A program made the translations under genes and the position numbers. Shown piece by piece: positions 1 through 64,000 of a stretch of DNA of 64,000 nucleotides. This DNA comes from Bradyrhizobium icense. Lineage in GTDB: Bacteria > Pseudomonadota > Alphaproteobacteria > Rhizobiales > Xanthobacteraceae. A model generated the notes under the pieces. The model did not search any database. It saw nothing but the letters and a program-made list of their open reading frames with translations, and was not told where the DNA came from. Numbering within the stretch: the first letter of the stretch is position 1; each line of letters opens with the position of its first letter. The stretch covers positions 7,361,001 to 7,425,000 of the forward strand of contig NZ_CP016428.1 in assembly GCF_001693385.1 (NCBI RefSeq), given 5' to 3'.

Positions 1-1860
1 GGGACCATCATTCTACACTGGACGTTCGTGGCTGCATTCGCCGTTGCGCTCGTTACCGGCTTACGCATTGCAACTGAGACGCCCGACCGGACCTGGATCA
101 ACTGGTTCGACGCCGTGCTGCCGCGCGACAGCGTATGGATCGCCCATATGCAGGCGGCCGTCGTCCTGGTCGCCGTGGCGATCGGCTACCTCGTCTACAT
201 GCTCCGCTCCGGCCTCGGGCGCCGCGTCCAGCTCGACAAGGTCCGCCTGCGCGGCTTGTTCGGCCGTGGACAGGCGAGGTTGAGCGCCGTGATCGCCCTG
301 ATGTACTGGATCTTCTTCGTCACGATGTTCGGTTTGCTGGTCAGCGGCGGCGCGCTCTATTTCGGCTTCTACTCCGGCTACGACGTGGCGATGCTGCATT
401 GGGTGGGGACCTGGGTGATCCTCGCCTTTGTCGTCCTTCATGTCCTGACCCAGTACAAGAGCGGCGGCATCTCGCAACTGCTGCGCATCTTTCGTCCCGC
501 TCCGCTGCCGGCGCCGCCGCCGCGGCTCGATGCCGTCGAGCTCTTGGGGCTATTGGCCGAGCGATCGGCGCGCTTGCCGGAATCCGAAGGCGCGAGCGCG
601 CCGCCCGAGGTTTCATCGCATCCCCTGCAGCCGCGCGCAGAGACCCGCCGCGATCGGACGGATGAGCCGGATCCGGCGCCGCGATCCCATGGCGGGCCTT
701 CGAGATCGCGAAATCCGACTCTGCAGGCCAATCCGTTTCTCGTGGCGGCCGCCGCTGCGATCACCGGCGCGTCGCTCCTCGTGGCTACCGATCGGCTGGC
801 GGTGGATAGCGTGCAGATCCGCCGCATCAATCCCGCCGACGCGCCGGTCCTCGACGGCGACACGTCCGATCGGGCCTGGCGCGGTGTCAGGCCGTTCTCG
901 CTGTTGACCGGAGAAGGCGGCAATTTCGACGGCAAGGGTGAAACCAGGATCGCGATCCGCGCGGTGCATGACGGCACCTACGCGTACTTCCTCTTCACCT
1001 GGGAGGATTCGACGCGCTCGCTGAAACACCTGCCTCTCGTCAAGGAAGCCGATGGATGGCACCTTCTTCATTCCGGTCTTCAGGCCGGCGATGAGCATCG
1101 CTACAATGAAGACAAGTTTTCGGTGCTGCTGACCACGTCGGACGTCACGCTGGCCGGCGGGCGAACCTTTCATCCCGGACCGCAGCCGGTCGCCGGCGCG
1201 CCGGCCACCATGAGTGGCCGCGGCCTGCATTACACGGCGTCCGGCTATGCCGATGTCTGGCAGTGGAAGGCAACCAGCGGCGCGATTGGATGGATGGACG
1301 ACACACATTTCGGACCGCCGCTGGATCCGACCCCGATGCAGGCGGCAAACGTCGTTCCGTACAAAGGCGGCTTCGCGCCCGACCCGGGAACGGCAAGCTA
1401 CCGGGACAATTTCACCGTCGAGGCCGACACGTCCGGCGGTCCACGCCGCAGCCGCCTGATCGCTCCGCTGCGCCTGCCCAAAGACGTCGCCGCCACGACG
1501 GGCGCGATGGGAGATATCGACCTCGACCCCAATCACGGCGAAAGCGAAGGCGCGCGCTGGTTCATGACCGAGCAGGATTCGGTGCCCTATTCGACCAGCA
1601 TCGACGCCCGCATCCCGACCGGGACCGTGATCCCCGGCGTCATCCTGGGCGGCGAATTTTCAGGCGACCGAGCCGACGTCAGATCTGCAGCCCGCTGGGC
1701 TTCCGGCCACTGGGCGCTCGAGGTGAAGCGTCGGCTCGACACCACGAGCCAGTTCGACGTGCCGATCAAAACCGGCATCTTCATGCGGGTCGCAGCTTTC
1801 GACCACAGCCAGATCAGACATACACGGCACGTCCGTCCTATTCGTATCGAGGTGGAATAA
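1..1860 (+). CDS. Cytochrome b561-like membrane protein fused to ethylbenzene-dehydrogenase-type heme domain (5' partial)
   Basis: The reading frame is open from base 1, so the true start lies upstream; 619 residues are visible. The first ~150 residues hold four hydrophobic segments with paired histidines (ILHWTF near the start, MLHWVG, VVLHVL), as in bacterial b561/Ni-hydrogenase-type diheme cytochromes b. A proline/charge-rich linker (about 170-240) and one more hydrophobic segment follow. From about residue 270 to the end the protein resembles the heme-binding gamma subunit of ethylbenzene dehydrogenase/DMSO-reductase-type enzymes (LDGDTSDRAW, AYFLFTWED, YNEDKFSVL). Inferred role: passing electrons across or at the inner membrane. 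It abuts the reductase gene at 1861 with no gap, so the two are surely co-transcribed. Its catalytic partner is not visible and may lie upstream. Confidence 0.8.
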   Translation, partial: GTIILHWTFVAAFAVALVTGLRIATETPDRTWINWFDAVLPRDSVWIAHMQAAVVLVAVAIGYLVYMLRSGLGRRVQLDKVRLRGLFGRGQARLSAVIALMYWIFFVTMFGLLVSGGALYFGFYSGYDVAMLHWVGTWVILAFVVLHVLTQYKSGGISQLLRIFRPAPLPAPPPRLDAVELLGLLAERSARLPESEGASAPPEVSSHPLQPRAETRRDRTDEPDPAPRSHGGPSRSRNPTLQANPFLVAAAAAITGASLLVATDRLAVDSVQIRRINPADAPVLDGDTSDRAWRGVRPFSLLTGEGGNFDGKGETRIAIRAVHDGTYAYFLFTWEDSTRSLKHLPLVKEADGWHLLHSGLQAGDEHRYNEDKFSVLLTTSDVTLAGGRTFHPGPQPVAGAPATMSGRGLHYTASGYADVWQWKATSGAIGWMDDTHFGPPLDPTPMQAANVVPYKGGFAPDPGTASYRDNFTVEADTSGGPRRSRLIAPLRLPKDVAATTGAMGDIDLDPNHGESEGARWFMTEQDSVPYSTSIDARIPTGTVIPGVILGGEFSGDRADVRSAARWASGHWALEVKRRLDTTSQFDVPIKTGIFMRVAAFDHSQIRHTRHVRPIRIEVE

Positions 1861-2946
1861 ATGTCGAACATTTGCAAAGTCACGATCAACGACGAGCCGT
1901 TTCTGGCCAATCGCGGCGAGCTTCTGCTCGACTGGGCGTTGATGAACGGGGTCGATCTTCCGCACGATTGCCGCTCCGGAATCTGCGGCGCCTGCCGCGT
2001 GCGGCTCGTCGACGGCCAGGTATTCGGCGGCCATAGCCGCGGCGACGACATGATCCATGCCTGCCAGGCCCGAATTGTCTCCGATCTCGAAATTGCCATC
2101 GAGGCGGCGCCCGAGCCGGTGGCGCTATCGGCGGAAGTGGCGCAGACCGTTCAGCTCGCACCTGATGTGGTGGGTGTCGACATCGAGCTGGCGAAGCCGC
2201 TCGACTATCTTCCCGGCCAGTACTGCAAGCTGCAGTTTCAGGGATTCCCGGCAAGGTCCTACAGCCCGACCTATCCGCTGGAAGGCCCTCCCCACGATCG
2301 CATCCTGCACTTTCACATCCGAAAGGTTACGGACGGACTGGTATCGTCAGCGCTTGGCCGCGACATCGGACCCGGGCACCGCGTCAAACTGACGGGACCG
2401 TACGGCCGCGCTTTTTTCAGGCAAGGCCATGCCGGGCGCATCGTTCTGGTCGCCAGCGGCACCGGTTTCGCGCCAATGTGGTCGGTCGCGGTTGCCGCGA
2501 TCATGGAGCAGCCGCAGCGCGAAATGGTCTTCGTGGTGGCGGCCCGGAGCATCCGCTCGCTCTACATGCACGCGGCGCTGTGCCGGCTGGCGCTGTTTCC
2601 CAACGTCACGCTGATTCCGATGGTGTCGGAGCCGCAAAATATCTCGCATGCCGTTCGCAGCGGCCGGCCGACCGATCATTTGCCAAAACTCACGCCTGAC
2701 GACGTGGTCTACACCGCGGGCGCGCCGGCGATGACCGATGCCGTGGCGCGGATTGCAAAGGCTGCGGGCGCAAGGTGTTACACCGACCCCTTCGTGCAGG
2801 AGGCGCGGACGGTGGAGCAGGCCGGCCTGATGTCGCGCCTCACCGGATGGCTCAGCGAGCCCAAGAGCGCCATCCCGCTGCAGCCGGCGCAAGGGCCGGG
2901 GCCGATGCCGCGCGGCGTATCCGCAGTTGGCGCGGGTAACCGCTAG
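1861..2946 (+). CDS. 2Fe-2S ferredoxin / FAD-NAD(P)H oxidoreductase
   Basis: A 361-residue single-chain electron-transfer reductase. The N-terminal plant-type ferredoxin has cysteines 37, 42, 45 and 68 (C-x4-C-x2-C-x22-C). The FAD-binding barrel has the RSYS motif at 132-135, and the NAD-binding domain has a GTGFAPMWS nucleotide loop near 200. This is the order found in reductases of benzoate/toluene-type dioxygenases and in CDP-6-deoxyglucoseen reductase. The ATG follows the upstream stop immediately. Because no oxygenase is nearby, the likely partner is the fused cytochrome b/heme protein just upstream, giving NAD(P)H -> FAD -> 2Fe-2S -> heme transfer (inference). The C-terminal ~45 residues form a Pro/Gly-rich tail outside the family core. 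It converges on the next gene with a 4-base overlap. Confidence 0.85.
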   Translation: MSNICKVTINDEPFLANRGELLLDWALMNGVDLPHDCRSGICGACRVRLVDGQVFGGHSRGDDMIHACQARIVSDLEIAIEAAPEPVALSAEVAQTVQLAPDVVGVDIELAKPLDYLPGQYCKLQFQGFPARSYSPTYPLEGPPHDRILHFHIRKVTDGLVSSALGRDIGPGHRVKLTGPYGRAFFRQGHAGRIVLVASGTGFAPMWSVAVAAIMEQPQREMVFVVAARSIRSLYMHAALCRLALFPNVTLIPMVSEPQNISHAVRSGRPTDHLPKLTPDDVVYTAGAPAMTDAVARIAKAAGARCYTDPFVQEARTVEQAGLMSRLTGWLSEPKSAIPLQPAQGPGPMPRGVSAVGAGNR

Positions 2947-3755
2947 CCGGTGCCGGAGATGGCCGCGATATATCGCCGGACGGACATTTCGAATGCCGCC
3001 TTGGCATGGTCGGCGATGTTGCGGCCCCACCACGCGCCATAGATGCGGTCGAACGCTAGCGGTTCGACCGCCTGCGCGATCCGGCGCACGGCTGCGGCAT
3101 TGAGCGGGATGTAGTTCGGATAGCTGTACATGAAGCTGAGGGAGCGGCGGTCCATCGCGACCATCGCGACATCGCCGGTGAGCAATGCGCCCTGCCCCTG
3201 CGCGCCCGCGCGCCAGTGCAGAACCGTGCCGCCGGCAAAATGCCCGCCGGTCCGTACCAGCAGGATATCGTCGGAGAGCCGATGGCTGTCGCCGGTCCAC
3301 GGCACGATGGCGGGATGCGGCCGCGTGACGAAGGCGCGGTCGTCGCCATGAAGATAGACCGGCACGCTGCCGAACGCCTCGCTCCAGTCCGCGACCGCGC
3401 CATAATAATGCGGGTGCGAGACCGCGATCGCCTTCAGGCCGCCGAGCGAGCGGACGTAATCGATCGCCTCAGGCGTGGCCAGCGGCACGCAATCCCACAT
3501 CACGCAGCCATCCGCCTCCCGCACGAGCAGCGCGCGTTGTCCTATCGCAAAACTCGGCTCAGTCCCGATGCCGGAAATGCCGAGATCGTCGCGCCAGACG
3601 AGCTTGTGGCGCTGTGCCAGTTCCTCGCGTGTGAGCCACGACTGTCCTTTCCAATTCACATATTGCCGCTCGTCCTCGCAAACCGGGCAGGCCTGCGGCG
3701 GCTCAGCGTTTTCGGAAAACTGGGCGCCACATTGTTCGCATGTCCACAAAGGCAT
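2943..3755 (-). CDS. Rubredoxin-type zinc-ribbon MBL-fold hydrolase-like protein
   Basis: A 270-residue protein. ATG at 3755 is chosen because AGGAG lies eight bases upstream; the open frame extends further but without support. Residues 1-35 form a rubredoxin-like CxxC...CPxC ribbon (WTCEQCGAQF, ACPVCEDERQY). The rest resembles a metallo-beta-lactamase fold (AVSHPHYYGAVADW, GGHFAGGTVLHW, LLTGDV). The usual HxHxDH metal motif reads HPHYYG, so the second half of the binuclear site is changed while later metal-site regions (GGHF, TGDV) persist. It is last in the minus-strand operon after amine oxidase, TRAP binding protein and gamma-glutamyltransferase, 69 bases after the latter. Function unknown; redox or hydrolytic processing of an amine-derived product is only a guess. 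Confidence 0.78.
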   Translation of the reverse strand: MPLWTCEQCGAQFSENAEPPQACPVCEDERQYVNWKGQSWLTREELAQRHKLVWRDDLGISGIGTEPSFAIGQRALLVREADGCVMWDCVPLATPEAIDYVRSLGGLKAIAVSHPHYYGAVADWSEAFGSVPVYLHGDDRAFVTRPHPAIVPWTGDSHRLSDDILLVRTGGHFAGGTVLHWRAGAQGQGALLTGDVAMVAMDRRSLSFMYSYPNYIPLNAAAVRRIAQAVEPLAFDRIYGAWWGRNIADHAKAAFEMSVRRYIAAISGTG

Positions 3756-3824
3756 CGGCGTTACTCCTGTCGAGAGGAGTAGTAACGCATAACGGCACGA
3801 CCGGCCAATGCGAGACGCGGACAA

Positions 3825-5447
3825 TTAGTAACCGATCGCCGCGCCATCGCTGCGCGGATCGGAACCGCCGCTCAGCACGCCGTTCCGCCGGTCGATGGTG
3901 ATGCCGTGGGCGTGACCGGCCATTTCGTTCCAGGCGTCCCAGCGGTTGATGGTGTGGCCGCGCCGTGCGAGCGCGTCGATCGTGGATTCGGAAAAGCGGC
4001 TCTCGATGTGCAGCGTGTCGCGCGCCTCGCCGAGCGCGAAGCGGCCGGACAGGAACCGCGGCATCTCGATCGCTTCCTGGATGTCGAGACCGAAATCGAT
4101 CATGGCCGCATAGAGCTGGAGCTGGATTTGCGGCTGGCCATCCGCGCCCATGCAGCCGAGCACGCTCCAGAGCTTGCCGTCGCGTTTGGCCATTGAGGCA
4201 ATCAGCGTGTGCAGCGGGATCTTGCCGGGTTCGAGGCGATTGGGATGATTGCGATCCAGCGAGAAATACGCGCCACGATTTTGCAGGATCACACCGGTGT
4301 TTCCTGCAACCACGCAGGATCCGAATGCGCCATACAGGCTTTGGATCAGCGATGCTCCGTTGCCATCGCGATCGACGGCGGCGACATAGACCGTGTCGCC
4401 GGCAAGGCTGCCGAAGGACGGCACCATGTCCCATTTCAAGGCCGATCTCTGGTCGATCAGCCGGCCGCGCAGGTCCGCATATTCCTTCGATATCAGCCGC
4501 TCGATCGGCACTTCGGCAAACGAAGGGTCGGCGAGCATCTGATCGCGGTCGTGATAGGCGATCTGCTTGGCCTGCACCAGGAGATGGACATGATCAGGCC
4601 CGAGCAAATCCTTTCGGTGCAGTTCGTGCGACTCGAGGAGGTTAAGCATTTCGAGCACGGTAAAACCTTGCGTCGGGGGTGGCGTATTGAAGACCGTGAC
4701 GTCGCGGTAGCGACCAACAAGCGGCTCGCCCCAGGTGGCCTGTTGCCGGCCGAAATCGGCGAGCCGGAACAGGCCGCCCTTCTCTTCCGAAACGCGCGCC
4801 ATTTCAGCAGCGACATCTCCTTGATAAAAGCCGGACCATCCGCCATCCGCGATCGATTGAAGCGTGCGGGCAAGGTTTGCATTGGCGAGCTTCGAGCCTG
4901 GCTGCGCGGCCGTGCCTTGCGGAAAGAACTGCGCGGCGGCTTCGCGATCCCCAAGCAGATCATCGCGCATCATCTCGATGAAGCTGGCGAGGCGGCCGGT
5001 GACCGGAAAGCCATCGCGGGCATAGCCGGTGGCGCTTTCGAGCACGCGCCGCAGGGGCAATCGTCCATGGACATTGTGCGCCTCGATCCAGCTCGCCACG
5101 GCGCCGGGCACGGTGAGTGTCGCCGGCACGATTCCCCGGAGCGGGATTTCCTTCAACCCTCGCTGCTCGATCGACGACAGCGTGGCAGTGGCAGCCGCCT
5201 TGCCGCCGCCATTGAGGTAGCGGATCTCGCCGCTGGCGCCGTCGTGAATGAGCCAGAACGCGTCGCCGCCGAGACCGGTCATGTGCGGATAGACCACCGC
5301 GAGCACCGCGCTGGTCGCAATCGCCGCATCGATGGCGGAGCCGCCGGCGCGGAGCACGTCGATGCCGGCCGCGGAAGCCAGCGAATGCGGCGACGTCACC
5401 ATGCCGTTCGACGCCAGCGTCACCGGCCGGCCGGTACGAATGTCCAA
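3825..5447 (-). CDS. ggt: Gamma-glutamyltransferase family protein
   Basis: A 540-residue Ntn-hydrolase that transfers or hydrolyses gamma-glutamyl groups. The start is set at TTG 5447, preceded by CGGAGG with a six-base spacer; the open frame runs further but into the upstream gene. Landmarks: SPHSLASAAG near 19-28, GLGGDAF 58-64, and the autoprocessing/catalytic threonine at about 352 in GDTVYVAAVD, where maturation would give large and small subunits. NPPPxQG-like NTPPPTQG is present near 254. No signal peptide is visible, unlike periplasmic GGTs, so a cytoplasmic location is likely. It lies between a TRAP binding protein (37 bases upstream) and the MBL gene in one operon with an amine oxidase; action on gamma-glutamylated amines or peptides is plausible but unproven. 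Confidence 0.88.
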   Translation of the reverse strand: MDIRTGRPVTLASNGMVTSPHSLASAAGIDVLRAGGSAIDAAIATSAVLAVVYPHMTGLGGDAFWLIHDGASGEIRYLNGGGKAAATATLSSIEQRGLKEIPLRGIVPATLTVPGAVASWIEAHNVHGRLPLRRVLESATGYARDGFPVTGRLASFIEMMRDDLLGDREAAAQFFPQGTAAQPGSKLANANLARTLQSIADGGWSGFYQGDVAAEMARVSEEKGGLFRLADFGRQQATWGEPLVGRYRDVTVFNTPPPTQGFTVLEMLNLLESHELHRKDLLGPDHVHLLVQAKQIAYHDRDQMLADPSFAEVPIERLISKEYADLRGRLIDQRSALKWDMVPSFGSLAGDTVYVAAVDRDGNGASLIQSLYGAFGSCVVAGNTGVILQNRGAYFSLDRNHPNRLEPGKIPLHTLIASMAKRDGKLWSVLGCMGADGQPQIQLQLYAAMIDFGLDIQEAIEMPRFLSGRFALGEARDTLHIESRFSESTIDALARRGHTINRWDAWNEMAGHAHGITIDRRNGVLSGGSDPRSDGAAIGY

Positions 5448-5484
5448 TCCAAGCCTCCGAAGATACTGAGCCGTCAGACGGCGG

Positions 5485-6570
5485 TCAGGCGCGAATCCGC
5501 CTGACCATATAGTTGTCGTAGGTGGCCTCGCAGACCTGATGCCACTGGTACTGTTCGTTGCGGAATGCGATCGTCGATTCGTACAGCGTCTTGAACTTCG
5601 GGTTCTTGGCCGCGACCTCGGCAAACAGGTCGCTCGTCGCCTTGAACGACGCGTCCAGGATGTCGTTCGAGAACGGCCGAAGTTGCGCGCCAGCCGCAAC
5701 CAGGCGCTTGATGGCGGAGGCGTTCCGCGCGTCATATTTGGCCGTGAGGTCGGCCGCGACCTGCCCCGCCGCAATCGTTACCATGGTCTGATAGACCTTG
5801 GGCAGCTCGGCCCATTTCGCGCTGTTGATGTAGAGGAAGCCGTTCGCGCATCCTTCCCACCAGCCGGGGTAGTAATAATAAGGTGCGACCTTGAGGAAGC
5901 CGAGCTTCTCGTCGTCATAGGGGCCGATCCATTCCGCAGCGTCGATCGTACCTTTCTCCAGCGCCGGATAGATATCGCCCGGCGGAATCTGTTGCGGGAC
6001 GACGCCGAGCCGGCTCAGCACCTGCCCGGCCACGCCGCCGACCCGGAACTTCAATCCCTTGAGGTCGTCGAGCGTCTTGATCTCCTTGCGGAACCAGCCG
6101 CCCATCTGTGCGGTGGTGTTGCCGAACGGGAAGCCCAGGATGCCGAACGTCCCGTAGAGCTCGTTGAGCATGTCGAGCCCGCCGCCATAGGCGAGCCAGG
6201 CGTTCATCTGGCGCGTATTGAGGCCAAAGGGAACGGCGGTGCCGAACGCGAACGCCAGATCCTTGCCGATGTAATAGTACGAAGCGCTGTTTCCCATCTC
6301 GACCGTGTTGTTCGCCACCGCATCGAAGACTTGAAACGCCGGCACGATTTCGCCCGGGCCGAACACGCCGATCTGGAATTTCTGGTCGGAAAGATCGGCA
6401 ACCGCCTTCGCGAACATCTCGCACGCGCCATAGAGCGTATCGAGACTCTTCGGAAACGAAGTGGCGAGGCGCCAGCGCAAGTTGGGTGTGGACTGGGCGA
6501 TGGCGGGCGCGGCGATGGCGGTGGAGGCGACAGCGGCGCCGGCTGCCGTGAGGAGCTTCCTGCGATTCAT
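5485..6570 (-). CDS. TRAP transporter substrate-binding protein (DctP family)
   Basis: A 361-residue periplasmic solute receptor. ATG 6570 has AAGGAG upstream. The N-terminus (NRRKLLTAAG ... APAIAQS) is a twin-arginine-like signal ending in an AxA cleavage site. The mature part has the DctP layout: WRLATSFPKSLDTLYG, FGPGEIVPAFQVFDAV, GAAEWIGPYDDEKLG-like IDAAEWIGPYDDEK and KFRVGG. It is close in sequence to the truncated receptor at 63215, making them paralogues. No TRAP membrane subunits are in the window, so it either works with a remote permease or serves as a scavenging receptor. It sits 46 bases downstream of the amine oxidase gene, which suggests the ligand is related to that pathway. 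Confidence 0.92.
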   Translation of the reverse strand: MNRRKLLTAAGAAVASTAIAAPAIAQSTPNLRWRLATSFPKSLDTLYGACEMFAKAVADLSDQKFQIGVFGPGEIVPAFQVFDAVANNTVEMGNSASYYYIGKDLAFAFGTAVPFGLNTRQMNAWLAYGGGLDMLNELYGTFGILGFPFGNTTAQMGGWFRKEIKTLDDLKGLKFRVGGVAGQVLSRLGVVPQQIPPGDIYPALEKGTIDAAEWIGPYDDEKLGFLKVAPYYYYPGWWEGCANGFLYINSAKWAELPKVYQTMVTIAAGQVAADLTAKYDARNASAIKRLVAAGAQLRPFSNDILDASFKATSDLFAEVAAKNPKFKTLYESTIAFRNEQYQWHQVCEATYDNYMVRRIRA

Positions 6571-6616
6571 GGTCAGTCTCCTTGCTGGATCAAGGAAAAA
6601 AGCAATCGGCGGATCG

Positions 6617-8593
6617 TCAGCCGCAGCACGAATTCTTGTCGCGGTTGTCCCGGCTGGCAGCGTTCCGGTCGGGCGGCAGGTCCATCGCCGGGTTCTCCGC
6701 AAAGAAGCCGTTCGGCTTCAGCGTGAAGCCGACATATTCGACTGGCATCACCGGAAAATCCTCGGGCCTGCAGACATGCGTCGCCCCAAAGCTGTGCCAG
6801 ACCACGATATCCTGGTTTTCGATGGCGCGGTTCTGGGCGACATATTTCGGCAGACCGTCGCCGCCGGCATGCTGGTTCGGAAACTCGCCGCTTGCGTAGC
6901 GCTCGTCGGGCGCATAGCGCGTAACCCAGATATGCTTGGTCGCAAATCCGCCGCGCGAGGTCATGTAGCAGCCCTCCTGCGCCAGCATCGTAGGCGCACT
7001 GTGCGCTATCAGCTTATACGCCGTCGGACCGCCGACGCTGTTCTTTCTGTTGGGATTGCTGATCTTCCAGTAGCGCCCGGTCCGGCCGTCGGCCTCGCGC
7101 GCGGCGTCGCGCTCACGCGAGAGCGTCCGGGCCGTGACATCGAACACGTTACCGTATGGGTTGTCCGTACCCCAGGGCCGCGGGCGGAATTCGTGTTCGG
7201 TGACGGTGTTGGCTTCGCCGTCGAGCATCATGTGCAGGCGGGCGTTGAAGAAGTGCTGATGGGTCGGACCACCCAGATTTTCGGCGACCATGCCGCCCCA
7301 CGGGTAGTCCTTGCCCGCGGCGATCGCCGCGGTCTGGATGATGCCGGTCAGCTTGACCTCGAGCTGGATGGTGCCGTCCTGATAAAAGTACCAGAAGAAG
7401 CCGTAATCGTAGTTTCCGACTGTCGTGAAGAACGAGATGACGAGGCGGCGCGAGCGGCGGACCTCAAACGTCTCATTGCGGAATTCGTAATGCTTCCAGA
7501 GGATTCCGCAATCCTCCTCATGCAGGCAGATCGCATTCTTCATGACGCCGGGTTTGCCGTAATCGTCGGCGACCGGGACATCGAAATAGTGGATGTGGCC
7601 GAGGCAATCGCAGCCGAGTTCGAGTGCGTTGGCGAGCTTGCCCAGTCCATACTCGCCGGCATCGAAGGCGCATTTCCAGAAATGGTTGGCGGTCGGATCG
7701 GCATAGGGCACGATCATGTCGGTGACGCTGGCGCGATAGATGATCGGCCGTTCGAGCCCACCGTCGCGGAAGGAGATCTGGTGCAGCACGAGGCCTTCGC
7801 GCGCGGTCCAGCCGACACGGAACGACCAGTTCTGCCAAGAGACCTTCCAGCCGTCGACCGTAAAGCTCGGGCCGTCCTTCTGCACGACGTCGAGCGGCCT
7901 GACGTCGTTGCGCGTTTGCGGGATCGACGCCCGGTCGTAGTTGCGTGATGTCTTCGGAATCGGGATAACGTCAGGCTCGTCGACGAGGTGGACGATCCTG
8001 TTCTCGATCAGGTCGACCAGCGCGACGACGCCCTCGATCGGGTGCGCATAGCCGTTGTCCTTGGGATTCCTGCGCCAGTAGGATACGGCGCTGACCAGCC
8101 GGCGGCCCTTCTCCACCTCGCGGTCGAAATAGCCGGCCGAGAACGGATCGACCTGAACCAGCTCGATCTCCTTGTCATCGAGGCCGCGCCGCTTCATCGC
8201 GCGCCGCCAGTCCGCATCGGCCTTCACGATGTCGCCGACCTTGAACACCTCCTCGATTGTGATCGGCGGCTGGCCGTAGGGATGGGCTTTCGTCGAATAC
8301 TCGCGCCACTGCGTCACGGACTCTGATTCGAGGTCCACGGTGGCGACATGCGTCGCGCCGGTCTTGCAGTCGAACAGGGTTGCGGCGGCCCGGCGTGCGA
8401 GCCCGGCACCGGGCTTCCAGCCGAGAACGTCGGACTTGGCCGGCTCTTCGAGTTGCACATGGGTAAATCGCGCATCGGGGCCGAGCTTCTTGACCCTCTG
8501 CAATATTTCGGACGTCAGCGCGACTTCGGCCTCGCTGAGCGGGTCGAGCGGATGACCGGCATGCGCCAGAGCGGAAGGTTTTGTGCGTGTCAT
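6617..8593 (-). CDS. Primary-amine oxidase (copper/topaquinone)
   Basis: A 658-residue copper amine oxidase that oxidatively deaminates primary amines (tyramine or phenethylamine type) to aldehyde, ammonia and peroxide. ATG 8593 is the best start; upstream in-frame extension would run through the divergent promoter. The topaquinone precursor Tyr is about 395 in GNYDYG, the catalytic-base Asp about 311 in CAFDAGEYG, copper ligands are HQH at about 445-447, and a third His lies in VVWHSFGATH. No secretion signal is visible, in contrast to periplasmic TynA, so a cytoplasmic enzyme is inferred. It is first in a four-gene operon and faces an AraC-type regulator that probably controls it. No aldehyde dehydrogenase is nearby. 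Confidence 0.93.
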   Translation of the reverse strand: MTRTKPSALAHAGHPLDPLSEAEVALTSEILQRVKKLGPDARFTHVQLEEPAKSDVLGWKPGAGLARRAAATLFDCKTGATHVATVDLESESVTQWREYSTKAHPYGQPPITIEEVFKVGDIVKADADWRRAMKRRGLDDKEIELVQVDPFSAGYFDREVEKGRRLVSAVSYWRRNPKDNGYAHPIEGVVALVDLIENRIVHLVDEPDVIPIPKTSRNYDRASIPQTRNDVRPLDVVQKDGPSFTVDGWKVSWQNWSFRVGWTAREGLVLHQISFRDGGLERPIIYRASVTDMIVPYADPTANHFWKCAFDAGEYGLGKLANALELGCDCLGHIHYFDVPVADDYGKPGVMKNAICLHEEDCGILWKHYEFRNETFEVRRSRRLVISFFTTVGNYDYGFFWYFYQDGTIQLEVKLTGIIQTAAIAAGKDYPWGGMVAENLGGPTHQHFFNARLHMMLDGEANTVTEHEFRPRPWGTDNPYGNVFDVTARTLSRERDAAREADGRTGRYWKISNPNRKNSVGGPTAYKLIAHSAPTMLAQEGCYMTSRGGFATKHIWVTRYAPDERYASGEFPNQHAGGDGLPKYVAQNRAIENQDIVVWHSFGATHVCRPEDFPVMPVEYVGFTLKPNGFFAENPAMDLPPDRNAASRDNRDKNSCCG

Positions 8594-8675
8594 ATCGGAC
8601 CGGGTGGATGGGGTTCGGATATAGGCTAGGCCGGTCCGACCCGGGCGTCTTGAATGAGACTGCCAAAGAGACGCC
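8594..8675. promoter_or_regulatory. Divergent amine oxidase / AraC regulator promoter region
   Basis: This 82-base gap separates the start codons of the amine oxidase (minus) and the FeaR-like regulator (plus). Both promoters and the regulator's binding site must lie here or inside the regulator's 5' end. I could not pick a confident -35/-10 pair or a clear direct repeat by eye. Confidence 0.5.
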
Positions 8676-9695
8676 ATGTCTGCCCTTGCCAGACCCACCG
8701 GTCATGAGCGACGCTGCGGCGCCACACAGCGGAACCCAGCTTGCGCGATGCCGATCAGCGTCTCCACCGACCCGATCCGTCCGACCGAACGCCGGGCCTT
8801 CTGGACCGAGGCGATCTGCCGGTCGTTCGCCAATGTCGAGACCAGGCCGATCGGCTCCGCCGTGGTCAGCGGTCATTTCGAGTTCGTCGAGATCGGCGGG
8901 GCAAAACTCGTCCGTTTCGACAGCAGCCCGCAATGCTACACCCGCGACGCCAGGCTGGTGAGCCGGGCCGGTTCGGACGAATTCATGTTCGATTTTCAGC
9001 GGCGCGGGCGAAGCTCGATGGTGCAGGCCGGCAACGAAGGCACGATCGATCCCGGATATGGCGTGCTCTACGATGCACGGCGCCCGTTCGAGGACCGGCT
9101 GTTCGGCGGCCCCGAACAGCGCGCGGAGTTGCTGATCGCGACGGTTCCCGCCGCGTCACTGTTGCGGTCCGTTCCTGACGCAGAGCGATTATGCGCCAGG
9201 CCCGTGCCGCTATCCGGGACGGTTGCGCGTTCGATTGCCGCAATGGTCCGCGATGCGATTTCCTCACTCGATGCGCCGGGGCGACAAGACGAGCCCGACA
9301 TCGTCGCCTATTTGTCGGCCCTGCTGCGTCTCGCCGCAGGCGCCACCCATCAACTCTCCCGGCCCGACCTGTTCCGCCTGATCGATACCCATCTGAGGGC
9401 CAATATCGCCGCTGTCCGGCCAGTCCCGGCGCTCGCCGCCGAATTCGGCATCTCGGAGCGGACCTTTCATCGCATCTTCGCCGATCGTGAGACCACGTTC
9501 GAACGACATGTCCTTCATTTACGGGTCGAGCTGTTACGCAACCTGCTGCGACAGGATTCGCTGGCCAACATTTCGATCGCGAGATTGGCGCATCAGTGCG
9601 GGTTTGCCGATGGCGCTCACGCTGCACGCGCGTTCAAGAACAAGCATGGCACCACGCCGCGGGATTTTCGCGCAGGCGTATCGGTTCGGCTCTAG
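8676..9695 (+). CDS. AraC family regulator, FeaR-like
   Basis: A 339-residue transcription factor. The N-terminal ~210 residues match the cupin-like ligand domain of FeaR/NphR-type regulators (FWTEAICRSF, CYTRDARLVSRAGSDEFMF). The C-terminal ~100 residues hold two helix-turn-helix units (AAEFGISERTFHRIFAD and ARLAHQCGFADGAHAARAFKNKHGTTP split over the two helices). ATG 8676 has a weak AAGAGA; ATG 8748 is an alternative and lies nearer the conserved core. It is divergent from the copper amine oxidase gene with an 82-base intergenic region. FeaR activates amine oxidase genes in Escherichia coli, so an activator role here is inferred from family and position. Its stop codon lies at the edge of a repeat element. 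Confidence 0.88.
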   Translation: MSALARPTGHERRCGATQRNPACAMPISVSTDPIRPTERRAFWTEAICRSFANVETRPIGSAVVSGHFEFVEIGGAKLVRFDSSPQCYTRDARLVSRAGSDEFMFDFQRRGRSSMVQAGNEGTIDPGYGVLYDARRPFEDRLFGGPEQRAELLIATVPAASLLRSVPDAERLCARPVPLSGTVARSIAAMVRDAISSLDAPGRQDEPDIVAYLSALLRLAAGATHQLSRPDLFRLIDTHLRANIAAVRPVPALAAEFGISERTFHRIFADRETTFERHVLHLRVELLRNLLRQDSLANISIARLAHQCGFADGAHAARAFKNKHGTTPRDFRAGVSVRL

Positions 9696-9795
9696 AGCTT
9701 TCGGTTCTGATTGAATCAGAACCGGGCTCTAGATTCTTGTTTTGACGCGTTTTCTTGACGCGAACCGGTGTCCACTTCGCTGGAAAACGCTCTAG
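9692..9795 (-). repeat. Intergenic palindromic repeat, family A, copy 1
   Basis: The whole gap between the AraC regulator and the epimerase is one repeat element, inverted relative to the copy at 52939-53026. Shared blocks include ACCGGTTCGCGT, AGAAAACGCGTCAAA and a perfect hairpin at 9702-9724 (CGGTTCTGATT, one-base loop, AATCAGAACCG). The element carries the stop codons of both convergent neighbours, and its ends read CTAGAGC/GCTCTAG. The hairpin could act as a two-way transcription terminator, but it lacks a strong T-run. Confidence 0.85.
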
Positions 9796-10838
9796 GATGC
9801 GGCCATCGACTGGTTTGTTTCGTGATAGCTGCGGTACCAGGCTGCGAACCTCTGGATGCCGTCCTCGATCGGAGTTGCCGGGCGAAAGCCTACGTCTCGC
9901 ACGAGGTCATCGACGTCGGCATAGGTGGTCGGCACGTCGCCCGGCTGCATTGGCAGCAGTTCCTTGTTGGCCTTGCGCCCCAGCTCCCGCTCGAGGATGT
10001 CGAGCACGAGCATCAATTCCTGCGGCTTGTTGTTGCCGACATTGTAGATGCGCCAAGGGGCGATGCTCGATCCCGGGTCCTGAATTCCGTCCAGCCCCGG
10101 CCCGGGCTGTCCGATCTGCGGCGCGCGATCGATCAGGCGGACCAGGGCCTCTGTCACGTCGTCGATATAGGTGAAGTCGCGAAGCATGCGGCCGCCATTG
10201 AATAACTTGACCGGATCGCCGCGAACGATCGCGTCCGCAAACACGAACAGCGCCATGTCGGGCCGATACCACGGGCCGTACACCGTGAAGAAGCGCAAGC
10301 CGGTGCACGGGATTCCGTAAAGATGGCTGTACGAGTGGGCCATCAGTTCGTTGGCCTTCTTGCTCGCGGCATAAAGACTGATCGGATGATCGACATTATC
10401 ATGCACCGAGAAGGGCAACTTCCTGTTGGCCCCGTACACAGACGACGAGGATGCGAACAACAAATGGCGGCAGCCATTGTGCCGGCATCCCTCCAGGACA
10501 TTGGTGAAGCCGACCAGATTGGCGTCGACATAGGCGTGGGGATCCTGCAGCGAGTAGCGCACGCCTGCTTGCGCGGCCAGATGGATGACGACGGGAAACC
10601 GATGGCGCGCAAACAACTCGGGTATCGCGACGCGATCCGCCACGTCCAGCTCTTCAAATTGAAAACGTGGATCGTTGCGCAGGATCGCGAGCCGGGCCGC
10701 CTTCAGTTGCGGATCGTAATACGTATTGAGGTTGTCGAGCCCGACCACGCGATGGCCGGACTGCAGCAGCCGCTGCGCCACGTGAAATCCGATGAAGCCT
10801 GCGGCCCCCGTTACCAGAATTGCCTGATCCGGCATCAT
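9792..10838 (-). CDS. UDP-glucuronate 4-epimerase family (NAD-dependent epimerase/dehydratase)
   Basis: A 348-residue extended SDR that interconverts UDP-glucuronate and UDP-galacturonate. The Rossmann motif TGAAGFIG is at 9-16, and the active-site SLYAASKKANE carries Tyr-x3-Lys. LDNLNTYYDPQLK is typical of the UDP-glucuronate epimerase branch, as is the length. The start has GGAGG eight bases before ATG 10838; the next codon is also ATG. It is the last gene of the minus-strand precursor operon, 43 bases after the UDP-glucose dehydrogenase whose product it would use. The pairing implies galacturonic acid, or at least uronic acid, in the exported polysaccharide. Confidence 0.9.
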   Translation of the reverse strand: MMPDQAILVTGAAGFIGFHVAQRLLQSGHRVVGLDNLNTYYDPQLKAARLAILRNDPRFQFEELDVADRVAIPELFARHRFPVVIHLAAQAGVRYSLQDPHAYVDANLVGFTNVLEGCRHNGCRHLLFASSSSVYGANRKLPFSVHDNVDHPISLYAASKKANELMAHSYSHLYGIPCTGLRFFTVYGPWYRPDMALFVFADAIVRGDPVKLFNGGRMLRDFTYIDDVTEALVRLIDRAPQIGQPGPGLDGIQDPGSSIAPWRIYNVGNNKPQELMLVLDILERELGRKANKELLPMQPGDVPTTYADVDDLVRDVGFRPATPIEDGIQRFAAWYRSYHETNQSMAAS

Positions 10839-10881
10839 GCGTGCATCCTCCGCCAGCCGTTGTCATGACGGCTCATGCTTG

Positions 10882-12201
10882 TCAGTACGCCACCGATTTC
10901 GGCCGTCCCACGCCGCAATATAGAAAGCCGTTCCGTTCCACCTCTTCCGGAGAGTAGATGTTGCGGAGATCGACGATGACGGGACAGGCCATGATGGTGG
11001 ACAATTCCTTGAGATCCAGTGCCCGGAACTGCTCCCATTCCGTGACGATGACGAGCGCGTGGCATCCCTTGGCGCAACGATAGGCGTTGTCGCAGAAGGT
11101 GACGTTCTCGAACACCTTCTTTGCCTGCTCCATGCCGACGGGGTCGAACACGCGCACCTCGGCCCCCATGTCCTGCAGCGCGGTGATCAGCGGAATCGAC
11201 GGCGCATCGCGCATGTCATCGGTCTCGGGCTTGAAGGTCACGCCAAGTACCGCAATGGATTTTCCGCGGATGTTGCCACCGAACGCGTTCGCGACCTTGC
11301 GCGCCATCGCCCGCTTGCGCTGGTCGTTGACGGCGACCACCGTTTCAACGATGCGCACCGGCGCTTCATTGTCCTGGCCGGTCTTGATCAGCGCCATCGC
11401 GTCCTTTGGAAAGCAGGAGCCGCCGAAGCCCGGCCCTGCGTGCAGGAATTTCTGCCCGATCCGGTTGTCGAGGCCGATGCCGCGTGCGACTTCCTGCACA
11501 TTGGCGCCGACCTTTTCGGCAAGATCGGCGATTTCGTTGATGAAGGCGATCTTGGTGGCGAGAAAGGAATTGGCCGCGTATTTCGTCAGCTCCGCGGTGC
11601 GGCGGTCGGTATAGAGGATCGGCGATGCATTGAGGTGAAGCGGCCGGTATACCTCGGCCATCACGCTGCGGGCGCGCGCGTCGTCCGTTCCGATGACGAT
11701 CCGGTCGGGATGCTTGAAGTCGCGGATCGCAGCCCCTTCGCGCAGGAATTCGGGATTGGAAACGACGGTAACTTTGGCGGTGGGATTTTGTTCGCGGATG
11801 ATACGTTCGACCTCGTCACCGGTCCCGACTGGAACGGTCGACTTGGTAACCACCACCGCCTGAGTGGGAAGCACGCCGGCGATCTCGCGCGCTGCCGCAT
11901 AGACATAGGAGAGATCGGCATGGCCGTCGCCGCGGCGTGACGGCGTGCCTACCGCGATGAACACCACTTCCGCACCGCTGACGGCGGATTTCAGATCGCT
12001 CGAAAATGACAGGCGACCTTGACCAACGTTTCGCGCCACCAGTTCGGCAAGCCCGGGTTCGTGGATCGGCATCTCCCCGTTGTCGAGGCTCGCAACTTTC
12101 TCCGCATTGCTGTCGATACAGACGACCTGATGCCCGAAATCGGAAAAGCACGCCCCCGACACCAGCCCGACATAGCCGGCGCCAATCATCGCTATATGCA
12201 T
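10882..12201 (-). CDS. ugd: UDP-glucose 6-dehydrogenase
   Basis: A 439-residue NAD-dependent four-electron dehydrogenase making UDP-glucuronate from UDP-glucose. The N-terminal NAD motif is MIGAGYVGLVSGACF, KSTVPVGTGD lies near 120-129, and the catalytic cysteine is about 263 in GPGFGGSCFPKDAMAL. Length and domain order are standard. It precedes the UDP-glucuronate epimerase and follows the FkbM methyltransferase by 52 bases in a five-gene minus-strand operon. The family is also called RkpK/TuaD/KfiD in polysaccharide loci. Confidence in function is high; the polymer it feeds is inferred from the neighbouring export genes. Confidence 0.95.
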   Translation of the reverse strand: MHIAMIGAGYVGLVSGACFSDFGHQVVCIDSNAEKVASLDNGEMPIHEPGLAELVARNVGQGRLSFSSDLKSAVSGAEVVFIAVGTPSRRGDGHADLSYVYAAAREIAGVLPTQAVVVTKSTVPVGTGDEVERIIREQNPTAKVTVVSNPEFLREGAAIRDFKHPDRIVIGTDDARARSVMAEVYRPLHLNASPILYTDRRTAELTKYAANSFLATKIAFINEIADLAEKVGANVQEVARGIGLDNRIGQKFLHAGPGFGGSCFPKDAMALIKTGQDNEAPVRIVETVVAVNDQRKRAMARKVANAFGGNIRGKSIAVLGVTFKPETDDMRDAPSIPLITALQDMGAEVRVFDPVGMEQAKKVFENVTFCDNAYRCAKGCHALVIVTEWEQFRALDLKELSTIMACPVIVDLRNIYSPEEVERNGFLYCGVGRPKSVAY

Positions 12202-12253
12202 TACGGTTCCTGTCTGAAAGGCCGCGCCGGCGGAGAGGCGGCGAAACGACGAG

Positions 12254-13042
12254 CTAGCTGCTCAATATCGATTCGCCGTCGAGATGACGGGGAAAGAAAA
12301 AGAAGTTGTTGACGTAGAACTGTCCGTTCTTGCGGCCGCCGTCCGGCCGCAGCGCATCGGCGTCCTGAAGCCTTTGGGAATCGAACTGTTCCACTCCGAT
12401 CACGTCGTTGTCTTTCAGGAAGAACCCCCGATAGGCTTTGTTCCGGAAGAATTCGAACACCGAGCGCGTCGCCTCGGCACGGTGGCGATCCTCCGCCTCC
12501 ACCAGGAATACCGGCTGGCAGCGCTCCAGAAGCTCGACGGCGCCGTTCAGGACATTCAACTCGTGACCTTCGACGTCGATCTTCACGAACGCCACATCCT
12601 GGTCAATGACAGCGTCGAGGCGCGCGATCGGCACGTGGGCGGAAACGAGTCTCTCCGATGAATCGGCTCGCGCCTCCAGCGAGGCAAGGCCGTACACTAA
12701 ACCATCCTCACCTTGCGGGATGTACAACTCGGCGCCGCCGTCATGATCCGACAGCGCGATCTCGTGGACGCTCACATTGCGCGCCGAGGTTCGGCGCAAC
12801 AATCTCGCCATCTGCTGCGAAGGCTCGAAGGCGTGGACCTGCCGGGAAAGGCGCGCCAGCCGCCGCGTGTAGAGGCCGCAGTTTGCGCCGACGTCGACCG
12901 TCACCGCGTCGTCGGGAATGACCTTGTCCAGATAGGACAGTTCCCGTTCCGCCGATTTGGGGCGCTTCATGAAATGCCATTGCAGCCATATCGAAGGAAA
13001 CGCATCCTTCACCAGCTCCTTGACGTGTTGTTTTGGGTTCAT
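12254..13042 (-). CDS. FkbM family methyltransferase
   Basis: A 262-residue SAM-dependent methyltransferase. ATG 13042 is preceded by GGGAGG, better supported than upstream frame extensions. The SAM-binding motif is VDVGANCGLYTRRL near 54-67, followed by VHAFEPSQQMARLL and KIDVEGHELNVLNGA, all typical of FkbM proteins. FkbM enzymes O-methylate sugars or small molecules, so methylation of a sugar in the exopolysaccharide or of its primer is the likely role. The operon position between mannose-1-phosphate guanylyltransferase (66 bases upstream) and UDP-glucose dehydrogenase (52 bases downstream) supports this. The substrate cannot be told from sequence. Confidence 0.88.
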   Translation of the reverse strand: MNPKQHVKELVKDAFPSIWLQWHFMKRPKSAERELSYLDKVIPDDAVTVDVGANCGLYTRRLARLSRQVHAFEPSQQMARLLRRTSARNVSVHEIALSDHDGGAELYIPQGEDGLVYGLASLEARADSSERLVSAHVPIARLDAVIDQDVAFVKIDVEGHELNVLNGAVELLERCQPVFLVEAEDRHRAEATRSVFEFFRNKAYRGFFLKDNDVIGVEQFDSQRLQDADALRPDGGRKNGQFYVNNFFFFPRHLDGESILSS

Positions 13043-13108
13043 CGCTGCCTCCCTTCGTGTCGCGCGCGCACGCCTCGATGCGGATGCTGCCTCCCACCCC
13101 ACCACACC

Positions 13109-14548
13109 TCAAACGCGGTCATAGATATCCTGCACGCGGACGATGTCGTCCTCCCCGAGATAGGCGCCGGACTGGACCTCGATCAGGTTGAGGGGAACCT
13201 TTCCGGGATTTTCCAGGCGATGCATGCATCCCAGGGGCACGAAGATCGACTCGTTCTCTCGCAGCAGGATTTCCTCGTCGTCGCGCGTCACGATCGCGGT
13301 GCCGTTCACCACGACCCAATGTTCGGCGCGATGATAATGTTTCTGCAGCGAAAGCTTGGCCCCGGGATTGACGGTGATACGCTTGACCTGAAACCGCTCC
13401 CCGGCATGGATCGACTGATAATAGCCCCAGGGGCGGTGGACGCTGTGGGTCTGGGTTGCCGAGCGATGGCCGTTTGCCTTCAGGCGCTCGACCAGTTTTC
13501 CGACATCCTGGTCGCGTTTCCGGCTGGTCACCAGCACCACGTCCGGCGACGTGGCGATGACGAGGTCCTCGACACCGAGCGCCGCGACCAGTTGGCCGTC
13601 GCCCCGCACGTAGCACCCCGAAGCATCTTCCACTACCGCATCGCCAATCACGACATTGCCCGACGAATCCTTCTCCGCCATCGACCACAAGGCCGACCAG
13701 CTTCCGACATCGCTCCAGTCGAACGTGGCGGGAACCACCACCGCATTGTCGGTCTTCTCCATGATCGCATAGTCCATCGAGATGGTCGGACACGTCTCGA
13801 AAGCGCGCTCGTCAAGTCGGAGAAAATCGAGATCGCGGGTTGCGCCCATCAACGCATTGCGACAGGCAGCCAGGACCTCCGGCGCCCGCTGCGCCAATTC
13901 GTCAATGAACTGACGCGCCGGCAGCAGAAATATCCCGCTGTTCCAGACATGCTCGTCGCAGGCCAAAAGACGCTCGACCGTCACCAGGTCCGGCTTCTCG
14001 ACGAAGCTGGCAACGTTGCGAATCGGGGAAGCGGCTTCCAGCTCATCGCCCATCCGGATATAGCCGAATCCGGTCGCGGCCGACGAAGGCCGCACGCCGA
14101 ACAGCACGAACCGGCCGTAGCGCGCGGCCGTGACGCCCGTCGATATGGCGGCGCGGAACGCAGCGTGGTCGCGCACCCAATGATCGACCGGCATCGCCAG
14201 TATCACGGCGTCGGGATCGGCTTCGCTGGCAAGCAACGCCGCAACCGCAACCGCAGGAGCGGTGTTTCTTCCGAACGGCTCGAGCACGATGGTCGGACGG
14301 TCGACGCCGACCGCGCGCAACTGCTCGCCGATCGCAAAGCGATGCTCGGCGTTTGCGATCACCATCGGATCGGTAAACAGCGAGCGATCGTCGACCCGCA
14401 GCGCCGTTTGCTGCAGCAACGTGCTCTCGCCGAGCAGCGAGAGCAGTTGCTTGGGATAGGTTTCGCGTGAAAGCGGCCACAGCCGCGAGCCGGCGCCGCC
14501 GGACAGGAGAACGGGTACGATACGGCCGCGCGGCTCGATCATCGGCAT
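13109..14548 (-). CDS. manC: Mannose-1-phosphate guanylyltransferase / mannose-6-phosphate isomerase
   Basis: A 479-residue bifunctional type II enzyme supplying GDP-mannose. ATG 14548 is chosen with AAGGA upstream; the open frame extends further into the preceding gap. The N-terminal pyrophosphorylase signature is LLSGGAGSRLWPLSRETYPK near 11-30, with FVEKP around residue 175. The C-terminal cupin isomerase domain has LSLQKHYHRAEHWVVVNG, whose histidines bind metal. No phosphomannomutase is in the window and must be supplied elsewhere. It is second in the minus-strand operon, 35 bases after the sugar transferase. Its presence makes mannose, or a GDP-mannose-derived sugar, a likely polymer component. 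Confidence 0.94.
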   Translation of the reverse strand: MPMIEPRGRIVPVLLSGGAGSRLWPLSRETYPKQLLSLLGESTLLQQTALRVDDRSLFTDPMVIANAEHRFAIGEQLRAVGVDRPTIVLEPFGRNTAPAVAVAALLASEADPDAVILAMPVDHWVRDHAAFRAAISTGVTAARYGRFVLFGVRPSSAATGFGYIRMGDELEAASPIRNVASFVEKPDLVTVERLLACDEHVWNSGIFLLPARQFIDELAQRAPEVLAACRNALMGATRDLDFLRLDERAFETCPTISMDYAIMEKTDNAVVVPATFDWSDVGSWSALWSMAEKDSSGNVVIGDAVVEDASGCYVRGDGQLVAALGVEDLVIATSPDVVLVTSRKRDQDVGKLVERLKANGHRSATQTHSVHRPWGYYQSIHAGERFQVKRITVNPGAKLSLQKHYHRAEHWVVVNGTAIVTRDDEEILLRENESIFVPLGCMHRLENPGKVPLNLIEVQSGAYLGEDDIVRVQDIYDRV

Positions 14549-14583
14549 TGCATGGTCCTTCGATGTTGCGACGTTGAGGTCCG

Positions 14584-15348
14584 TCAGAATCCGCTTCCGG
14601 ACAGGAATTCCTTGCGGATGGTGCGGATGATGATCATGATGTCCATCCGCAGCGACCACCTCTCGATGTAATCGAGATCGTAATCGATCCGCGAAACCGC
14701 GGGACCGAATTCGGCCGTGCTTCCCCTGCAGCCGCTGACCTGCGCAAGCCCGGTAATGCCCGGCCGCGCCGTGTGCCGCTGAAAGTAATACGGCACGAGG
14801 TCTTCGTAGGGCAGATCCACCGCCAGCATTCCCGGCACATGCGGCCGCGGCCCGACCAGCGACATGTCGCCCTTGATCACGTTGATCAGTTGCGGAATCT
14901 CATCGAGGCTGGTCTTGCGCAGAATTCGCCCCACCGGCGTCACGCGCGCGTCGCCCTGGACCGTCTGCCTTACGCCGCGCACATCGCCCGCATCGGCACG
15001 CATGGTGCGGAACTTGTAGATCTTGAAGCGGCGATTTCGATAGCCGTAGCGATATTGAAAGAACAGCACCGGGCCTGGCGACGTCAGTTTTATTGCGACT
15101 GCAATCGCGATCAGGAGAGGCGCGAAGAACAGTAACGCGCCGCTCGCCGCGGTCACGTCAAAGATGCGCTTTGCGATCGACGAGGACGGTTCAGTTCGCG
15201 CGCTCCGGCGCGGCCGCCGGCGGACCCGGTACGCGCGATGCGCACCGCCGCCGGCAAATTCGACAGGACGGACCGAGATCTCAGTTCGCTCTCTTCGAAT
15301 CGGCGCAACCTTGTTCCGATCGAAGCTGGCTGTCACGATGGAGGCCAT
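14584..15348 (-). CDS. Undecaprenyl-phosphate sugar phosphotransferase (ExoY/WcaJ C-terminal type)
   Basis: A 254-residue initiating sugar-1-phosphate transferase. ATG 15348 has GAGGAG upstream; an ATG at 15387 is possible but unsupported. A basic N-terminal tail of ~60 residues is followed by one hydrophobic hairpin ([19 protein letters not shown] near 70-90). The catalytic core follows: [38 protein letters not shown] and MSLVGPRPH. It lacks the four extra N-terminal helices of WbaP-type enzymes, resembling ExoY. The enzyme loads the first sugar onto undecaprenyl phosphate at the cytoplasmic face. It is first in the precursor operon and points away from the export genes across a 525-base regulatory gap. 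Confidence 0.92.
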
Positions 15349-15873
15349 GACTCTCCTCTCTGCGGGAACCGGAGTGTGATCGAGCACGTCGAGTTGCTCG
15401 ACAACGGGTGCGACGATTTCGCAGCAGCGAACGTCCGCACTTCGCGGTCGCTAACACTTTCCAGAATCTTGAGCGAAGTTTGGCGCAAAAGCGAAAGCGG
15501 GTGCCGCACTCGACGGAACTGAATCGTTCATGAGATTTGTGCGACGCGATATTCCGGTTTGTTCGGAGATGCTTAGTCTCGATTTGCCTGGTTAATGAGC
15601 TGCGTGTGACTTGACGCTGCTATGCATATTCGAAAATCGCGGAACAAAATCCGTTGTTCGATTCTCGACGTCAATTGAACAGGTGCAGCGTCGCTGTACG
15701 GGCAACAAATGGCCGTCACGTCGTTGATTTGAACGAGATTGTTCATCGAAGCTAAAGCGATTCGATCGCAGCCTGACGAACGGCGTGAGCACGATGGTCG
15801 AAGCTTCGAAAAAACAGAGACGGCAGCGATTCGCGAGCCGTCCACTTTGCGGAACGCTTCCAGGGAGGCGCTC
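15349..15873. promoter_or_regulatory. Divergent control region of the exopolysaccharide locus
   Basis: This 525-base gap separates the initiating sugar transferase (minus) from the first small plus-strand gene. It is visibly more AT-rich than the flanking genes around 15530-15730. No convincing gene was found in it. It must contain promoters for both arms of the locus; a candidate inverted-repeat operator at 15642-15659 is listed separately. Confidence 0.5.
15642..15659. promoter_or_regulatory. Candidate operator: GAACAA-N6-TTGTTC inverted repeat
   Basis: A perfect 6-base inverted repeat with a six-base spacer lies in the middle of the divergent exopolysaccharide control region. Size and symmetry fit a dimeric regulator's site. 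No known consensus is matched with confidence, and chance occurrence cannot be excluded. Confidence 0.3.
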
Positions 15874-16017
15874 ATGATGGCCGAACGTCTGGAAAGCCGC
15901 GCGCTGGTGCCGCACGGCAGATTGTCGCCCGACCGCGGGCTGAGGAACCGCATCATCATCGCGAACGCGATCGTGTGGATCGCGATCGTGATCCTGATCA
16001 GTCTGCTTTTCTTCTGA
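15874..16017 (+). CDS. Small single-pass membrane protein (47 aa), hypothetical
   Basis: A 47-residue reading frame starting at an ATG-ATG pair preceded by GGGAGG with five-base spacing, one of the better ribosome sites in the locus. The first ~28 residues are charged and soluble-looking (RNRIII boundary), and the last ~20 are a strong hydrophobic segment (ANAIVWIAIVILISLLFF) ending at the stop codon, so a tail-anchored or N-in single-pass topology is expected. The frame is open further upstream but those residues look non-coding. It stands at the head of the plus-strand exopolysaccharide genes, 70 bases before the metallophosphatase. No family is recognised; a regulatory small membrane protein is a guess. 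Confidence 0.5.
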   Translation: MMAERLESRALVPHGRLSPDRGLRNRIIIANAIVWIAIVILISLLFF

Positions 16018-16087
16018 TCTATTACTTGTGGCTCCATCTCGGCACGTGGTGTCATGGATTGACCGCCGCGCGGTTCCATGATCGACA

Positions 16088-16831
16088 TTGCATGCCATGC
16101 ACAGATCGTCTGCGCGACCTTCACGCTCCGTTAACGCTTCAACGCCCGCCGATACACGCATCTATGCGGTCGGCGACATCCATGGCCGTGCCGACCTGCT
16201 GACCGAGATCGTTGAGCGCATCGACGAGGACATAATGCGTAGACCGATCGCGCGCGCGATCGAGGTCTATCTCGGCGATTACGTTGATCGCGGACCACAT
16301 TCCAGGACCGTGATCGACCTGCTCGCGGTCCGGCTCGTTGCCAATCACGCAGTATGTCTGCGCGGCAACCACGAGGCCGTGATGGAAGGGTTCCTTCAGG
16401 ATCCCGACATCCTGCAGTACTGGCTGCAATTGGGCGGCATGCAAACGCTTGCATCGTATGGAGTCGAACTGCACGACGGAACCGAGACGGCGAACGAGGT
16501 GCATCGCCGCTTTCTCGACGCGTTCCCGCGCACTCACGAACTGTTCATGCAATGTTTGCGTAATCAGTTCAGGTGCGGCGATTTCCTGTTCGTGCACGCC
16601 GGCATTCGTCCGGACGTGCCAATCGAGCATCAGGACGCCAACGATCTGATCTGGATTCGCGATGCGTTCCTCGACTCCACGCGGGATCACGAACAATTCA
16701 TCGTGCACGGTCATACGCCAGTGCCGCGTCCGGATATCAGGTCCAACCGAATCAACATCGATACTGCGGCGTGGCGGACGGGAATGTTGACCTGCATTGC
16801 GATCGAAGGATCGTCGATCCTCTTCCTGTAA
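16088..16831 (+). CDS. PPP-type metallophosphoesterase (serine/threonine phosphatase-like)
   Basis: A 247-residue calcineurin-fold phosphatase with all three core motifs: GDIHG at 29-33, GDYVDRG at 63-69 and RGNHE at 92-96, plus HAGI and the VHGHTP histidines near the end. This is the bacteriophage-lambda/PrpE-like protein phosphatase layout. The first ~20 residues look dispensable, and ATG 16097 is an alternative start. It precedes the polysaccharide export gene by 128 bases and shares its strand. Because a tyrosine autokinase lies in the same array and no Wzb-type phosphatase is seen, this enzyme is a candidate for reversing kinase phosphorylation (inference). Confidence 0.85.
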   Translation: MHAMHRSSARPSRSVNASTPADTRIYAVGDIHGRADLLTEIVERIDEDIMRRPIARAIEVYLGDYVDRGPHSRTVIDLLAVRLVANHAVCLRGNHEAVMEGFLQDPDILQYWLQLGGMQTLASYGVELHDGTETANEVHRRFLDAFPRTHELFMQCLRNQFRCGDFLFVHAGIRPDVPIEHQDANDLIWIRDAFLDSTRDHEQFIVHGHTPVPRPDIRSNRINIDTAAWRTGMLTCIAIEGSSILFL

Positions 16832-16959
16832 CTCGTATGCAAACGTTTCGTTAACGCGTGCGCGCATATTGGGCACATGGAACTTCGTCATCACATTCTT
16901 TCGCCGTTTTTGCTTCCATATGATCCGCGGCTGTTACGTGCATTCATGGAGATGCAGCC

Positions 16960-17547
16960 ATGCAGCAACGGTCGTCCAGCGCCGGCCCGACGCTTCCCTT
17001 CGTTCTCTTCGTCCTTGTAGTTGCCGGCATCAGTGCCGGATTTTCGATTCGCGCGTCGGCACAGACGCCACCATCCGCATCGTCTGCGGAACGATACGTT
17101 CTCGGCCCGAACGATCGAATCAGGCTGAAGGTCTACGGCGAACCCGACATCACCGGCGAGTATGAAATCGACAATGGCGGTCAGGTTTCGATTCCGCTCG
17201 CCGGTCATATCAAGGCTGCTGGCGCGACGACGCGGCAGCTCGAAAAGTCGATCGCATCCGCGCTTGCAAAGGGAATCGTGCGCGATCCGCGCGTCAACGT
17301 CGAGATCGCGCAGTATCGCCCGTACTACATTCTCGGCGAAGTAAAGAAGAGCGGCGAATATCCCTACCGCAATGGATTGACGGTCATGGACGCGGTCGCG
17401 AGCGCCGGCGGATTCACCTACCGCGCCAATGAAAACAAGGTCTTTCTCCGCCGCGCAGGCTCCGGCGCGGAAGAGACCTACCCTCTCGATGCTCCGGTTC
17501 CGGTCTATCCCGGCGACAACATTCGGATTCCGGAGCGCTACTTCTAG
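16960..17547 (+). CDS. Polysaccharide export protein (OPX/Wza-like, short form)
   Basis: A 195-residue secreted protein with a signal peptide (hydrophobic LPFVLFVLVVAGISAGF, cleavage after ASA-Q near 37). A polysaccharide-export domain follows (YVLGPNDRIRLKVYGEPDITGEYEIDNGG split over 46-72; IPLAGHIKAAG), then an SLBB domain (YILGEVKKSGEYPYRNGLTVMDAVASAGG split over 126-155). It lacks the C-terminal transmembrane helix of full Wza and lacks a lipobox, as many rhizobial short OPX proteins do, so an outer-membrane partner is needed. The beta-barrel protein encoded next is an obvious candidate. The ATG has GGAG about nine bases upstream. Confidence 0.9.
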   Translation: MQQRSSSAGPTLPFVLFVLVVAGISAGFSIRASAQTPPSASSAERYVLGPNDRIRLKVYGEPDITGEYEIDNGGQVSIPLAGHIKAAGATTRQLEKSIASALAKGIVRDPRVNVEIAQYRPYYILGEVKKSGEYPYRNGLTVMDAVASAGGFTYRANENKVFLRRAGSGAEETYPLDAPVPVYPGDNIRIPERYF

Positions 17548-17843
17548 CGTTTCGGAATTGCAGATGAGGTGATGCCGCTCGTGAGCAGATGATGGCGCGT
17601 GTTGCGCTGTTGTCACAGTTCGCATTTTGCACATGCGAAATATTTTGCGACGCGAGGAAAACTTTTTCCGGCAAGGCGCGTTGCAAGCGTGCGCATCACT
17701 TCAATCTCACAACTCAAAACCCTTGCGCCCGCGTATCGAGTATGAGGCCTGCCGTTCTTATGCGCAGTCGACGATCATTTTTTGAGCGATGGGCTTCGCC
17801 CGACAAGTGTTCGCCGCCTTCGCGTTCCCGCAAGGGATGGGTG

Positions 17844-19265
17844 ATGGGATTCGAGTCTGCATCGCTGATTGCGTCTGAAGGAAGCGGAGAGCGATTCCGT
17901 CCCATAGGCGTGCCCGGCCGATGCCGCTTCAACCTGTTGCCCGCTCCGGCGGCGGTCATCCTGCTCGGTCTCGGATCGTCCGCGCATGCACAAGCCATTC
18001 CGTGGACCAGCGGAGAGTTCGCTTCGCCCTGGAATGCGCAGAAGATCTTCGAACCGTCATCGTTGCCGGACAGGACCGATCCGGACAACCGCGAAGAGAT
18101 ACCGCCCGAGGACATGCCGGTGAAGAAGCGACAACAGCCTGGCTATGAACCCGTCGGTATTCGCGCCGGCTCCTGGATGTTCAACCCGTCGCTGACCGCC
18201 GGCACTTTTTACGACAGCAACGTCTTTGCGTCGAACTCCACCAAGCGTTCCGACATCGCGGCGGTGATCGAGCCCACCCTTCGCGCGCACTCATTATGGG
18301 GACGGCATGGCGTTGATCTGAAGCTGAATGCGCAGCAGACGCTCTACAACCAGAATTCGAGCCTGAACCAGACCAATGCCAGCCTGAAGGGTAACGGCTG
18401 GCTCGACATTACAAAAGACACGATGCTGCTGAGCAGCTTTCAGATCGCGCATCTGAACGAAGGCGTCGGCACGCTCGGATCGCCCAGTAACGCGATATCG
18501 CCAACGCCATATAACCTGATGTCAGGCGACGTCACGCTGCGCAGGGAGTTCAACCGGCTGACGACCTCGATCGGCTTCCGCACCGATTCCTACGACTTTC
18601 AATCGACGCGCGCGCAGGACGGCAGCGTCATCAACCAGGATGCTCGCGACGGGCAGATCTATGCACTGCACAGCCGGATCGACTATGCGATCTCTTCCAC
18701 GCTCGGCTGGTTCGGCGGCGTCGAAGGCAATCAGCGCGACATCAGGGGAACGCCGGGCCACACCCTGGACTCGCAGGGCTATCGCGCACTTTCCGGCATC
18801 ACCATCGGGCTGAGCAACCTGGTCACCGGCGAATTCGGCGCCGGTTACGTCCAGCAGCGTTTCGACGATCCCTCGATCGGCATGATCGAGGGCCCTTCCT
18901 ATCGCGCACGGCTGACATGGCGGCCCACCCGCCTGCTCGACGTGCATTTCAATGCCGAACAGCTCGTCACGCAGACCTCCGACACCAGCGCCACCGGCGT
19001 GCTCGCGAACGCAGTTCAGCTCGGCGTCGACTACGAACTGCGTCGCAACATCATCTTGTCAGTGGCGGGCGGCTACGAGAACGACCGGTTCTTCGGTCAG
19101 CTCCGCAAGGACAACGTGCTGACGTCAGACACGCGGGTCAAATATCTCGTCAACCGGTTCGGCGCCGTTTCCGCCTACTACCGCTACACCAAGCGCGACA
19201 GCGATGTTCCCGTCTTCAGCTTCGACAAACACCTGGTAGGAATGAATGTTACAGCGCAATTCTGA
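17844..19265 (+). CDS. Outer-membrane beta-barrel protein of exopolysaccharide export
   Basis: A 473-residue protein starting at ATG 17844 with AAGGGA upstream; the frame is open back to 17589, but those ~85 residues are rich in Arg/Cys/Ser and look non-coding. A signal peptide ends at SSAHAQA near residue 47. The mature region shows alternating polar/aromatic strands (WMFNPSLTAGTFYDSNVF, LRAHSLWGRHGVDLKLNAQ) and ends in VTAQF, with Phe as last residue, the usual barrel signature. Family: putative exopolysaccharide outer-membrane proteins (BBP2/EpsL-like). It overlaps the BY-kinase start by 20 bases, so the two are translationally coupled. Probable role: outer-membrane pore or docking protein for the polymer. 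Confidence 0.82.
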   Translation: MGFESASLIASEGSGERFRPIGVPGRCRFNLLPAPAAVILLGLGSSAHAQAIPWTSGEFASPWNAQKIFEPSSLPDRTDPDNREEIPPEDMPVKKRQQPGYEPVGIRAGSWMFNPSLTAGTFYDSNVFASNSTKRSDIAAVIEPTLRAHSLWGRHGVDLKLNAQQTLYNQNSSLNQTNASLKGNGWLDITKDTMLLSSFQIAHLNEGVGTLGSPSNAISPTPYNLMSGDVTLRREFNRLTTSIGFRTDSYDFQSTRAQDGSVINQDARDGQIYALHSRIDYAISSTLGWFGGVEGNQRDIRGTPGHTLDSQGYRALSGITIGLSNLVTGEFGAGYVQQRFDDPSIGMIEGPSYRARLTWRPTRLLDVHFNAEQLVTQTSDTSATGVLANAVQLGVDYELRRNIILSVAGGYENDRFFGQLRKDNVLTSDTRVKYLVNRFGAVSAYYRYTKRDSDVPVFSFDKHLVGMNVTAQF

Positions 19266-21558
19266 CCTGCCCTATGTGGTCCCCGACGATCCTCCGCTTC
19301 GCCAGGCGGAAGGCTGGCAGTATCCGACCGTCGATCTGCGCGAGATGGGCCGCATCCTCCGCCGTCGCTATAGGCTGGTGGTGCTTCCGGTCGCGGTCCT
19401 GCTCGGGTTGGCGCTGACCTACCTGATGCTCGCGACCACATTATATGTGGCGACGTCGACCGTGCTGGTCGATCCGCGCCGAGCCAATGTCGTCGAGACC
19501 AACCAGTCCGTGCTGTCGAACTTCGGCACGGACGATGCGACCATCGAAAGCCAGACACTGCTGATCCAGTCAGTCGCGATATTGATGCGCGTCGTCGATA
19601 AGCTGAAGCTGACGGAGGATGCGGAATTCAAGCCCAAGCCCGGCCTCCTTGATCCGATCAGACGGCTGTTCAGCAGCAGCGGGCCAAGTAATGGCGCGGG
19701 CCCCGAAGACGCCGCCAGAGCGCGATCGGTCGAGATCCTTCAGAGACGGATGAAGGTAACAAGGCAAGGCACCACCTTCCTCGTCGACATCGCCGTCGGT
19801 TCGGAAGCGCCGCAGAAGGCCGCAACCATCGCCAACGCGGTTGCGGACGCCTATTTCGACGAACAGGTCCGCGCCAAACACGACGCCACGCGCATTGCCG
19901 CGAATTGGCTCAACGGCCAGATCGACGAGTTGAAGTCGCGGGTCGTTGCGTCCGAGAAAGCGGTGGAGGACTTTCGTTCGGCCAACAACCTGATGGTCTC
20001 GCAGGGCGTAACGCTCAACGACCAGCAGCTCACCGACCTCAACAACAAGTTGATCGCTGCGCGCGTGCAGACGGCGGAGGCGCGGGCAAAGTACGAGCAG
20101 GTCCAGGACATTGCAAAATCGGGCGGCGATCCCGGCGGCATCAACGCGGCCATTTCCTCGGAAATGATCACCAAGCTGCGTACCCAGTATGCCGACATCG
20201 CCAAGAACGAGGCGGATCTGTCGAGCAAATACGGCGCACGTCATCCGCTCGTCGCCAATGTGCGGGCGCAGCGGCGCGACACCCAGAAGCTGATCAACGA
20301 CGAAATCCGGCGGATACTGGAGAGCACGAAGCACGACTATGACGTCGCGCGTTCGCGTGAGGTGTCCCTGCAGCAGAACCTGGACCAGCTCCAGGGCGTG
20401 TCCACCTCCTCCGGCCAGGCCCAGGTACGCTTACGCGAACTGCAGCGCGAGGCCGAGGCCAGCCGCACGCTCTACGAATCCTATCTGGCGCGCTCCAAGG
20501 AGACCACCGCGCAAGAGAGCCTGGAGATGCCGGATTCCCGGATCGTGACCAAGGCCAGCATTCCGATCAGGCCGTCGTCACCCAAGACGATGCTGATCCT
20601 CGGCCTTGCGATGATGCTCGGGCTCGGGGCGGGCAGCGTGCTGGCGTTTCTTGCCGACTATCTTGATGGCCGCATCAAGACGCTCGAACAGGCCGAAGCC
20701 ATTGCGGGTGTGCCGGCCCTCGCCGCGGTTCCGCTGATCGGCACGCGAGAGCTTGCCCGTCTCGCCAAGCGTGGGCGTAGCGAACTCGGCCGCTACGATC
20801 CGAAGACCACGAAGCTTCTGCCAGCGCCGTTGCAGCCGCCTTTGACGCGCTACGCGATCGACGAGCCCGGCACGTTCTTCGCGGAGGCCATCCGCGCGGT
20901 CCGCCTGTCGTTGCAACGGACGATGCGGTCCCAGCCGGTGAAGGTCGTGCAAGTCACCTCGGCGCTCGACAGCGAGGGCAAAACCACGCTTGCCATCAAC
21001 CTCGCGCAGTCGCTGGCGACTCTCGGCATCCGAACGCTGCTCATCGATGGCGACCTCCGCAATCCACAAGTGACCCGCTCCCTGTGTCCGCGCGCCGACG
21101 CCGGACTGCTGGAAGTCGCGATCGGACACGCCGCCCCGGAGCGCGCCATCCTCGTCGATCAAAGCACGGGGCTTTCCATTCTGCCGTCGACCAGGATCAA
21201 GCAGGTCGAGTACATCACGGAGCTGATGTTCTCCGACCGGATCGTCGATGTTCTCGATCACTTCCGCCACCGCTACGAATTGATCGTGATCGACTCGCCG
21301 CCGCTGGTGCCGCTGGTCGATGGCCGCGCGCTCGCCGAACTGGCCGATCGCATCATTCTGGCGCTGGCCTGGGACCAGACCCCCCGCGAAGTGCTGTCCC
21401 ATGCCATGGACCTGCTTGCTCCCGTCAGTGACCGGATCATGGGAACGGTGCTGACCCGCGTCGATCTCAGTCGCCTGCAGTTCTACGACTATTACCGCAG
21501 TTCGGCTTACCTGAAGCCGTACGGCACCACGGCCCTGAATGCCGGAGCGGCGCGGTGA
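19246..21558 (+). CDS. Polysaccharide co-polymerase with BY-kinase domain (Wzc-like)
   Basis: A 770-residue inner-membrane protein controlling chain length and export. Order: Wzz domain with first TM helix about 44-65; periplasmic coiled coil about 200-425 including REAEASRTLYESYL; second TM about 448-470; cytoplasmic tyrosine kinase from about 540. Walker A is SALDSEGKTT (572-581), Walker A' LLIDGDLRNPQ (598-608), and Walker B VIDSPP (681-686). The C-terminus has a tyrosine cluster (747, 749, 750, 755, 759) suited to autophosphorylation. It overlaps the genes on both sides (20 bases upstream; 4 bases downstream), marking a tight operon. Confidence 0.94.
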   Translation: MLQRNSDLPYVVPDDPPLRQAEGWQYPTVDLREMGRILRRRYRLVVLPVAVLLGLALTYLMLATTLYVATSTVLVDPRRANVVETNQSVLSNFGTDDATIESQTLLIQSVAILMRVVDKLKLTEDAEFKPKPGLLDPIRRLFSSSGPSNGAGPEDAARARSVEILQRRMKVTRQGTTFLVDIAVGSEAPQKAATIANAVADAYFDEQVRAKHDATRIAANWLNGQIDELKSRVVASEKAVEDFRSANNLMVSQGVTLNDQQLTDLNNKLIAARVQTAEARAKYEQVQDIAKSGGDPGGINAAISSEMITKLRTQYADIAKNEADLSSKYGARHPLVANVRAQRRDTQKLINDEIRRILESTKHDYDVARSREVSLQQNLDQLQGVSTSSGQAQVRLRELQREAEASRTLYESYLARSKETTAQESLEMPDSRIVTKASIPIRPSSPKTMLILGLAMMLGLGAGSVLAFLADYLDGRIKTLEQAEAIAGVPALAAVPLIGTRELARLAKRGRSELGRYDPKTTKLLPAPLQPPLTRYAIDEPGTFFAEAIRAVRLSLQRTMRSQPVKVVQVTSALDSEGKTTLAINLAQSLATLGIRTLLIDGDLRNPQVTRSLCPRADAGLLEVAIGHAAPERAILVDQSTGLSILPSTRIKQVEYITELMFSDRIVDVLDHFRHRYELIVIDSPPLVPLVDGRALAELADRIILALAWDQTPREVLSHAMDLLAPVSDRIMGTVLTRVDLSRLQFYDYYRSSAYLKPYGTTALNAGAAR

Positions 21559-22961
21559 GAGCGCGCGGACCGTTGAACGGACCGGCCGGTGTCGCCGCCG
21601 CACGGGTGCATCGGCGTCCCCCTGCGCCACCGGCACGGCGGCCGGCTTCACATGCGCATGCGCGCGTCACGAATGCCGATGCGTTCATTGAGCGGATCGC
21701 GACCGGCTTGATGCTGCTTGCTGTGATGGCCACGTTCACGCTCTCATCATCCGTTTTGACCAACTGGAGAATCCACTATCTGACGGCGGGCGGAAATTTT
21801 TACGAGAAGCTGCACCCCGCCACCTATTTCACGGTACTCGCGTTCTCCGTGCTGCTGATACGCAGCCGCGGCCCGGTCGCCGAGATCAACCGGATGTTTT
21901 CCGAATCGAAGCTGCTGCTAGCCTATCTGCTCTGCTGGTTGTTTCTGTTGATCCAAGTGATCGTGCTCGGACGGCCGTTCACGATCATCATCGACACGTT
22001 CCTGCTGCCGGTCCTGATTGCGCTGGTGATGTGGCAGTTGTCGCCGGCGCAAAGACGCCCGCTGGTCTGGGCCATTCACCTGACGATCCTGCTGAACGTC
22101 GTACTCGGATATTATGAGTATTTCTCCGGCCATCGGCTGATCCCGCTGACGCTCGGCGACGTGGAGGTGATGGGAGAATGGCGCTCCGCGGCGCTGCTGG
22201 GTCACCCGCTCACGGCATCCGGCATCGTCGGCGCCTACGTGCTCGCGCTGGTGCTCCGTCCGGCGATCTGCCCGCCGCTCCTGGTACGGCTGCCGCTGAT
22301 CGCATTCTGCCTGGCGTCACTGATGACCTTTGGCGGCCGGACGTCGCTGGTCACGGTGCTGGCGATGATCGGGCTGGTTGGGGGCTTTGAAGCGATCCGC
22401 CTGATGCGCGGAAAGCGAACGCAGCTTCCGGCGGCCATTCTCGCCATCTGCGTGCTGTTTGCCACCGGCGCCATCATCTTCGCCGCGCTCGACCTCGGCA
22501 TTTTCGACAAGATGCTGCTGCGATTCTCCTCGGACAAAGGCAGCGCGCTGGCGCGCTTTGCCACCTTCAGCCTGCTCTCGCATTTCGATTGGCACGAACT
22601 GATCCTCGGGCCCAATCCGGTCCGGGTGAACGCGTTGCAGTCGCAGCTCGGCCTCAACTACGGCATCGAGAACTTCTGGATTTCCGCAATCGTCCAGTTC
22701 GGCCTCGTCCATACCGTCGTTCTGACGATCGGACTGATCTGCTTCTTCGTCGAGTTGCTGCGCCGTTCGAACCCCGCCGTGTGGGCGATCGTGCTGCTGA
22801 TCATCGTCATCGCCGCGAGTTCGGTGAGCTTCTCGTCGAAGAACATTCAGCTCGCACAGTTCGTGATCCTCATTTCGGTCCTGCTGCCGCGCGAGCGGCG
22901 GCGCGTCGAGGCGTCGGCGCAAGTCCGCACGCCCGTCACCTACCGGTCCGTTCCGGCATAA
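21555..22961 (+). CDS. O-antigen ligase/polymerase-like membrane protein (VpsF/Wzy-type)
   Basis: A 468-residue polytopic protein starting at GTG 21555, overlapping the kinase stop by four bases. The N-terminal ~45 residues are soluble and Arg/Pro-rich; after that about ten hydrophobic segments are spread to the C-terminus with a large loop near residue 320 (SALARFATFSLLSHFDWHELILGPNP split), as in polysaccharide polymerases and ligases. Weak sequence conservation is normal in this family. Position between the co-polymerase kinase and the first glycosyltransferase fits the role of joining repeat units in the periplasm. It is the only polymerase candidate in the locus. Confidence 0.8.
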   Translation: MRARGPLNGPAGVAAARVHRRPPAPPARRPASHAHARVTNADAFIERIATGLMLLAVMATFTLSSSVLTNWRIHYLTAGGNFYEKLHPATYFTVLAFSVLLIRSRGPVAEINRMFSESKLLLAYLLCWLFLLIQVIVLGRPFTIIIDTFLLPVLIALVMWQLSPAQRRPLVWAIHLTILLNVVLGYYEYFSGHRLIPLTLGDVEVMGEWRSAALLGHPLTASGIVGAYVLALVLRPAICPPLLVRLPLIAFCLASLMTFGGRTSLVTVLAMIGLVGGFEAIRLMRGKRTQLPAAILAICVLFATGAIIFAALDLGIFDKMLLRFSSDKGSALARFATFSLLSHFDWHELILGPNPVRVNALQSQLGLNYGIENFWISAIVQFGLVHTVVLTIGLICFFVELLRRSNPAVWAIVLLIIVIAASSVSFSSKNIQLAQFVILISVLLPRERRRVEASAQVRTPVTYRSVPA

Positions 22962-22980
22962 CTTTAGGATTCCCTTTCGT

Positions 22981-24054
22981 ATGGCCATCTACGTCGACAA
23001 CACCCACCTCGGACGCCACGTCACCGGCCTCGAACGCATCACGCTGGAGCTGTTCTCCGCCGCCGCGCTTGCGCCGCTCGACGTCGTGCCGGTGACGGCG
23101 CAAGGCCTTCGCCAGATGCTGACGACGCAGACCCTGGGCCTGCCGATGCGGCTCGCCGCTTCGTCCTCGATCCTGCTATGTCCCGGCTTTCCGCCCAGTC
23201 CGCTACTGCGGCCGTTCGCCTCGCGGGTGCTGCCCTATATTCACGATGACTTCCTGATCACGCGACGCGCCGAGCTCAACATGCGGGCGCGGCTCTATAT
23301 GGCAGGTCCCTTCAAGCTCGCGTTACGTCACTATCCGCGTTTTCTGGCCAATTCCGGCGACACCAGGCGCAAGCTTGCCGCGCATTGCCGGTCCGATGCC
23401 GAAGTGACGCTCTACCGGCCCGCAGTGCGCAACGTGTTCGGCCTCGACCCCGGACGGCGCGGCGAACGAAGCGCGCAGCCCCAGCCGCTTCGGCTGATCG
23501 CGCTGGGCACGGTGGAGCCGCGCAAGAATTTTGGCGCGGCGGCGAAAATCCTCGACGTGCTGCACATGCGGGGATTTCCGGACGCGACGCTGGATATCGT
23601 CGGAAGGCCGGGATGGGGCAACGACTGGCAAGCCCTCGAGGGGCAGCCGGGCGTTACGCTGCACGGATATCAGTCGGCCGATCGCGTCAATCAGTTGCTT
23701 GAAGCGGCCGATCTGTTCATCTGCACCTCCCATGACGAAGGCCTGGGATTGCCGCTGCTGGAGGCGCAATACGCCGGCCTGCCGATCGTCGCCCCCGATG
23801 CGGCCATCTTCCGCGAGGTGCTCGGCGAGTCCGGCATCTACATCGATACCGCAGATCCCGCTTCGGCGGCCGCGCAGATCGCGGCTGCGCTTTCGAACGA
23901 GGACTGGCGCGCCCGATACGTGGGGCAGGCGGTCCGAAATCTGACGCGATGGAACGATCTGGCCCGCAGCGACCGCGAGAATGTCATCAGCCTGATCGCC
24001 CGCCTTGCTCACCTCCAGGGAAGCGCTACGCCGGAGTACCGCCGCCTTGCATGA
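22981..24054 (+). CDS. Glycosyltransferase, GT4-type (GT-B fold)
   Basis: A 357-residue glycosyltransferase. The N-terminal half starts MAIYVDNTHLGRHVTGLERI, with the glycine-rich loop of GT4 enzymes. The C-terminal nucleotide-sugar domain begins at GTVEPRKNFGAA and contains SHDEGLGLPLLEAQYAGLPIVAPD, split here only by length, carrying the E-x7-E motif. The enzyme adds one sugar to the lipid-linked repeat unit at the cytoplasmic membrane face; donor and linkage are unknown, but GDP-mannose is available from ManC. It lies 19 bases after the polymerase gene and overlaps the next gene, if that starts at TTG 24047, by eight bases. Confidence 0.9.
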   Translation: MAIYVDNTHLGRHVTGLERITLELFSAAALAPLDVVPVTAQGLRQMLTTQTLGLPMRLAASSSILLCPGFPPSPLLRPFASRVLPYIHDDFLITRRAELNMRARLYMAGPFKLALRHYPRFLANSGDTRRKLAAHCRSDAEVTLYRPAVRNVFGLDPGRRGERSAQPQPLRLIALGTVEPRKNFGAAAKILDVLHMRGFPDATLDIVGRPGWGNDWQALEGQPGVTLHGYQSADRVNQLLEAADLFICTSHDEGLGLPLLEAQYAGLPIVAPDAAIFREVLGESGIYIDTADPASAAAQIAAALSNEDWRARYVGQAVRNLTRWNDLARSDRENVISLIARLAHLQGSATPEYRRLA

Positions 24055-25156
24055 CACGAGCGCCACGAGGCACCAGGACGGATTGCGGATCATCGCGGCC
24101 GGCGCCGTGGTGATCCTTCACTATTCCGATTACTTCAAGGACCTGCCCGTCGGCCGTTTCATGGTCGCGCACACCTGGCATTTCAATCTGTTCGTGGACC
24201 TGTTCTTTGTGGTCTCCGGCTTTGTCATCGCCCGCCAATATTTCGGCCGCGTCGACGATGCCGCATCGATCGGCCGCTTTCTCTGGCGTCGCCTCGCCCG
24301 CATCTATCCGCTGCATCTCGCCACACTCGCCTTCTATGTGGCGCTTGCCGGCGCGCTCCATTTCGGCGCCGCCCGAACCGACAACCCAGCCCGTTATCCG
24401 CTTTCCGACCTGCCCGCGCAGTTCCTGCTGCTTCACGCCTTCATCGGCGAGCGCCTGACGTTCAACTTCCCGAGCTGGTCGCTCTCGGCGGAGATGTTTT
24501 GCTATCTGCTTTTCCCGCTCGTCGCGCTGATCGCGCGGCGCCGCAACGAGGCGGTCATTGCGCTCGTGGTCCTTGCCGCGCTGGCCAACTCATTTTGGGC
24601 GTGGGTAGCGGCAACGACACCCTGGGCCGACTGGATCAACCAGGGCGGCGCGTTCCGGGCGCTGCCTGCCTTCAGCCTCGGCATGGCCTGCTATCTGTTT
24701 CGCGACCGGATCGCGCAGTGGCCCGCGATACCCGGCGCGTTGGCGATATCTCTGGCGGCGTTCATCATGCTCGGCTCCCTGCTGCCGACGATGACCGCCC
24801 TGCTCGCGATCTACGTCATCGCAATACTGGCGGTTCAGGCGGACTGCGCCGGCCGCGCGACGCTGCTGTCGCGGCTCGGCTTCGATCGCTGGTCGGCGCT
24901 GACCTATTCCTGCTACATGCTGCATATTCCGGTTGCGACCGTCGTCATCACCCTTGGATCGCGCCTGCTTTCCTTGTCGCCGCATGAACGGCTGCTTCTG
25001 GCACCGGCGGCAATCATCGTTCTTGCATTCGCGAGCGTCGTCTCGCTGCGCACGTTCGAAACGCCGCTGCGGCGATATCTGACCGAGGCTTACGACCGCC
25101 GCGCCCTCAAGCAAGTGCCGTCTCCAGCGATCTCGCGGCAGGAGAGCACATCATGA
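24047..25156 (+). CDS. Acyltransferase 3 family membrane protein (first copy)
   Basis: A polytopic O-acyltransferase, 369 residues from TTG 24047. No in-frame ATG precedes the first TM helix; TTG 24005 is the other option. The conserved opening DGLRIIAAGAVVILHY and the WRRLARIYPLHL motif identify acyltransferase family 3 (OafA/NodX/ExoZ type), with about ten TM segments and FNFPSWSLSAEMFCYLLFP, the typical W-S-L-S-x-E block. These proteins acetylate (or otherwise acylate) sugars of surface polymers using cytoplasmic acyl-CoA. It overlaps both neighbours (ATGA with the next), so it is co-translated with the second acyltransferase. Confidence 0.87.
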   Translation: MHDTSATRHQDGLRIIAAGAVVILHYSDYFKDLPVGRFMVAHTWHFNLFVDLFFVVSGFVIARQYFGRVDDAASIGRFLWRRLARIYPLHLATLAFYVALAGALHFGAARTDNPARYPLSDLPAQFLLLHAFIGERLTFNFPSWSLSAEMFCYLLFPLVALIARRRNEAVIALVVLAALANSFWAWVAATTPWADWINQGGAFRALPAFSLGMACYLFRDRIAQWPAIPGALAISLAAFIMLGSLLPTMTALLAIYVIAILAVQADCAGRATLLSRLGFDRWSALTYSCYMLHIPVATVVITLGSRLLSLSPHERLLLAPAAIIVLAFASVVSLRTFETPLRRYLTEAYDRRALKQVPSPAISRQESTS

Positions 25157-26205
25157 CGGTCGTCGAACGCGTATCAGCAAATCCGTCGTCCCTGAGCCTC
25201 GCGCATGCGCCGACCAAAGCCCGCGATGCCGTCATCGACGCCATGCGCGGCATTGCCATTCTGATGGTGATCGGCATTCATTCGCTGCCGCAGCCGCTCG
25301 ATGCGAACTGGGCAAAATCGCTCGATGCGGCGCTGCGGCCCTGCGTGCCCGTGTTCCTGTTCGCTTCCGGATATCTGACGGCGCTTTCCGGCCGCGTGCC
25401 GCTCGCAAAGCGGTTACGGGCGACCCTGATCCCTTACGCAATCGCGTTCGCGGCCGCCTACATCTACATGGCCCTGCATAATCCCGCGATGGATCATCGC
25501 ATCGGCACGACGCTCGCCCGGTTCGGGCTGGGATATGTATTCGTCTACTATTACGTCTTCGTCTATGTCTGCTGCACGCTCGGTCTGTGGTTCGTCTTTG
25601 CAGCGGGCGGGGACGGACAAACCGCTCCAAGGCAACGGATCGCGACTCTGCTGCTGCTCTCGATCGGCTGCGGCTTGCTTGCCGGCAGTTATCTAGACCC
25701 GGCCATGTCCAAGTTTGGCGCATCGGAGGCACTGCTCGACGAAATCCGCATGCGCGACATTCCGTTCTGGTTCTCGTTCGCCGCGCTTGGCGCGCTGACC
25801 GCGATGTTCGCAGACCTCACCGACCGAGGCATCTGCCGCTCGCTGCTTGGCGCCATGCTGGCGGCCTACCTGCTCTATGCCGCCGTTCGCATGCTCAACC
25901 TCGGCGACGCCGCCACTTACGATTCGACCGCGTTCTTCCTCTATGCGGCCCTGTTCTGCATTTCACTGTTTGCCGTCCAGCCGAGGTTGCCGCTACTCGG
26001 GTGGATCGGCTCAGGGAGCTACTTCATCTATCTCTGGCACATCTTCATCGTGATGGCGCTGCGCGATCACACCGGGATGCGCCAGCTCGGCGGCGTCTCC
26101 AGCTTTGCCGTTTCCTGCATCCTGACCGCCCTTGTCTCTACCGCTGCGCTGCTGGCCGTCCGGCAATTCGCCTCGCCCCGAATCTGCCGCTGGCTGGGTG
26201 CATAG
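25153..26205 (+). CDS. Acyltransferase 3 family membrane protein (second copy)
   Basis: A 350-residue membrane acyltransferase starting in an ATGA overlap with the preceding gene. Its opening AVIDAMRGIAILMVIGIHS is the family's R-G-I-A-I...H motif. About ten hydrophobic segments follow, and the end is SYFIYLWHIFIVMALRDH. It is quite different in sequence from its upstream neighbour, so the pair probably decorates two positions or adds two acyl groups rather than being a recent duplication. Substrate specificity (acetyl, succinyl or pyruvyl) cannot be read from sequence. Confidence 0.87.
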   Translation: MTVVERVSANPSSLSLAHAPTKARDAVIDAMRGIAILMVIGIHSLPQPLDANWAKSLDAALRPCVPVFLFASGYLTALSGRVPLAKRLRATLIPYAIAFAAAYIYMALHNPAMDHRIGTTLARFGLGYVFVYYYVFVYVCCTLGLWFVFAAGGDGQTAPRQRIATLLLLSIGCGLLAGSYLDPAMSKFGASEALLDEIRMRDIPFWFSFAALGALTAMFADLTDRGICRSLLGAMLAAYLLYAAVRMLNLGDAATYDSTAFFLYAALFCISLFAVQPRLPLLGWIGSGSYFIYLWHIFIVMALRDHTGMRQLGGVSSFAVSCILTALVSTAALLAVRQFASPRICRWLGA

Positions 26206-26208
26206 ACC

Positions 26209-27648
26209 ATGCTCCTGAAGCACACCCTGCTCTATCTGCCCGCGCAATTCGTCGGACCGCTGTTCCAGCTTCTGGCGATGATCGTATGGACGCATGTCGT
26301 CGACGAGCACACGCTCGGCGTCATCACGCTGATCACGGCCACGCACGAATTGCTGCAGATCGGCTTCCTCGCCTGGTGGTCGCAATTTGCGTTGCGCTTC
26401 CTCGGACGTTACCAGGACGCCAACGACGCGCCGCGCTTCTATCGCACCGAAAACGCGGTCTTGCTGGCATCCCTTGCGTTGCAGAGCGCGGCCATCATCG
26501 GAATTCTGCATCTGGTCATCGCGCCCGGCGCAGGAACGGGCCTTCTGCTGGCCTCCGTCGCCTATGTGATGACCCGGTCGCTCAATCTCTATATCGGCGA
26601 GCGCGCCCGCGCGCGGCAGCAGATCCGCGTCTACACGATCCAGCAAGTGTTCGGGCCATCCGTCGGATTCATCCTGGGCCTGGTATTGATCAAACTGCTC
26701 GGCCAATCCCCGGATTGGCCACTTGCAGGTTACGCGGCCGCGCAACTGACGGCCGCGCTCATCGTCCTGCCCTGGATCGGCTGGGGTCACCGCCTGTGGC
26801 CGATCGACCGGGAGATCGTGGTCCACGCCCTGCGCTACGGCATTCCGCTGATCATCGGCGGCGCGCTCGGCTGGGTCGGCCTCAATGCATCGCGCTTCAT
26901 CGTCAACGAAATGTCCGGCGTGGCTGCCGCCGGACTGTTTGCGGTCGGGTACGGCCTCGGCCAGCGGGCCGCGGCGGTCGCGGCCATGCTGGTAACGGCA
27001 GCGGCCTTCCCGCTGGCGGTGAGAAGCATGGAGCAGCACGGCGACCAGGCTGGGATGCGCCAGCTCGCCAACAACAGCGCCCTCCTTGTCGCAGTCCTGG
27101 CGCCAAGCCTCGCCGGCATCATCATGCTGAGAACGGAGATCGTGCATCTCCTGATCGCCGCGCCGTTCCAGGCGGTGACGCTCGCCATCCTGCCGCTTTC
27201 GACGCTCGCTGGTGCCATCCGCAACCTGCGCGCCCATTTCGGCGACCAGGTATTTCTCCTGCAAAACCGCACGCGCTGGATGATGGCCATTGCCGCGATC
27301 GACGCGTCGATGACCGTGGTGTTGAGCGTCTTGTTGCTGCCGCGGTGGGGACTGCCCGGCGTCGCTGCCGCCACGGTTCTGGCGGCACTGGCCGCCGCCA
27401 CCGTGAGTTTCTCGATCGGGTTCACGCGGTTTGGCCTGCGCCTTCCGGTTGGCCATCTCGTGCGCATCGTATTGGCCACCATCGCCATGGCGGCCGTGCT
27501 GCGGATATTTCCGGAGGCCAGGACGATCCCGATTCTGGCGGCCCACATTGCGGCAGGCGCCGCCAGCTATTTCGCAGCGCTTGCCCTGCTCTATGCACCG
27601 TCGCTGGTGCGGATGCTTCGGCCACGCCCCCAGCATTCGGGGGCGTGA
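26209..27648 (+). CDS. Polysaccharide flippase (Wzx-like, MATE/MOP superfamily)
   Basis: A 479-residue protein of about 12-14 hydrophobic helices with few conserved soluble motifs, as in O-antigen/EPS flippases (GLGQRAAAVAAMLVTAAAFPLAV near 245-267; RWGLPGVAAATVLAALAAA near 380-398, given here in part). It starts three bases after the second acyltransferase and is last in the plus-strand operon. It would move the lipid-linked repeat unit from the cytoplasmic to the periplasmic side, upstream of the polymerase-like protein. Its last codons and stop lie inside a GC-rich hairpin. Confidence 0.85.
   Translation: MLLKHTLLYLPAQFVGPLFQLLAMIVWTHVVDEHTLGVITLITATHELLQIGFLAWWSQFALRFLGRYQDANDAPRFYRTENAVLLASLALQSAAIIGILHLVIAPGAGTGLLLASVAYVMTRSLNLYIGERARARQQIRVYTIQQVFGPSVGFILGLVLIKLLGQSPDWPLAGYAAAQLTAALIVLPWIGWGHRLWPIDREIVVHALRYGIPLIIGGALGWVGLNASRFIVNEMSGVAAAGLFAVGYGLGQRAAAVAAMLVTAAAFPLAVRSMEQHGDQAGMRQLANNSALLVAVLAPSLAGIIMLRTEIVHLLIAAPFQAVTLAILPLSTLAGAIRNLRAHFGDQVFLLQNRTRWMMAIAAIDASMTVVLSVLLLPRWGLPGVAAATVLAALAAATVSFSIGFTRFGLRLPVGHLVRIVLATIAMAAVLRIFPEARTIPILAAHIAAGAASYFAALALLYAPSLVRMLRPRPQHSGA
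27623..27647 (+). terminator. GC hairpin at the end of the flippase gene
   Basis: CACGCCCCC (27623-27631) pairs perfectly with GGGGGCGTG (27639-27647) around a seven-base loop. The stem overlaps the stop codon of the flippase gene and lies between convergent genes. There is no T-run, so it may slow or end transcription only weakly. Confidence 0.4.
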
Positions 27649-27669
27649 GCGCACCCGACATGTTGGCGG

Positions 27670-28770
27670 CTACGACTTCCTGGCATTCTCGAATGCGCGC
27701 GCCATCGCGAACCAAAGCGGCTTCTTCTGCATCGACGAATCGAATGGAAGCGGCCGAGGCAGCCGTTGCGCGAGCGGATCCTTCTTCTTCGCCGCATCGG
27801 TATAGAACGAGTAGTTATCGGCAAGTTCCCACGCGATCACCACCTTGACGGCCGGCACGCGCAGCGCGTTGGTCAGGAACTTCTCTGCCGTCTCGGCGAT
27901 CATGGCATCGCGCACTGCGATGTCGTCCGGAAACGTGTCGTCGCGCACGTCGAATTCGGTCAGATAGATATCGACTCCACGTCCGGCGAGCGCGTGAAGG
28001 AATTCGGCAAAGCGACCGGGATCGTGCGGGTAGCGCGGCTGCAGGTGACTTTGCAATCCGACGGCATGCAGCGGCACGCCGGCATGCTTCAATTCGTCGA
28101 CCAGTTGCAGCAGACCGCGACGAACCGCGATGCCGACGTCGTCGTCGCGCTCGCTCTGTGCCTCATTGAGAACCAATTTTGTCTTTCGGTCGACCATCGC
28201 CACGCGCTCGAAGGCGCGGCGCACATAGCCGGTACCGAATGCCTCGTACCACGGGCCGAGCCTGTATCCGCCGGGCGCTTTGTGCCCAGGCCAGAACGGC
28301 TCGTTGACGACATCCCATGAATGCAACATGCCTACATAGCGGGCAGCAACTTCCTCGATATAGGAATCGAAGAACTTTTCACGCTCGGCACCACTCATGC
28401 TCTTGATCCATTGCGGAACCCATTCGTTCCAGATCAGGCAGTGGCCGCGCATCGGAATATTGTGACTCGCACAAAATTGCAGCAGACGATCTGCGCTTTC
28501 GAATCGCTTCGGTCCCGGTTTCGGCACGATGGTTCCCATCTTCATTGCAACGTCTGTTGTGACAATGCGAGTATGCGTCCGATACAGCTCGCGGTAAGCA
28601 ATGTCCTTGTCGATCACCGGACCTGCAGCCGCCCCGAACACGATTCCGTTACGAGCTGCGATGTCGCCGAGACTCTGCGCAGGCTGCGCGGCGAATACTT
28701 CCTTCCCGCACGAAGCAACGCCTGCTCCCGCGATGAGGGCGAGCGCATCTCGCCTCGACCACTCCTGCAT
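27670..28770 (-). CDS. GH10 endo-1,4-beta-xylanase-like lipoprotein
   Basis: A 366-residue glycoside hydrolase family 10 enzyme. The N-terminus has a twin-arginine motif (SRRDALAL) and a lipobox-like VASC with Cys at 21, suggesting a Tat-exported lipoprotein. Catalytic acid/base Glu is about 157 in WDVVNEPFW, the nucleophile Glu about 272 in YLTEFDV; RGHCLIWNEWVPQW is the family's substrate-binding H-x-L-x-W region. Inside an exopolysaccharide locus, a GH10 enzyme more likely trims or turns over the self-made polymer than plant xylan (inference). It is transcribed opposite to both operons, alone, and shares the 203-base gap at 28771-28973 with the WecG-type gene. Confidence 0.9.
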   Translation of the reverse strand: MQEWSRRDALALIAGAGVASCGKEVFAAQPAQSLGDIAARNGIVFGAAAGPVIDKDIAYRELYRTHTRIVTTDVAMKMGTIVPKPGPKRFESADRLLQFCASHNIPMRGHCLIWNEWVPQWIKSMSGAEREKFFDSYIEEVAARYVGMLHSWDVVNEPFWPGHKAPGGYRLGPWYEAFGTGYVRRAFERVAMVDRKTKLVLNEAQSERDDDVGIAVRRGLLQLVDELKHAGVPLHAVGLQSHLQPRYPHDPGRFAEFLHALAGRGVDIYLTEFDVRDDTFPDDIAVRDAMIAETAEKFLTNALRVPAVKVVIAWELADNYSFYTDAAKKKDPLAQRLPRPLPFDSSMQKKPLWFAMARAFENARKS

Positions 28771-28973
28771 AGCTGATCTCCATCATGTGAATGATTCGCC
28801 GCGATGTCTCGTTGTTCGCAACGCGGCATCGCCATCGTTGCGTCGCATTAGTTCGATTTCGTGACGAATGTCAGTCGAGAAAATTTCGACACGCAGTTCC
28901 CCGTCGCGAAGCAAACGCGCCTGTCGATAGTCCCCACGAACGCGTCTCGATCACGTCATCAGCAGGAGTCGAC
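28771..28973. promoter_or_regulatory. Divergent promoter region, GH10 lipoprotein / WecG-type transferase
   Basis: This 203-base gap lies between two divergent start codons, so it should hold both promoters. The plus-strand frame runs through it open but with no start that has a ribosome site except 28974. No confident -35/-10 boxes were picked by eye. Confidence 0.4.
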
Positions 28974-29768
28974 ATGTTGGAACCACCAGCGCAGTTGCAG
29001 CCAAGCCTCACTGTCGATGGGATAACGATCAATGTTCCCTCCCTTCCCCAAGCCGTTTCGTCGATCGTGTCGGCGGCGCAACATGGCGACAACTTCAGCG
29101 TCTGCACACTCAATCTCGACCACGTTGTCCAGCTTCAGCACCACGCCAACTTTCGCGCTGCCTACCGCCGCGCCAGATTTGTCACCGCCGACGGGTTCCC
29201 GATCGTCGTGCTGAGCCGCCTCATGGGCACACGAATCGAACGCACGACCGGCGCCGATCTCGTCGAACCGGTTTGCGCGGAAGCTCGCAAGAAAGGACTC
29301 CCGGTCTTTCTGTTGGGCACAAACAATCTCACGCTGAACGTGACGGCGCGGCGTTTGTCGGAACGATTCACGGGACTGCAGATCGCGGGATGCTTTGCGC
29401 CGGGACCGGGATTCGATCCCTATTCCAGCGAGGCAGATGCTGCGATCGAGCACATTCGCGCCTCGGGCGCCAGACTTTGCTTCGTCGCGCTGGGTGCGCC
29501 ACGGCAGGAGCTGTTCGCGGCGCGATGCCTCGACGAACTCGATGGAACCGGCGTGTTGTGCATCGGGGCCGCGCTCGATTTCATCGCCGGCACACAGAGC
29601 CGCGCGCCGTCTATCGCGCGCCGAACCGGGATGGAATGGGCGTGGCGCATGCTGCGCGAGCCGCGACGGCTCGGCCCCCGCTACATCAAATGCATGACCA
29701 TTGTTCCGCGCCTCGTTGCGCGAACCATTCCGCAAATCGTCCAGGCACGCATGAGGAAAGCGGCATGA
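28974..29768 (+). CDS. WecG/TagA/CpsF family glycosyltransferase (GT26)
   Basis: A 264-residue enzyme from ATG 28974, which has AGGAG eight bases upstream. Family landmarks: TLNLDHVVQLQHHANFR near 46, VTADGFPIVVLSRLMG near 72, ERTTGADLVEPVC near 92, VALGAPRQELF near 176 and RRTGMEWAWRMLREPRRL near 220. GT26 enzymes transfer ManNAcA, ManNAc or glucosyl groups to lipid-linked sugars; in rhizobial-type EPS loci they extend the primer. It overlaps the next glycosyltransferase (ATGA) and heads the second plus-strand operon. Confidence 0.92.
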   Translation: MLEPPAQLQPSLTVDGITINVPSLPQAVSSIVSAAQHGDNFSVCTLNLDHVVQLQHHANFRAAYRRARFVTADGFPIVVLSRLMGTRIERTTGADLVEPVCAEARKKGLPVFLLGTNNLTLNVTARRLSERFTGLQIAGCFAPGPGFDPYSSEADAAIEHIRASGARLCFVALGAPRQELFAARCLDELDGTGVLCIGAALDFIAGTQSRAPSIARRTGMEWAWRMLREPRRLGPRYIKCMTIVPRLVARTIPQIVQARMRKAA

Positions 29769-31042
29769 CTTCAACATTGACCCTGGCACTACGGGCGCGA
29801 AATGCCAACCGGGTAAAGCCACGTTACCAGATCTGTCTGATTCACCCGTTTGATCCGCGTGGCGAGAAGGTCGGCGGCCTCGAAACATACATCCGCGACT
29901 TCATCACATTTCACCCGACCGACACCGATATCCTCTTCATCGGCGTCGACTCGACCGGCGAGCTGGAGCTCGGCAAGCTTCACCGGATGACATTCCGAGG
30001 TCGCGGCTTCGACTTCCTGCCGATCCTGCACTATTCGGACCAGCAGGCGCGCGAAGCGGCCCGCAGCATCCGCACCTCGCTGACCGGGCAATTCTTCATG
30101 GCACTGCTCCGCCACTTCGGCCCGATCGCAAGGCTGATCCGCGCCAGGCGGTGCTCGGTCGACCTGCGGCGGGTGGAATTTTCCTGGTTGCCGGCGATCT
30201 TGCGGCTGCCGTTCGTGCAGATGCTGCATGGCGAGGGGGCGCCGAAATTGCAGATGGATTCGCTGCTGCGGAAATACGCCTTCGTCCACAATACCGGTGA
30301 ACGGTTTGCCGTCGCCATGAGCGAGAAGTTTCTCTGCGTCAATCCGTTCATCACCGAGCGGTTGCAGCGGACCTATCCGCGCCGCAAGGACAAGATCGAC
30401 ACGCTCTGGACGTGGGTCAACACCGATATCTTCAAGCCGCAACTCTGGCCGTTGAGATCGTCGCCGTTCCAGATCGTGTTCGCCGGCAGGCTCGACGAGT
30501 TCAAGGATCCACCGCTGATGTTTCGCACGATCGACCGCCTGCGGCGGCGATTGAACGGCGATGTGCGGTTTCACTATATCGGCACCAGCGACCCGCACCG
30601 GTTCGAGGAGTTCGCCGCGATCGAAGACATCACCGTTCGCCACGGCTTCAAGGACGCCGCCGGCATGGCGGAGACGCTGGCAAGTGCGCATGCCGGCATC
30701 CTGACGTCCGAATTCGAAGGCATGCCGCGTTGCGTGCTCGAGACCCTGGCGGTGGGCCGGCCCGTCGTCGCCATGCACCTGCCGCAGCTCGAACCCGTGA
30801 TCCATTCCGGCGACAGCGGCTATCTGGTGGCGCGGAACGGCAGTCGGGACGACATGGTCGATGCGCTCGTGCAGCGGTTCGTCGATGTCCGGGATGCCAT
30901 CGAAGCGGGCGCGATCAATCCGGTACAGATCGCCGACTCCATCAGGTCGTTCACGCCGGGCACTCAGCTCGCGCGGGTCTTCCGCTATCATCAGGAAATT
31001 CAGGATGCCCGCGGACTTGCCGCCGCGGCGCCGACCTATTGA
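29765..31042 (+). CDS. Glycosyltransferase family 4 protein
   Basis: A 425-residue GT-B enzyme starting in an ATGA overlap with the GT26 gene; GAGGAAA lies upstream. The donor-binding half has FAGRLDEFKDPPLMFRTID, then HAGILTSEFEGMPRCVLETL with the E-x7-E pair, and AVGRPVVAMHLPQLEPVI. The N-terminal domain begins YQICLIHPFDPRGEKVGGLETYI with the GG loop that binds the acceptor side. It probably adds a sugar to the EPS repeat unit. The next gene begins 10 bases downstream, so they are co-transcribed. Confidence 0.9.
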   Translation: MTSTLTLALRARNANRVKPRYQICLIHPFDPRGEKVGGLETYIRDFITFHPTDTDILFIGVDSTGELELGKLHRMTFRGRGFDFLPILHYSDQQAREAARSIRTSLTGQFFMALLRHFGPIARLIRARRCSVDLRRVEFSWLPAILRLPFVQMLHGEGAPKLQMDSLLRKYAFVHNTGERFAVAMSEKFLCVNPFITERLQRTYPRRKDKIDTLWTWVNTDIFKPQLWPLRSSPFQIVFAGRLDEFKDPPLMFRTIDRLRRRLNGDVRFHYIGTSDPHRFEEFAAIEDITVRHGFKDAAGMAETLASAHAGILTSEFEGMPRCVLETLAVGRPVVAMHLPQLEPVIHSGDSGYLVARNGSRDDMVDALVQRFVDVRDAIEAGAINPVQIADSIRSFTPGTQLARVFRYHQEIQDARGLAAAAPTY

Positions 31043-31052
31043 GGGCACCGGG

Positions 31053-32237
31053 TTGAACATCCTTCTGTTGACCAGCGAGTTCGCCCCCGCGATGGGAGGA
31101 ATTGGGACTTACGCGCGCGAAATTGCGGCGGCGGCGAGCCGGCTCGGCGCCAAGGTAACCGTGGTGGCGCCGGACTACGCGCGACAGACTGCGGACGACG
31201 ACCGATCCCTGCCCTTCGAGGTCGCTCGCTACAGCGGCGGTCTCCACTCCATGCGCGACATGCCGCGCAAGATCATGCTGACGCGCCGCGGCGTGCGCGG
31301 GGATCGATATGACGTGATCCATGCCGCCGATTGGCCGTTCTTCATTCCGGTCGCGCTTTCGAGATGGCGAACGCCTGCACGGGTGTTGATGACGGTGCAT
31401 GGCACCGAGATCAACGAAACGCAGACACCGCTGAAGCGCATGGCGATCCGCGGTGCCGGAGTGTTCGGGCCGCGGACGGAAGTCGTCGCCAACAGCCGCT
31501 TTACCGAGACGCTGTTCCGAGAGCGGTTTGCCGTCGACCCGCGCCGGATCAGCGCGATCAATCTCGGCGTATCGGAATACTGGTTCGGCGCACCAAGGAA
31601 ACGTCGAGAGGTACGGCTGGCCTATCGGCTGGCGGAAGACCGGCTGGTGATGATCACGGTCGCGCGGATCACGCGCCGCAAGGGACATCATCTGACCCTT
31701 GCCGCACTGTCGCGGCTTCCGGACGATCTGCGCAACCGCATCACGTGGCTGGTGGTCGGCCCGGACGGCGAAGCCGATTATGTCAGCGGTCTGCGACGCG
31801 ATGCCGAAGCGGCGGCGGCCTGCGATATTCGCTTCCTCGGCCCGCAATCGAACGAAGACATCCGCGATCTCTATGCGGCATCCGATTTCTTTTGCCTGAC
31901 GGGTCTCCCCGACACGAGCGGCAGGGTTGAGGGATTTGGGTTGGTTTATCTCGAGGCCGGAGCCGCCGGCCTGCCCAGTGTCGCGACCGACGTCGGCGGC
32001 GTGCCTGACGCCGTGCTCGCCGACGAGACCGGAATTCTCGTGCCGCCTTCGGCGGAAAGCATATCGCAGGCGATCGCAGAGCTGGCCGCCGATCGGGATC
32101 TGCGCGCCATTCTCGCAGCAGGCGCATCCTCTCATGCCCGCGCCCTCTCCTGGGAACGATGCGCCGCGACAACATATGGCCTGCCCTACACCGGCAGGCA
32201 GGCATCTGCAGCGCGCAACATCGGACTAACGGCATGA
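31053..32237 (+). CDS. Glycosyltransferase family 4 protein
   Basis: A 394-residue GT-B enzyme. TTG 31053 is chosen since GAGGG lies about seven bases upstream and the protein then begins NILLLTSEFAPAMGGIGTYA, the standard GT4 opening. The C-terminal donor domain has TVARITRRKGHHLTLAAL and EGFGLVYLEAGAAGLPSVA with the E-x7-E motif. It ends in an ATGA overlap with a small secreted protein. With the two preceding transferases and the one at 22981, four dedicated transferases plus the initiating enzyme imply a repeat unit of about five sugars, if each acts once (inference). Confidence 0.9.
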   Translation: MNILLLTSEFAPAMGGIGTYAREIAAAASRLGAKVTVVAPDYARQTADDDRSLPFEVARYSGGLHSMRDMPRKIMLTRRGVRGDRYDVIHAADWPFFIPVALSRWRTPARVLMTVHGTEINETQTPLKRMAIRGAGVFGPRTEVVANSRFTETLFRERFAVDPRRISAINLGVSEYWFGAPRKRREVRLAYRLAEDRLVMITVARITRRKGHHLTLAALSRLPDDLRNRITWLVVGPDGEADYVSGLRRDAEAAAACDIRFLGPQSNEDIRDLYAASDFFCLTGLPDTSGRVEGFGLVYLEAGAAGLPSVATDVGGVPDAVLADETGILVPPSAESISQAIAELAADRDLRAILAAGASSHARALSWERCAATTYGLPYTGRQASAARNIGLTA

Positions 32238-32647
32238 AGCGAGTGGCCGCGACCGCGATGCTGCTTGCGCTCGCGACCAGCGCGGCGCAGGCGGACAACG
32301 AGAATTGCCGCAAGAGCCGCGAGTATCTCTTGGGCACGCCCGGCGGTGACCAGGCGCTGACGCCGCAGGCCTATAACGACCTGTTCAAGATCTGCGTCGC
32401 GGCATCGGCCATGCCCAACGTGAAGGATGCGTATATCCTGCGCGATGGCGGTATCGCGGTGATCCCCAAGCAGGACAGTGTTTCGGCGACGGCCGCCACG
32501 CTGGCGCAGTTCTGCGACGACTATCCTCGCGGCGTGCTGCGCTTCATTACTCGCAAGGAACAGCCAGCCATCCGCTCCGTAACTGACGTCGCACGGATGT
32601 CGTCGACGTCGTCGACGCCGTGCAAGAAGATCAAAGGCATTTCGTAG
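32234..32647 (+). CDS. Small secreted protein, hypothetical
   Basis: A 137-residue protein starting in an ATGA overlap with the GT4 gene. A clear signal peptide (KRVAATAMLLALATSAAQA) ends at residue 20. The mature part has four cysteines (NENCRKS, FKICVAAS, AQFCDDY, STPCKK), enough for two disulfides, and no recognisable catalytic motif. No family assigned. Its translational coupling to the glycosyltransferases suggests a periplasmic accessory role in EPS assembly, but there is no direct evidence. Confidence 0.75.
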   Translation: MKRVAATAMLLALATSAAQADNENCRKSREYLLGTPGGDQALTPQAYNDLFKICVAASAMPNVKDAYILRDGGIAVIPKQDSVSATAATLAQFCDDYPRGVLRFITRKEQPAIRSVTDVARMSSTSSTPCKKIKGIS

Positions 32648-32670
32648 AGTCGCGCACCGCTCGCCAAACC

Positions 32671-33651
32671 TCATTTTTGCCGGTTGTAGTAATCCGGCAT
32701 GGCATGCGGATCCATCGGCTGTTCGGCCCGGCGCCCGAGAAAGAAGAAGCCGCTGGCGGCATCTGCTGCGGCCCGGCCGCGGCCGAATGCATCGAGATAT
32801 CGGATCCAGAAGAACGGCAGCACGATCAGGCGTGACAGCTTGTTGCCCGCGCCGAGCGCGCGCGCGAAATAGCGGATCGACCATTCAAGCGCCACACCGG
32901 CGCCGCCGACCGGTCCGGCGCTGATCTCGGAAAATCGCCGGAACAGCCAGCGGTGACCGCTCTGCGTAAAACGCGAGAAATCATAGGCCCGCTCGTGCAC
33001 CTGCTGCATGAACGGCGTCTCCGCGTAGACCAGGCCTTCCAGCCGCAGCACCCGATGCAGCTCGGCAACGACGGTTGCGGGTTCCAGCACATGTTCCAGC
33101 ACCGCCTGCACCCAGACGCCATCGAACACGCCGTCCTCGAATGGCAGACTGTGGGCGTCGGCCACCAGCGCCGTATGCGGCGAGGCATAGACATCGGTTC
33201 CGACCAATTCGATGGAATCGTCCCGGTAGAGCTCGTCGGCGCCCAAACCGATCGTTCCGCCTCCGACCACGAGCACAACCGGCCGCCTCGACTCCCGCTT
33301 CAACAGCTCGATGAATGTTGCGCTGTTGGAGACTGCAACCGGATTGCCCCCGAAGGTAAGACGATGCAGCCGCGATCCAAGGGAACGTCGATTGAGGTCC
33401 CGCTGCAGCGCCGAGCCATTCTCGGCCTCGTACATCCCACGTTCAAAAATACTGGCTGCAAAATCGATCAGCACCGGTTGTGCGCCGGCCATCGGAAACC
33501 CGGCCCTGCTATAATCGCAGCCACGGTTCGAACAGGTTGGTTGTGACCACACGTTCCGCAGCGGCGACGAGCAGCGAGGACAGCGAAGACGTTTTTTCCA
33601 GTGCGCGGGTTCCGTATTCGCTACCGAATGGTCGACGGCAGAAAGCTGCAA
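32671..33651 (-). CDS. Class I SAM methyltransferase with N-terminal zinc ribbon
   Basis: A 326-residue protein; the only start that keeps the metal-binding N-terminus is TTG 33651 with a distant GAGG. Residues 24-45 contain CPRC and CSNRGC pairs, a zinc-ribbon or Trm112-like element. The methyltransferase core has VLVVGGGTIGLGADELY, LPFEDGVFDGVWVQAVLEHV and a C-terminal half with VYAETPFMQQVHERAYDFSRF typical of type 11/23 methyltransferases. The C-terminal ~90 residues are partly hydrophobic. It is convergent with the GT operon; methylating a sugar or lipid-linked intermediate is a reasonable but untested idea. Confidence 0.8.
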   Translation of the reverse strand: MQLSAVDHSVANTEPAHWKKRLRCPRCSSPLRNVWSQPTCSNRGCDYSRAGFPMAGAQPVLIDFAASIFERGMYEAENGSALQRDLNRRSLGSRLHRLTFGGNPVAVSNSATFIELLKRESRRPVVLVVGGGTIGLGADELYRDDSIELVGTDVYASPHTALVADAHSLPFEDGVFDGVWVQAVLEHVLEPATVVAELHRVLRLEGLVYAETPFMQQVHERAYDFSRFTQSGHRWLFRRFSEISAGPVGGAGVALEWSIRYFARALGAGNKLSRLIVLPFFWIRYLDAFGRGRAAADAASGFFFLGRRAEQPMDPHAMPDYYNRQK

Positions 33652-34000
33652 AGAAGAACCTCATATGTCATTTCTTCTGCCCTGCCCCGCTCATTGTTCG
33701 CAATCGATGCTATTTCGAATGCAACGACGGCGCAACAATGCGGGACTGGGAACAATTCGGATGGTTGCAATTGGTCTCGCAGGAAGCTGCAGCCAGATGC
33801 CACCGTGAGGGCTTGCGGGAACGCAACGCATGAACCCGCCCTGCTGTTTCGCACAAATTTTAGGATTTCTCGAAAGGGTTTTCGGTTGACGTGCTTCGCG
33901 TAGCTTCCTTGGCAACATCGGCATCAGCCGACTGATCGGGCATTGGTGACCGATTCGAGATTTGACAATCCCGACCCCGACACAATCTTGATCTGCCCGA
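33652..34000. other. Intergenic region without an identified gene
   Basis: This 349-base gap lies between the methyltransferase start and the end of the RTX glycosidase, both minus strand. It should hold the methyltransferase promoter and the terminator of nothing upstream. Short frames on both strands show no start with a ribosome site or recognisable motif. A TTGACG is seen at about 33886 on the plus strand without a matching -10 box. Confidence 0.4.
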
Positions 34001-36237
34001 TCAGGTGAAGAGCAGATGATCCGATATCAGCGACGTGACCGGTGCATCATGACCGTGACCGGGGACGGTGACGACTTGAGCGGAAAGATGCGCGACATCG
34101 GCGACGATCGGAGACTCAATCTGGCTCACGCCGTGGATTGATCCCCCTGCCTTCAAACCTGCCGCATCATGTCTGACCGTCTCGCTGAAAATAAAGGTAT
34201 CGCGGCCTGCGCTGTTTGGAATGTAGCTGACAGCCCTCGAGATCGAGGTGCCTCCAGCCTCATAGCTGCTCCCGATAGGTGAGCTCTCGTGATGGTCGAA
34301 GGTGAGCCGATCGTAGCCGCCACCGAAAAACGGCCTCAAGCCCAGGGGACGCCCCTCCGCATCAGCTCGCACACTTTCGATCCCATCATCGCCATCGACC
34401 TGTGGCGGAGAGGCGGAGCTGCCATCGGTCGCCAGCCCTTGAAGCGTGCTGCCGGAGCTGTTCGCCGGACTGGCGACTAGCCCGCTGGCGTCGATGACGC
34501 CGTCAGCGAACTGCAGGAATTCAATATGCGTGAGATGATCGGTGCCGTCGCGCCACGCGATCTTGTCGTTCACCACAACTTGGCCGTCGACAACCGAGAT
34601 GTCGTAGTCGCGCGCGTCGCCGGAAAATTTTGCCGTATCGATGCCCTGTCCACCCTCGATAATGTCGTTCCCGGCGCCCCCCGTGATGAGATCATTGCCC
34701 GCGCCACCGTCGATCACGTCATTGTCCGTCGCTGCGCCGGAAAGCCAATCCTGGTGGTTGGTCGTATCGACATGGATGTTGTGGACGTAGAGATCGAACG
34801 TGCCCGGCGAGCTGGCGTTGGCGGCGTCGGCCGGCGTCAGTGCGACGCCGTTGATCAGGAAATCCTTGATGTACAGTGCCCGCCCCGGTGTAGCGTTCGC
34901 CAGGTTGATGTCGATGGAGGCGATCGGACCGAAATCGACGAAGCTTATCGTGAAGGTCTGGTATTCAGATGGATCCGCAGCCGGCTGGAACTCCATTAGT
35001 CCGGATACCGGCTGGCCGTTGAACTTGATCTGCGCCTGCGCGCCGACGGCGCCGACCACCGAGCCATAGCCAACGAGGGTAATGGTTGTTACCGCCAGTT
35101 CGCCGTTGGTCGCGGGACCGCCGACAATGATGTCCGCACCGGCACCGCCATGAATGACGTCATCGCCCAGCCCGGCATTGATCGTGTCATCGCCCCGGCC
35201 GAGGTCGATGAGATCGGCGACGGCCGATCCCGTTATGGCAAGGTCGGGCACGGCTCCGTCGCCACGAAAGTACAGCGAGACGATCGCTTCGGCCGGCTTT
35301 CCCATGACGGAATAGCCCGTGCTCGAATACTGGTTATTGAGATCCCATTGCCAGAGTTCGGCGCCCTTGAACCAGCCTCCGCCATGGGCGGTCCAGACCT
35401 GGAAGAAGGCATTGAAGGCGTCGGCCTGCTCCAGCACGTCAGGCGTGCCATCGCTGGTCCACGATCCCGGAGAGATGGCGGTGCCATCGATGCTGCGATA
35501 ACCGACCTCGGTCATCAGCAGCGGCTTGTGGTATTTGGTCGCGAGTGAATGGAGGAAATCGACCGGTGATTTGTAGTCGAATGCCGCCGCGTAGTAGGGA
35601 TTGACCGGAACGGCGGTCCAGGCGTCGACCAGATCCTGCACGGTCGGCGCATTGCTGGCCGTCAACGGCGGATAGGTGTTGACGCCGATCGTGTCGAGCA
35701 GATCCCAGAAGCTGACATGCGAGGCCTCATCGGTCGCCGCCGCATAGGTCAGTTCGCCATGATAGACCTCGCGGACCGCCGCAATGAGATCGATCCAGTA
35801 GCCGCGATATTGCTCGCCGGACAGGCTGCTCATCTCGTTGCCGATCGCGAACATCTCGACGCCACCGGCCTGCGCGACGGCGGCCAGATGCACGATCTCG
35901 GCTTTGTAGGACGCGAAGAAGCCCGCGACATCCGCCGGCGCCAGGCTACTCTGGTTCCGTTCAAGGTCGACAGCGCGGCCTTGAACAGCACCGACAGGCC
36001 GGCATCATGCGCGGCCCGAAAGCCCGCCAGCAGGCTGGCGTCGCTCTCGGTTTTGGTTGGTTCGGCAAAGATCGAGTTGGACGTTCCGGTCTGTGTCCAG
36101 ATCCGGGCCGTGAGCTCGATCGAATTCGATCCGAGCGACGCAATCTTCTGAAATGCCTGCTTGGCCGAGGCGCTCGAGAACTGCCCGTTCCATTCGGATA
36201 GGGCGCCAAAGCCCTGGACGTCAAATATACTTGCCAC
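34001..36237 (-). pseudogene. Secreted RTX-type glycoside hydrolase (GH-A clan, CBM) interrupted by a one-base frameshift
   Basis: Two minus-strand frames join into one protein of about 745 residues. Frame 1 runs from GTG 36237 (GGAG upstream) and frame 2 to 34001; one base appears missing near 35950-35957 (frame 1 reads LNGTRVAW, frame 2 SSLAPADVAGFF, and one extra C would join them). The N-terminal barrel has GNE and MTEVGY, matching the acid/base and nucleophile Glu of clan GH-A enzymes such as GH113. RTX nonapeptides (GDDTINAGLGDDVIHGG; GAGNDLITGGAGNDIIEGG) flank a region like Ca-dependent xylan-binding modules. There is no N-terminal signal; the C-terminus fits type I secretion. Likely role: trimming or degrading the local polysaccharide. 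The frameshift may be real or an assembly error. Confidence 0.75.
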
Positions 36238-36599
36238 CTGCGCACTCCGCCCTGTGCGACGGATAGCGCGAGGGATTAACGTTCAGCTTAAAATGACTTC
36301 GGATTTGTACGAGGTGCCAACGATTTTTTCAGCGCATTGCGCGCTGACACCGCCGCGTGTGTCGCGAGTTCCAGCACGGGAACAGGACGCTCAATTGGCG
36401 CTCGGCACCTCGCCGAACTGCAGTGCGTGTCTCGGCCATCGGTGTCTACGCTCGCCAACGTGCGGTAAACGCGAATGTCGTTTGCCCGTCTCATCTTGCT
36501 TTTGCGAGTGATGACGTACGCGTCCCTCCAAGCGGAGCCTTGCCAACATGATCAAGGGCATCAGTGCCGTTCGACGGCAAGAAGCTCTAACATCGGCCT
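36238..36599. other. Intergenic region without an identified gene
   Basis: A 362-base gap upstream of the RTX glycosidase and downstream of the universal stress gene, both minus strand. The bases next to 36237 carry the glycosidase ribosome site. The rest shows no supported frame, repeat or tRNA-like fold. It should contain the glycosidase promoter. Confidence 0.4.
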
Positions 36600-37442
36600 T
36601 TAATGCGACATCAGTACCGGAACGGTCATCGTGTCGAGAATGCCGCGCGTCACGCCCCCGAGGACGAACTCGCGCAGCCGCGAATGGCCGTAGCCGCCCA
36701 TTACGATAAGGTCGGCTGATAGATCTGCCGCGTGCGACAGGATTACGTTGGTGACATCGGTCCCATCGGCGATGAGCGCTTTGGCGCTACAGTTCAGGCC
36801 GTGGCGCGCCAAGTGTCTGCCAACGGCCGCCAGGGATTCTTCGGCCTCCCGACGGCCATTACCTACGTTGATCACCTCGATCGACTTCGCGCGCTCCAAG
36901 AACGGCATGGAATCCGCGAGCGCCCGCGCGGCGGTGCGGCTTCCGTCCCAGCAGACGAGAATGCAGCCGAGCTTGATGCCGTCCTTTTGGATACTGGGTA
37001 CGACGACGATAGGCCGTCCGGATTCAAACATCGCTGCTTCAGCGGCAACGTCTGTGGACGTCACCGCTTCGGGCTGGGTCTGCGCAACGATTGCAAGATC
37101 GAACGTCCGCGCAATGTGGCCAAAAATCCTTGGGGTCCCTCCAATGCTGGCCTCGACCATCTGCGCCTCGGCGGGAAGATGAGCCTGCGCCGCGGCCTGT
37201 TTGAATCTTTCGATGGCCCCGTTTGCCGCCCTGGCGCTCTCTTCGCGCAGCGACTCGATTACATCGGCCGGAACCGCCTCCATGCCGCCGGCCACAATCG
37301 CTGGGGAGTGACACATTGCGATCCCTGCAATCTGGGCGTCGAACATCCTGGCGACGGATATCGCGTATGCTGTTGTCGGATCGCGAGAGTTACCGGTCGC
37401 CAAATTGACGACAATATCCTTAATCACGGCCAGCCTCCTCAT
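36600..37442 (-). CDS. Universal stress protein (tandem UspA domains)
   Basis: A 280-residue protein with two UspA folds. ATG 37442 is preceded by AAGGGG about nine bases away; a TTG start 24 bases upstream is possible. The second domain ends in the ATP-binding motif GGYGHSRLREFVLGG (G-2x-G-9x-G) and VTRGILDTMTVPVLMSH; the first half has IKDIVVNLATGNSRD. Such proteins are stress-induced and bind nucleotide. It is followed on the same strand by two small basic proteins likely to belong to the same stress response, although gaps of about 200 bases imply separate promoters. Confidence 0.9.
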   Translation of the reverse strand: MRRLAVIKDIVVNLATGNSRDPTTAYAISVARMFDAQIAGIAMCHSPAIVAGGMEAVPADVIESLREESARAANGAIERFKQAAAQAHLPAEAQMVEASIGGTPRIFGHIARTFDLAIVAQTQPEAVTSTDVAAEAAMFESGRPIVVVPSIQKDGIKLGCILVCWDGSRTAARALADSMPFLERAKSIEVINVGNGRREAEESLAAVGRHLARHGLNCSAKALIADGTDVTNVILSHAADLSADLIVMGGYGHSRLREFVLGGVTRGILDTMTVPVLMSH

Positions 37443-37639
37443 GATGGGCCGCCCCTTGTGGGGCAAAGGGCTTGCGAGTTCGTTCGCGTAGAACGGCCGC
37501 TCAAAATGAAGAACTCCGGGCGATCCGCATTAGTTCCGAGCGCAAAGGTGCCGCCGAGAGCAGGACACGTCCGATGTCCTGCGGCGCATTCCGTGATCGC
37601 GAAAACCCGGGAGTTGCGGAGACGCGATCATCCGCTGTG

Positions 37640-37888
37640 TCACAGCCGCTGCTTGGGCGAGATTGCCGGCTGCGGCGAGAGCCGGCCGCCTTGCGCCTCA
37701 TCGCGCATCGACCGCAAATAGTGCTCGGCGTGCTGAAGATGATTTTCCGCTGCGATCAGATCCCCCCTCAGCGCTTCGGCGCGAGCCAACTCCAAGTGGC
37801 GCTCGTAATTCCTTTGCGCATTCTGAGACTGCCTCGGGAGGCGGGTCCCGACGACTTTGCTTTTCCGTGACCGTGTTCTTCTCGCCAT
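37640..37888 (-). CDS. DUF4167-type small protein
   Basis: An 82-residue basic protein. The stretch NAQRNYERHLELARAEALR plus NHLQHAEHYLRSMRDEA is the core helical repeat of DUF4167 proteins, usually found as the N-terminal domain of longer (200-300 residue) rhizobial proteins; here only the core with an Arg-rich leader remains. The start ATG 37888 has only a weak ribosome site. Function unknown; full-length members have RNA-binding-like, Arg/Gly-rich tails. Same strand as the neighbouring DUF6496 gene, whose stop is 35 bases upstream, so the two may be co-transcribed. Confidence 0.72.
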   Translation of the reverse strand: MARRTRSRKSKVVGTRLPRQSQNAQRNYERHLELARAEALRGDLIAAENHLQHAEHYLRSMRDEAQGGRLSPQPAISPKQRL

Positions 37889-37923
37889 TGTGGTAGCTGC
37901 AAAATTGATCTTCGGCGCAAAGG

Positions 37924-38427
37924 CTATCGGCGACGACGCGCTCTGGTCCGGGCTGCCTTTTTGGCTGCCGCAGAGCGCTGCGCTTGGCCTTTGGTCTTTG
38001 CGGCCTTGCGAGCCGCCGCCGAGCGGGCCGAGGCGGAGCGACGCGAGGCGGCGCTTCGTGCTTGTTTCGACAGTGCTGCACGCGATGCCGTGCCGCGTGG
38101 TTCACGCTTGAGGGCCTGCGATACAGCACGTGAAACGCGCGGCCGGCGTCGGGTCTTTCGCTTGCCCTGGCCCGCCTCATAGGCGTATTCGGCACTTTTG
38201 CGGGTCCTTGCCTTCGCCTTGCCTTTGGCTGGCGGACGAAGCGGAACGCCCGCACGCCTTGCCTTGGACAGGCCGATTGCAATCGCCTGCTGCGGCGATC
38301 TCGCCCCATGTTGGCCGCGGCGGACTTTGCGAATCTCCTCATGCACAAACTCGCCCGCCTGGGTGGTTGGCGATTTGCCCGCGCGTTTGTCCCGCCTGGC
38401 CTTCTGCACTGTTCTTCGCTCTGGCAT
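37924..38427 (-). CDS. DUF6496 protein with histone H1-like basic tail
   Basis: A 167-residue very basic protein starting at ATG 38427 with GGAG six bases upstream; the frame is open further upstream but that part looks unrelated. Residues 1-65 (MPERRTVQKARRDKRAG, GEFVHEEIRKVRRGQHGARS, AIAIGLSKARRAGVPL) match DUF6496. The rest is a low-complexity Ala/Lys/Arg/Ser tail resembling eukaryotic histone H1 and bacterial Hc1-type proteins (SAAARKAAKTKG, AAKKAARTRARRRR). DNA compaction or stress protection is a fair inference; no function is established here. A candidate EcfG-type promoter lies 70 bases upstream. Confidence 0.82.
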   Translation of the reverse strand: MPERRTVQKARRDKRAGKSPTTQAGEFVHEEIRKVRRGQHGARSPQQAIAIGLSKARRAGVPLRPPAKGKAKARTRKSAEYAYEAGQGKRKTRRRPRVSRAVSQALKREPRGTASRAALSKQARSAASRRSASARSAAARKAAKTKGQAQRSAAAKKAARTRARRRR

Positions 38428-38496
38428 GATCGTCTCCAACTGGTGACGCCTCGCCCCGCGAAACGGCTTCGCTAGTCGCCGTTCTCTCAAGACACT

Positions 38497-38522
38497 AACG
38501 TCCGACCACGGGAAATGGTCCC
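38497..38522 (-). promoter_or_regulatory. Candidate EcfG-type general stress promoter upstream of DUF6496 gene
   Basis: On the minus strand GGGAC (38522-38518), a 17-base spacer and CGTT (38500-38497) resemble the alphaproteobacterial general-stress consensus GGAAC-N16/17-CGTT with one mismatch. The site is 70 bases before the start codon. A stress-induced basic DNA-binding-like protein fits such control, but one mismatch in -35 makes this tentative. Confidence 0.35.
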
Positions 38523-38988
38523 GCAGGCGCGAAGCTCTGACCGAAGCGCTCAATGGGTCGAAAGCGACAAAAGCTGTGCGAAGCCTGATCGAACGCATCG
38601 TTCTGCGCTCTGGGCTCACGCGGGAAACGTTCTCCTTCAGTTCCATCGCGGGAACATTCACCGCTAAACGTCGGGCTTCGCGGCGGGGATCGGCGCGCTG
38701 CGCTACTGCACCGGACTTGATCCGCTCGAAGCTCGGCATCAAGCGGCATCTACCACAGATCGTCTGGCGAGTTGCGACGAGCCGGCATTCAAGAAATCCG
38801 AACCACCGCGAGCACTCCTGGCGCAGCGCTATGCTCAAGTTGTCGCCGAGGCTTGGCGTCCGCTGAGGGCTGGGATCGCCGGTGCGTATCCCGCCGACGT
38901 TGTGACTGCGTGTTCAGCATACGCTTAGCGAGAATCGTCGTCGTCTTTGGTCGATAAAAATACAACATCCAACAAAAACGAACGCTGC

Positions 38989-39003
38989 TTTGAAGGCTTC
39001 TAA
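38989..39003. promoter_or_regulatory. Candidate iron-control element (Irr box-like inverted repeat)
   Basis: TTTGAA-GGC-TTCTAA is an imperfect inverted repeat 72 bases before the TonB receptor start. It resembles the Irr-binding iron control element of Bradyrhizobium (TTTAGAA-type half sites facing TTCTAAA, recalled from memory) with one altered base. An AT-rich -10-like TAAAAAT lies just upstream at 38955-38961. Position and target gene make iron control plausible. Confidence 0.35.
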
Positions 39004-39075
39004 TGCCCGAGACATGTCTGCTTGCCAAACGATCCAGTAAGAGGCCACCACGATGACGATCAAATCGGGGTGAGG

Positions 39076-41361
39076 ATGAATCTTTCGACGAAGAAGCTCT
39101 ACTGTGCCGTTTGTTGTGGCACAGCGAGTTACCTGGCACTGTCCTTTCAATTGGTAGAAGAAGTTCACGCAAGAGAACCAGTCTCCTTACCTGCCGTCAC
39201 GATTGACTCACCAAAACGTCAAGCCGTACGACGTCTACAGACTCAGCAGAGCGCAAGGAGCGCGCGCGTCGTTGCTCCACGCATTGCGGCTCCAGCGAGA
39301 CAGCTCGAGGCTGTCCCATATCTCACGCCTTCGACCGGCACCATTGGTCAGCCGCCGGCTCCCTATGCGGGCGGCCAGGTCGGGACCACTACACGCGTCG
39401 GCATGTTAGGCAATCGCAATGTCTTCGATACGCCGTTCAACACGACGGGCTACACGGACAAGCTGATCCGCGACCAGCAGGCCAACACCATCACCGACGT
39501 CACCGACAACGATCCCTCGGTGCGCACGAACTCACCACGCTTCAGCGGACTCGACGGATTTCTGATCCGCGGCTTCCCGGTCTTCGCGAGCGACATCGCG
39601 TTCGACGGCCTCTACGGCATCACCGATACGCGCCGGCCTGCCCTTGAACCCATCGAGCGCGTGGAGATCCTCAAGGGACCAAGCGCCCTGCTGTATGGGA
39701 TTTCACCATTCGGAAATATCGGCGGCACCATCAACCTCATCCCGAAGCGCGCCACCGACGATCCGATCACGCGATGGACTACCGGTTTCGTGTCCAACGG
39801 AAATGTTGGCACGGCGATCGATTTCGGCCGGCGCTTTGGCGCCGACAAAGAATGGGGCGTTCGCGTCAATGGCGCCTATCGCGATGGCCGGACGCCGATC
39901 GACTTCCAGACCGATGGGTTCGGTGTCGGCGCGGTTGCTCTCGACTATCGCGGCGAACGGTTCCGAGCCACGGTCGATGTCGGTTACCAGCAGCAGGACC
40001 ACAACGCACCCACACGCGTCCGGCAAGTGGCCCCGAACTTTCCCATCCCGGCTTCGCCCTCGCTGACGATCAACCAGCAGCAGCCCTGGGAATATTATAA
40101 TTCCAACCATCGATACGCTGCGGCCCGCGCCGAATATGACCTCAACGATTTCTGGACGCTGTATGGAGCCTACGGCCGCAGCCGATCCAAGGAGGTCTTC
40201 TTCGGCGGAACTCTGCGCATCACGAACGCACTGGGCGCGTTCACGTCACAGCCGGCCCTCACCGTACAAGATGCCGATCGCGAGACTGGAGAGATCGGGC
40301 TACGCGGCCGTTTCACCACCGGAGCGGTGAAACATTCTACCGTGCTTGCGGCAACCGGGCTGTGGCAGGACAGCGGAACTGCCACGACCAATGTCGGACC
40401 GTCGATCACGTCGAACCTTTACAACCCGGTTTACGTGACTCCGCGTAGCGCGGCGGGTCTGTCGCACAACGCGCCACTTTCATCGCGGCGGACCAATCAA
40501 AGCGTCGCGATCGCAGATACGATGTCGATCCTCGATGATCGCGTGCTGCTGACACTGGGCGGGCGCTGGCAGGGGATCGACGTCGCCAACTTCAACACGA
40601 CCACGGGCGCCGTGACCACACGCCCGCAGAACGAGGCGATCACCCCTGCCGTGGCTCTCGTGGTGAAGCCAATCAACAACCTGTCGCTCTACGGCAACTA
40701 CATCGAAGGCCTGACGTCGGGTGGAACGGCGCCGCCTATTGCCACTAACAAATTTGAAGTCTTTCCTGCGATCGTGACCAAGCAGATCGAGGTCGGCGCC
40801 AAGTACGACTTCGGGACCTTGGGCGTTACCGTGGCGGCGTTTGAGATCACGCAGCCCAATGGCATCACCGATCCGGCGACCAACATCTTCTCGGTCGACG
40901 GCGAGAATCGCAATCGCGGATTGGAGTTCAACACCTTCGGCGAGGTCGCCCCGGGGATGCGCCTGCTTGGTGGCGTGGCATTCTACGATGGCGTGCAGAC
41001 CAAGACCGCCGGAGGCCGCTACGACGGCAAAACCGCGGTCGGGGTGCCCGATATTCAATTCAACCTCTATGGCGAGTACGATCTGCCCTTCTGGCGGACG
41101 TCGGGAGTGGCGACCCTGACCGCGCGGGTCATTTATACCTCGCCGCAATATTACGATCAGGCGAATACGCAGCAGATCCCGGACTGGGTCCGGACCGACA
41201 TCGGAGCGCGCTACGTCACCAAAATTGACGGCAGGCCGCTGACGTTGCGGGCGGCGGTCGAAAACGTCTTCGGTCTGGACTACTGGGCGACGACGGGACG
41301 CGGCTTCCTGACTCCGGGCACACCGCGCACCTACCGGCTCTCGGCGAGCATCGACTTTTGA
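39076..41361 (+). CDS. TonB-dependent siderophore receptor
   Basis: A 761-residue outer-membrane receptor. ATG 39076 gives a signal peptide (KKLYCAVCCGTASYLALSF, cleaved near VHA-R). The plug domain holds NVFDTPFNTTGYTDKLIRD, NDPSVRTNS, LDGFLIRGFP and ERVEILKGPSALLYGI, the signature of FhuA/FecA-like siderophore receptors. The barrel follows, ending in YRLSASIDF with terminal Phe. A Pro-rich linker (60-110) precedes the plug. The TonB box is probably VSLPAVTID near 34. It is followed 22 bases later by a PepSY membrane protein, a pair often seen in iron uptake, and has a candidate Irr-type site upstream. Confidence 0.93.
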   Translation: MNLSTKKLYCAVCCGTASYLALSFQLVEEVHAREPVSLPAVTIDSPKRQAVRRLQTQQSARSARVVAPRIAAPARQLEAVPYLTPSTGTIGQPPAPYAGGQVGTTTRVGMLGNRNVFDTPFNTTGYTDKLIRDQQANTITDVTDNDPSVRTNSPRFSGLDGFLIRGFPVFASDIAFDGLYGITDTRRPALEPIERVEILKGPSALLYGISPFGNIGGTINLIPKRATDDPITRWTTGFVSNGNVGTAIDFGRRFGADKEWGVRVNGAYRDGRTPIDFQTDGFGVGAVALDYRGERFRATVDVGYQQQDHNAPTRVRQVAPNFPIPASPSLTINQQQPWEYYNSNHRYAAARAEYDLNDFWTLYGAYGRSRSKEVFFGGTLRITNALGAFTSQPALTVQDADRETGEIGLRGRFTTGAVKHSTVLAATGLWQDSGTATTNVGPSITSNLYNPVYVTPRSAAGLSHNAPLSSRRTNQSVAIADTMSILDDRVLLTLGGRWQGIDVANFNTTTGAVTTRPQNEAITPAVALVVKPINNLSLYGNYIEGLTSGGTAPPIATNKFEVFPAIVTKQIEVGAKYDFGTLGVTVAAFEITQPNGITDPATNIFSVDGENRNRGLEFNTFGEVAPGMRLLGGVAFYDGVQTKTAGGRYDGKTAVGVPDIQFNLYGEYDLPFWRTSGVATLTARVIYTSPQYYDQANTQQIPDWVRTDIGARYVTKIDGRPLTLRAAVENVFGLDYWATTGRGFLTPGTPRTYRLSASIDF

Positions 41362-41383
41362 GGCGCCGTGAGACAGTGACATT

Positions 41384-42568
41384 GTGAACGACCTTTCAGG
41401 AGCCAAAGCAGCAGCTGCCTGGGTGCCCATGAAGGCGCCTAGGCTGCGCGTTGCGCTCGTCTGGCTCCACCGATGGGTTGGCCTCAGCCTCGGTGTCCTC
41501 CTCGTGGTGATCGGGCTTACGGGCAGCTTCATCGTGTTTTATCGCGAGATCGATGCGGCATTGAATCCGAGCCTGTACACGCCGGCCGGACCTGAACAAC
41601 GTCTCGAGGTTGCCGAGGTCATGCGGATTGCAGCCACGGTGGATCCGGCGCCGATCCGATCCGTGATCGCGCCTGACCGGACCTGGCCCGTCTGGGTCGT
41701 GATGCACTCCCACCCGACGGAGAAAGGTCGGTATCCGAGTCTCTGGACCACCATGATCGATCCTTCGAATGGGAAGGTGCTGGGCCGGCGCGACTACACA
41801 AACTGCTTCGCATTCACCGTCTATCGCGTGCACTACAATCTGCTGCTCTATGACTGGTGGGGCCACGAGCTTGTCGGAGTGATCGGCTTCCTGCTGCTCG
41901 GGATGGCTTTCTCGGGCCTGTATCTGTGGTGGCCGAAGCGAGGCAGGTTCTGGCGCTCGGTCTCGATCCGCAGGCACGTGTCCCCGCAACGCCTTATGCT
42001 CGATCTGCACAACACGGCAGGCTTCTGGAGCCTAGCGTTGCTTGCTCTGATCTCTGTTACGGGTATCGGTATCGTGTTTCCCGGTGTCATCCGCCCGGTA
42101 GTCGGCCTGGTCTCGACGGCCACTCCTTATCCGTCGCCGACCATCAAGCCTGCACCGCCAGACGGAGCCGCACGATTGTCCGCTGATGCGATCGTTTTAG
42201 CGGCGCGCGCCGCCAAGCCCGGCTACGACATCGCCCAATTGAATCCGCCGAGCGAGGCCCGCAACACATGGCGTGTCCTGTTGCGGTCGCCGGGCTCCGA
42301 TCCAGCCCTTCGCACCCGCGGTGCCATCTGGCTTGATCCCTGGACGGGTGCACTCGCGCACGACCGCACGGCCGATTCCATGTCGCTGGGCGACCGCTAT
42401 ATGACCGAACAGCTCTGGCTCCATAACGGATCAAGCTTCGGCTTGCTCGGCCGTCTTCTTGTCTTTGCTTCCGGCTTCGTGCCGCTCATTCTCTTCGTCA
42501 CAAGCTTTCAGGTTTGGCGATCCAGAAGGAGGCACAGAGCAAAAAGGAGCGACGCGCGAAGCTCATGA
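41384..42568 (+). CDS. PepSY-associated TM protein, iron-uptake type
   Basis: A 394-residue membrane protein starting at GTG 41384, 22 bases after the receptor gene. It has four TM helices: about 22-45 (LHRWVGLSLGVLLVVIGLTGSF), 155-175 (ELVGVIGFLLLGMAFSGLYL), 205-230 and 355-380, with PepSY domains in the periplasmic loops. W-L-H-R-W-x-G at the first helix and LHNTAGFWSLALLALISVTG at the third are conserved in proteins linked to siderophore receptors and proposed to act as ferric reductases (FhuF/FsrB-like role); heme-binding His are visible at the helix ends. Probable function: reducing or releasing iron from imported ferri-siderophore. Confidence 0.87.
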   Translation: MNDLSGAKAAAAWVPMKAPRLRVALVWLHRWVGLSLGVLLVVIGLTGSFIVFYREIDAALNPSLYTPAGPEQRLEVAEVMRIAATVDPAPIRSVIAPDRTWPVWVVMHSHPTEKGRYPSLWTTMIDPSNGKVLGRRDYTNCFAFTVYRVHYNLLLYDWWGHELVGVIGFLLLGMAFSGLYLWWPKRGRFWRSVSIRRHVSPQRLMLDLHNTAGFWSLALLALISVTGIGIVFPGVIRPVVGLVSTATPYPSPTIKPAPPDGAARLSADAIVLAARAAKPGYDIAQLNPPSEARNTWRVLLRSPGSDPALRTRGAIWLDPWTGALAHDRTADSMSLGDRYMTEQLWLHNGSSFGLLGRLLVFASGFVPLILFVTSFQVWRSRRRHRAKRSDARSS

Positions 42569-42640
42569 GTATGCCCTCGTTCAATGAAGCAAATGAGCTC
42601 CGAACGGGTGCGAGAGCACCGACGCCACTCTTCCAAAACG

Positions 42641-42671
42641 AACGCCGCCAAGTCATTGACCTGGCGGCGTT
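42641..42671 (-). terminator. Hairpin terminator between PepSY gene and tRNA-fMet
   Basis: AACGCCGCCA (42641-42650) pairs with TGGCGGCGTT (42662-42671), a 10-bp stem around an 11-base loop. On the minus strand it lies immediately 3' of tRNA-fMet and is followed by CGTTTTGG, a short T-run, so it should end tRNA transcription. It could also stop plus-strand readthrough from the PepSY gene. Confidence 0.7.
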
Positions 42672-42674
42672 ATC

Positions 42675-42751
<77 letters not shown>

Positions 42752-43081
42752 TTAAACCGTTGCACTGCCTTCGAAAACCGGACCCGACACGAACCGGGCC
42801 AACGCGTGTTCGGCGCCGATCGATTCCCGTCCGGAGGCTTCCTGAGAAGGCGACCCGGGCAAGGCCATCGGGTGCGAGGGCTATGTATCAACGTCGCCCT
42901 GCTTTGGAAAGGGGCAAGAGGGAGCTTTTGCAGATTTTATGACAGCAAAAACGAGGGGTTGGCGCGCCAAAACCGGCGTCAAAACGGCCCTCTGGAACCG
43001 CTCTTGCCATAAAAGCCGCAAAAGCGGAGTTTTGCGCCCAAGGCGCGGCCCATCAGGTCGCCAGAACAAAAATCCGGGGGG
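42752..43081. other. Intergenic region upstream of tRNA-fMet and GMC oxidoreductase
   Basis: A 330-base divergent gap holding the tRNA promoter (minus) and the GMC oxidoreductase promoter (plus). Short frames overlap it without ribosome sites. A GGTTTAAC sequence directly before the tRNA 5' end on the minus strand may be part of its promoter, but I cannot assign boxes with confidence. Confidence 0.4.
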
Positions 43082-44695
43082 ATGGGCGTGACCGATATCT
43101 TCGATTTTGTGGTGGTGGGTGGCGGCTCCGGCGGCTGCACGGTGGCCGGACGGCTGTCGGATGATCCGAAGACGTCGGTAGCGCTGCTCGATGCCGGCGG
43201 CCGGAACGACAATTGGGTGGTCACGACGCCGTTCGCACTCGTGCTGATGGTCGCCGGCAACGTCAACAACTGGGCATTCAACACCGTGCCGCAGAAGGGC
43301 CTCAACGGCCGCATCGGCTATCAACCGCGCGGCAAGGGGCTCGGCGGCTCGTCCGCGATCAACGCGATGGTCTATATCCGCGGCCATCGCGCCGACTACG
43401 ATCAATGGGCCTCACTCGGCAATGCCGGCTGGTCGTTCGCCGACGTACTGCCCTACTTCAAGCGCGCCGAAGACAATGCCGATTTCGACGGCGAGTATCA
43501 CGGCAAGAGCGGTCCCCTCGCGGTCAACAAGTCGCGCACCGGCAATCCGGTGCAGCAGATTTTCCTGCAGGCGGCGCAGGAGGCGCAGTTTCGCCTGCGC
43601 GAGGATTTCAACGCCGACGGGCACGAGGGCCTCGGCATCTATCAACTGACGCAGAAAAACGGCGAGCGCTGCAGCGCCGCGCGCGCTTATATCCACCCGC
43701 ATATGGGAAGCCGCGCCAACCTGCGCGTCGAGACCCACGCCCACGCCACCCGCATCCTGTTCGAGGGCAAGCGCGCGGTCGGCGTCGAATACCGGCAGGG
43801 CAAGGAGCTGACGCAAATCCGCGCCCGGCGCGAAGTGATCCTCTCGGCCGGCGCGTTCCAGACCCCGCATCTGCTGATGCTGTCGGGCATCGGCGACAGT
43901 GCCGAGCTTGCAAAGCACGGCATCGCCACCGTGCATCATTCGCCCGGCGTCGGCCAGAACCTGCAGGATCACCCGGATTTCGTGTTCGGCTACATGTCCG
44001 ATAATCCACACTTCAACGGCGTCTCACTCAAGGCGCTGCCGCGGCTGTTGCGGGCGATCCGCCAGTATCGCCGCGAGCGCACCGGGCCGATGACGACCAA
44101 TTTCGCTGAATGCGGCGGCTTCCTGAAAACCCGGCCCGATCTCGACATCCCCGACATCCAGCTCCATTTCGGCATGGCACTGGCCGACGATCACGGCCGG
44201 AAGCGCCATCGCGACACCGGCTTCTCCTGTCACGTCTGCCTGCTGCGGCCGAAGAGCCGCGGCAGCGTTTCGCTACTCGGTGCCGATCCATTTGCGCCGC
44301 CGCTGATCGACCCGAATTTCTTTGGCGAAGCGGCCGACCTGGAAACCATGGTCGCCGGCTTCAAGACCACGCGGCGGCTGATGGAGACGCCGGCGCTGCG
44401 AGCGTTGCAGAAGAAGGAGATGTTCACGGAAGGCGTGCGGACCGACGACGACATCCGCAACCTGTTGCGCGCCCGGGTCGACACCGTCTATCACCCGGTC
44501 GGCACCGCCAAGATGGGCGTCAACGATCCCATGGCCGTGGTCGATCCGAAGCTGAAAGTGTACGGCCTCGAAGGATTGCGCGTGGTCGATGCCTCGGTCA
44601 TGCCGACGCTGATCGGCGGCAACACCAATGCGCCGACGATCATGATCGGGGAGAAGGCTGCCGACATGATTCGAGCGGAGATGCGGGTAAGTTGA
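43082..44695 (+). CDS. GMC family FAD-dependent alcohol/choline dehydrogenase
   Basis: A 537-residue glucose-methanol-choline oxidoreductase. FAD motif FVVVGGGSGGCTVAGRLSD at 9-27, GKGLGGSSAINAMVYIRGH near 82-100, and the second GMC signature GAFQTPHLLMLSGIG near 255. The catalytic His lies in YHPVGTAKMG near 472 and the partner Asn in GGNTNAPTIMIGEKAADMI. It oxidises an alcohol, giving an aldehyde; substrate unknown (choline, alkanol or polyethylene-glycol type). ATG 43082 and GTG 43088 are both possible starts; the G-run before them is better spaced for GTG. It stands alone, with a palindromic repeat after it. Confidence 0.9.
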   Translation: MGVTDIFDFVVVGGGSGGCTVAGRLSDDPKTSVALLDAGGRNDNWVVTTPFALVLMVAGNVNNWAFNTVPQKGLNGRIGYQPRGKGLGGSSAINAMVYIRGHRADYDQWASLGNAGWSFADVLPYFKRAEDNADFDGEYHGKSGPLAVNKSRTGNPVQQIFLQAAQEAQFRLREDFNADGHEGLGIYQLTQKNGERCSAARAYIHPHMGSRANLRVETHAHATRILFEGKRAVGVEYRQGKELTQIRARREVILSAGAFQTPHLLMLSGIGDSAELAKHGIATVHHSPGVGQNLQDHPDFVFGYMSDNPHFNGVSLKALPRLLRAIRQYRRERTGPMTTNFAECGGFLKTRPDLDIPDIQLHFGMALADDHGRKRHRDTGFSCHVCLLRPKSRGSVSLLGADPFAPPLIDPNFFGEAADLETMVAGFKTTRRLMETPALRALQKKEMFTEGVRTDDDIRNLLRARVDTVYHPVGTAKMGVNDPMAVVDPKLKVYGLEGLRVVDASVMPTLIGGNTNAPTIMIGEKAADMIRAEMRVS

Positions 44696-44718
44696 TTGCC
44701 TCGTCATTGCAGGAAATC

Positions 44719-44841
44719 GTAGGGTGGGCAAAGCTACCGGGTCGCGCAAATGCGCGCCCGATGACAGGCTCCGCATACCCACCTTCGCAGTGATGCGGAT
44801 GGATGGTGGGCACGGCGCTGACGCGCCTTTGCCCACCCTAC
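44719..44841. repeat. Intergenic palindromic repeat, family B, copy 1
   Basis: A 123-base element bounded by perfect 15-base inverted ends: GTAGGGTGGGCAAAG at 44719-44733 and CTTTGCCCACCCTAC at 44827-44841. The interior contains CCCGATGACAGGCTCCGC and GATGGTGGGCACGGCGC, both also found in copy 2 at 48183-48304. It lies between GMC and SDR genes and encodes nothing recognisable. Confidence 0.9.
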
Positions 44842-45036
44842 GTGTCTGCGATGGATTGCCGGGTCAAGCCCGGCATGACCCGAGGGAAATGCACACGCGA
44901 TTTCCGGGATCGCTATATGCATTATCAGCGGGCTCCGCGCTTTATCAGCAGCATCCGACTTGGCTAGAGTGCCCGCATCGGACTACAAGAACATTCGGAC
45001 TACAAGAACATCACCTGACGCAACGGGAGAGAAGAA

Positions 45037-45819
45037 ATGGATCTTGGGATCAAAGGCCGCCGCGCCATCGTCTGCGCATCGAGCAAAGGCTTGGGGCGCG
45101 CCTGCGCCGTGGCGCTGGCGAACGAAGGCGTGCACGTTACGCTCACTGCGCGCGGTGCGGAGGCGCTGAAGAAGACCGCCGACGAAATCCGCAAAGCCAA
45201 TCCTGGCGTCACTGTAACCGAGATTGCCGGCGACATCACGACGCCGGCCGGGCGCGAGGCCGTGCTGAAGGCTTGTCCCGAACCGGACATCCTCATCAAC
45301 AATGCTGGCGGCCCGCCACCCGGCGATTTCCGCAACTGGACCCGCGACGACTGGATCAAGGCGATCGATGCCAACATGCTGACGCCGATCGAACTGATCA
45401 AGGCGACGGTGGACGGCATGATGGCGCGGAAATTCGGCCGCATCGTTAACATCACCTCGGCCGCGGTGAAGGCGCCGATCGACATACTGGGTCTTTCCAA
45501 TGGCGCGCGCGCCGGTCTCACCGGCTTCATTGCCGGGCTGTCGCGCAAGACGGTGATCAGCAACGTCACCATCAATGCGCTGTTGCCAGGACCGTTCGAC
45601 ACCGACCGCCTGCGCGGTGTTGGGAAAGCGGAAGCCGAGAAGCGCGGCATTCCGCCGGATCAAGTATTTGCCGAGCGCGCCAAGCAAAATCCAGCCGGAC
45701 GCTTCGGCGAGCCCGACGAGTTCGGCTACGCCTGCGCCTTCCTGTGCGGCGCCAAGGCCGGCTTCATCACCGGCCAGAACATTTTGCTCGACGGCGGCGC
45801 TTTCCCGGGCACGCTGTGA
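45037..45819 (+). CDS. SDR family oxidoreductase with altered active site
   Basis: A 260-residue short-chain dehydrogenase fold. ATG 45037 follows GGGAGAG. Cofactor motif CASSKGLGRACA at 13-24 and NNAGG at 88-92 are intact, and the catalytic Ser is at 141 (NITSAAVK). However, the usual Tyr-x3-Lys position reads LSNGARAG: Ser or Asn stands for Tyr (154/155) and Arg158 for Lys. The C-terminal G-I-NxxxPG-like INALLPGPFDTDRL is kept. This S-N-G-A-R form recurs, from memory, in a branch of bacterial SDRs, so it is probably a functional subfamily with unknown chemistry. It is coupled to the next gene by a GTGA overlap. Confidence 0.85.
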   Translation: MDLGIKGRRAIVCASSKGLGRACAVALANEGVHVTLTARGAEALKKTADEIRKANPGVTVTEIAGDITTPAGREAVLKACPEPDILINNAGGPPPGDFRNWTRDDWIKAIDANMLTPIELIKATVDGMMARKFGRIVNITSAAVKAPIDILGLSNGARAGLTGFIAGLSRKTVISNVTINALLPGPFDTDRLRGVGKAEAEKRGIPPDQVFAERAKQNPAGRFGEPDEFGYACAFLCGAKAGFITGQNILLDGGAFPGTL

Positions 45820-46805
45820 AGGCGGTCTGGTACGAGCGAACCGGGCCGGCACAGGAAGTGCTGGCCTATGGCGAGATGCCGACGCCGGCGGCCGGCCCGG
45901 GCGAAGTGCGGGTACGGCTGGAGGCGTCCGGCGTCAATCCCGCCGATGTCGGCCGGCGTGGCGGCGGCTACCGGCCGATGGAATATCCGCGCGTCATTCC
46001 CAACAGCGACGGCGCGGGAATTATCGATCAGGTCGGCGACGGCGTCACGCGGCTCAGGATTGGCCAACGCGTCTGGCTGTTCAATGGCCAGCGCAACGGC
46101 CGCGCGTTCGGCACCGCGGCTGAATATATTTCGCTCGCCGAACATCTGGTGACGCCGCTGCCGGACAATCTGTCGTTTGCCGAGGGTGCCACGCTGGGCA
46201 TTCCCGCGATGACGGCGTGGTGCTGTCTCTATTGCGACGGGCCGATCGTGGGGCAGACCGTTCTCGTCACCGGCGGCGCCGGTGCGGTCGGGCACTATGC
46301 CGTTCAGCTCGCCAAATGGGGCGGCGCCAAGGTGATCGCGACCGTCAGTTCGGCAGCCAAGGCCGAGCAGGCACGTCTCGCCGGCGCCGATCTCGTCGTC
46401 AACTACAAGGCGGATGACGTCGTCGCAAAGGCGATGTCCTTCACCGGGCAGCGCGGCGTCGGTCGCGTCGTCGACGTCGATTTCGGCGGCAATATCGATA
46501 CCACGCTGAAGCTGATGGGCACTAATTCGACGATTGCGGTCTACGCCACCAACGGCAACCGCACGCCGGTCGTACCAATGCGTGAGCTGATGGAAAAATG
46601 CATCTCGCTGCGCGCGCTCGTGCTGTTTGCGCTGCCGCCGCCGCTGCTCGCGGCAGCACAAGCGGACATCACGAAATGGCTGGCGGCAGGTCCGCGCATC
46701 CACAATGTCGCTGCGCGCTTCGTCCTATCTGACACCGCGCACGCGCATCTGACGGTGGAGAAGGGCGACAAGCTCGGCACCGTCATCGTGGACTGCGCGC
46801 GATAA
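45816..46805 (+). CDS. NADPH:quinone oxidoreductase (zinc-free MDR/zeta-crystallin type)
   Basis: A 329-residue medium-chain reductase. GTG 45816 overlaps the SDR stop (GTGA). The N-terminal GroES-like domain has EVRVRLEASGVNPADVGRR; the nucleotide domain has VLVTGGAGAVGHYAVQLAKWGGA near 143-165, and no structural zinc-binding cysteines are seen. NADPH-dependent reduction of quinones or alpha,beta-unsaturated carbonyls is expected. Co-translation with the modified SDR suggests consecutive steps on one substrate. It converges with the DUF3775 gene, leaving no gap. Confidence 0.88.
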   Translation: MKAVWYERTGPAQEVLAYGEMPTPAAGPGEVRVRLEASGVNPADVGRRGGGYRPMEYPRVIPNSDGAGIIDQVGDGVTRLRIGQRVWLFNGQRNGRAFGTAAEYISLAEHLVTPLPDNLSFAEGATLGIPAMTAWCCLYCDGPIVGQTVLVTGGAGAVGHYAVQLAKWGGAKVIATVSSAAKAEQARLAGADLVVNYKADDVVAKAMSFTGQRGVGRVVDVDFGGNIDTTLKLMGTNSTIAVYATNGNRTPVVPMRELMEKCISLRALVLFALPPPLLAAAQADITKWLAAGPRIHNVAARFVLSDTAHAHLTVEKGDKLGTVIVDCAR

Positions 46806-47219
46806 TCACTGGATCGGCGTGGTGCGGGCCTCGGTCCAGGTGAGGCCGAATTCGTCGAGCCCCTCGGCGAGAAGGTCGCCGAGCATCGGCTCGCCCAGCA
46901 GATAGTGCGCAGTGGGAACGCGGCGGCCTTCGGCGGCCTGCCGCCGCAAGTCCTTCCATTCCTCGATCGTTCCGTCACCGCGGCCGAGCCGCATCAGCGC
47001 GACGAGGTCGACCTGTTCATCCTCGCTCAGCGCATTGATGAAACCGGCGATCTCGCGCGCGACAGCGTCGCACCCGTCGTCCACGAGCACATCGATCATA
47101 TCGTCGTCAATGGCATTGGACCCGGAGTCCGGATCGGATGCCGCTTCCTTGACGTCGAACTGCCGGGCTTTCTCGATCAGAAAGCCGACTTTTTCGGGCG
47201 AAATCGTAAGTTCTGGCAT
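46806..47219 (-). CDS. DUF3775 domain protein
   Basis: A 137-residue protein starting at ATG 47219 with GAGGAA upstream. The N-terminal PELTISPEKVGFLIEKAR and the DDDMIDVLVDDG block, followed by FINALSEDEQVDLVALMRLGRGDG, match DUF3775, a small acidic family of alphaproteobacteria of unknown function. The C-terminal LLGEPMLGDLLAEGLDEFGLTW is also part of the family. It shares a 114-base divergent gap with the first MBL hydrolase. Confidence 0.85.
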   Translation of the reverse strand: MPELTISPEKVGFLIEKARQFDVKEAASDPDSGSNAIDDDMIDVLVDDGCDAVAREIAGFINALSEDEQVDLVALMRLGRGDGTIEEWKDLRRQAAEGRRVPTAHYLLGEPMLGDLLAEGLDEFGLTWTEARTTPIQ

Positions 47220-47333
47220 CGCATGTTCCTCATACGGGCTATGCGATAACGCCGAACGCCGCCGGATGATCCATTGCACCGGAAGAGGGAAACCCGCATC
47301 CTTGCCCGAACCAGAAACGAGAGGGCGCGCCGG

Positions 47334-48186
47334 ATGCACTGGAACGTGGGCAAGGTCAGGATCACGAGGGTGGTCGAAATGGAGACTGTCGGCAGCACCC
47401 GTTTCATCCTTCCGCTCGCGACCAACGAGGAAATCCGGAAACTGCCCTGGCTCATCCCGCAATTTGCGACCGAGGAAGGCCGGCTCAAGATGTCGATCCA
47501 TTCGTTCCTGGTCGAGACTCCCATGCGCCGGATCATCGTCGATACCGGCCTCGGCAACGACAAGCAGGGCCGCAACGTGCCGACCTGGAACAACCGAAAG
47601 GATCCGTTCCTCGACATGCTGACAGCGGCGGGCTTCCCACCCGACAGCATCGATACCGTGCTGTGCACGCACCTGCACGTCGACCATGTCGGCTGGAACA
47701 CGAAACTTGTCGATGGCAACTGGGTGCCGACCTTCGCCAATGCCCGATATGTGTTCGGCAAAGGCGAATATGAGCACTGGCGCGACCACAGCGATGGGCC
47801 GGACAAACGCGCGGTGTTCGACGATTCCGTGAAGCCGATCGCCGACGCCGGCAAAGGCCGATCTCGTTGCCAGCGACGCCAGGCTTGCGGATGAGATTAC
47901 GCTGATCCCGACGCCCGGCCACAGCCCAGGTCATATGAGCATCCATATCAGGTCCGACGGCGAGGAGGGCCTGCTCACCGGCGACGTCGCCCACCATCCG
48001 TGCCAGATGGCCCATCTCGACTGGTCCTCGACCGCCGATTCCGATCCCTGCCAATCGGCCGAAACCCGACGCAAACTGCTTTCGCGCTTCGCCGACACGC
48101 CCACACTGGTGATCGGCGGGCATTTCAGTGCCGGTCACATCAAGCGAGATGGAGATGCGTTCAGGTTCGTGGCGCTGAATCCGTAG
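47334..48186 (+). pseudogene. MBL-fold metallo-hydrolase interrupted by a one-base frameshift
   Basis: Two plus-strand frames (47334-47894 and about 47855-48186) join into one MBL hydrolase of about 283 residues. The join is at GGCAAAGGCC near 47848-47855: removing one A restores ADAGKADLVASDARLADEITLIPTPGHSPGHM. The first part has DTGLGNDKQG and CTHLHVDHVGWNT (HxHxDH); the second has TGDVAHHPCQ and GGHFSAGH. It is similar throughout to the intact gene at 51248, the closest relative in the window. The stop codon lies inside repeat B copy 2. Otherwise the coding pattern is intact, so the indel is recent or is a sequencing error in an A-run. Confidence 0.8.
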
Positions 48187-48304
48187 GGTGGGCAACGCCA
48201 ACGGTCGCGCGAATGCAGGCCCGATGACAGGCTCCGCGTGCCCACCAATATTCCCGCTGACGATAGATGGTGGGCACGGCGCAAAGCGCCTTTGCCCACC
48301 CTAC
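48183..48304. repeat. Intergenic palindromic repeat, family B, copy 2
   Basis: A 122-base copy of the element at 44719-44841, with 13-base inverted ends (GTAGGGTGGGCAA, TTGCCCACCCTAC). CCCGATGACAGGCTCCGC and TGGTGGGCACGGCGC are conserved, while the interior differs by small changes. Its left edge supplies the stop codon of the frameshifted MBL gene. Confidence 0.9.
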
Positions 48305-48412
48305 CCTGCGCTTTCGGCAGTTGAATTTCCTGCGCCGCTGTTCCAAGAAGGCGTCTGAAGTTTACGGAAATTCCCCCGAAATCCTCAAAAAAACCCTCAG
48401 GGAGCGATAAAA

Positions 48413-49255
48413 ATGAAGCTTGTTCGTTACGGCGCCAAGGGTGCGGAAAAGCCCGGCCTGATCGATAAATCCGGCCAGTTGCGCGATCTTTCCGCCCACG
48501 TCAGGGATCTCGACGGGGATGCCTATGCGCCGGCCTCGCTGGTCAAGCTGGCGGCGCTGGATACCTCCAAGCTTCCCGCCGTCGACGGCAAGCAGCGCTT
48601 CGGCGCGCCGGTCACCGGCATCTCGAAATTCGTCGCAATTGGCCTGAACTACAGCGATCACGCCAAGGAGACGGGATCGCCGATCCCGACCGAGCCGATC
48701 TTCTTCCTGAAGGCCAACACCGCGCTCTCCGGCCCGAACGATGCGGTCGAGAAGCCGCGCGGCTCGACCAAGCTCGACTGGGAAGTCGAAATCGCCGCCA
48801 TCATCGGCACACGCGCCAAATATGTCTCAGAGGCCGACGCGCTCAACCACGTCGCCGGCTACTGCATCTGCAACGACGTCTCCGAGCGTAACTTTCAGAT
48901 CGAGCGGCTCGGTCAGTGGACCAAAGGCAAATCGCACGACACGTTCGGCCCCGTTGGCCCCTGGCTGGTCACCAAGGACGAAATCCCCGACGTGCAGAAG
49001 CTGTCGATGTGGCTCGACGTCAACGGCAAGCGCTGCCAGACTGGAACGACCTCGACCATGATCTTCTCGATGGCGAAGTGCATTTCCTATGTCTCGCAGT
49101 TCATGACACTGCTGCCCGGCGACATCGTCACCACCGGCACCCCGCCCGGCGTCGGCCTCGGCATGAAGCCGCCGAGCTTCCTCAATGTCGGCGACGTCGT
49201 TACGCTCGGCATCGAAGGCCTCGGCGAGCAGCGCCAGGAAATTGTCGAGGCCTAG
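48413..49255 (+). CDS. Fumarylacetoacetate hydrolase family protein
   Basis: A 280-residue FAH-fold enzyme. ATG 48413 has GGGAG upstream. FVAIGLNYSDHAKETG near 75, then IFFLKANTALSGPND and GSTKLDWEVEIAAIIG with the metal-binding Glu pair, and GPVGPWLVTKDEIPD. TGTPPGVGLGMKPP near the end is the family's turn. Members include 2-keto-3-deoxy-sugar dehydratases, ureidoglycolate lyase and acylpyruvases, so the reaction is hydrolysis or hydration of a 2-oxo-4-ene or 1,3-dioxo acid. A GST and an enoyl-CoA hydratase further down fit a ring-cleavage or fatty-type catabolic route, but the pathway is not fixed. Confidence 0.9.
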   Translation: MKLVRYGAKGAEKPGLIDKSGQLRDLSAHVRDLDGDAYAPASLVKLAALDTSKLPAVDGKQRFGAPVTGISKFVAIGLNYSDHAKETGSPIPTEPIFFLKANTALSGPNDAVEKPRGSTKLDWEVEIAAIIGTRAKYVSEADALNHVAGYCICNDVSERNFQIERLGQWTKGKSHDTFGPVGPWLVTKDEIPDVQKLSMWLDVNGKRCQTGTTSTMIFSMAKCISYVSQFMTLLPGDIVTTGTPPGVGLGMKPPSFLNVGDVVTLGIEGLGEQRQEIVEA

Positions 49256-49256
49256 C

Positions 49257-49364
49257 TGTCATACCCCGCGAATGCGGGTATCCAGTACGCCGCGGCCCTC
49301 GTGAGAAAACCGAACCGCCGCGGCGTACTGGATCATCCGCCTTCGCGGATGATGACGTCGAGTG
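49257..49364. repeat. Intergenic palindromic repeat, family C
   Basis: Perfect 16-base inverted arms ATCCAGTACGCCGCGG (49280-49295) and CCGCGGCGTACTGGAT (49318-49333) flank 22 bases. Outside each arm is a further small hairpin (CCGCGAATGCGG; ATCCGCCTTCGCGGAT), giving a three-hairpin cruciform. It fills most of the gap between the FAH and GST genes and encodes nothing visible. No second copy is in the window. Confidence 0.85.
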
Positions 49365-49415
49365 GTCGTCATGACCGCGCATAACAAGAAGAAACCTTCA
49401 GGGGAAGCTCCCAGC

Positions 49416-50030
49416 ATGAAACTCACCTTCTCTCCCGCCTCGCCATTCGCCCGAAAAGTCCGCATCGCCGCGATCGAGACCGGCCTGATCGACAAGATTG
49501 AATTCACCCCGGCCACCGTCGCGCCGGGTCAGCCGAACGAGGAATATTCGAAGATCACGCCGCTGAAAAAGCTGCCAGTGCTGATCCTCGACAATGGCGA
49601 CGTCATTCTCGATTCCTATGTCATCGTGGAGTACCTCGACGAGCTCGCCGGCGGCGGAAAGCTGATCCCCGCATCCGGACCTGAGCGATGGAAGGTGAAG
49701 AGCGACCATTCCCTGCTGCAGGGCATGCTCGATTCCATGCTGCTGTGCCGCTACGAGAAAATGGTGCGGCCGGAAGGGCTGCGCTGGGACGCCTGGCACG
49801 ACGACCATTGGAGCAGGGCTTGGGCCGGCATGGCGCGGTTCGAGAACAGGCCCGACGTGCTGTCCGGGCCGTTCAACATTGCGCAGATCGGCCTTGTTTG
49901 CGTGCTCGGCTACGCCGATTTCCGCTTTGCCGATTGCGGCTGGCGCAGGGCCTATCCGAAGCTCGACGCGTTCCACCAGAGGATGATGGATCGGCCGTCG
50001 GTGAAGATCTCGGTGCCCCCGCCGGCGTAA
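49416..50030 (+). CDS. Glutathione S-transferase family protein
   Basis: A 204-residue GST. ATG 49416 has AGGGGAAG upstream; earlier in-frame starts enter repeat C. N-terminal thioredoxin-like domain: LTFSPASPFARKVRIAAIETGL with the catalytic Ser region, ITPLKKLPVLILDNGDVILDSYVIVEYLDE (split) carrying the cis-Pro and the glutathione-gamma-Glu site DS. C-terminal all-alpha domain from about residue 85. It is followed 21 bases later by the serine hydrolase and then two more closely spaced genes, forming an operon. Likely conjugation or isomerisation of an electrophilic intermediate. Confidence 0.9.
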   Translation: MKLTFSPASPFARKVRIAAIETGLIDKIEFTPATVAPGQPNEEYSKITPLKKLPVLILDNGDVILDSYVIVEYLDELAGGGKLIPASGPERWKVKSDHSLLQGMLDSMLLCRYEKMVRPEGLRWDAWHDDHWSRAWAGMARFENRPDVLSGPFNIAQIGLVCVLGYADFRFADCGWRRAYPKLDAFHQRMMDRPSVKISVPPPA

Positions 50031-50051
50031 CCACACAACGGAGACGGCAGC

Positions 50052-51248
50052 ATGCGCGAGGTTGGCAGAAAATTCCGGCACCTCGGCTTCGCTGCCGTTG
50101 TCGCGCTCGCCACATCGGGCGCATCTGCCCAGCCACGGGAATTCTCCACCGGCCAGCGCAATCTCGCCTGCGGCAGTCCGGCTTCCATCGGCGACGGCTG
50201 GCCGACTGCGACGCCGGAAAGTGTCGGCCTCGATGGCCCGCGTCTGTGTGGCATCGCCGCACGGCTCGTCGCCACCAATGCCAATGTGCATGCCGTGGTG
50301 ATCGTCCGCCGCGGCAAGCTGGTGTTCGAGCAGTATTTCCCGGGTTATGACGAGCCGTGGGGATTGGGCGGCGGACGGCGCGATTTCGACGCGACCACCA
50401 AGCACGACATGCGGTCGGTTTCGAAAAGCGTGATCTCGCTACTCGTAGGGATCGCGATAGATCGCGACCTGATCAAGAACGCCGACGAACCCGTGGTCAA
50501 ATTCTTCCCGGATTATTCGGCGGTGAAATCGCCGGGTTGGGACAACATCACGCTTCGCCATCTGCTGACGATGTCGTCGGGAATTCAGTGGGACGAGAAC
50601 CGCGCCTGGAAAGATCCAGCGAATGACGAGCCGCATCTCGGCAGTGACGACGATCCGTTCCGCTATGTGCTGTCGAAGCCGATCGCGACGCCTCCGGACA
50701 CGATGTGGAATTACAATGGCGGCGGAACGGAACTTCTCGGAAACATCCTCGAGCGCGTGTCGGGCAAATCGCTGGACGAGTTCGCGCGCGAGGCACTGTT
50801 CGCGCCGCTTGGCATCTCGGACTGGGAATGGATGAAGTACCGGAACGAGCATATCGCCTCGGCCGCCGGTCTGCGCCTTCGCCCGCGCGATGCCGCAAAA
50901 ATCGGCCAGCTCGTGCTCAACAAGGGGGCGCGGGCCGGCCGGCAGATCGTTTCGGCCAAATGGGTCGAACAATCGATCACGCCGCGCTTTCAGGCGATCG
51001 GCTATTTCGGTGGCCTGTTCTATTACGGCCAGCAATGGTGGATGGGCCGCACCTTGACGGGCGACAAGGATGTGAAGTGGATTGCCGCCGTGGGCCTCGG
51101 GGGTCAGCGGATCTTCATTGTTCCCGAGCTCGATCTCGTCGTCGTGACCACATCTGGACTTTATAGCAGCCCGCGCCAGGGTCAGGCAGCGCTCGACATC
51201 CTTGCCAACTTCATCATTCCGTCTGTCCGGGACAACAACGCGCGCTAA
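50052..51248 (+). CDS. Serine hydrolase, beta-lactamase class C/EstB-like (secreted)
   Basis: A 398-residue protein with an N-terminal signal (HLGFAAVVALATSGASAQP, cleavage near 27). Serine nucleophile about 122 in MRSVSKSVIS gives the SxxK motif; WNYNGGGTELLG supplies the Tyr-x-Asn equivalent. No KTG box is obvious; GLGGQRIFIVPELDLVVV near the end takes its place. This is the family of penicillin-binding-protein-like esterases and 6-aminohexanoate-dimer hydrolases. Substrate unknown. ATG 50052 has GGAG upstream; the stop overlaps the next ATG by one base. Confidence 0.85.
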   Translation: MREVGRKFRHLGFAAVVALATSGASAQPREFSTGQRNLACGSPASIGDGWPTATPESVGLDGPRLCGIAARLVATNANVHAVVIVRRGKLVFEQYFPGYDEPWGLGGGRRDFDATTKHDMRSVSKSVISLLVGIAIDRDLIKNADEPVVKFFPDYSAVKSPGWDNITLRHLLTMSSGIQWDENRAWKDPANDEPHLGSDDDPFRYVLSKPIATPPDTMWNYNGGGTELLGNILERVSGKSLDEFAREALFAPLGISDWEWMKYRNEHIASAAGLRLRPRDAAKIGQLVLNKGARAGRQIVSAKWVEQSITPRFQAIGYFGGLFYYGQQWWMGRTLTGDKDVKWIAAVGLGGQRIFIVPELDLVVVTTSGLYSSPRQGQAALDILANFIIPSVRDNNAR

Positions 51249-52132
51249 TGCAGCAGGTAAACATGAGCCTTAAATTCACCGTCGGCGACCTCACCATTCA
51301 TCGCATCATCGAGCAGGAGACCACTTTCCTGCCGGCGCTCGAGCTGCTGCCGGGCCTCACGCCGGAAGTTCTCGCGGAGAACCGCGCCTGGATGCAAAAG
51401 GCCGGCGCGCTCGACGACAAGGATGTGCTGATGCTGTGCTTCCAGTCTTACGTCGTGAAAACGCCGCACCACACCATCCTGATCGATAGCTGCATCGGCA
51501 ACGACAAACCGCGGCCGCAGCGTCCGAAATGGAACATGAAAACCGACGACACCTATATGCGCGGCCTCGCCGCGGCCGGCTTCTCCGTCGAAGACATCGA
51601 CTACGTCATGTGCACGCATCTGCACGTCGATCATGTCGGCTGGAACACGCGGCTCGACAACGGCCGCTGGATACCGACCTTCCCCAAGGCGCGCTACGTG
51701 TTCGACAAGACCGAATTCGACTACTGGACCGAGACGCACGCGAAAACGCCGGTGCCGCCGTTTGGCGACAGCGTGCTGCCGGTCGTCGAGGCGAAGCAGG
51801 CCGAAATCGTCCGCAGCGATTACGCGATCGGCGACCACACCCGCATCCTGCCGACGCCGGGCCATACGCCCGGCCATGTCGCCTTCAGCTTCGGCCGGGC
51901 TAAGGATGACGCGGTATTCTCGGGCGACCTGATGCATTCGCCGCTACAGACGCGCTATCCGGAATTGTCCGTCAAGTTCGACGTCGACCAGGCGCAGGCC
52001 GCGAAAACGCGGCGCGGCTTCCTGGAACGCTACTGCGACACCAATACGCTGTGTTGCACCGCGCATTTCCCCTCGCCTTCGGTCGGCAAGATTCGGCGCG
52101 CCGGCAGCGGATTTACCTGCGAGGCGATATGA
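51248..52132 (+). CDS. MBL-fold metallo-hydrolase (intact paralogue)
   Basis: A 294-residue hydrolase. ATG 51248 overlaps the preceding stop by one base; ATG 51263 has a better AGG ribosome site and is an alternative. The binuclear metal site is complete: CTHLHVDHVGWNT (HxHxDH), PTPGHTPGHVAF, FSGDLMHSPLQ and the C-terminal CTAHFPSPSVGKI His. Like AHL lactonases and related esterases it should open lactones or hydrolyse esters. It is closely related to the frameshifted copy at 47334. The next gene overlaps by four bases (ATGA). Confidence 0.9.
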   Translation: MQQVNMSLKFTVGDLTIHRIIEQETTFLPALELLPGLTPEVLAENRAWMQKAGALDDKDVLMLCFQSYVVKTPHHTILIDSCIGNDKPRPQRPKWNMKTDDTYMRGLAAAGFSVEDIDYVMCTHLHVDHVGWNTRLDNGRWIPTFPKARYVFDKTEFDYWTETHAKTPVPPFGDSVLPVVEAKQAEIVRSDYAIGDHTRILPTPGHTPGHVAFSFGRAKDDAVFSGDLMHSPLQTRYPELSVKFDVDQAQAAKTRRGFLERYCDTNTLCCTAHFPSPSVGKIRRAGSGFTCEAI

Positions 52133-52932
52133 GTTCGAACCTATCAGCCTTCGAGACGCTGTCGATCGAGCCGATCGACGAGCATGTCGCACTCGTCCGG
52201 CTGAATCGGCCGGATGCCGCCAACGCGCTCAATACCCAGATGGGCCGCGACCTCGTGCACTATTTCGAAGACCTCGCGCTCGATCCCAAGCGCCTGCGCT
52301 GCGTCGTGCTGACCGGCGCCGGCGACAAGGCGTTCTGCGCCGGCGGCGATCTGAAGGAACGCCGTGGCATGACCGACGAGGCGTGGACACGCCAGCACGT
52401 CATCTTCGAGCGAATGGTGCGGGCGCTGATCGACTGCCCCGTGCCGATCATCGGCGCCGTCAATGGCGCGGCGTATGGCGGCGGCTGCGAGATCGCTGGC
52501 TGTTGCGATTTCCTTTACGCCGCGGACAGCGCGCGCTTCGCGCTGACCGAAGTCACGCTCGGCATCATGCCGGGTGGCGGCGGTACGCAAACCCTGCCGC
52601 GCGCCGTCGGCGAGCGCCGCGCCAAGGAGCTGATCCTGACGGGTAAGCCGTTTACCTCGGCGGAAGCACGTGAATGGGGTTTTGCGAACGAAGTCTTTCC
52701 GCTCGCCGAACTATTGCCGGCGGCGCTGGCCACCGCCTCGCGCATTGCGCGCAACGCGCCGATCTCCGTCCGGCAGGCAAAGCTCTCGATCCACCGCGGC
52801 CTGCAATTGTCCCTGCGGGACGGCCTCGCGCTCGAGATCGAGGCCTATAACCGCATGGTGCCGACGGAGGATCGCCGCGAGGGCGTGCTGGCCTTCAACG
52901 AGAAGCGAACGCCCAATTTCAAGGGCCGGTGA
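52129..52932 (+). CDS. Enoyl-CoA hydratase/isomerase family protein
   Basis: A 267-residue crotonase-fold protein starting in an ATGA overlap with the MBL gene. Oxyanion-hole motifs FCAGGDLKERRGM near 64 and GAAYGGGCEIAGCCDF near 108, and the catalytic-side ALTEVTLGIMPGGGGTQTLP near 135 (Glu present). A single Glu is seen where hydratases carry two. It adds water to, or isomerises, a 2-enoyl-CoA. As the last gene of GST-hydrolase-MBL-hydratase it suggests beta-oxidation-like degradation of a lactone or ester-derived acid. A family A repeat follows immediately. Confidence 0.92.
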   Translation: MSSNLSAFETLSIEPIDEHVALVRLNRPDAANALNTQMGRDLVHYFEDLALDPKRLRCVVLTGAGDKAFCAGGDLKERRGMTDEAWTRQHVIFERMVRALIDCPVPIIGAVNGAAYGGGCEIAGCCDFLYAADSARFALTEVTLGIMPGGGGTQTLPRAVGERRAKELILTGKPFTSAEAREWGFANEVFPLAELLPAALATASRIARNAPISVRQAKLSIHRGLQLSLRDGLALEIEAYNRMVPTEDRREGVLAFNEKRTPNFKGR

Positions 52933-52938
52933 ACTCAT

Positions 52939-53026
52939 AGCGTTTTCAAGCGAAGTGGGTACCGGTTCGCGTAAAGAAAACGCGTCAAACAAGAAGGCTT
53001 CGGTTCTGATTCAATCAGAACCGAAG
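52939..53026 (+). repeat. Intergenic palindromic repeat, family A, copy 2
   Basis: An 88-base copy of the element at 9692-9795, in opposite orientation. It contains AGCGAAGTGG, ACCGGTTCGCGT, AAAGAAAACGCGTCAAA and a 14-bp perfect hairpin at 52998-53026 (CTTCGGTTCTGATT, one-base loop, complement). It lies between the convergent enoyl-CoA hydratase and ogt genes and may end transcription from both. Confidence 0.88.
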
Positions 53027-53029
53027 CAC

Positions 53030-53572
53030 TCAATCGAACAGGCTCGGCGTGTGGTTCACCGCCGCGCCTTCGATCGCCAGCATCTTCAGCTTCGTCACCA
53101 CCCCACCATTGGCGGAGAAGCCGCCGGGCTTGTTGCCCGCCGCCAGCACGCGGTGGCACGGCACCACGATCGGACAGGGGTTGCGCCCCAGCGCCTGGCC
53201 GACATCGCGCGACAGTTCCACGCCGCCGAGTTTTTTGGCGATATCGCCATAGGTCATAGTCTTGCCCGGCGGTATCGTACGCGCGATGTCGTAGACGCCG
53301 CGGTTGAATTCGGGAACGCCGTCGAGATCGAGCACGACATCGGCGAGGTCGTTCGGCTTGCCTTCGAGCAACTCGACGATGCCGTCGATCGCGGCCTGCA
53401 CCTTTGGCGGCGGCGGCGCCTCGATCAGATCGCCATGGCGCTGCTGCAGGCGAGTGCGGGTCTTCTTCTCGTCGCCCATCGGCAATTGCACCGAGGTAAT
53501 GCCGCGCTCGCCCCAGACGATGCCACAGCGGCCGATCGCAGTGTCAAATATCGTAAAATGGTGCCCGGTCAT
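53030..53572 (-). CDS. ogt: Methylated-DNA--protein-cysteine S-methyltransferase
   Basis: A 180-residue suicide repair protein that removes O6-methyl groups from guanine. ATG 53572 has GGAG six bases upstream; an ATG 12 bases earlier is possible. The acceptor cysteine is 139 in NPCPIVVPCHRVL, followed by GGFSANGGVVTKLKMLAIEG; FNRGVYDIARTIPPGKTMTYGD is the DNA-contact region. Length and layout fit Ogt rather than a fused Ada. It is monocistronic, convergent with the enoyl-CoA hydratase across a family A repeat. Confidence 0.95.
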   Translation of the reverse strand: MTGHHFTIFDTAIGRCGIVWGERGITSVQLPMGDEKKTRTRLQQRHGDLIEAPPPPKVQAAIDGIVELLEGKPNDLADVVLDLDGVPEFNRGVYDIARTIPPGKTMTYGDIAKKLGGVELSRDVGQALGRNPCPIVVPCHRVLAAGNKPGGFSANGGVVTKLKMLAIEGAAVNHTPSLFD

Positions 53573-53759
53573 GACTGGCTCCATAATTTCCTGTTCAGTG
53601 CCACCCAGCTTCGCATCTCGAGCCAAATCTAGGCTTGGAGATTATTGCTATCCACCCGAATCCCGGGGGAACTTGACGGCATGAACAACTTCCGCTGATC
53701 TGGGGCCCCCGCCTACGGCCTTCAATGGCCTAAGCCCCTTTCATCCCGCACGAGACCGC
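53573..53759. promoter_or_regulatory. Divergent promoter region, ogt / first alpha/beta hydrolase
   Basis: A 187-base gap between start codons on opposite strands. No strong promoter boxes were picked by eye; GGGGCCCCCGCC and GGCCTTCAATGGCC near 53700-53730 are local GC-rich palindromes. No gene is seen. Confidence 0.35.
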
Positions 53760-54584
53760 ATGCAGACCCTTCACGTCAACGGCTATGACATGGCCTATCT
53801 CGATATCGGACAAAGCGCTGACAATCGTCCGCCGCTGGTGTGCGTGCATGGCTCGCTGTGCGATTTTAGGATCTGGTCGTCAGTGCTGGGACCGCTGACC
53901 CGCAGGCACCGGGTGATCGCACCTTCGTTGCGGCATTTCTTCCCGGAGCAGTGGGACGGCGTGGGCGACACCTATTCGATTTCGCAGCATGTCGACGACG
54001 TGATCGGCTTCGTCGAGAAGCTCGATACGAAACCGGTCGACCTGATGGGCCATTCGCGCGGCGGCCACATCTGCTTTCGCGTCGCGCAGCGCCGTCCGGA
54101 TCTGTTGCGCAAGCTGATCCTGGCCGAGCCCGGCGGCGAACTCGACGCCACGCTCGACCCTGCCTACAAGCCCGGCCCCTCACCGCTGGCCGGAATGATT
54201 GCAGCTTCCGCTGAAGCGATCGCCAATGGCGACATCGACGGCGGCCTGCAGATCTTCCTGGATGCGCTGGAGGGACCCGGCGCCTGGAAGCGCCTGCCGG
54301 CGACGCCGAAACAATTGCTGCGCGACAACGCCACCACGCTGATCGGCCAGAAGCGCGACCAGCGTCCGCCGTTTTCCAAGGCGGACGCGGCGGCAATCAA
54401 GACGCCGACGCTGTTCATCGGCGGCGCCAACACCAAGGGCACGCTGCCAAAGGTGCTGAAGGCCTTGGCGGCGAACGTGAGGGGATCGCGCACCGAGATG
54501 ATCCCCGGCACCACGCATCCGATGTTCGAGCAAGCGCCGCAGAAGTATGGCGAGATTGTGCTGTCGTATCTCGCGGAGGATTGA
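53760..54584 (+). CDS. Alpha/beta hydrolase (tandem copy 1)
   Basis: A 274-residue alpha/beta hydrolase. Oxyanion region VHGSLCDFRIWS near 29-40; nucleophile Ser 99 in LMGHSRGGHICFR; the C-terminal catalytic His is in PGTTHPMFEQAP. An acidic residue follows in the GGANTKGTLP region, but the exact Asp is unclear. No signal peptide. The next gene encodes a clear paralogue of the same length, starting with the identical 14 residues. Substrate unknown; esterase, lactonase or epoxide hydrolase activities are all possible. Confidence 0.9.
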   Translation: MQTLHVNGYDMAYLDIGQSADNRPPLVCVHGSLCDFRIWSSVLGPLTRRHRVIAPSLRHFFPEQWDGVGDTYSISQHVDDVIGFVEKLDTKPVDLMGHSRGGHICFRVAQRRPDLLRKLILAEPGGELDATLDPAYKPGPSPLAGMIAASAEAIANGDIDGGLQIFLDALEGPGAWKRLPATPKQLLRDNATTLIGQKRDQRPPFSKADAAAIKTPTLFIGGANTKGTLPKVLKALAANVRGSRTEMIPGTTHPMFEQAPQKYGEIVLSYLAED

Positions 54585-54589
54585 TCACG

Positions 54590-55414
54590 ATGCAGACCCT
54601 TCACGTCAACGGCTATGACATGGCCTATCTCGACGTCGGCCAAGGCGCGGCCAACAGCCCGCCGCTGGTTCTCGTGCACGGCACGCTCGGCGATTTCCGG
54701 ACGTGGAACGCAGTGCTGGGGCCGCTATCGAAACAGCACCGCGTGATCTCGCTGAGCCTGCGGCGGTTCTTCCCGGAGCATTGGGACGGCGTCGGCAACG
54801 ACTATCGGATGGCACAGCACGTCGCCGACGTCATCGGCTTCATCGAAAAACTGAATGCCGGACCGGTCGATCTGATCGGCCATTCCCGCGGCGGGCATAT
54901 CGGCTTTCGCGTGGTGCAGATGCGGGCTGATTTATTGCGCAAGGCCGTCCTCGCCGAACCGGGCGGCGATCTCGAGCCGGCGCTGCAACCGAGCAGTCCG
55001 CCTCCCGGCCCCGTGCCGCTGGGCCCGCGTGTTCCGATCGCGGCCGAGATGGTGCGGAACGGTGACATCGACGGCGCGCTGGCGCTGTTCGTCGACGGCA
55101 TCGACGGTGAAGGTGCATGGGCGCGGTGGCCGGCGGCGCCGCGGCAGCAATTGCGCGACAACGTCCATACGCTGCTCGGCCAGGTCGGCGAGAATCGCCA
55201 GCCGTTTCTGAAGAGCGAAGCGGAGGCAATCAGGACTCCGACGCTGTTGATCGGCGGCGGCGACACCAGGGGCGCGCTGGCGGTGACCTGGCGCGTGCTG
55301 GCCGAACATATTCCGGGCGCACGGACGGCGGTGATCCCGGGCACGCGTCACTGGATGTTCGAACAGGCGCCGCAGGAGTTTTGCAACGTCGTGCTGGATT
55401 TCCTGGCGAGGTAG
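54590..55414 (+). CDS. Alpha/beta hydrolase (tandem copy 2)
   Basis: A 274-residue paralogue of the preceding gene. ATG 54590 is chosen because GGAGG precedes it and the protein then aligns from residue 1 with copy 1; TTG 54581 overlapping the previous stop is the other option. Nucleophile Ser 99 in LIGHSRGGHIGFR, His in PGTRHWMFEQAP, cap region differing most (QPSSPPPGPVPLGPR). The first 44 bases are identical to copy 1, far above the identity elsewhere. Same operon, five bases apart. Confidence 0.9.
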   Translation: MQTLHVNGYDMAYLDVGQGAANSPPLVLVHGTLGDFRTWNAVLGPLSKQHRVISLSLRRFFPEHWDGVGNDYRMAQHVADVIGFIEKLNAGPVDLIGHSRGGHIGFRVVQMRADLLRKAVLAEPGGDLEPALQPSSPPPGPVPLGPRVPIAAEMVRNGDIDGALALFVDGIDGEGAWARWPAAPRQQLRDNVHTLLGQVGENRQPFLKSEAEAIRTPTLLIGGGDTRGALAVTWRVLAEHIPGARTAVIPGTRHWMFEQAPQEFCNVVLDFLAR

Positions 55415-55430
55415 CTGCGCCGCCGACGTC

Positions 55431-57191
55431 TTACTTTTGGTCGAGCCGCCACGCACCATCCCAATCGGCGGCCGGCGGATTGACCTGAAAATTCTCGACA
55501 CGCCTGGCCAGCGCCTTCGCCGGTCCGTCGTTGGGAACCGCCTCGAGCGCCGCATGGAATGCCCGGCGCGCGTCGTCCCAGCGGCGCTCCCGATAGGCGG
55601 CGAGCCCTTCGGCATACCGCTCACGCAACGCCAGTTGCTTCGCGGTGAGTTCGCCCTTGCGCCCCAGGATATCGAACACCGCCTGTGGAAGGGTCTGACC
55701 CGCAACCACGAGCCGATCGATCTCGCGGGATTCCACCGCATCGCCGGCCGCTGTGATCACAACCTCCGAAACCAGCGAACGGCTGCCATAGACCTTGTTG
55801 GCGTTCTCCAGCCGCGACGCGAGATTGACCGCATCACCCATCACCGTGTAGCTCATCATGAACTCCGAGCCGATACTGCCGACCAGCACTTCGCCGGCGG
55901 CAACCCCAATGCGAACGTCGCAGTCGCTCGGCACGGCGCGTATGCCGAGCAGTTCGGGCAACTCCCTGCGCAACGCCGTACCGCGATCGGCCATCTCGAC
56001 GGCAGCGAGGCAGGCCAGGCGCGCCTGCTCGCTATGCTCGGTAAAGGGAGGTCCCCAATAGGCCATGATCGCATCGCCGATATACTTGTCGATGATGCCG
56101 CGATTGCTGCGGATCGGTCCCGACATCGTCGACAGATAGTGGTTCATCACCTTGACGAGGCCCTGCGGCGTCATGCCCTCGCTGAGGCTGGTAAAGCCCT
56201 GCATGTCGCAGAACAGCACGGTCATCACCCGCCGCTCGCCGGCGCGGGCCGTCAACGATCGCTGGTCGATCAACCCTTCCACCACGCGGGGATCGACGTA
56301 GCGGCCGAAAGTCTCGCGCAAGCGCTCCTTGTGGCGCAATTGCTCGACCATGTTGTTGAAGGCGGTCGTGAGCTGGCCGATTTCGTCGCGCGTGGTGACG
56401 TCGATCGAGCCGTCGAGCCGGCCGGCCTCGACGGCGCGGGTGCCGTCCAGCAGCCGCCGCACCGGGCGAGTAATACCGGTGCTGACGAAGAACGCGAACG
56501 TCAGTCCGAGGATGGCCGCAAGCATCGTCACGATCGCGGAGATGACAATCGCGCGCTGCTGATCCCGCATCGTCACGGCCGCATCGCTGCGGACCTGCTC
56601 GAACATGTCGTGTCGGATTTCCTCAATCTTGCGATTGAATTCGTCGCGGAGCGCGTCGCTCCGAACAAGGCTGGCCCGTACTTCGGGCATGTTGCCGGCT
56701 TCGAGCAGCGGCCACATCCGCTTGCTCTCTGCTTCCAGATAACGGCGAAGGTCGCTCGTTATGGTTTCGATCCGGTTCTCGATCCGTCCGAGGTTGGCGT
56801 CGTCGGAGACGGTGGTCGGATCATCAATGATTGCAATGATCAGGGCGCGCGCAGCTTGCGCCTCCTGGTCAATCTCCCTGCCCTTCGCCTCATAGATGGC
56901 TTGCTGATCTGCAAAGGCGGTCTCGTCCGGTGGTGTCTGTATCTTGAGGAATACCATCCGGCGAACCACCACCGCCTGCTCCAGCGAGCGGACGTTCATC
57001 CGCGCCAGATGCCCATATGCTTCGACATATTTTGTCGTCAGCTCATCGAGTTGATGCGCAATTTTTCGCGTCATCACCGTCGACAGCGCCGAGATGATCA
57101 CCATCAGAAAGATCAGTCCGATGGCGATGCCGAGGATTCGCTTGCGGATGGTCGGTCGCAGCATCGAGGTATATTCTAAAACCAGGGACAT
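55431..57191 (-). CDS. Membrane-bound adenylate/guanylate cyclase with HAMP domain
   Basis: A 586-residue class III nucleotidyl cyclase. TM1 about 20-42, a periplasmic all-helical sensor (about 43-225; four-helix-bundle type), TM2 about 228-250, then HAMP (TRPVRRLLDGTRAVEAGRL, TTRDEIGQLTTAFNNMVEQL). The catalytic domain has LFCDMQGFTSLSE with the metal Asp, DKYIGDAIMAYWGPP, GVAAGEVLVGSIGSEF and YTVMGDAVNLASRLE. A C-terminal helical region (KQLALRERYAEGLAAYRERRWDDARRAF, split) is TPR-like. It should make cAMP in response to a periplasmic or membrane signal. Neither candidate start (57191 or 57164) has a good ribosome site. Confidence 0.92.
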   Translation of the reverse strand: MSLVLEYTSMLRPTIRKRILGIAIGLIFLMVIISALSTVMTRKIAHQLDELTTKYVEAYGHLARMNVRSLEQAVVVRRMVFLKIQTPPDETAFADQQAIYEAKGREIDQEAQAARALIIAIIDDPTTVSDDANLGRIENRIETITSDLRRYLEAESKRMWPLLEAGNMPEVRASLVRSDALRDEFNRKIEEIRHDMFEQVRSDAAVTMRDQQRAIVISAIVTMLAAILGLTFAFFVSTGITRPVRRLLDGTRAVEAGRLDGSIDVTTRDEIGQLTTAFNNMVEQLRHKERLRETFGRYVDPRVVEGLIDQRSLTARAGERRVMTVLFCDMQGFTSLSEGMTPQGLVKVMNHYLSTMSGPIRSNRGIIDKYIGDAIMAYWGPPFTEHSEQARLACLAAVEMADRGTALRRELPELLGIRAVPSDCDVRIGVAAGEVLVGSIGSEFMMSYTVMGDAVNLASRLENANKVYGSRSLVSEVVITAAGDAVESREIDRLVVAGQTLPQAVFDILGRKGELTAKQLALRERYAEGLAAYRERRWDDARRAFHAALEAVPNDGPAKALARRVENFQVNPPAADWDGAWRLDQK

Positions 57192-57221
57192 GTTGGGAAA
57201 CGGATGAAGGCAACAAAGCGA

Positions 57222-57246
57222 AAGCCCGGCCGATCCGGCCGGGCTT
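57222..57246 (-). terminator. Rho-independent terminator of the AhpD-like gene
   Basis: AAGCCCGGCCG (57222-57232) and CGGCCGGGCTT (57236-57246) make a perfect 11-bp stem with a three-base loop. On the minus strand it is followed by TTTCGCTTTG. It lies 86 bases downstream of the AhpD-like gene's stop and upstream of the cyclase start, separating the two transcripts. Confidence 0.85.
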
Positions 57247-57332
57247 GATGTTTAGCGCGCGCCGGTGAATTAAGCACGTTCCGGCGCGTTAAAATTGGCG
57301 ATAGTTTTGGGGATACCCCCTGGCTACACCTT

Positions 57333-57782
57333 CTAGACGCCCACAGGCTGACGCACGGCTACATTGAGCCTGTTCCAGACATTGATCTTGGCGATCGCCA
57401 GAATCAACGCCGAGAGCTCCGCCTCGTCGAAATGCTTGTCGGCCTCACTCCAGACCTCGTCCGGCACCGGATCGGCGCGGTCGCTGATCCGTGTCAGCGC
57501 TTCCGTCAACGCCAGGGCCGCGCGCTCGGCTTCGGTGAAATAGGGCGTGTCGCGCCAGGCGGCCACCGCGAACAGCCTCTCGCCGGTCTCGCCGGCCTTG
57601 CCGGCGAGTTTTGAGTGCATGTCGACACAGACGCTGCAGCCGTTGATCTGGCTGGCCCGCAGGTACACCAGTTCGAGCAACTTTTCCGGCAGACTGTTCT
57701 TGGTCAGGTCGCCCAGCGCCTGCAGCGGTTTCATGGCGTCGGGAAGGACCATGACGGGATGATTCATTCGGGCTTGCATCAT
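57333..57782 (-). CDS. AhpD-like alkylhydroperoxidase / carboxymuconolactone decarboxylase family protein
   Basis: A 149-residue single-domain protein. ATG 57782 has GGAG six bases upstream. The redox motif is GCSVCVDMHSK with Cys49, Cys52 and His56 (C-x2-C-x3-H); preceded by LRASQINGC and followed by TPYFTEAERAALALTEALT. This is the CMD/AhpD fold of peroxidatic proteins. It faces an ECF41-type sigma gene across 114 bases, and such a gene is the known neighbour and usual target of ECF41 sigma factors. A terminator lies downstream. Likely function: peroxide or electrophile defence. Confidence 0.92.
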   Translation of the reverse strand: MMQARMNHPVMVLPDAMKPLQALGDLTKNSLPEKLLELVYLRASQINGCSVCVDMHSKLAGKAGETGERLFAVAAWRDTPYFTEAERAALALTEALTRISDRADPVPDEVWSEADKHFDEAELSALILAIAKINVWNRLNVAVRQPVGV

Positions 57783-57812
57783 TTTGCGCTCCATATGGTT
57801 GGTTCTGTTTTT

Positions 57813-57840
57813 GACGCGGCGGCGCCGATCTGCTGTCACA
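57813..57840 (-). promoter_or_regulatory. Candidate ECF41-type promoter for the AhpD-like gene
   Basis: On the minus strand TGTGACA (57840-57834), a 17-base spacer and CGTC (57816-57813) resemble the ECF41 consensus TGTCACA / CGTC with one mismatch in -35. The -10 is 30 bases before the start codon. It uses the same -35 bases as the plus-strand promoter, because TGTCACA is almost its own complement. Confidence 0.5.
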
Positions 57841-57860
57841 TCGGCGCGCTTTCGTTCGTC
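57834..57860 (+). promoter_or_regulatory. ECF41-type promoter for the sigma gene
   Basis: TGTCACA (57834-57840), a 16-base spacer and CGTC (57857-57860) match the published ECF41 promoter motif exactly. It lies 36 bases before the sigma gene's start codon, implying autoregulation. The target motif is quoted from knowledge of the ECF41 family. Confidence 0.68.
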
Positions 57861-57896
57861 ATCACCATGACGGAACGCGACATGGGAATGTGACCG

Positions 57897-58754
57897 ATGG
57901 ACGAGAAAAAGTTTCTGGCTGAGAAATTCGAGGCCAACCGGCCCCATCTGAGGGCGGTGGCCTACCGTATGCTGGGTTCGACGAGCGAGGTCGATGATGC
58001 CGTGCAGGAAACCTGGCTGCGGCTGAGCCGCTCCGATACCAGCGCGGTCGAAAACCTCGGGGGGTGGCTGACCACGGTCGTCGCCCGCGTCTGCCTCGAC
58101 ATGCTGCGCTCGCGCAAATCGCGGCGCGAGGAACCTATGGGTCCGCACGTGCCGGAACCTGTCGCTGACGATATGCATGGGCGCGACGCGGAAATGGCGG
58201 ATTCCGTCGGCGCGGCGCTGCTGGTGGTGCTGGAAACACTCGCGCCGGCCGAACGGCTTGCCTTCGTGCTGCACGACACGTTTGCCGTGCCGTTCGAAGA
58301 GATCGCCCCGATCGTCGGCCGCACACCTGCCGCGGCGAGGCAACTGGCCAGCCGCGCCCGCCGCCGGGTGCAAGGCAGCCCGCCGCCAGACGCCGACTTC
58401 GGCCGGCAGAAAAACATCGTCGACGCGTTCATCAAGGCCTCCCGCGAGGGTGACTTTGAGGGGCTGCTCACGGTGCTCGATCCCGACGTGGTATTTCGTG
58501 CCGATGCTGCCGCGCAACGCCTCGGCTCGCTCGCGGAAATTCGTGGCGCCGCCGCGGTCGCAGAAGCCTTCAAGGGACGCGCACAGTCGGCCAGGCCGGC
58601 GCTGGTCGACGGTGCATTGGCGCTCGCCGTCATTCTCGGCGGCCAACTGCGCATCGTGGTGCGGCTGACGATCAGCGGCGAACGGATTTCGGCGGTCGAA
58701 GCGGTGGCCGATGCCGAGCGGATCGGACAGCTCGACGTAAACCTGCTCGCGTGA
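57897..58754 (+). CDS. ECF41 family RNA polymerase sigma factor (SigJ-like)
   Basis: A 285-residue sigma factor. Sigma-2 about 8-75 (FEANRPHLRAVAYRMLGS, DAVQETWLRLSR), sigma-4 about 110-160 (LETLAPAERLAFVLHDTF, VPFEEIAPIVGRTPAAARQLASRARR split), then a SnoaL-like C-terminal domain about 170-285. The linker reads GPHVPEP where ECF41 proteins have GPWLPEP, and the DGGGK motif of the C-terminal domain is replaced by RADAAAQR. The domain is known to act as a built-in regulator, so these changes may alter control. An adjacent AhpD-like gene and a matching promoter support the ECF41 assignment. No anti-sigma gene is present, as is usual for the group. Confidence 0.92.
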   Translation: MDEKKFLAEKFEANRPHLRAVAYRMLGSTSEVDDAVQETWLRLSRSDTSAVENLGGWLTTVVARVCLDMLRSRKSRREEPMGPHVPEPVADDMHGRDAEMADSVGAALLVVLETLAPAERLAFVLHDTFAVPFEEIAPIVGRTPAAARQLASRARRRVQGSPPPDADFGRQKNIVDAFIKASREGDFEGLLTVLDPDVVFRADAAAQRLGSLAEIRGAAAVAEAFKGRAQSARPALVDGALALAVILGGQLRIVVRLTISGERISAVEAVADAERIGQLDVNLLA

Positions 58755-58760
58755 GCGGCG

Positions 58761-59573
58761 TCATCGGCTCTTTGTCGCGGAGAACACGATCGCCTGAACC
58801 GGCATCCGGCCGGGATCGCCGAACTCGCGGCGAAACGCCTGTGCCATCGTGTCGACGATCTGGTCAGGATCTACGCCGCCACGTGCCCGGACCTGATCGA
58901 TCAGCGGGTTACCATGGACGGCCGCCCGCGCAAAAATTGCGACGTCAGGCAGTTCTCTTACCTGTCTGATCACGGCAATGCCGATGTCGTCGAACCCCGC
59001 CGTTATCAGCATCTCCTTGATCGGATCGATCTGGTGGCAGGAGAACGGCACGTTGTAAAACTGCGGCGGATCGGCAGGGAAGAAACGCGCGGCCACCTCA
59101 TGCGCGATCCGGCCGAACGGATTGTAGCGATGAGAGTCCCAGACGCTGAGCACATAGCGGCCGCCGGGCGCGAGCACACGATAAGCCTCGGAAAAGGATT
59201 TTGCCTTGTCCGGAAAGAACATTAGGCCGAACTGACAAACGATCGCATCGAAGCTTGCATCGGCGAATGGAAGTGCGGCCGCGTCGGCAGGCTGGAAGGC
59301 GACCTGCTCGCCAGGCTGAAACTTGGCGCGGGCAACATCGAGCATCGGCGGATTGAAGTCGGTCGCAGTCAGCTCTGCGTCTCTTGGCAGCACCTCGCGC
59401 AACTGCCGCGTGACGATGCCGGTGCCGGCGGCGGTTTCGAGCACCCGCACCGGACCGCCGCTGGCGACACGCTTGGCAATGTCCGCCGCATACTCGGCGA
59501 AGATGATCGGGCCCAGGCCTTGATCATAGTACTGAGGGATATTGCCAACGAAACCGGCTGCGTCGTTGCTCAT
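58761..59573 (-). CDS. Class I SAM-dependent methyltransferase
   Basis: A 270-residue methyltransferase with motif I VRVLETAAGTGIVTRQL near 42-58, motif II DAELTATDFNPPML, DAAALPFADASFDAIVCQFGLMFFPD, and motif III VLAPGGRYVLSVWD near 133. This is the UbiE/methyltransferase-11 layout with a 100-residue substrate cap. No ribosome site is obvious before ATG 59573. It converges with the sigma gene (six bases apart) and is divergent from the GntR gene. Substrate unknown; a small aromatic or fatty molecule is typical. Confidence 0.88.
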   Translation of the reverse strand: MSNDAAGFVGNIPQYYDQGLGPIIFAEYAADIAKRVASGGPVRVLETAAGTGIVTRQLREVLPRDAELTATDFNPPMLDVARAKFQPGEQVAFQPADAAALPFADASFDAIVCQFGLMFFPDKAKSFSEAYRVLAPGGRYVLSVWDSHRYNPFGRIAHEVAARFFPADPPQFYNVPFSCHQIDPIKEMLITAGFDDIGIAVIRQVRELPDVAIFARAAVHGNPLIDQVRARGGVDPDQIVDTMAQAFRREFGDPGRMPVQAIVFSATKSR

Positions 59574-59658
59574 GGCCGACCTCCGATCGCCCCCGCCACA
59601 GCATACCCACAGAAAGGCCAGCAGGCGTCAGCCTTGACCGGGACTGATCTATCCGCTA

Positions 59659-59690
59659 CTTCTGAATTCGGAATTCCGTATTCCAAAAAG
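59659..59690. promoter_or_regulatory. Candidate operator before the GntR gene
   Basis: GAATTCGGAATTCCGTATTC is an inverted repeat of 20 bases (18 of 20 match) centred on GGAATTCC, within the 127-base divergent gap before the GntR-type regulator. FCD-type regulators commonly bind short palindromes near their own gene, so autoregulation is plausible. Confidence 0.4.
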
Positions 59691-59700
59691 GGCACCCGGC

Positions 59701-60375
59701 ATGATCCCACTGGATCCGCTTCCCAACCTGATCGACCAGGTCTATGCCCGGATCCTCGAGGCGATCACCGATCGTTCGCTGCCGCCCGGGCACCGCATCC
59801 GGCAGAACGAGCTTGCGGAAAAGCTTGGCGTCTCGCGCCAGCCGGTGTCCCACGCGCTGCATTTGCTGCATCGGCAGGGGCTCGTCGCCGAGAGCGGCCG
59901 CCGCGGCTTTGAAGTCACCCGGCTCGATCCCGAACGCATTCGCCAGCTTTACGAAGTCCGCGGCGCCATCGACGCGCTGGCGGCACGGCTGGCTGCCGGG
60001 CGATGCAACGCCGATGCGTCAGGCCGCAAGCAGGTCGAGGCGGCGCTGCAGGCCGGGCGGAGCATTGGCAAAGACACGCCGCTTTCGCGGCTGATCGCCC
60101 TCGACGTCGATTTTCACGGCGCCATCTATCGCCTCGCGGGCAATCCCGCGATCGAGGAAATGATCGCGCCGCAATGGCCGCACATGCGCCGCTCGATGGC
60201 GACCGTGCTGGCGGAGCTCGACTACCGCGAGCGCGCCTGGGCCGAACATGAGGCGATTGCCGCGCAAATCCTCGCCGGCAATGCCAGGGCGGCGGAAGCC
60301 GCTGCGCTGGCGCATGCGCAGACGGCCGGGCGGATGACGGAGGAGAGACTGAGAGCGACGGATAGGGCGGCGTAA
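59701..60375 (+). CDS. GntR family transcriptional regulator (FCD type)
   Basis: A 224-residue regulator. Winged HTH at 8-75 (ARILEAITDRSLPPGHRI, NELAEKLGVSRQPVSHALHLL, GLVAESGRRGFEV) followed by an FCD ligand-binding domain (YEVRGAIDALAARLAAG, RLIALDVDFHGAIYRLAGNP with the metal-site D..H, MRRSMATVLAEL..H). FCD regulators usually sense carboxylates and control the adjacent catabolic genes, here the PhyH dioxygenase and the oxidoreductase. A palindromic candidate site lies just upstream. There is no clear Shine-Dalgarno before ATG 59701. Confidence 0.9.
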   Translation: MIPLDPLPNLIDQVYARILEAITDRSLPPGHRIRQNELAEKLGVSRQPVSHALHLLHRQGLVAESGRRGFEVTRLDPERIRQLYEVRGAIDALAARLAAGRCNADASGRKQVEAALQAGRSIGKDTPLSRLIALDVDFHGAIYRLAGNPAIEEMIAPQWPHMRRSMATVLAELDYRERAWAEHEAIAAQILAGNARAAEAAALAHAQTAGRMTEERLRATDRAA

Positions 60376-60385
60376 TCGAGGCGCC

Positions 60386-60477
60386 GTCGTTCCGGGGCGA
60401 TGCGAAGCATCGAACTATGGTGCGCAATTGCGCACCTGAGGATCTCGAGATTCCGGGTCGGACCATCCCGGAATGAC
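60386..60477. repeat. Intergenic palindromic repeat, family D
   Basis: A 92-base element with inverted ends (GTCGTTCCGGG and CCCGGAATGAC, 10 of 11 matching). The interior has small perfect hairpins: CGATGCGAAGCATCG and GGTGCGCAATTGCGCACC. It lies between the GntR regulator and the PhyH gene. No second copy is in the window, but the ends resemble repeats common in this group of bacteria (from memory). Confidence 0.75.
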
Positions 60478-60505
60478 AACAACAAAAGCCAAGGGAGGAA
60501 ACACC

Positions 60506-61306
60506 ATGAAACTGACGCCACAGCAGATCGAATTCTTCAACCGCGAAGGCTGGCTGTTCCTGCCGGAGTTGTTCAGCCAGGAGGAAGTGGATTATCTCGC
60601 ACGCGAGGCCGTCAGCATCTACGACGCCAACCGGCCGGAGGTGTGGCGCGAGAAGAGCGGCGCGCCGCGCACCGCCTTTGCCGCGCACCTCTACAACGAG
60701 GCGTTCGGCGCGCTCGCTGCGCATCCACGCATGATCGAGCCGATCGAGCAGATCTTCGGCGAGAAGGTCTACATGCATCAGTTCAAGATCAACGCCAAAG
60801 CCGCCTTCACCGGCGATGTCTGGCAGTGGCATCAGGATTACGGCACCTGGAAGCGCGACGACGGCATGCCGGAGCCGCGCGCGATGAACATCGCGATCTT
60901 CCTGGACGAGGTGATGCCGATCAACGGCCCGTTGATGCTGGTGCCGAAGAGCCAGCACGCCGGCGATCTGAAGGCTTCGCATGACCTTGAGACCACGTCC
61001 TATCCGCTGTGGACCTTGGATGAGGAGACTGTCACCCGGCTGGTGAAGGAAGGCGGCATCGTCGCCCCCACCGGCAAGGCTGGCGGCATGCTGATGTTCC
61101 ACGGCAATCTGGTGCACGGATCAAGCGGCAACATCACACCCTACCCGCGCAAGATCGTCTACCTGACGCTGAACGCGGTCTCGAACTATATCCGCACCCC
61201 CACAAGGCCGGACTACATCGCGCATCGCGACTTCACGCCGATCCAGACCGTGGATGACGACGCGCTGCTGCGGCTCGCACGAGCGCATCGCCAGGCCGCG
61301 GAGTAG
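60506..61306 (+). CDS. Phytanoyl-CoA dioxygenase (PhyH) family protein
   Basis: A 266-residue Fe(II)/2-oxoglutarate-dependent oxygenase. ATG 60506 has AGGGAGGAA upstream; an earlier ATG at 60473 falls in repeat D. The iron facial triad is His-x-Asp in WQWHQDYGTWKRDDG and the distal His in GNLVHGSSGNITP; the 2-oxoglutarate Arg is probably in YPRKIVYLTLNAVSN. Structure starts LTPQQIEFFNREGWLFLPELF as in many PhyH/EctD proteins. It hydroxylates a substrate not identifiable from sequence. Position after a GntR regulator suggests inducible use. Confidence 0.9.
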   Translation: MKLTPQQIEFFNREGWLFLPELFSQEEVDYLAREAVSIYDANRPEVWREKSGAPRTAFAAHLYNEAFGALAAHPRMIEPIEQIFGEKVYMHQFKINAKAAFTGDVWQWHQDYGTWKRDDGMPEPRAMNIAIFLDEVMPINGPLMLVPKSQHAGDLKASHDLETTSYPLWTLDEETVTRLVKEGGIVAPTGKAGGMLMFHGNLVHGSSGNITPYPRKIVYLTLNAVSNYIRTPTRPDYIAHRDFTPIQTVDDDALLRLARAHRQAAE

Positions 61307-61311
61307 GACTC

Positions 61312-61440
61312 TCGTGTCCCGGGCGCCGCGCAGCATGAAATGATGCACTGCTGAGCCGGGGCCGATACTCGTTTATAGCTGTACAATAGGTCCCGGCTCT
61401 GCGGAGCAGCACGTCGTGCTGCACCGCGTCCGGGACACGA
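61312..61440. repeat. Intergenic palindromic repeat, family E
   Basis: A 129-base element with perfect 11-base inverted ends (TCGTGTCCCGG at 61312-61322, CCGGGACACGA at 61430-61440). The interior is GC-rich with nested hairpins (GCAGCACGTCGTGCTGC) apart from an AT-rich middle (CTCGTTTATAGCTGTACAATAG). It fills the gap between the PhyH and oxidoreductase genes, which might therefore be read through or terminated here. Confidence 0.8.
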
Positions 61441-61461
61441 CTCACTCCGATCGGACACCCC

Positions 61462-62775
61462 ATGAACCTTCACCACCTCCTCAACGCCCGCCTTGCGGCC
61501 GGCAAGCCGGTTCGCGTCGCGCTGATCGGCGCCGGCAAATTCGGCTCGATGTTCTTGTCGCAGGTGCCGCATACGCCGGGACTCGAAGTGCCCGTCATCA
61601 TCGACATCGATCGCGATCGCGCCCGCGACGCGTGTCGCACCGTCGGCTGGGATCAGGCGCGGATCGCGCAGACAACTTTCACCGATGACGGCGCACGCGC
61701 GATCGGAGGCAGTGCTGTTGACGTCGTGGTGGAAGCCACCGGCAATCCCGCCGTCGGCATCCGTCATGCCCGCGCGGCCATTGCCGCGGGCAAGCATGTC
61801 GTGATGGTCAATGTCGAGGCCGACGTGCTGGCTGGCCCGCTATTGGCACAGGAAGCGCGCAAGGCCGGCGTGGTCTATTCGCTGGCCTATGGTGACCAGC
61901 CGGCGTTGACCGCCGAGATGGTGGACTGGGCGCGCGCGACAGGCTTTCGCGTCGTCGCTGCCGGCAAGGGCACCAAATATCTTCCCGCCTATCACGACGT
62001 GACACCGGACGGCGTCTGGCAGCATTACGGGCTGACGGCGGGCGAAGCACAATCGGCCGGCATGAATCCGCAGATGTTCAACTCGTTTCTGGACGGCACG
62101 AAATCCGCGATCGAAATGGCGGCGATCGCCAACGCGACCGGACTGGATGTGCCGTCGGATGGTCTGCTGTTTCCGCCCTGCGGCGTGGACGATCTGCCGC
62201 ATGTGATGCGGCCGCGCGAGGCGGGCGGCGTGCTGGAGAAGGCTGGCCTTGCGGAAGTCGTGTCTTCGCTGGAGCGCGACGGTCGTCCTGTATTCAGGGA
62301 TCTGCGCTGGGGCGTCTATGTCGTGCTGGAAGCTCCGAACGATTATGCTGCCGATTGCTTCAGGCAATATGGGCTGAAGACCGACGCATCGGGACGATAT
62401 GCGGCGATGTACAAGCCGTATCATCTGATCGGGCTTGAGCTCAATATCTCCATCCTCTCGGCCGCGCTGCGCAACGAGCCGACCGGTCAGCCGCATGATT
62501 TCCGCGGCGACGTCGCGGCGGTAGCAAAACGCAATCTGCGCGCCGGCGAAATGCTCGACGGCGAAGGCGGCTATACGGTATGGGGCAAATTGATGCCGGC
62601 ATCGAAGAGTCTCGCCGCCGGCGCGCTGCCGATCGGGCTTGCCCATCGCGTCAAGCTGAAGAACGACGTCGCCCACGGCGCGGTGGTGCGCTGGAATGAT
62701 GTCGAAGTCGACGAAGGCAGTGACACCATCAAGACGCGCAGGGCGATGGAAGCGGCATTCTCCACGAGACGATGA
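61462..62775 (+). CDS. NAD(P)-dependent oxidoreductase with SAF domain (homoserine-dehydrogenase-like fold)
   Basis: A 437-residue enzyme. Rossmann motif VALIGAGKFGSMFLSQV near 20-36, VVVEATGNPAVGIRHARAAIAAGKHVVMVN split over 93-120, and a C-terminal SAF-like domain (AVAKRNLRAGEMLDGEGGYTVWGKLMPAS split). This combination is seen in bacterial proteins annotated as homoserine dehydrogenase-like or SAF-domain oxidoreductases in sugar-acid pathways. The lysine of homoserine dehydrogenase is not obvious, so substrate is unknown. It follows the PhyH gene after repeat E and precedes a TRAP binding protein by about 440 bases; a shared catabolic pathway under GntR control is inferred. Confidence 0.78.
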   Translation: MNLHHLLNARLAAGKPVRVALIGAGKFGSMFLSQVPHTPGLEVPVIIDIDRDRARDACRTVGWDQARIAQTTFTDDGARAIGGSAVDVVVEATGNPAVGIRHARAAIAAGKHVVMVNVEADVLAGPLLAQEARKAGVVYSLAYGDQPALTAEMVDWARATGFRVVAAGKGTKYLPAYHDVTPDGVWQHYGLTAGEAQSAGMNPQMFNSFLDGTKSAIEMAAIANATGLDVPSDGLLFPPCGVDDLPHVMRPREAGGVLEKAGLAEVVSSLERDGRPVFRDLRWGVYVVLEAPNDYAADCFRQYGLKTDASGRYAAMYKPYHLIGLELNISILSAALRNEPTGQPHDFRGDVAAVAKRNLRAGEMLDGEGGYTVWGKLMPASKSLAAGALPIGLAHRVKLKNDVAHGAVVRWNDVEVDEGSDTIKTRRAMEAAFSTRR

Positions 62776-63214
62776 CCGCGCGGCGCGTGCGGAAACGCGC
62801 TACAGCCGGTAATTCCACTGCCCTGCGCATGCACGTTCAGGTCAAGTGACGGACGCTGTCATAGGCGCTTGTGCGGCGGAATTACCGCACTGCGGCATGT
62901 CCGATTAACCAGTCGCGTCTCCACCATCGCCGCCATTTTAACCTTCGTCGGGTGAAGGCGACTAAGCCGCCCGATATTCAGGCAGCTCTTCGCACCTGCG
63001 GCGAAACGAGAACGCTTGATTATCAATCACCAATTCGCCATCCTGCCTGCAGGTCCATAAAGCCGGGAAATTGATTGCATCGAAAAACCAAGAGCCTTGG
63101 TTTCAGGGCCCACATTCCTAAACAACAGTCCGGCACCGCCCATCGGAAAACCAGAGAAGACGACATGAGATCGTTGTCCCTTGGTCGGTCTCGACGATAA
63201 CAGAGGGAGACAAA
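62776..63214. other. Intergenic region upstream of the second TRAP binding protein
   Basis: A 439-base gap with no supported gene. It contains the GGGAG ribosome site of the next gene at its right edge and AT-rich stretches around 63015-63050. No repeat copy of families A-E was seen. It should hold the promoter of the TRAP gene and may include part of its regulation. Confidence 0.45.
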
Positions 63215-64000
63215 ATGAAACGTCGTGATTTCTTGAAGGTGGGCGGCGCAGGTCTTGCCGCGAGTGCGGTTGCCGCGCCAGCAATTGCGCAATCGAACCC
63301 GGAGATAAAGTGGCGTTACACGGCAAGCTGGCCGAAGGCACTCGATACGCTGTATGGCGGCTGCGAATATTTTGCCAAGCGCGTTGCCGAAATCACCGAC
63401 AACAAATTCCAGATTCAGCCATTCGCCGCCGGTGAAATCGTCCCGGGCCTGCAGGTGCTGGACGCCGTTTCGAACGGTACCGTCGAGATGGGCAACACAG
63501 CGCTCTATTATTATTGGGGCAAGAATCCTGCGTTCACCTTCGGCACGTCGCTGCCGTTCGGCCTCAACACGCGCTCGCATATTTCCTGGCTGCGTTTCGG
63601 CGGCGGCATGGACATGCTCAACGATCTCTTGAAGGAGTATGGCTGCGTCGGCCAGCCGACCGGCTCTACCGGCGCCCAGATGGGCGGCTGGTTCCGGAAA
63701 GAGATCAAGTCGATGGACGACTTCCGCGGCCTCAAATTCCGCGTCGGCGGTTTCGCAGGTACCATCATCGCCAAGGTCGGCGGCGTGCCGCAGCAGATCG
63801 CGGGCGGCGACATCTATCCGGCGCTGGAGAAGGGCACCATCGACGCGGCGGAATGGGTCGGCCCCTACGACGACGAGAAACTCGGCTTCGTGAAGGTCGC
63901 GAAGTACTACTACTATCCGGGCTGGTGGGAAGGCACCGGCCAGGGCCACAACATCATGAACCTCGAGAAGTTCAACGCGCTGCCGAAGCATTACCAGGCT
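63215..64000 (+). CDS. TRAP transporter substrate-binding protein (DctP family), 3' truncated
   Basis: A frame running off the window end; 262 residues visible of an expected ~360. ATG 63215 has GGGAGA upstream. The signal (KRRDFLKVGGAG ... AAPAIAQS) is a twin-arginine type. Mature part: KWRYTASWPKALDTLYGGC, PFAAGEIVPGLQVLDAV, GLKFRVGGFAGTIIA, GGDIYPALEKGTIDAAEW, GPYDDEKLGFVKVAKYYYYPG. It is a close paralogue of the receptor at 5485. Membrane subunits could follow beyond 64000. Linked in order to the PhyH/oxidoreductase genes, suggesting uptake of their substrate. Confidence 0.92.
   Translation, partial: MKRRDFLKVGGAGLAASAVAAPAIAQSNPEIKWRYTASWPKALDTLYGGCEYFAKRVAEITDNKFQIQPFAAGEIVPGLQVLDAVSNGTVEMGNTALYYYWGKNPAFTFGTSLPFGLNTRSHISWLRFGGGMDMLNDLLKEYGCVGQPTGSTGAQMGGWFRKEIKSMDDFRGLKFRVGGFAGTIIAKVGGVPQQIAGGDIYPALEKGTIDAAEWVGPYDDEKLGFVKVAKYYYYPGWWEGTGQGHNIMNLEKFNALPKHYQA

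What the first reader, a model, noticed from the sequence alone, without database searches (positions are those of the whole stretch)
57783..57896. Overlapping two-way ECF41 promoter sharing one -35 element
The 114-base gap between the AhpD-like gene and the ECF41 sigma gene contains an exact ECF41 motif on the plus strand (TGTCACA-N16-CGTC) and a one-mismatch motif on the minus strand (TGTGACA-N17-CGTC). Because TGTCACA and its complement differ by a single base, the same seven bases can serve as -35 for both genes. One bound sigma-polymerase would exclude the other, making a built-in competition switch. I do not know of this layout being described for ECF41.
Basis: partly seen in the sequence, partly recalled or inferred. 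Interest (0 to 1): 0.72.

Follow-up and report, generated by a model that had tools for sequence, protein, structure and literature searches.

The report
Mirror-image two-way ECF41 sigma promoter
Between a stress-sigma-factor gene and its divergent neighbour lies a short DNA stretch built as two face-to-face copies of one promoter, so that a single polymerase could start either gene but not both at once; the same mirror layout sits beside relatives of this sigma gene in several bacterial phyla.

Summary
The minus CGTC shows no inferred change in one genus clade (64 of 64 aligned loci), but its spacing floats (15-19, once 24), it is absent as a layout in the other 45 of 110 loci, and present in only 12 of 115 loci of a wide scan.

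On the minus strand, GGTCACA (57895-57889)-N16-CGTC (57872-57869) faces the sigma promoter, giving a 62-bp two-fold-symmetric element with -10 boxes exactly 8 bp apart. It is exact in 130 of 265 genus genomes (reversed control 0). A ~85,000-species scan, cut off at 119 sites, gave gap 8 in 106 although 2-16 was allowed; 115 lie beside an ECF41-like gene. Thirteen same-direction ECF41 promoters lack the second half. A mapped S. meliloti start lies 9 nt after CGTC, which would place each start on the base opposite the other -10.

Best reading: an interlocked bidirectional ECF41 promoter. Transcription is inferred, not shown.

The parts
57834..57895 (.). 62-bp mirror promoter: two ECF41 promoters face to face, dyad centre 57864.5
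   Evidence: both -35 boxes and both -10 boxes are equidistant from the centre; exact in 130 of 265 genus genomes, reversed control 0
57834..57840 (+). -35 of the sigma-gene promoter (P_ecf), TGTCACA
   Evidence: literature consensus TGTCACA-N16-CGTC (PMC3426412)
57857..57860 (+). -10 of P_ecf, CGTC
   Evidence: no inferred change in 64 clade-A and 45 clade-B loci
57869..57869 (+). predicted start site of the sigma-gene transcript (G), 28 nt before the ATG
   Evidence: inference from the S. meliloti start mapped 9 nt after CGTC (PMC3616915) and G at that place in 10 of 13 one-sided promoters
57889..57895 (-). -35 of the mirror AhpD promoter (P2), GGTCACA on the minus strand
   Evidence: TGTGAC(N) on the plus strand in 105 of 110 genus loci, CGTGACC in the other 5, same geometry
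57869..57872 (-). -10 of P2, CGTC on the minus strand
   Evidence: no inferred change in 64 + 45 genus loci
57860..57860 (-). predicted start site of the AhpD transcript from P2 (G), 78-nt leader
   Evidence: inference, same rule as above
   Evidence: invariant in 64 clade-A loci, layout absent in clade B and rare elsewhere
57834..57840 (-). candidate shared -35 of P1, TGTGACA (one mismatch to consensus)
   Evidence: spacing to the P1 -10 varies from 15 to 24 among 65 clade-A loci
57884..57888 (+). probable Shine-Dalgarno (GGGAA) of the sigma gene, lying inside the P2 spacer
   Evidence: read from the sequence; inference
57897..58754 (+). ECF41-type sigma factor gene, 285 aa
   Evidence: Sigma70_r2, Sigma70_r4_2 above cut-off, SnoaL_2 at E 5.4e-5 but 24.2 bits against a cut-off of 27; ORF
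57333..57782 (-). AhpD-like carboxymuconolactone decarboxylase family gene, 149 aa
   Evidence: PF02627 CMD, E 6.5e-20; start ATG 57782 chosen by GGAG at 57790-57793

Best explanation
The gap holds a bidirectional, self-competing promoter for the neighbouring ECF41 sigma factor. Two complete ECF41 promoters are interlocked face to face on opposite strands (57834-57895): P_ecf reads right into the sigma gene, P2 reads left into the AhpD gene. The -10 boxes are 8 bp apart, so each start site (predicted 57869 + and 57860 -) should fall on the base opposite the last base of the other -10 box; each -10 complement thus doubles as the other promoter's start region. One sigma-polymerase could engage the element in either direction but not both at once, so positive autoregulation and output would draw on the same binding site. 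Shown: sequence, geometry, conservation, gene context, absence of the second half in same-direction loci. Inferred: that both directions are transcribed, the start sites, and exclusion.
For: Geometry 16/8/16 in 110 of 110 genus loci read, 104 with exact boxes; 130 of 265 genus genomes exact, one site each in the rows printed, reversed control 0 of 265. These 130, compared by hand, all lie among the 136 genomes that hold this ortholog; the other six (G015, G047, G062, G071, G076, G214) each differ by one base in a box. Protein-found divergent alphaproteobacterial loci outside the genus: 9 of 9 mirror with gap 8, two with one mismatch. Same-direction loci: 0 of 13 one-sided promoters have GACG at the mirror place or TGTGAC within 40 nt. 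Substitutions per site in clade A: boxes 0-0.14, spacers and gap 3.9-5.5. Start site 9 nt after CGTC measured in S. meliloti.
Against: No transcript data for any mirror locus. P2's -35 starts with G, not the consensus T. P2 would give AhpD a 78-nt leader, whereas the two mapped COE leaders are 22/23 nt, which fits P1 better. Not universal: a divergent locus of another class (L250) has two separate promoters, and 4 of 4 divergent Streptomyces plasmid loci keep only the COE half at up to one mismatch. Sites in the wide scan share ancestry, and the pattern itself fixed both spacers at 16 and excluded TGTGACC.
Confidence: 0.8

Rival explanations
1. One reading: AhpD is driven by the back-to-back promoter P1 that shares the -35 with the sigma gene, and the face-to-face site is not a promoter.
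For: P1 -10 box invariant in 64 of 64 clade-A loci; N17 is within the published 16 +/- 1; predicted leader about 22-23 nt, like the two mapped COE leaders.
Against: Spacing 18, 19 or 24 in 6 of 65 clade-A loci; layout absent in 45 of 45 clade-B loci although AhpD stays divergent; 1 of 9 and 12 of 115 elsewhere; leaves the invariant P2 boxes unexplained.
Confidence: 0.1
2. The central palindrome CGTCA-N6-TGACG is an operator for a dimeric regulator, and its symmetry has nothing to do with a second promoter.
For: The centre is palindromic in most loci: A after CGTC in 94 of 103 and T before GACG in 90 of 103 gap-8 loci.
Against: The -35 pair is symmetric about the same centre; 0 of 13 one-sided ECF41 promoters have the second half; no other regulator gene was seen as a constant neighbour, though this was not searched for.
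Confidence: 0.05
3. The GGAATGTGACCGATG stretch is conserved as the ribosome-binding region or a leader peptide (ATGACG...GGAATGTGA) of the sigma gene, not as a -35.
For: It holds a Shine-Dalgarno-like GGGAA and an open frame ending 3 nt before the start codon.
Against: The leader ATG is lost in several loci (for example L018, L019, L021) while GACG stays; one-base shifts occur between TGTGACC and the ATG (L018-L020, L022, L033) but none between GACG and TGTGACC in 110 loci; none of the 13 one-sided promoters shows TGTGAC in the 40 nt after the -10.
Confidence: 0.04
4. Chance match in a GC-rich intergenic gap.
For: The loose single motif is at chance level genome-wide.
Against: Reversed-pattern control 0 against 130 of 265 genomes; 106 of 119 sites share one of fifteen allowed gap lengths.
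Confidence: 0.01

Closest known systems
ECF41 sigma factors and their promoter TGTCACA-N16-CGTC (Wecke 2012, PMC3426412; passages and two sections read)
   Same: domain plan, CMD neighbour, both promoter motifs; divergent loci often with the motif before both genes (Table 4)
   Different: the paper's text that I read lists the motifs gene by gene; the interlocked mirror with an 8-bp gap is not described there
Bidirectional promoters of sigma-70 type (Warman 2026, PMC12825309, abstract, introduction and discussion read; PMC10268837, passages read; Warman 2021 seen only as a citation)
   Same: pseudo-symmetric DNA engages polymerase in two directions; divergent starts a short distance apart (18, 10 and 23 bp are named); binding one way excludes the other
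   Different: those share one near-symmetric -10 element; here two full ECF promoters, each with its own -35 and -10, interlock, both for the same alternative sigma factor, one of them reading into its own gene
S. meliloti SMb20029-rpoE9 (PMC6180224, PMC3616915; passages read)
   Same: ECF41 promoter, CMD target, start mapped 9 nt after CGTC
   Different: same-direction operon, one-sided promoter

Membership tests
ECF41 sigma factor | sigma2 and sigma4 domains | tested here: met
   PF04542 and PF08281 above cut-off
ECF41 sigma factor | C-terminal SnoaL-like extension | tested here: inconclusive
   SnoaL_2 at residues 175-260, E 5.4e-5, 24.2 bits, below the curated 27
ECF41 sigma factor | adjacent COE gene with CxxC | tested here: met
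   PF02627; CSVC seen in the translation
ECF41 sigma factor | TGTCACA-N16-CGTC promoter | tested here: met
ECF41 sigma factor | no linked anti-sigma gene | not tested
   neighbouring frames were only listed
Bidirectional promoter (Warman and colleagues) | overlapping promoters on both strands with starts a short distance apart | tested here: inconclusive
   overlap shown; starts predicted 57869 and 57860, not mapped
Bidirectional promoter (Warman and colleagues) | a shared, near-symmetric -10 element | tested here: not met
   two separate -10 boxes 8 bp apart
Bidirectional promoter (Warman and colleagues) | divergent transcripts observed | not testable with these tools
   needs 5'-end mapping

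The most novel reading that the evidence does not exclude
A two-fold-symmetric 62-bp sigma-factor promoter, held at one exact geometry across several phyla, works as a one-site, two-output divider: a single ECF41-polymerase binds in one direction or the other, each -10 box serves as the other's start region, and the ratio of sigma factor to detoxifying enzyme is set by the DNA whatever the amount of active sigma factor, which also caps positive autoregulation.
Probability: 0.4. Interest if true: 0.75.

Novelty: new variant of a known kind. Interest (0 to 1): 0.62.

Why it matters
It would show that an alternative sigma factor can control its own gene and its target from one symmetric binding site, with competition built into the DNA. 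Because the element is short, self-contained and spread over several phyla, it is a clean natural test of how polymerase chooses direction, of whether competition caps autoregulation, and of why the centre is held at 8 bp. It also gives a specific signature (TGTCACA-N16-CGTC-N8-GACG-N16-TGTGACA) for finding divergent ECF41 loci.

Tried and rejected
Shared -35 as the general layout: rejected on spacing and clade distribution, kept as a clade-specific extra. A sigma-70 -35 (TTGACG) at the P1 box reading right: rejected by eye, no -10-like sequence at the proper distance. Inverted repeat GCCGAT-N10-ATCGGC around the shared -35: conserved in clade A only, not pursued. Leader peptide and ribosome-site readings: see rivals. 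Viral contigs: no relative of the sigma factor. An Actinomycetota sample centred on L130 could not be drawn; 16 plasmid loci of Actinomycetota were read instead, of which 4 divergent ones lack the mirror. Published dRNA-seq of B. japonicum: passages of the main text name no ECF41 gene; supplements could not be opened. Literature searches for an ECF bidirectional promoter listed no paper describing one; most subscription papers are not held, among them two ECF41-related papers asked for by id.

The first alignment mixed strands because minus-strand loci were not turned; it was redone and not used. My notebook gives the odd P1 spacing of L061 as 22; the recount gives 24.

Full report
Observation. 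The gap separates a CMD/AhpD-like gene (57782-57333, minus) from a sigma gene (57897-58754, plus) with Sigma70_r2, Sigma70_r4_2 and a sub-threshold SnoaL_2 match. TGTSACA-N15-18-CGTC occurs 12 times in the 8.3-Mb genome against 13 for the reversed control, so the bare motif means little away from its place.

Genus comparison. A protein search found a match at E <= 1e-40 in 153 of 265 genus genomes. By my reading of that list 129 hold a full-length ortholog (72% identity or more) and 7 a partial one; the other 17 hold only a 35-43% paralog. I read 110 of the 136 loci. In all of these except L079, which is cut before it, a CMD gene lies divergent. They fall in two types by the sigma promoter -35: TGTCACA (64, plus one TGTGACA; clade A) and GGTCACA (45; clade B), always N16-CGTC.

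In clade A the minus CGTC box at 57813-57816 has no inferred change in 64 aligned sequences on a tree of length 3.9, while its neighbours change 5-7 times per site. So the box matters there. Its distance from the TGTSACA is 17 (53), 16 (5), 15 (1), 18 (3), 19 (2), 24 (1). In clade B it is gone, apparently with a deletion of about 12 bases that also turned TGTCACA into GGTCACA (sequences; deletion size by eye).

The mirror. Both -35 boxes and both -10 boxes are symmetric about 57864.5. In 110 of 110 genus loci the geometry 16/8/16 holds; boxes are exact in 104, and one base off in six. In the whole genus the exact pattern with a free gap of 2-16 hits 130 of 265 genomes; the reversed pattern hits none, and every match printed (the list is cut) has gap 8. 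By hand, the 130 genomes all belong to the 136 with the ortholog, and the remaining six are the six one-base variants. In clade A the substitutions per site are 0.14 (P_ecf -35), 0 (P_ecf -10), 0 (P2 -10), 0.14 (P2 -35), against 3.9, 4.4 and 4.4 in the two spacers and the 8-bp gap; in clade B 0, 0, 0 and 0.86 against 2.1, 2.4 and 2.1. The 8-bp gap varies in letters but not in length.

Beyond the genus. The last letter was chosen to leave out the TGTGACC of this genus, so the count is a lower bound of a chosen subset. Gap 8 in 106, 9 in 7, 11 in 3, 5 in 2, 10 in 1. An ECF41-like gene starts beside 115 of 119 and reads away; a CMD relative by tblastn lies divergent on the other side in 74 of the 115, none was found in 41. 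Of the four without an adjacent sigma gene, three have gap 8 and lie beside a CMD gene (one of them cut at the piece's edge), one has gap 5 and looks like chance. Titles, printed for 80 of the 119, name Rhizobium, Bosea, Shinella, Streptomyces, Kribbella, Actinoplanes, Terriglobus, Ktedonobacter, Dictyobacter, a Myxococcales and a Dormiibacterota genome, among others. On a tree of 147 sigma proteins mirror loci appear in several branches, including beside one-sided ones, so the layout is either old and sometimes lost or has arisen more than once.

Loci found by protein, not by pattern. Nine of nine divergent alphaproteobacterial loci outside the genus have the mirror with gap 8, two with one mismatch (eight from genome searches, plus the R. 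johnstonii plasmid locus I chose). Against: L250, of another class, has two separate divergent promoters; four of four divergent Streptomyces plasmid loci (three of them close in sequence) keep only the COE half. Same-direction loci are the natural control: 12 of 14 have a one-sided promoter before the CMD gene (L261 and L262 have none at up to one mismatch). With S. meliloti that makes 13, and none has GACG at the mirror place or TGTGAC within 40 nt. One orphan locus (L270) has GACG at gap 8 but no second -35.

Why 8. In S. meliloti the mapped start of the ECF41 operon lies 9 nt after CGTC (PMC3616915, passage). In the 13 one-sided promoters that ninth base is G in 10, preceded by C in 11. 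A gap of 8 puts the first G of GACG, the complement of the other -10, on that place. In gap-8 mirror loci the base before it is T in 90 of 103. So each -10 box would double as the other promoter's start region. This is inference from one mapped start and base counts.

Mechanism. The best reading is a bidirectional promoter at which one ECF41-polymerase chooses a direction. Sigma-70 bidirectional promoters are known to exclude two polymerases at once, but competition matters only when activity is high (PMC12825309, abstract, introduction and discussion). An active ECF factor feeding back on its own gene could reach that state; whether it does is not known. P1 may add an AhpD start in clade A with the usual short leader.

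Prior work. Wecke 2012 reports both genes preceded by the motif in many divergent loci. I found no description of the interlocked mirror in the searches made, which cover open papers only; its Table S1 and the paper of Wu 2019 were not seen.

Noticed in passing
L196, 6027-6088: In the locus titled Ktedonobacter robiniae the whole 62-bp element, spacers included, is a near-perfect palindrome.
   Followed up: no
window 53760-54584 and 54581-55414: Two adjacent, overlapping frames start with nearly the same alpha/beta-hydrolase-like sequence (MQTLHVNGYDMAYLD...), apparently a tandem duplication.
   Followed up: no
window 55431-57191, minus: Long frame that looks like a membrane sensor with a class III nucleotide cyclase domain; judged by eye from the translation.
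   Followed up: no
genomes G011 and G091: The back-to-back pattern GACG-N-TGTSACA-N-CGTC hits one repeated sequence dozens of times (52 and 32 forward hits), probably a mobile element mimicking the motif.
   Followed up: no
L148, L184, L205: Three mirror loci have a centre gap of 11, that is 8 + 3 bases.
   Followed up: no
L230 and L234: Mirror with gap 8 beside a CMD gene, but the other side holds another, DoxX-like looking frame in place of the sigma gene; L230 has an ECF-like piece about 1.3 kb away.
   Followed up: partly
window 57820-57847 and orthologs: Inverted repeat GCCGAT-N10-ATCGGC around the TGTCACA, well kept in clade A, absent in clade B.
   Followed up: no
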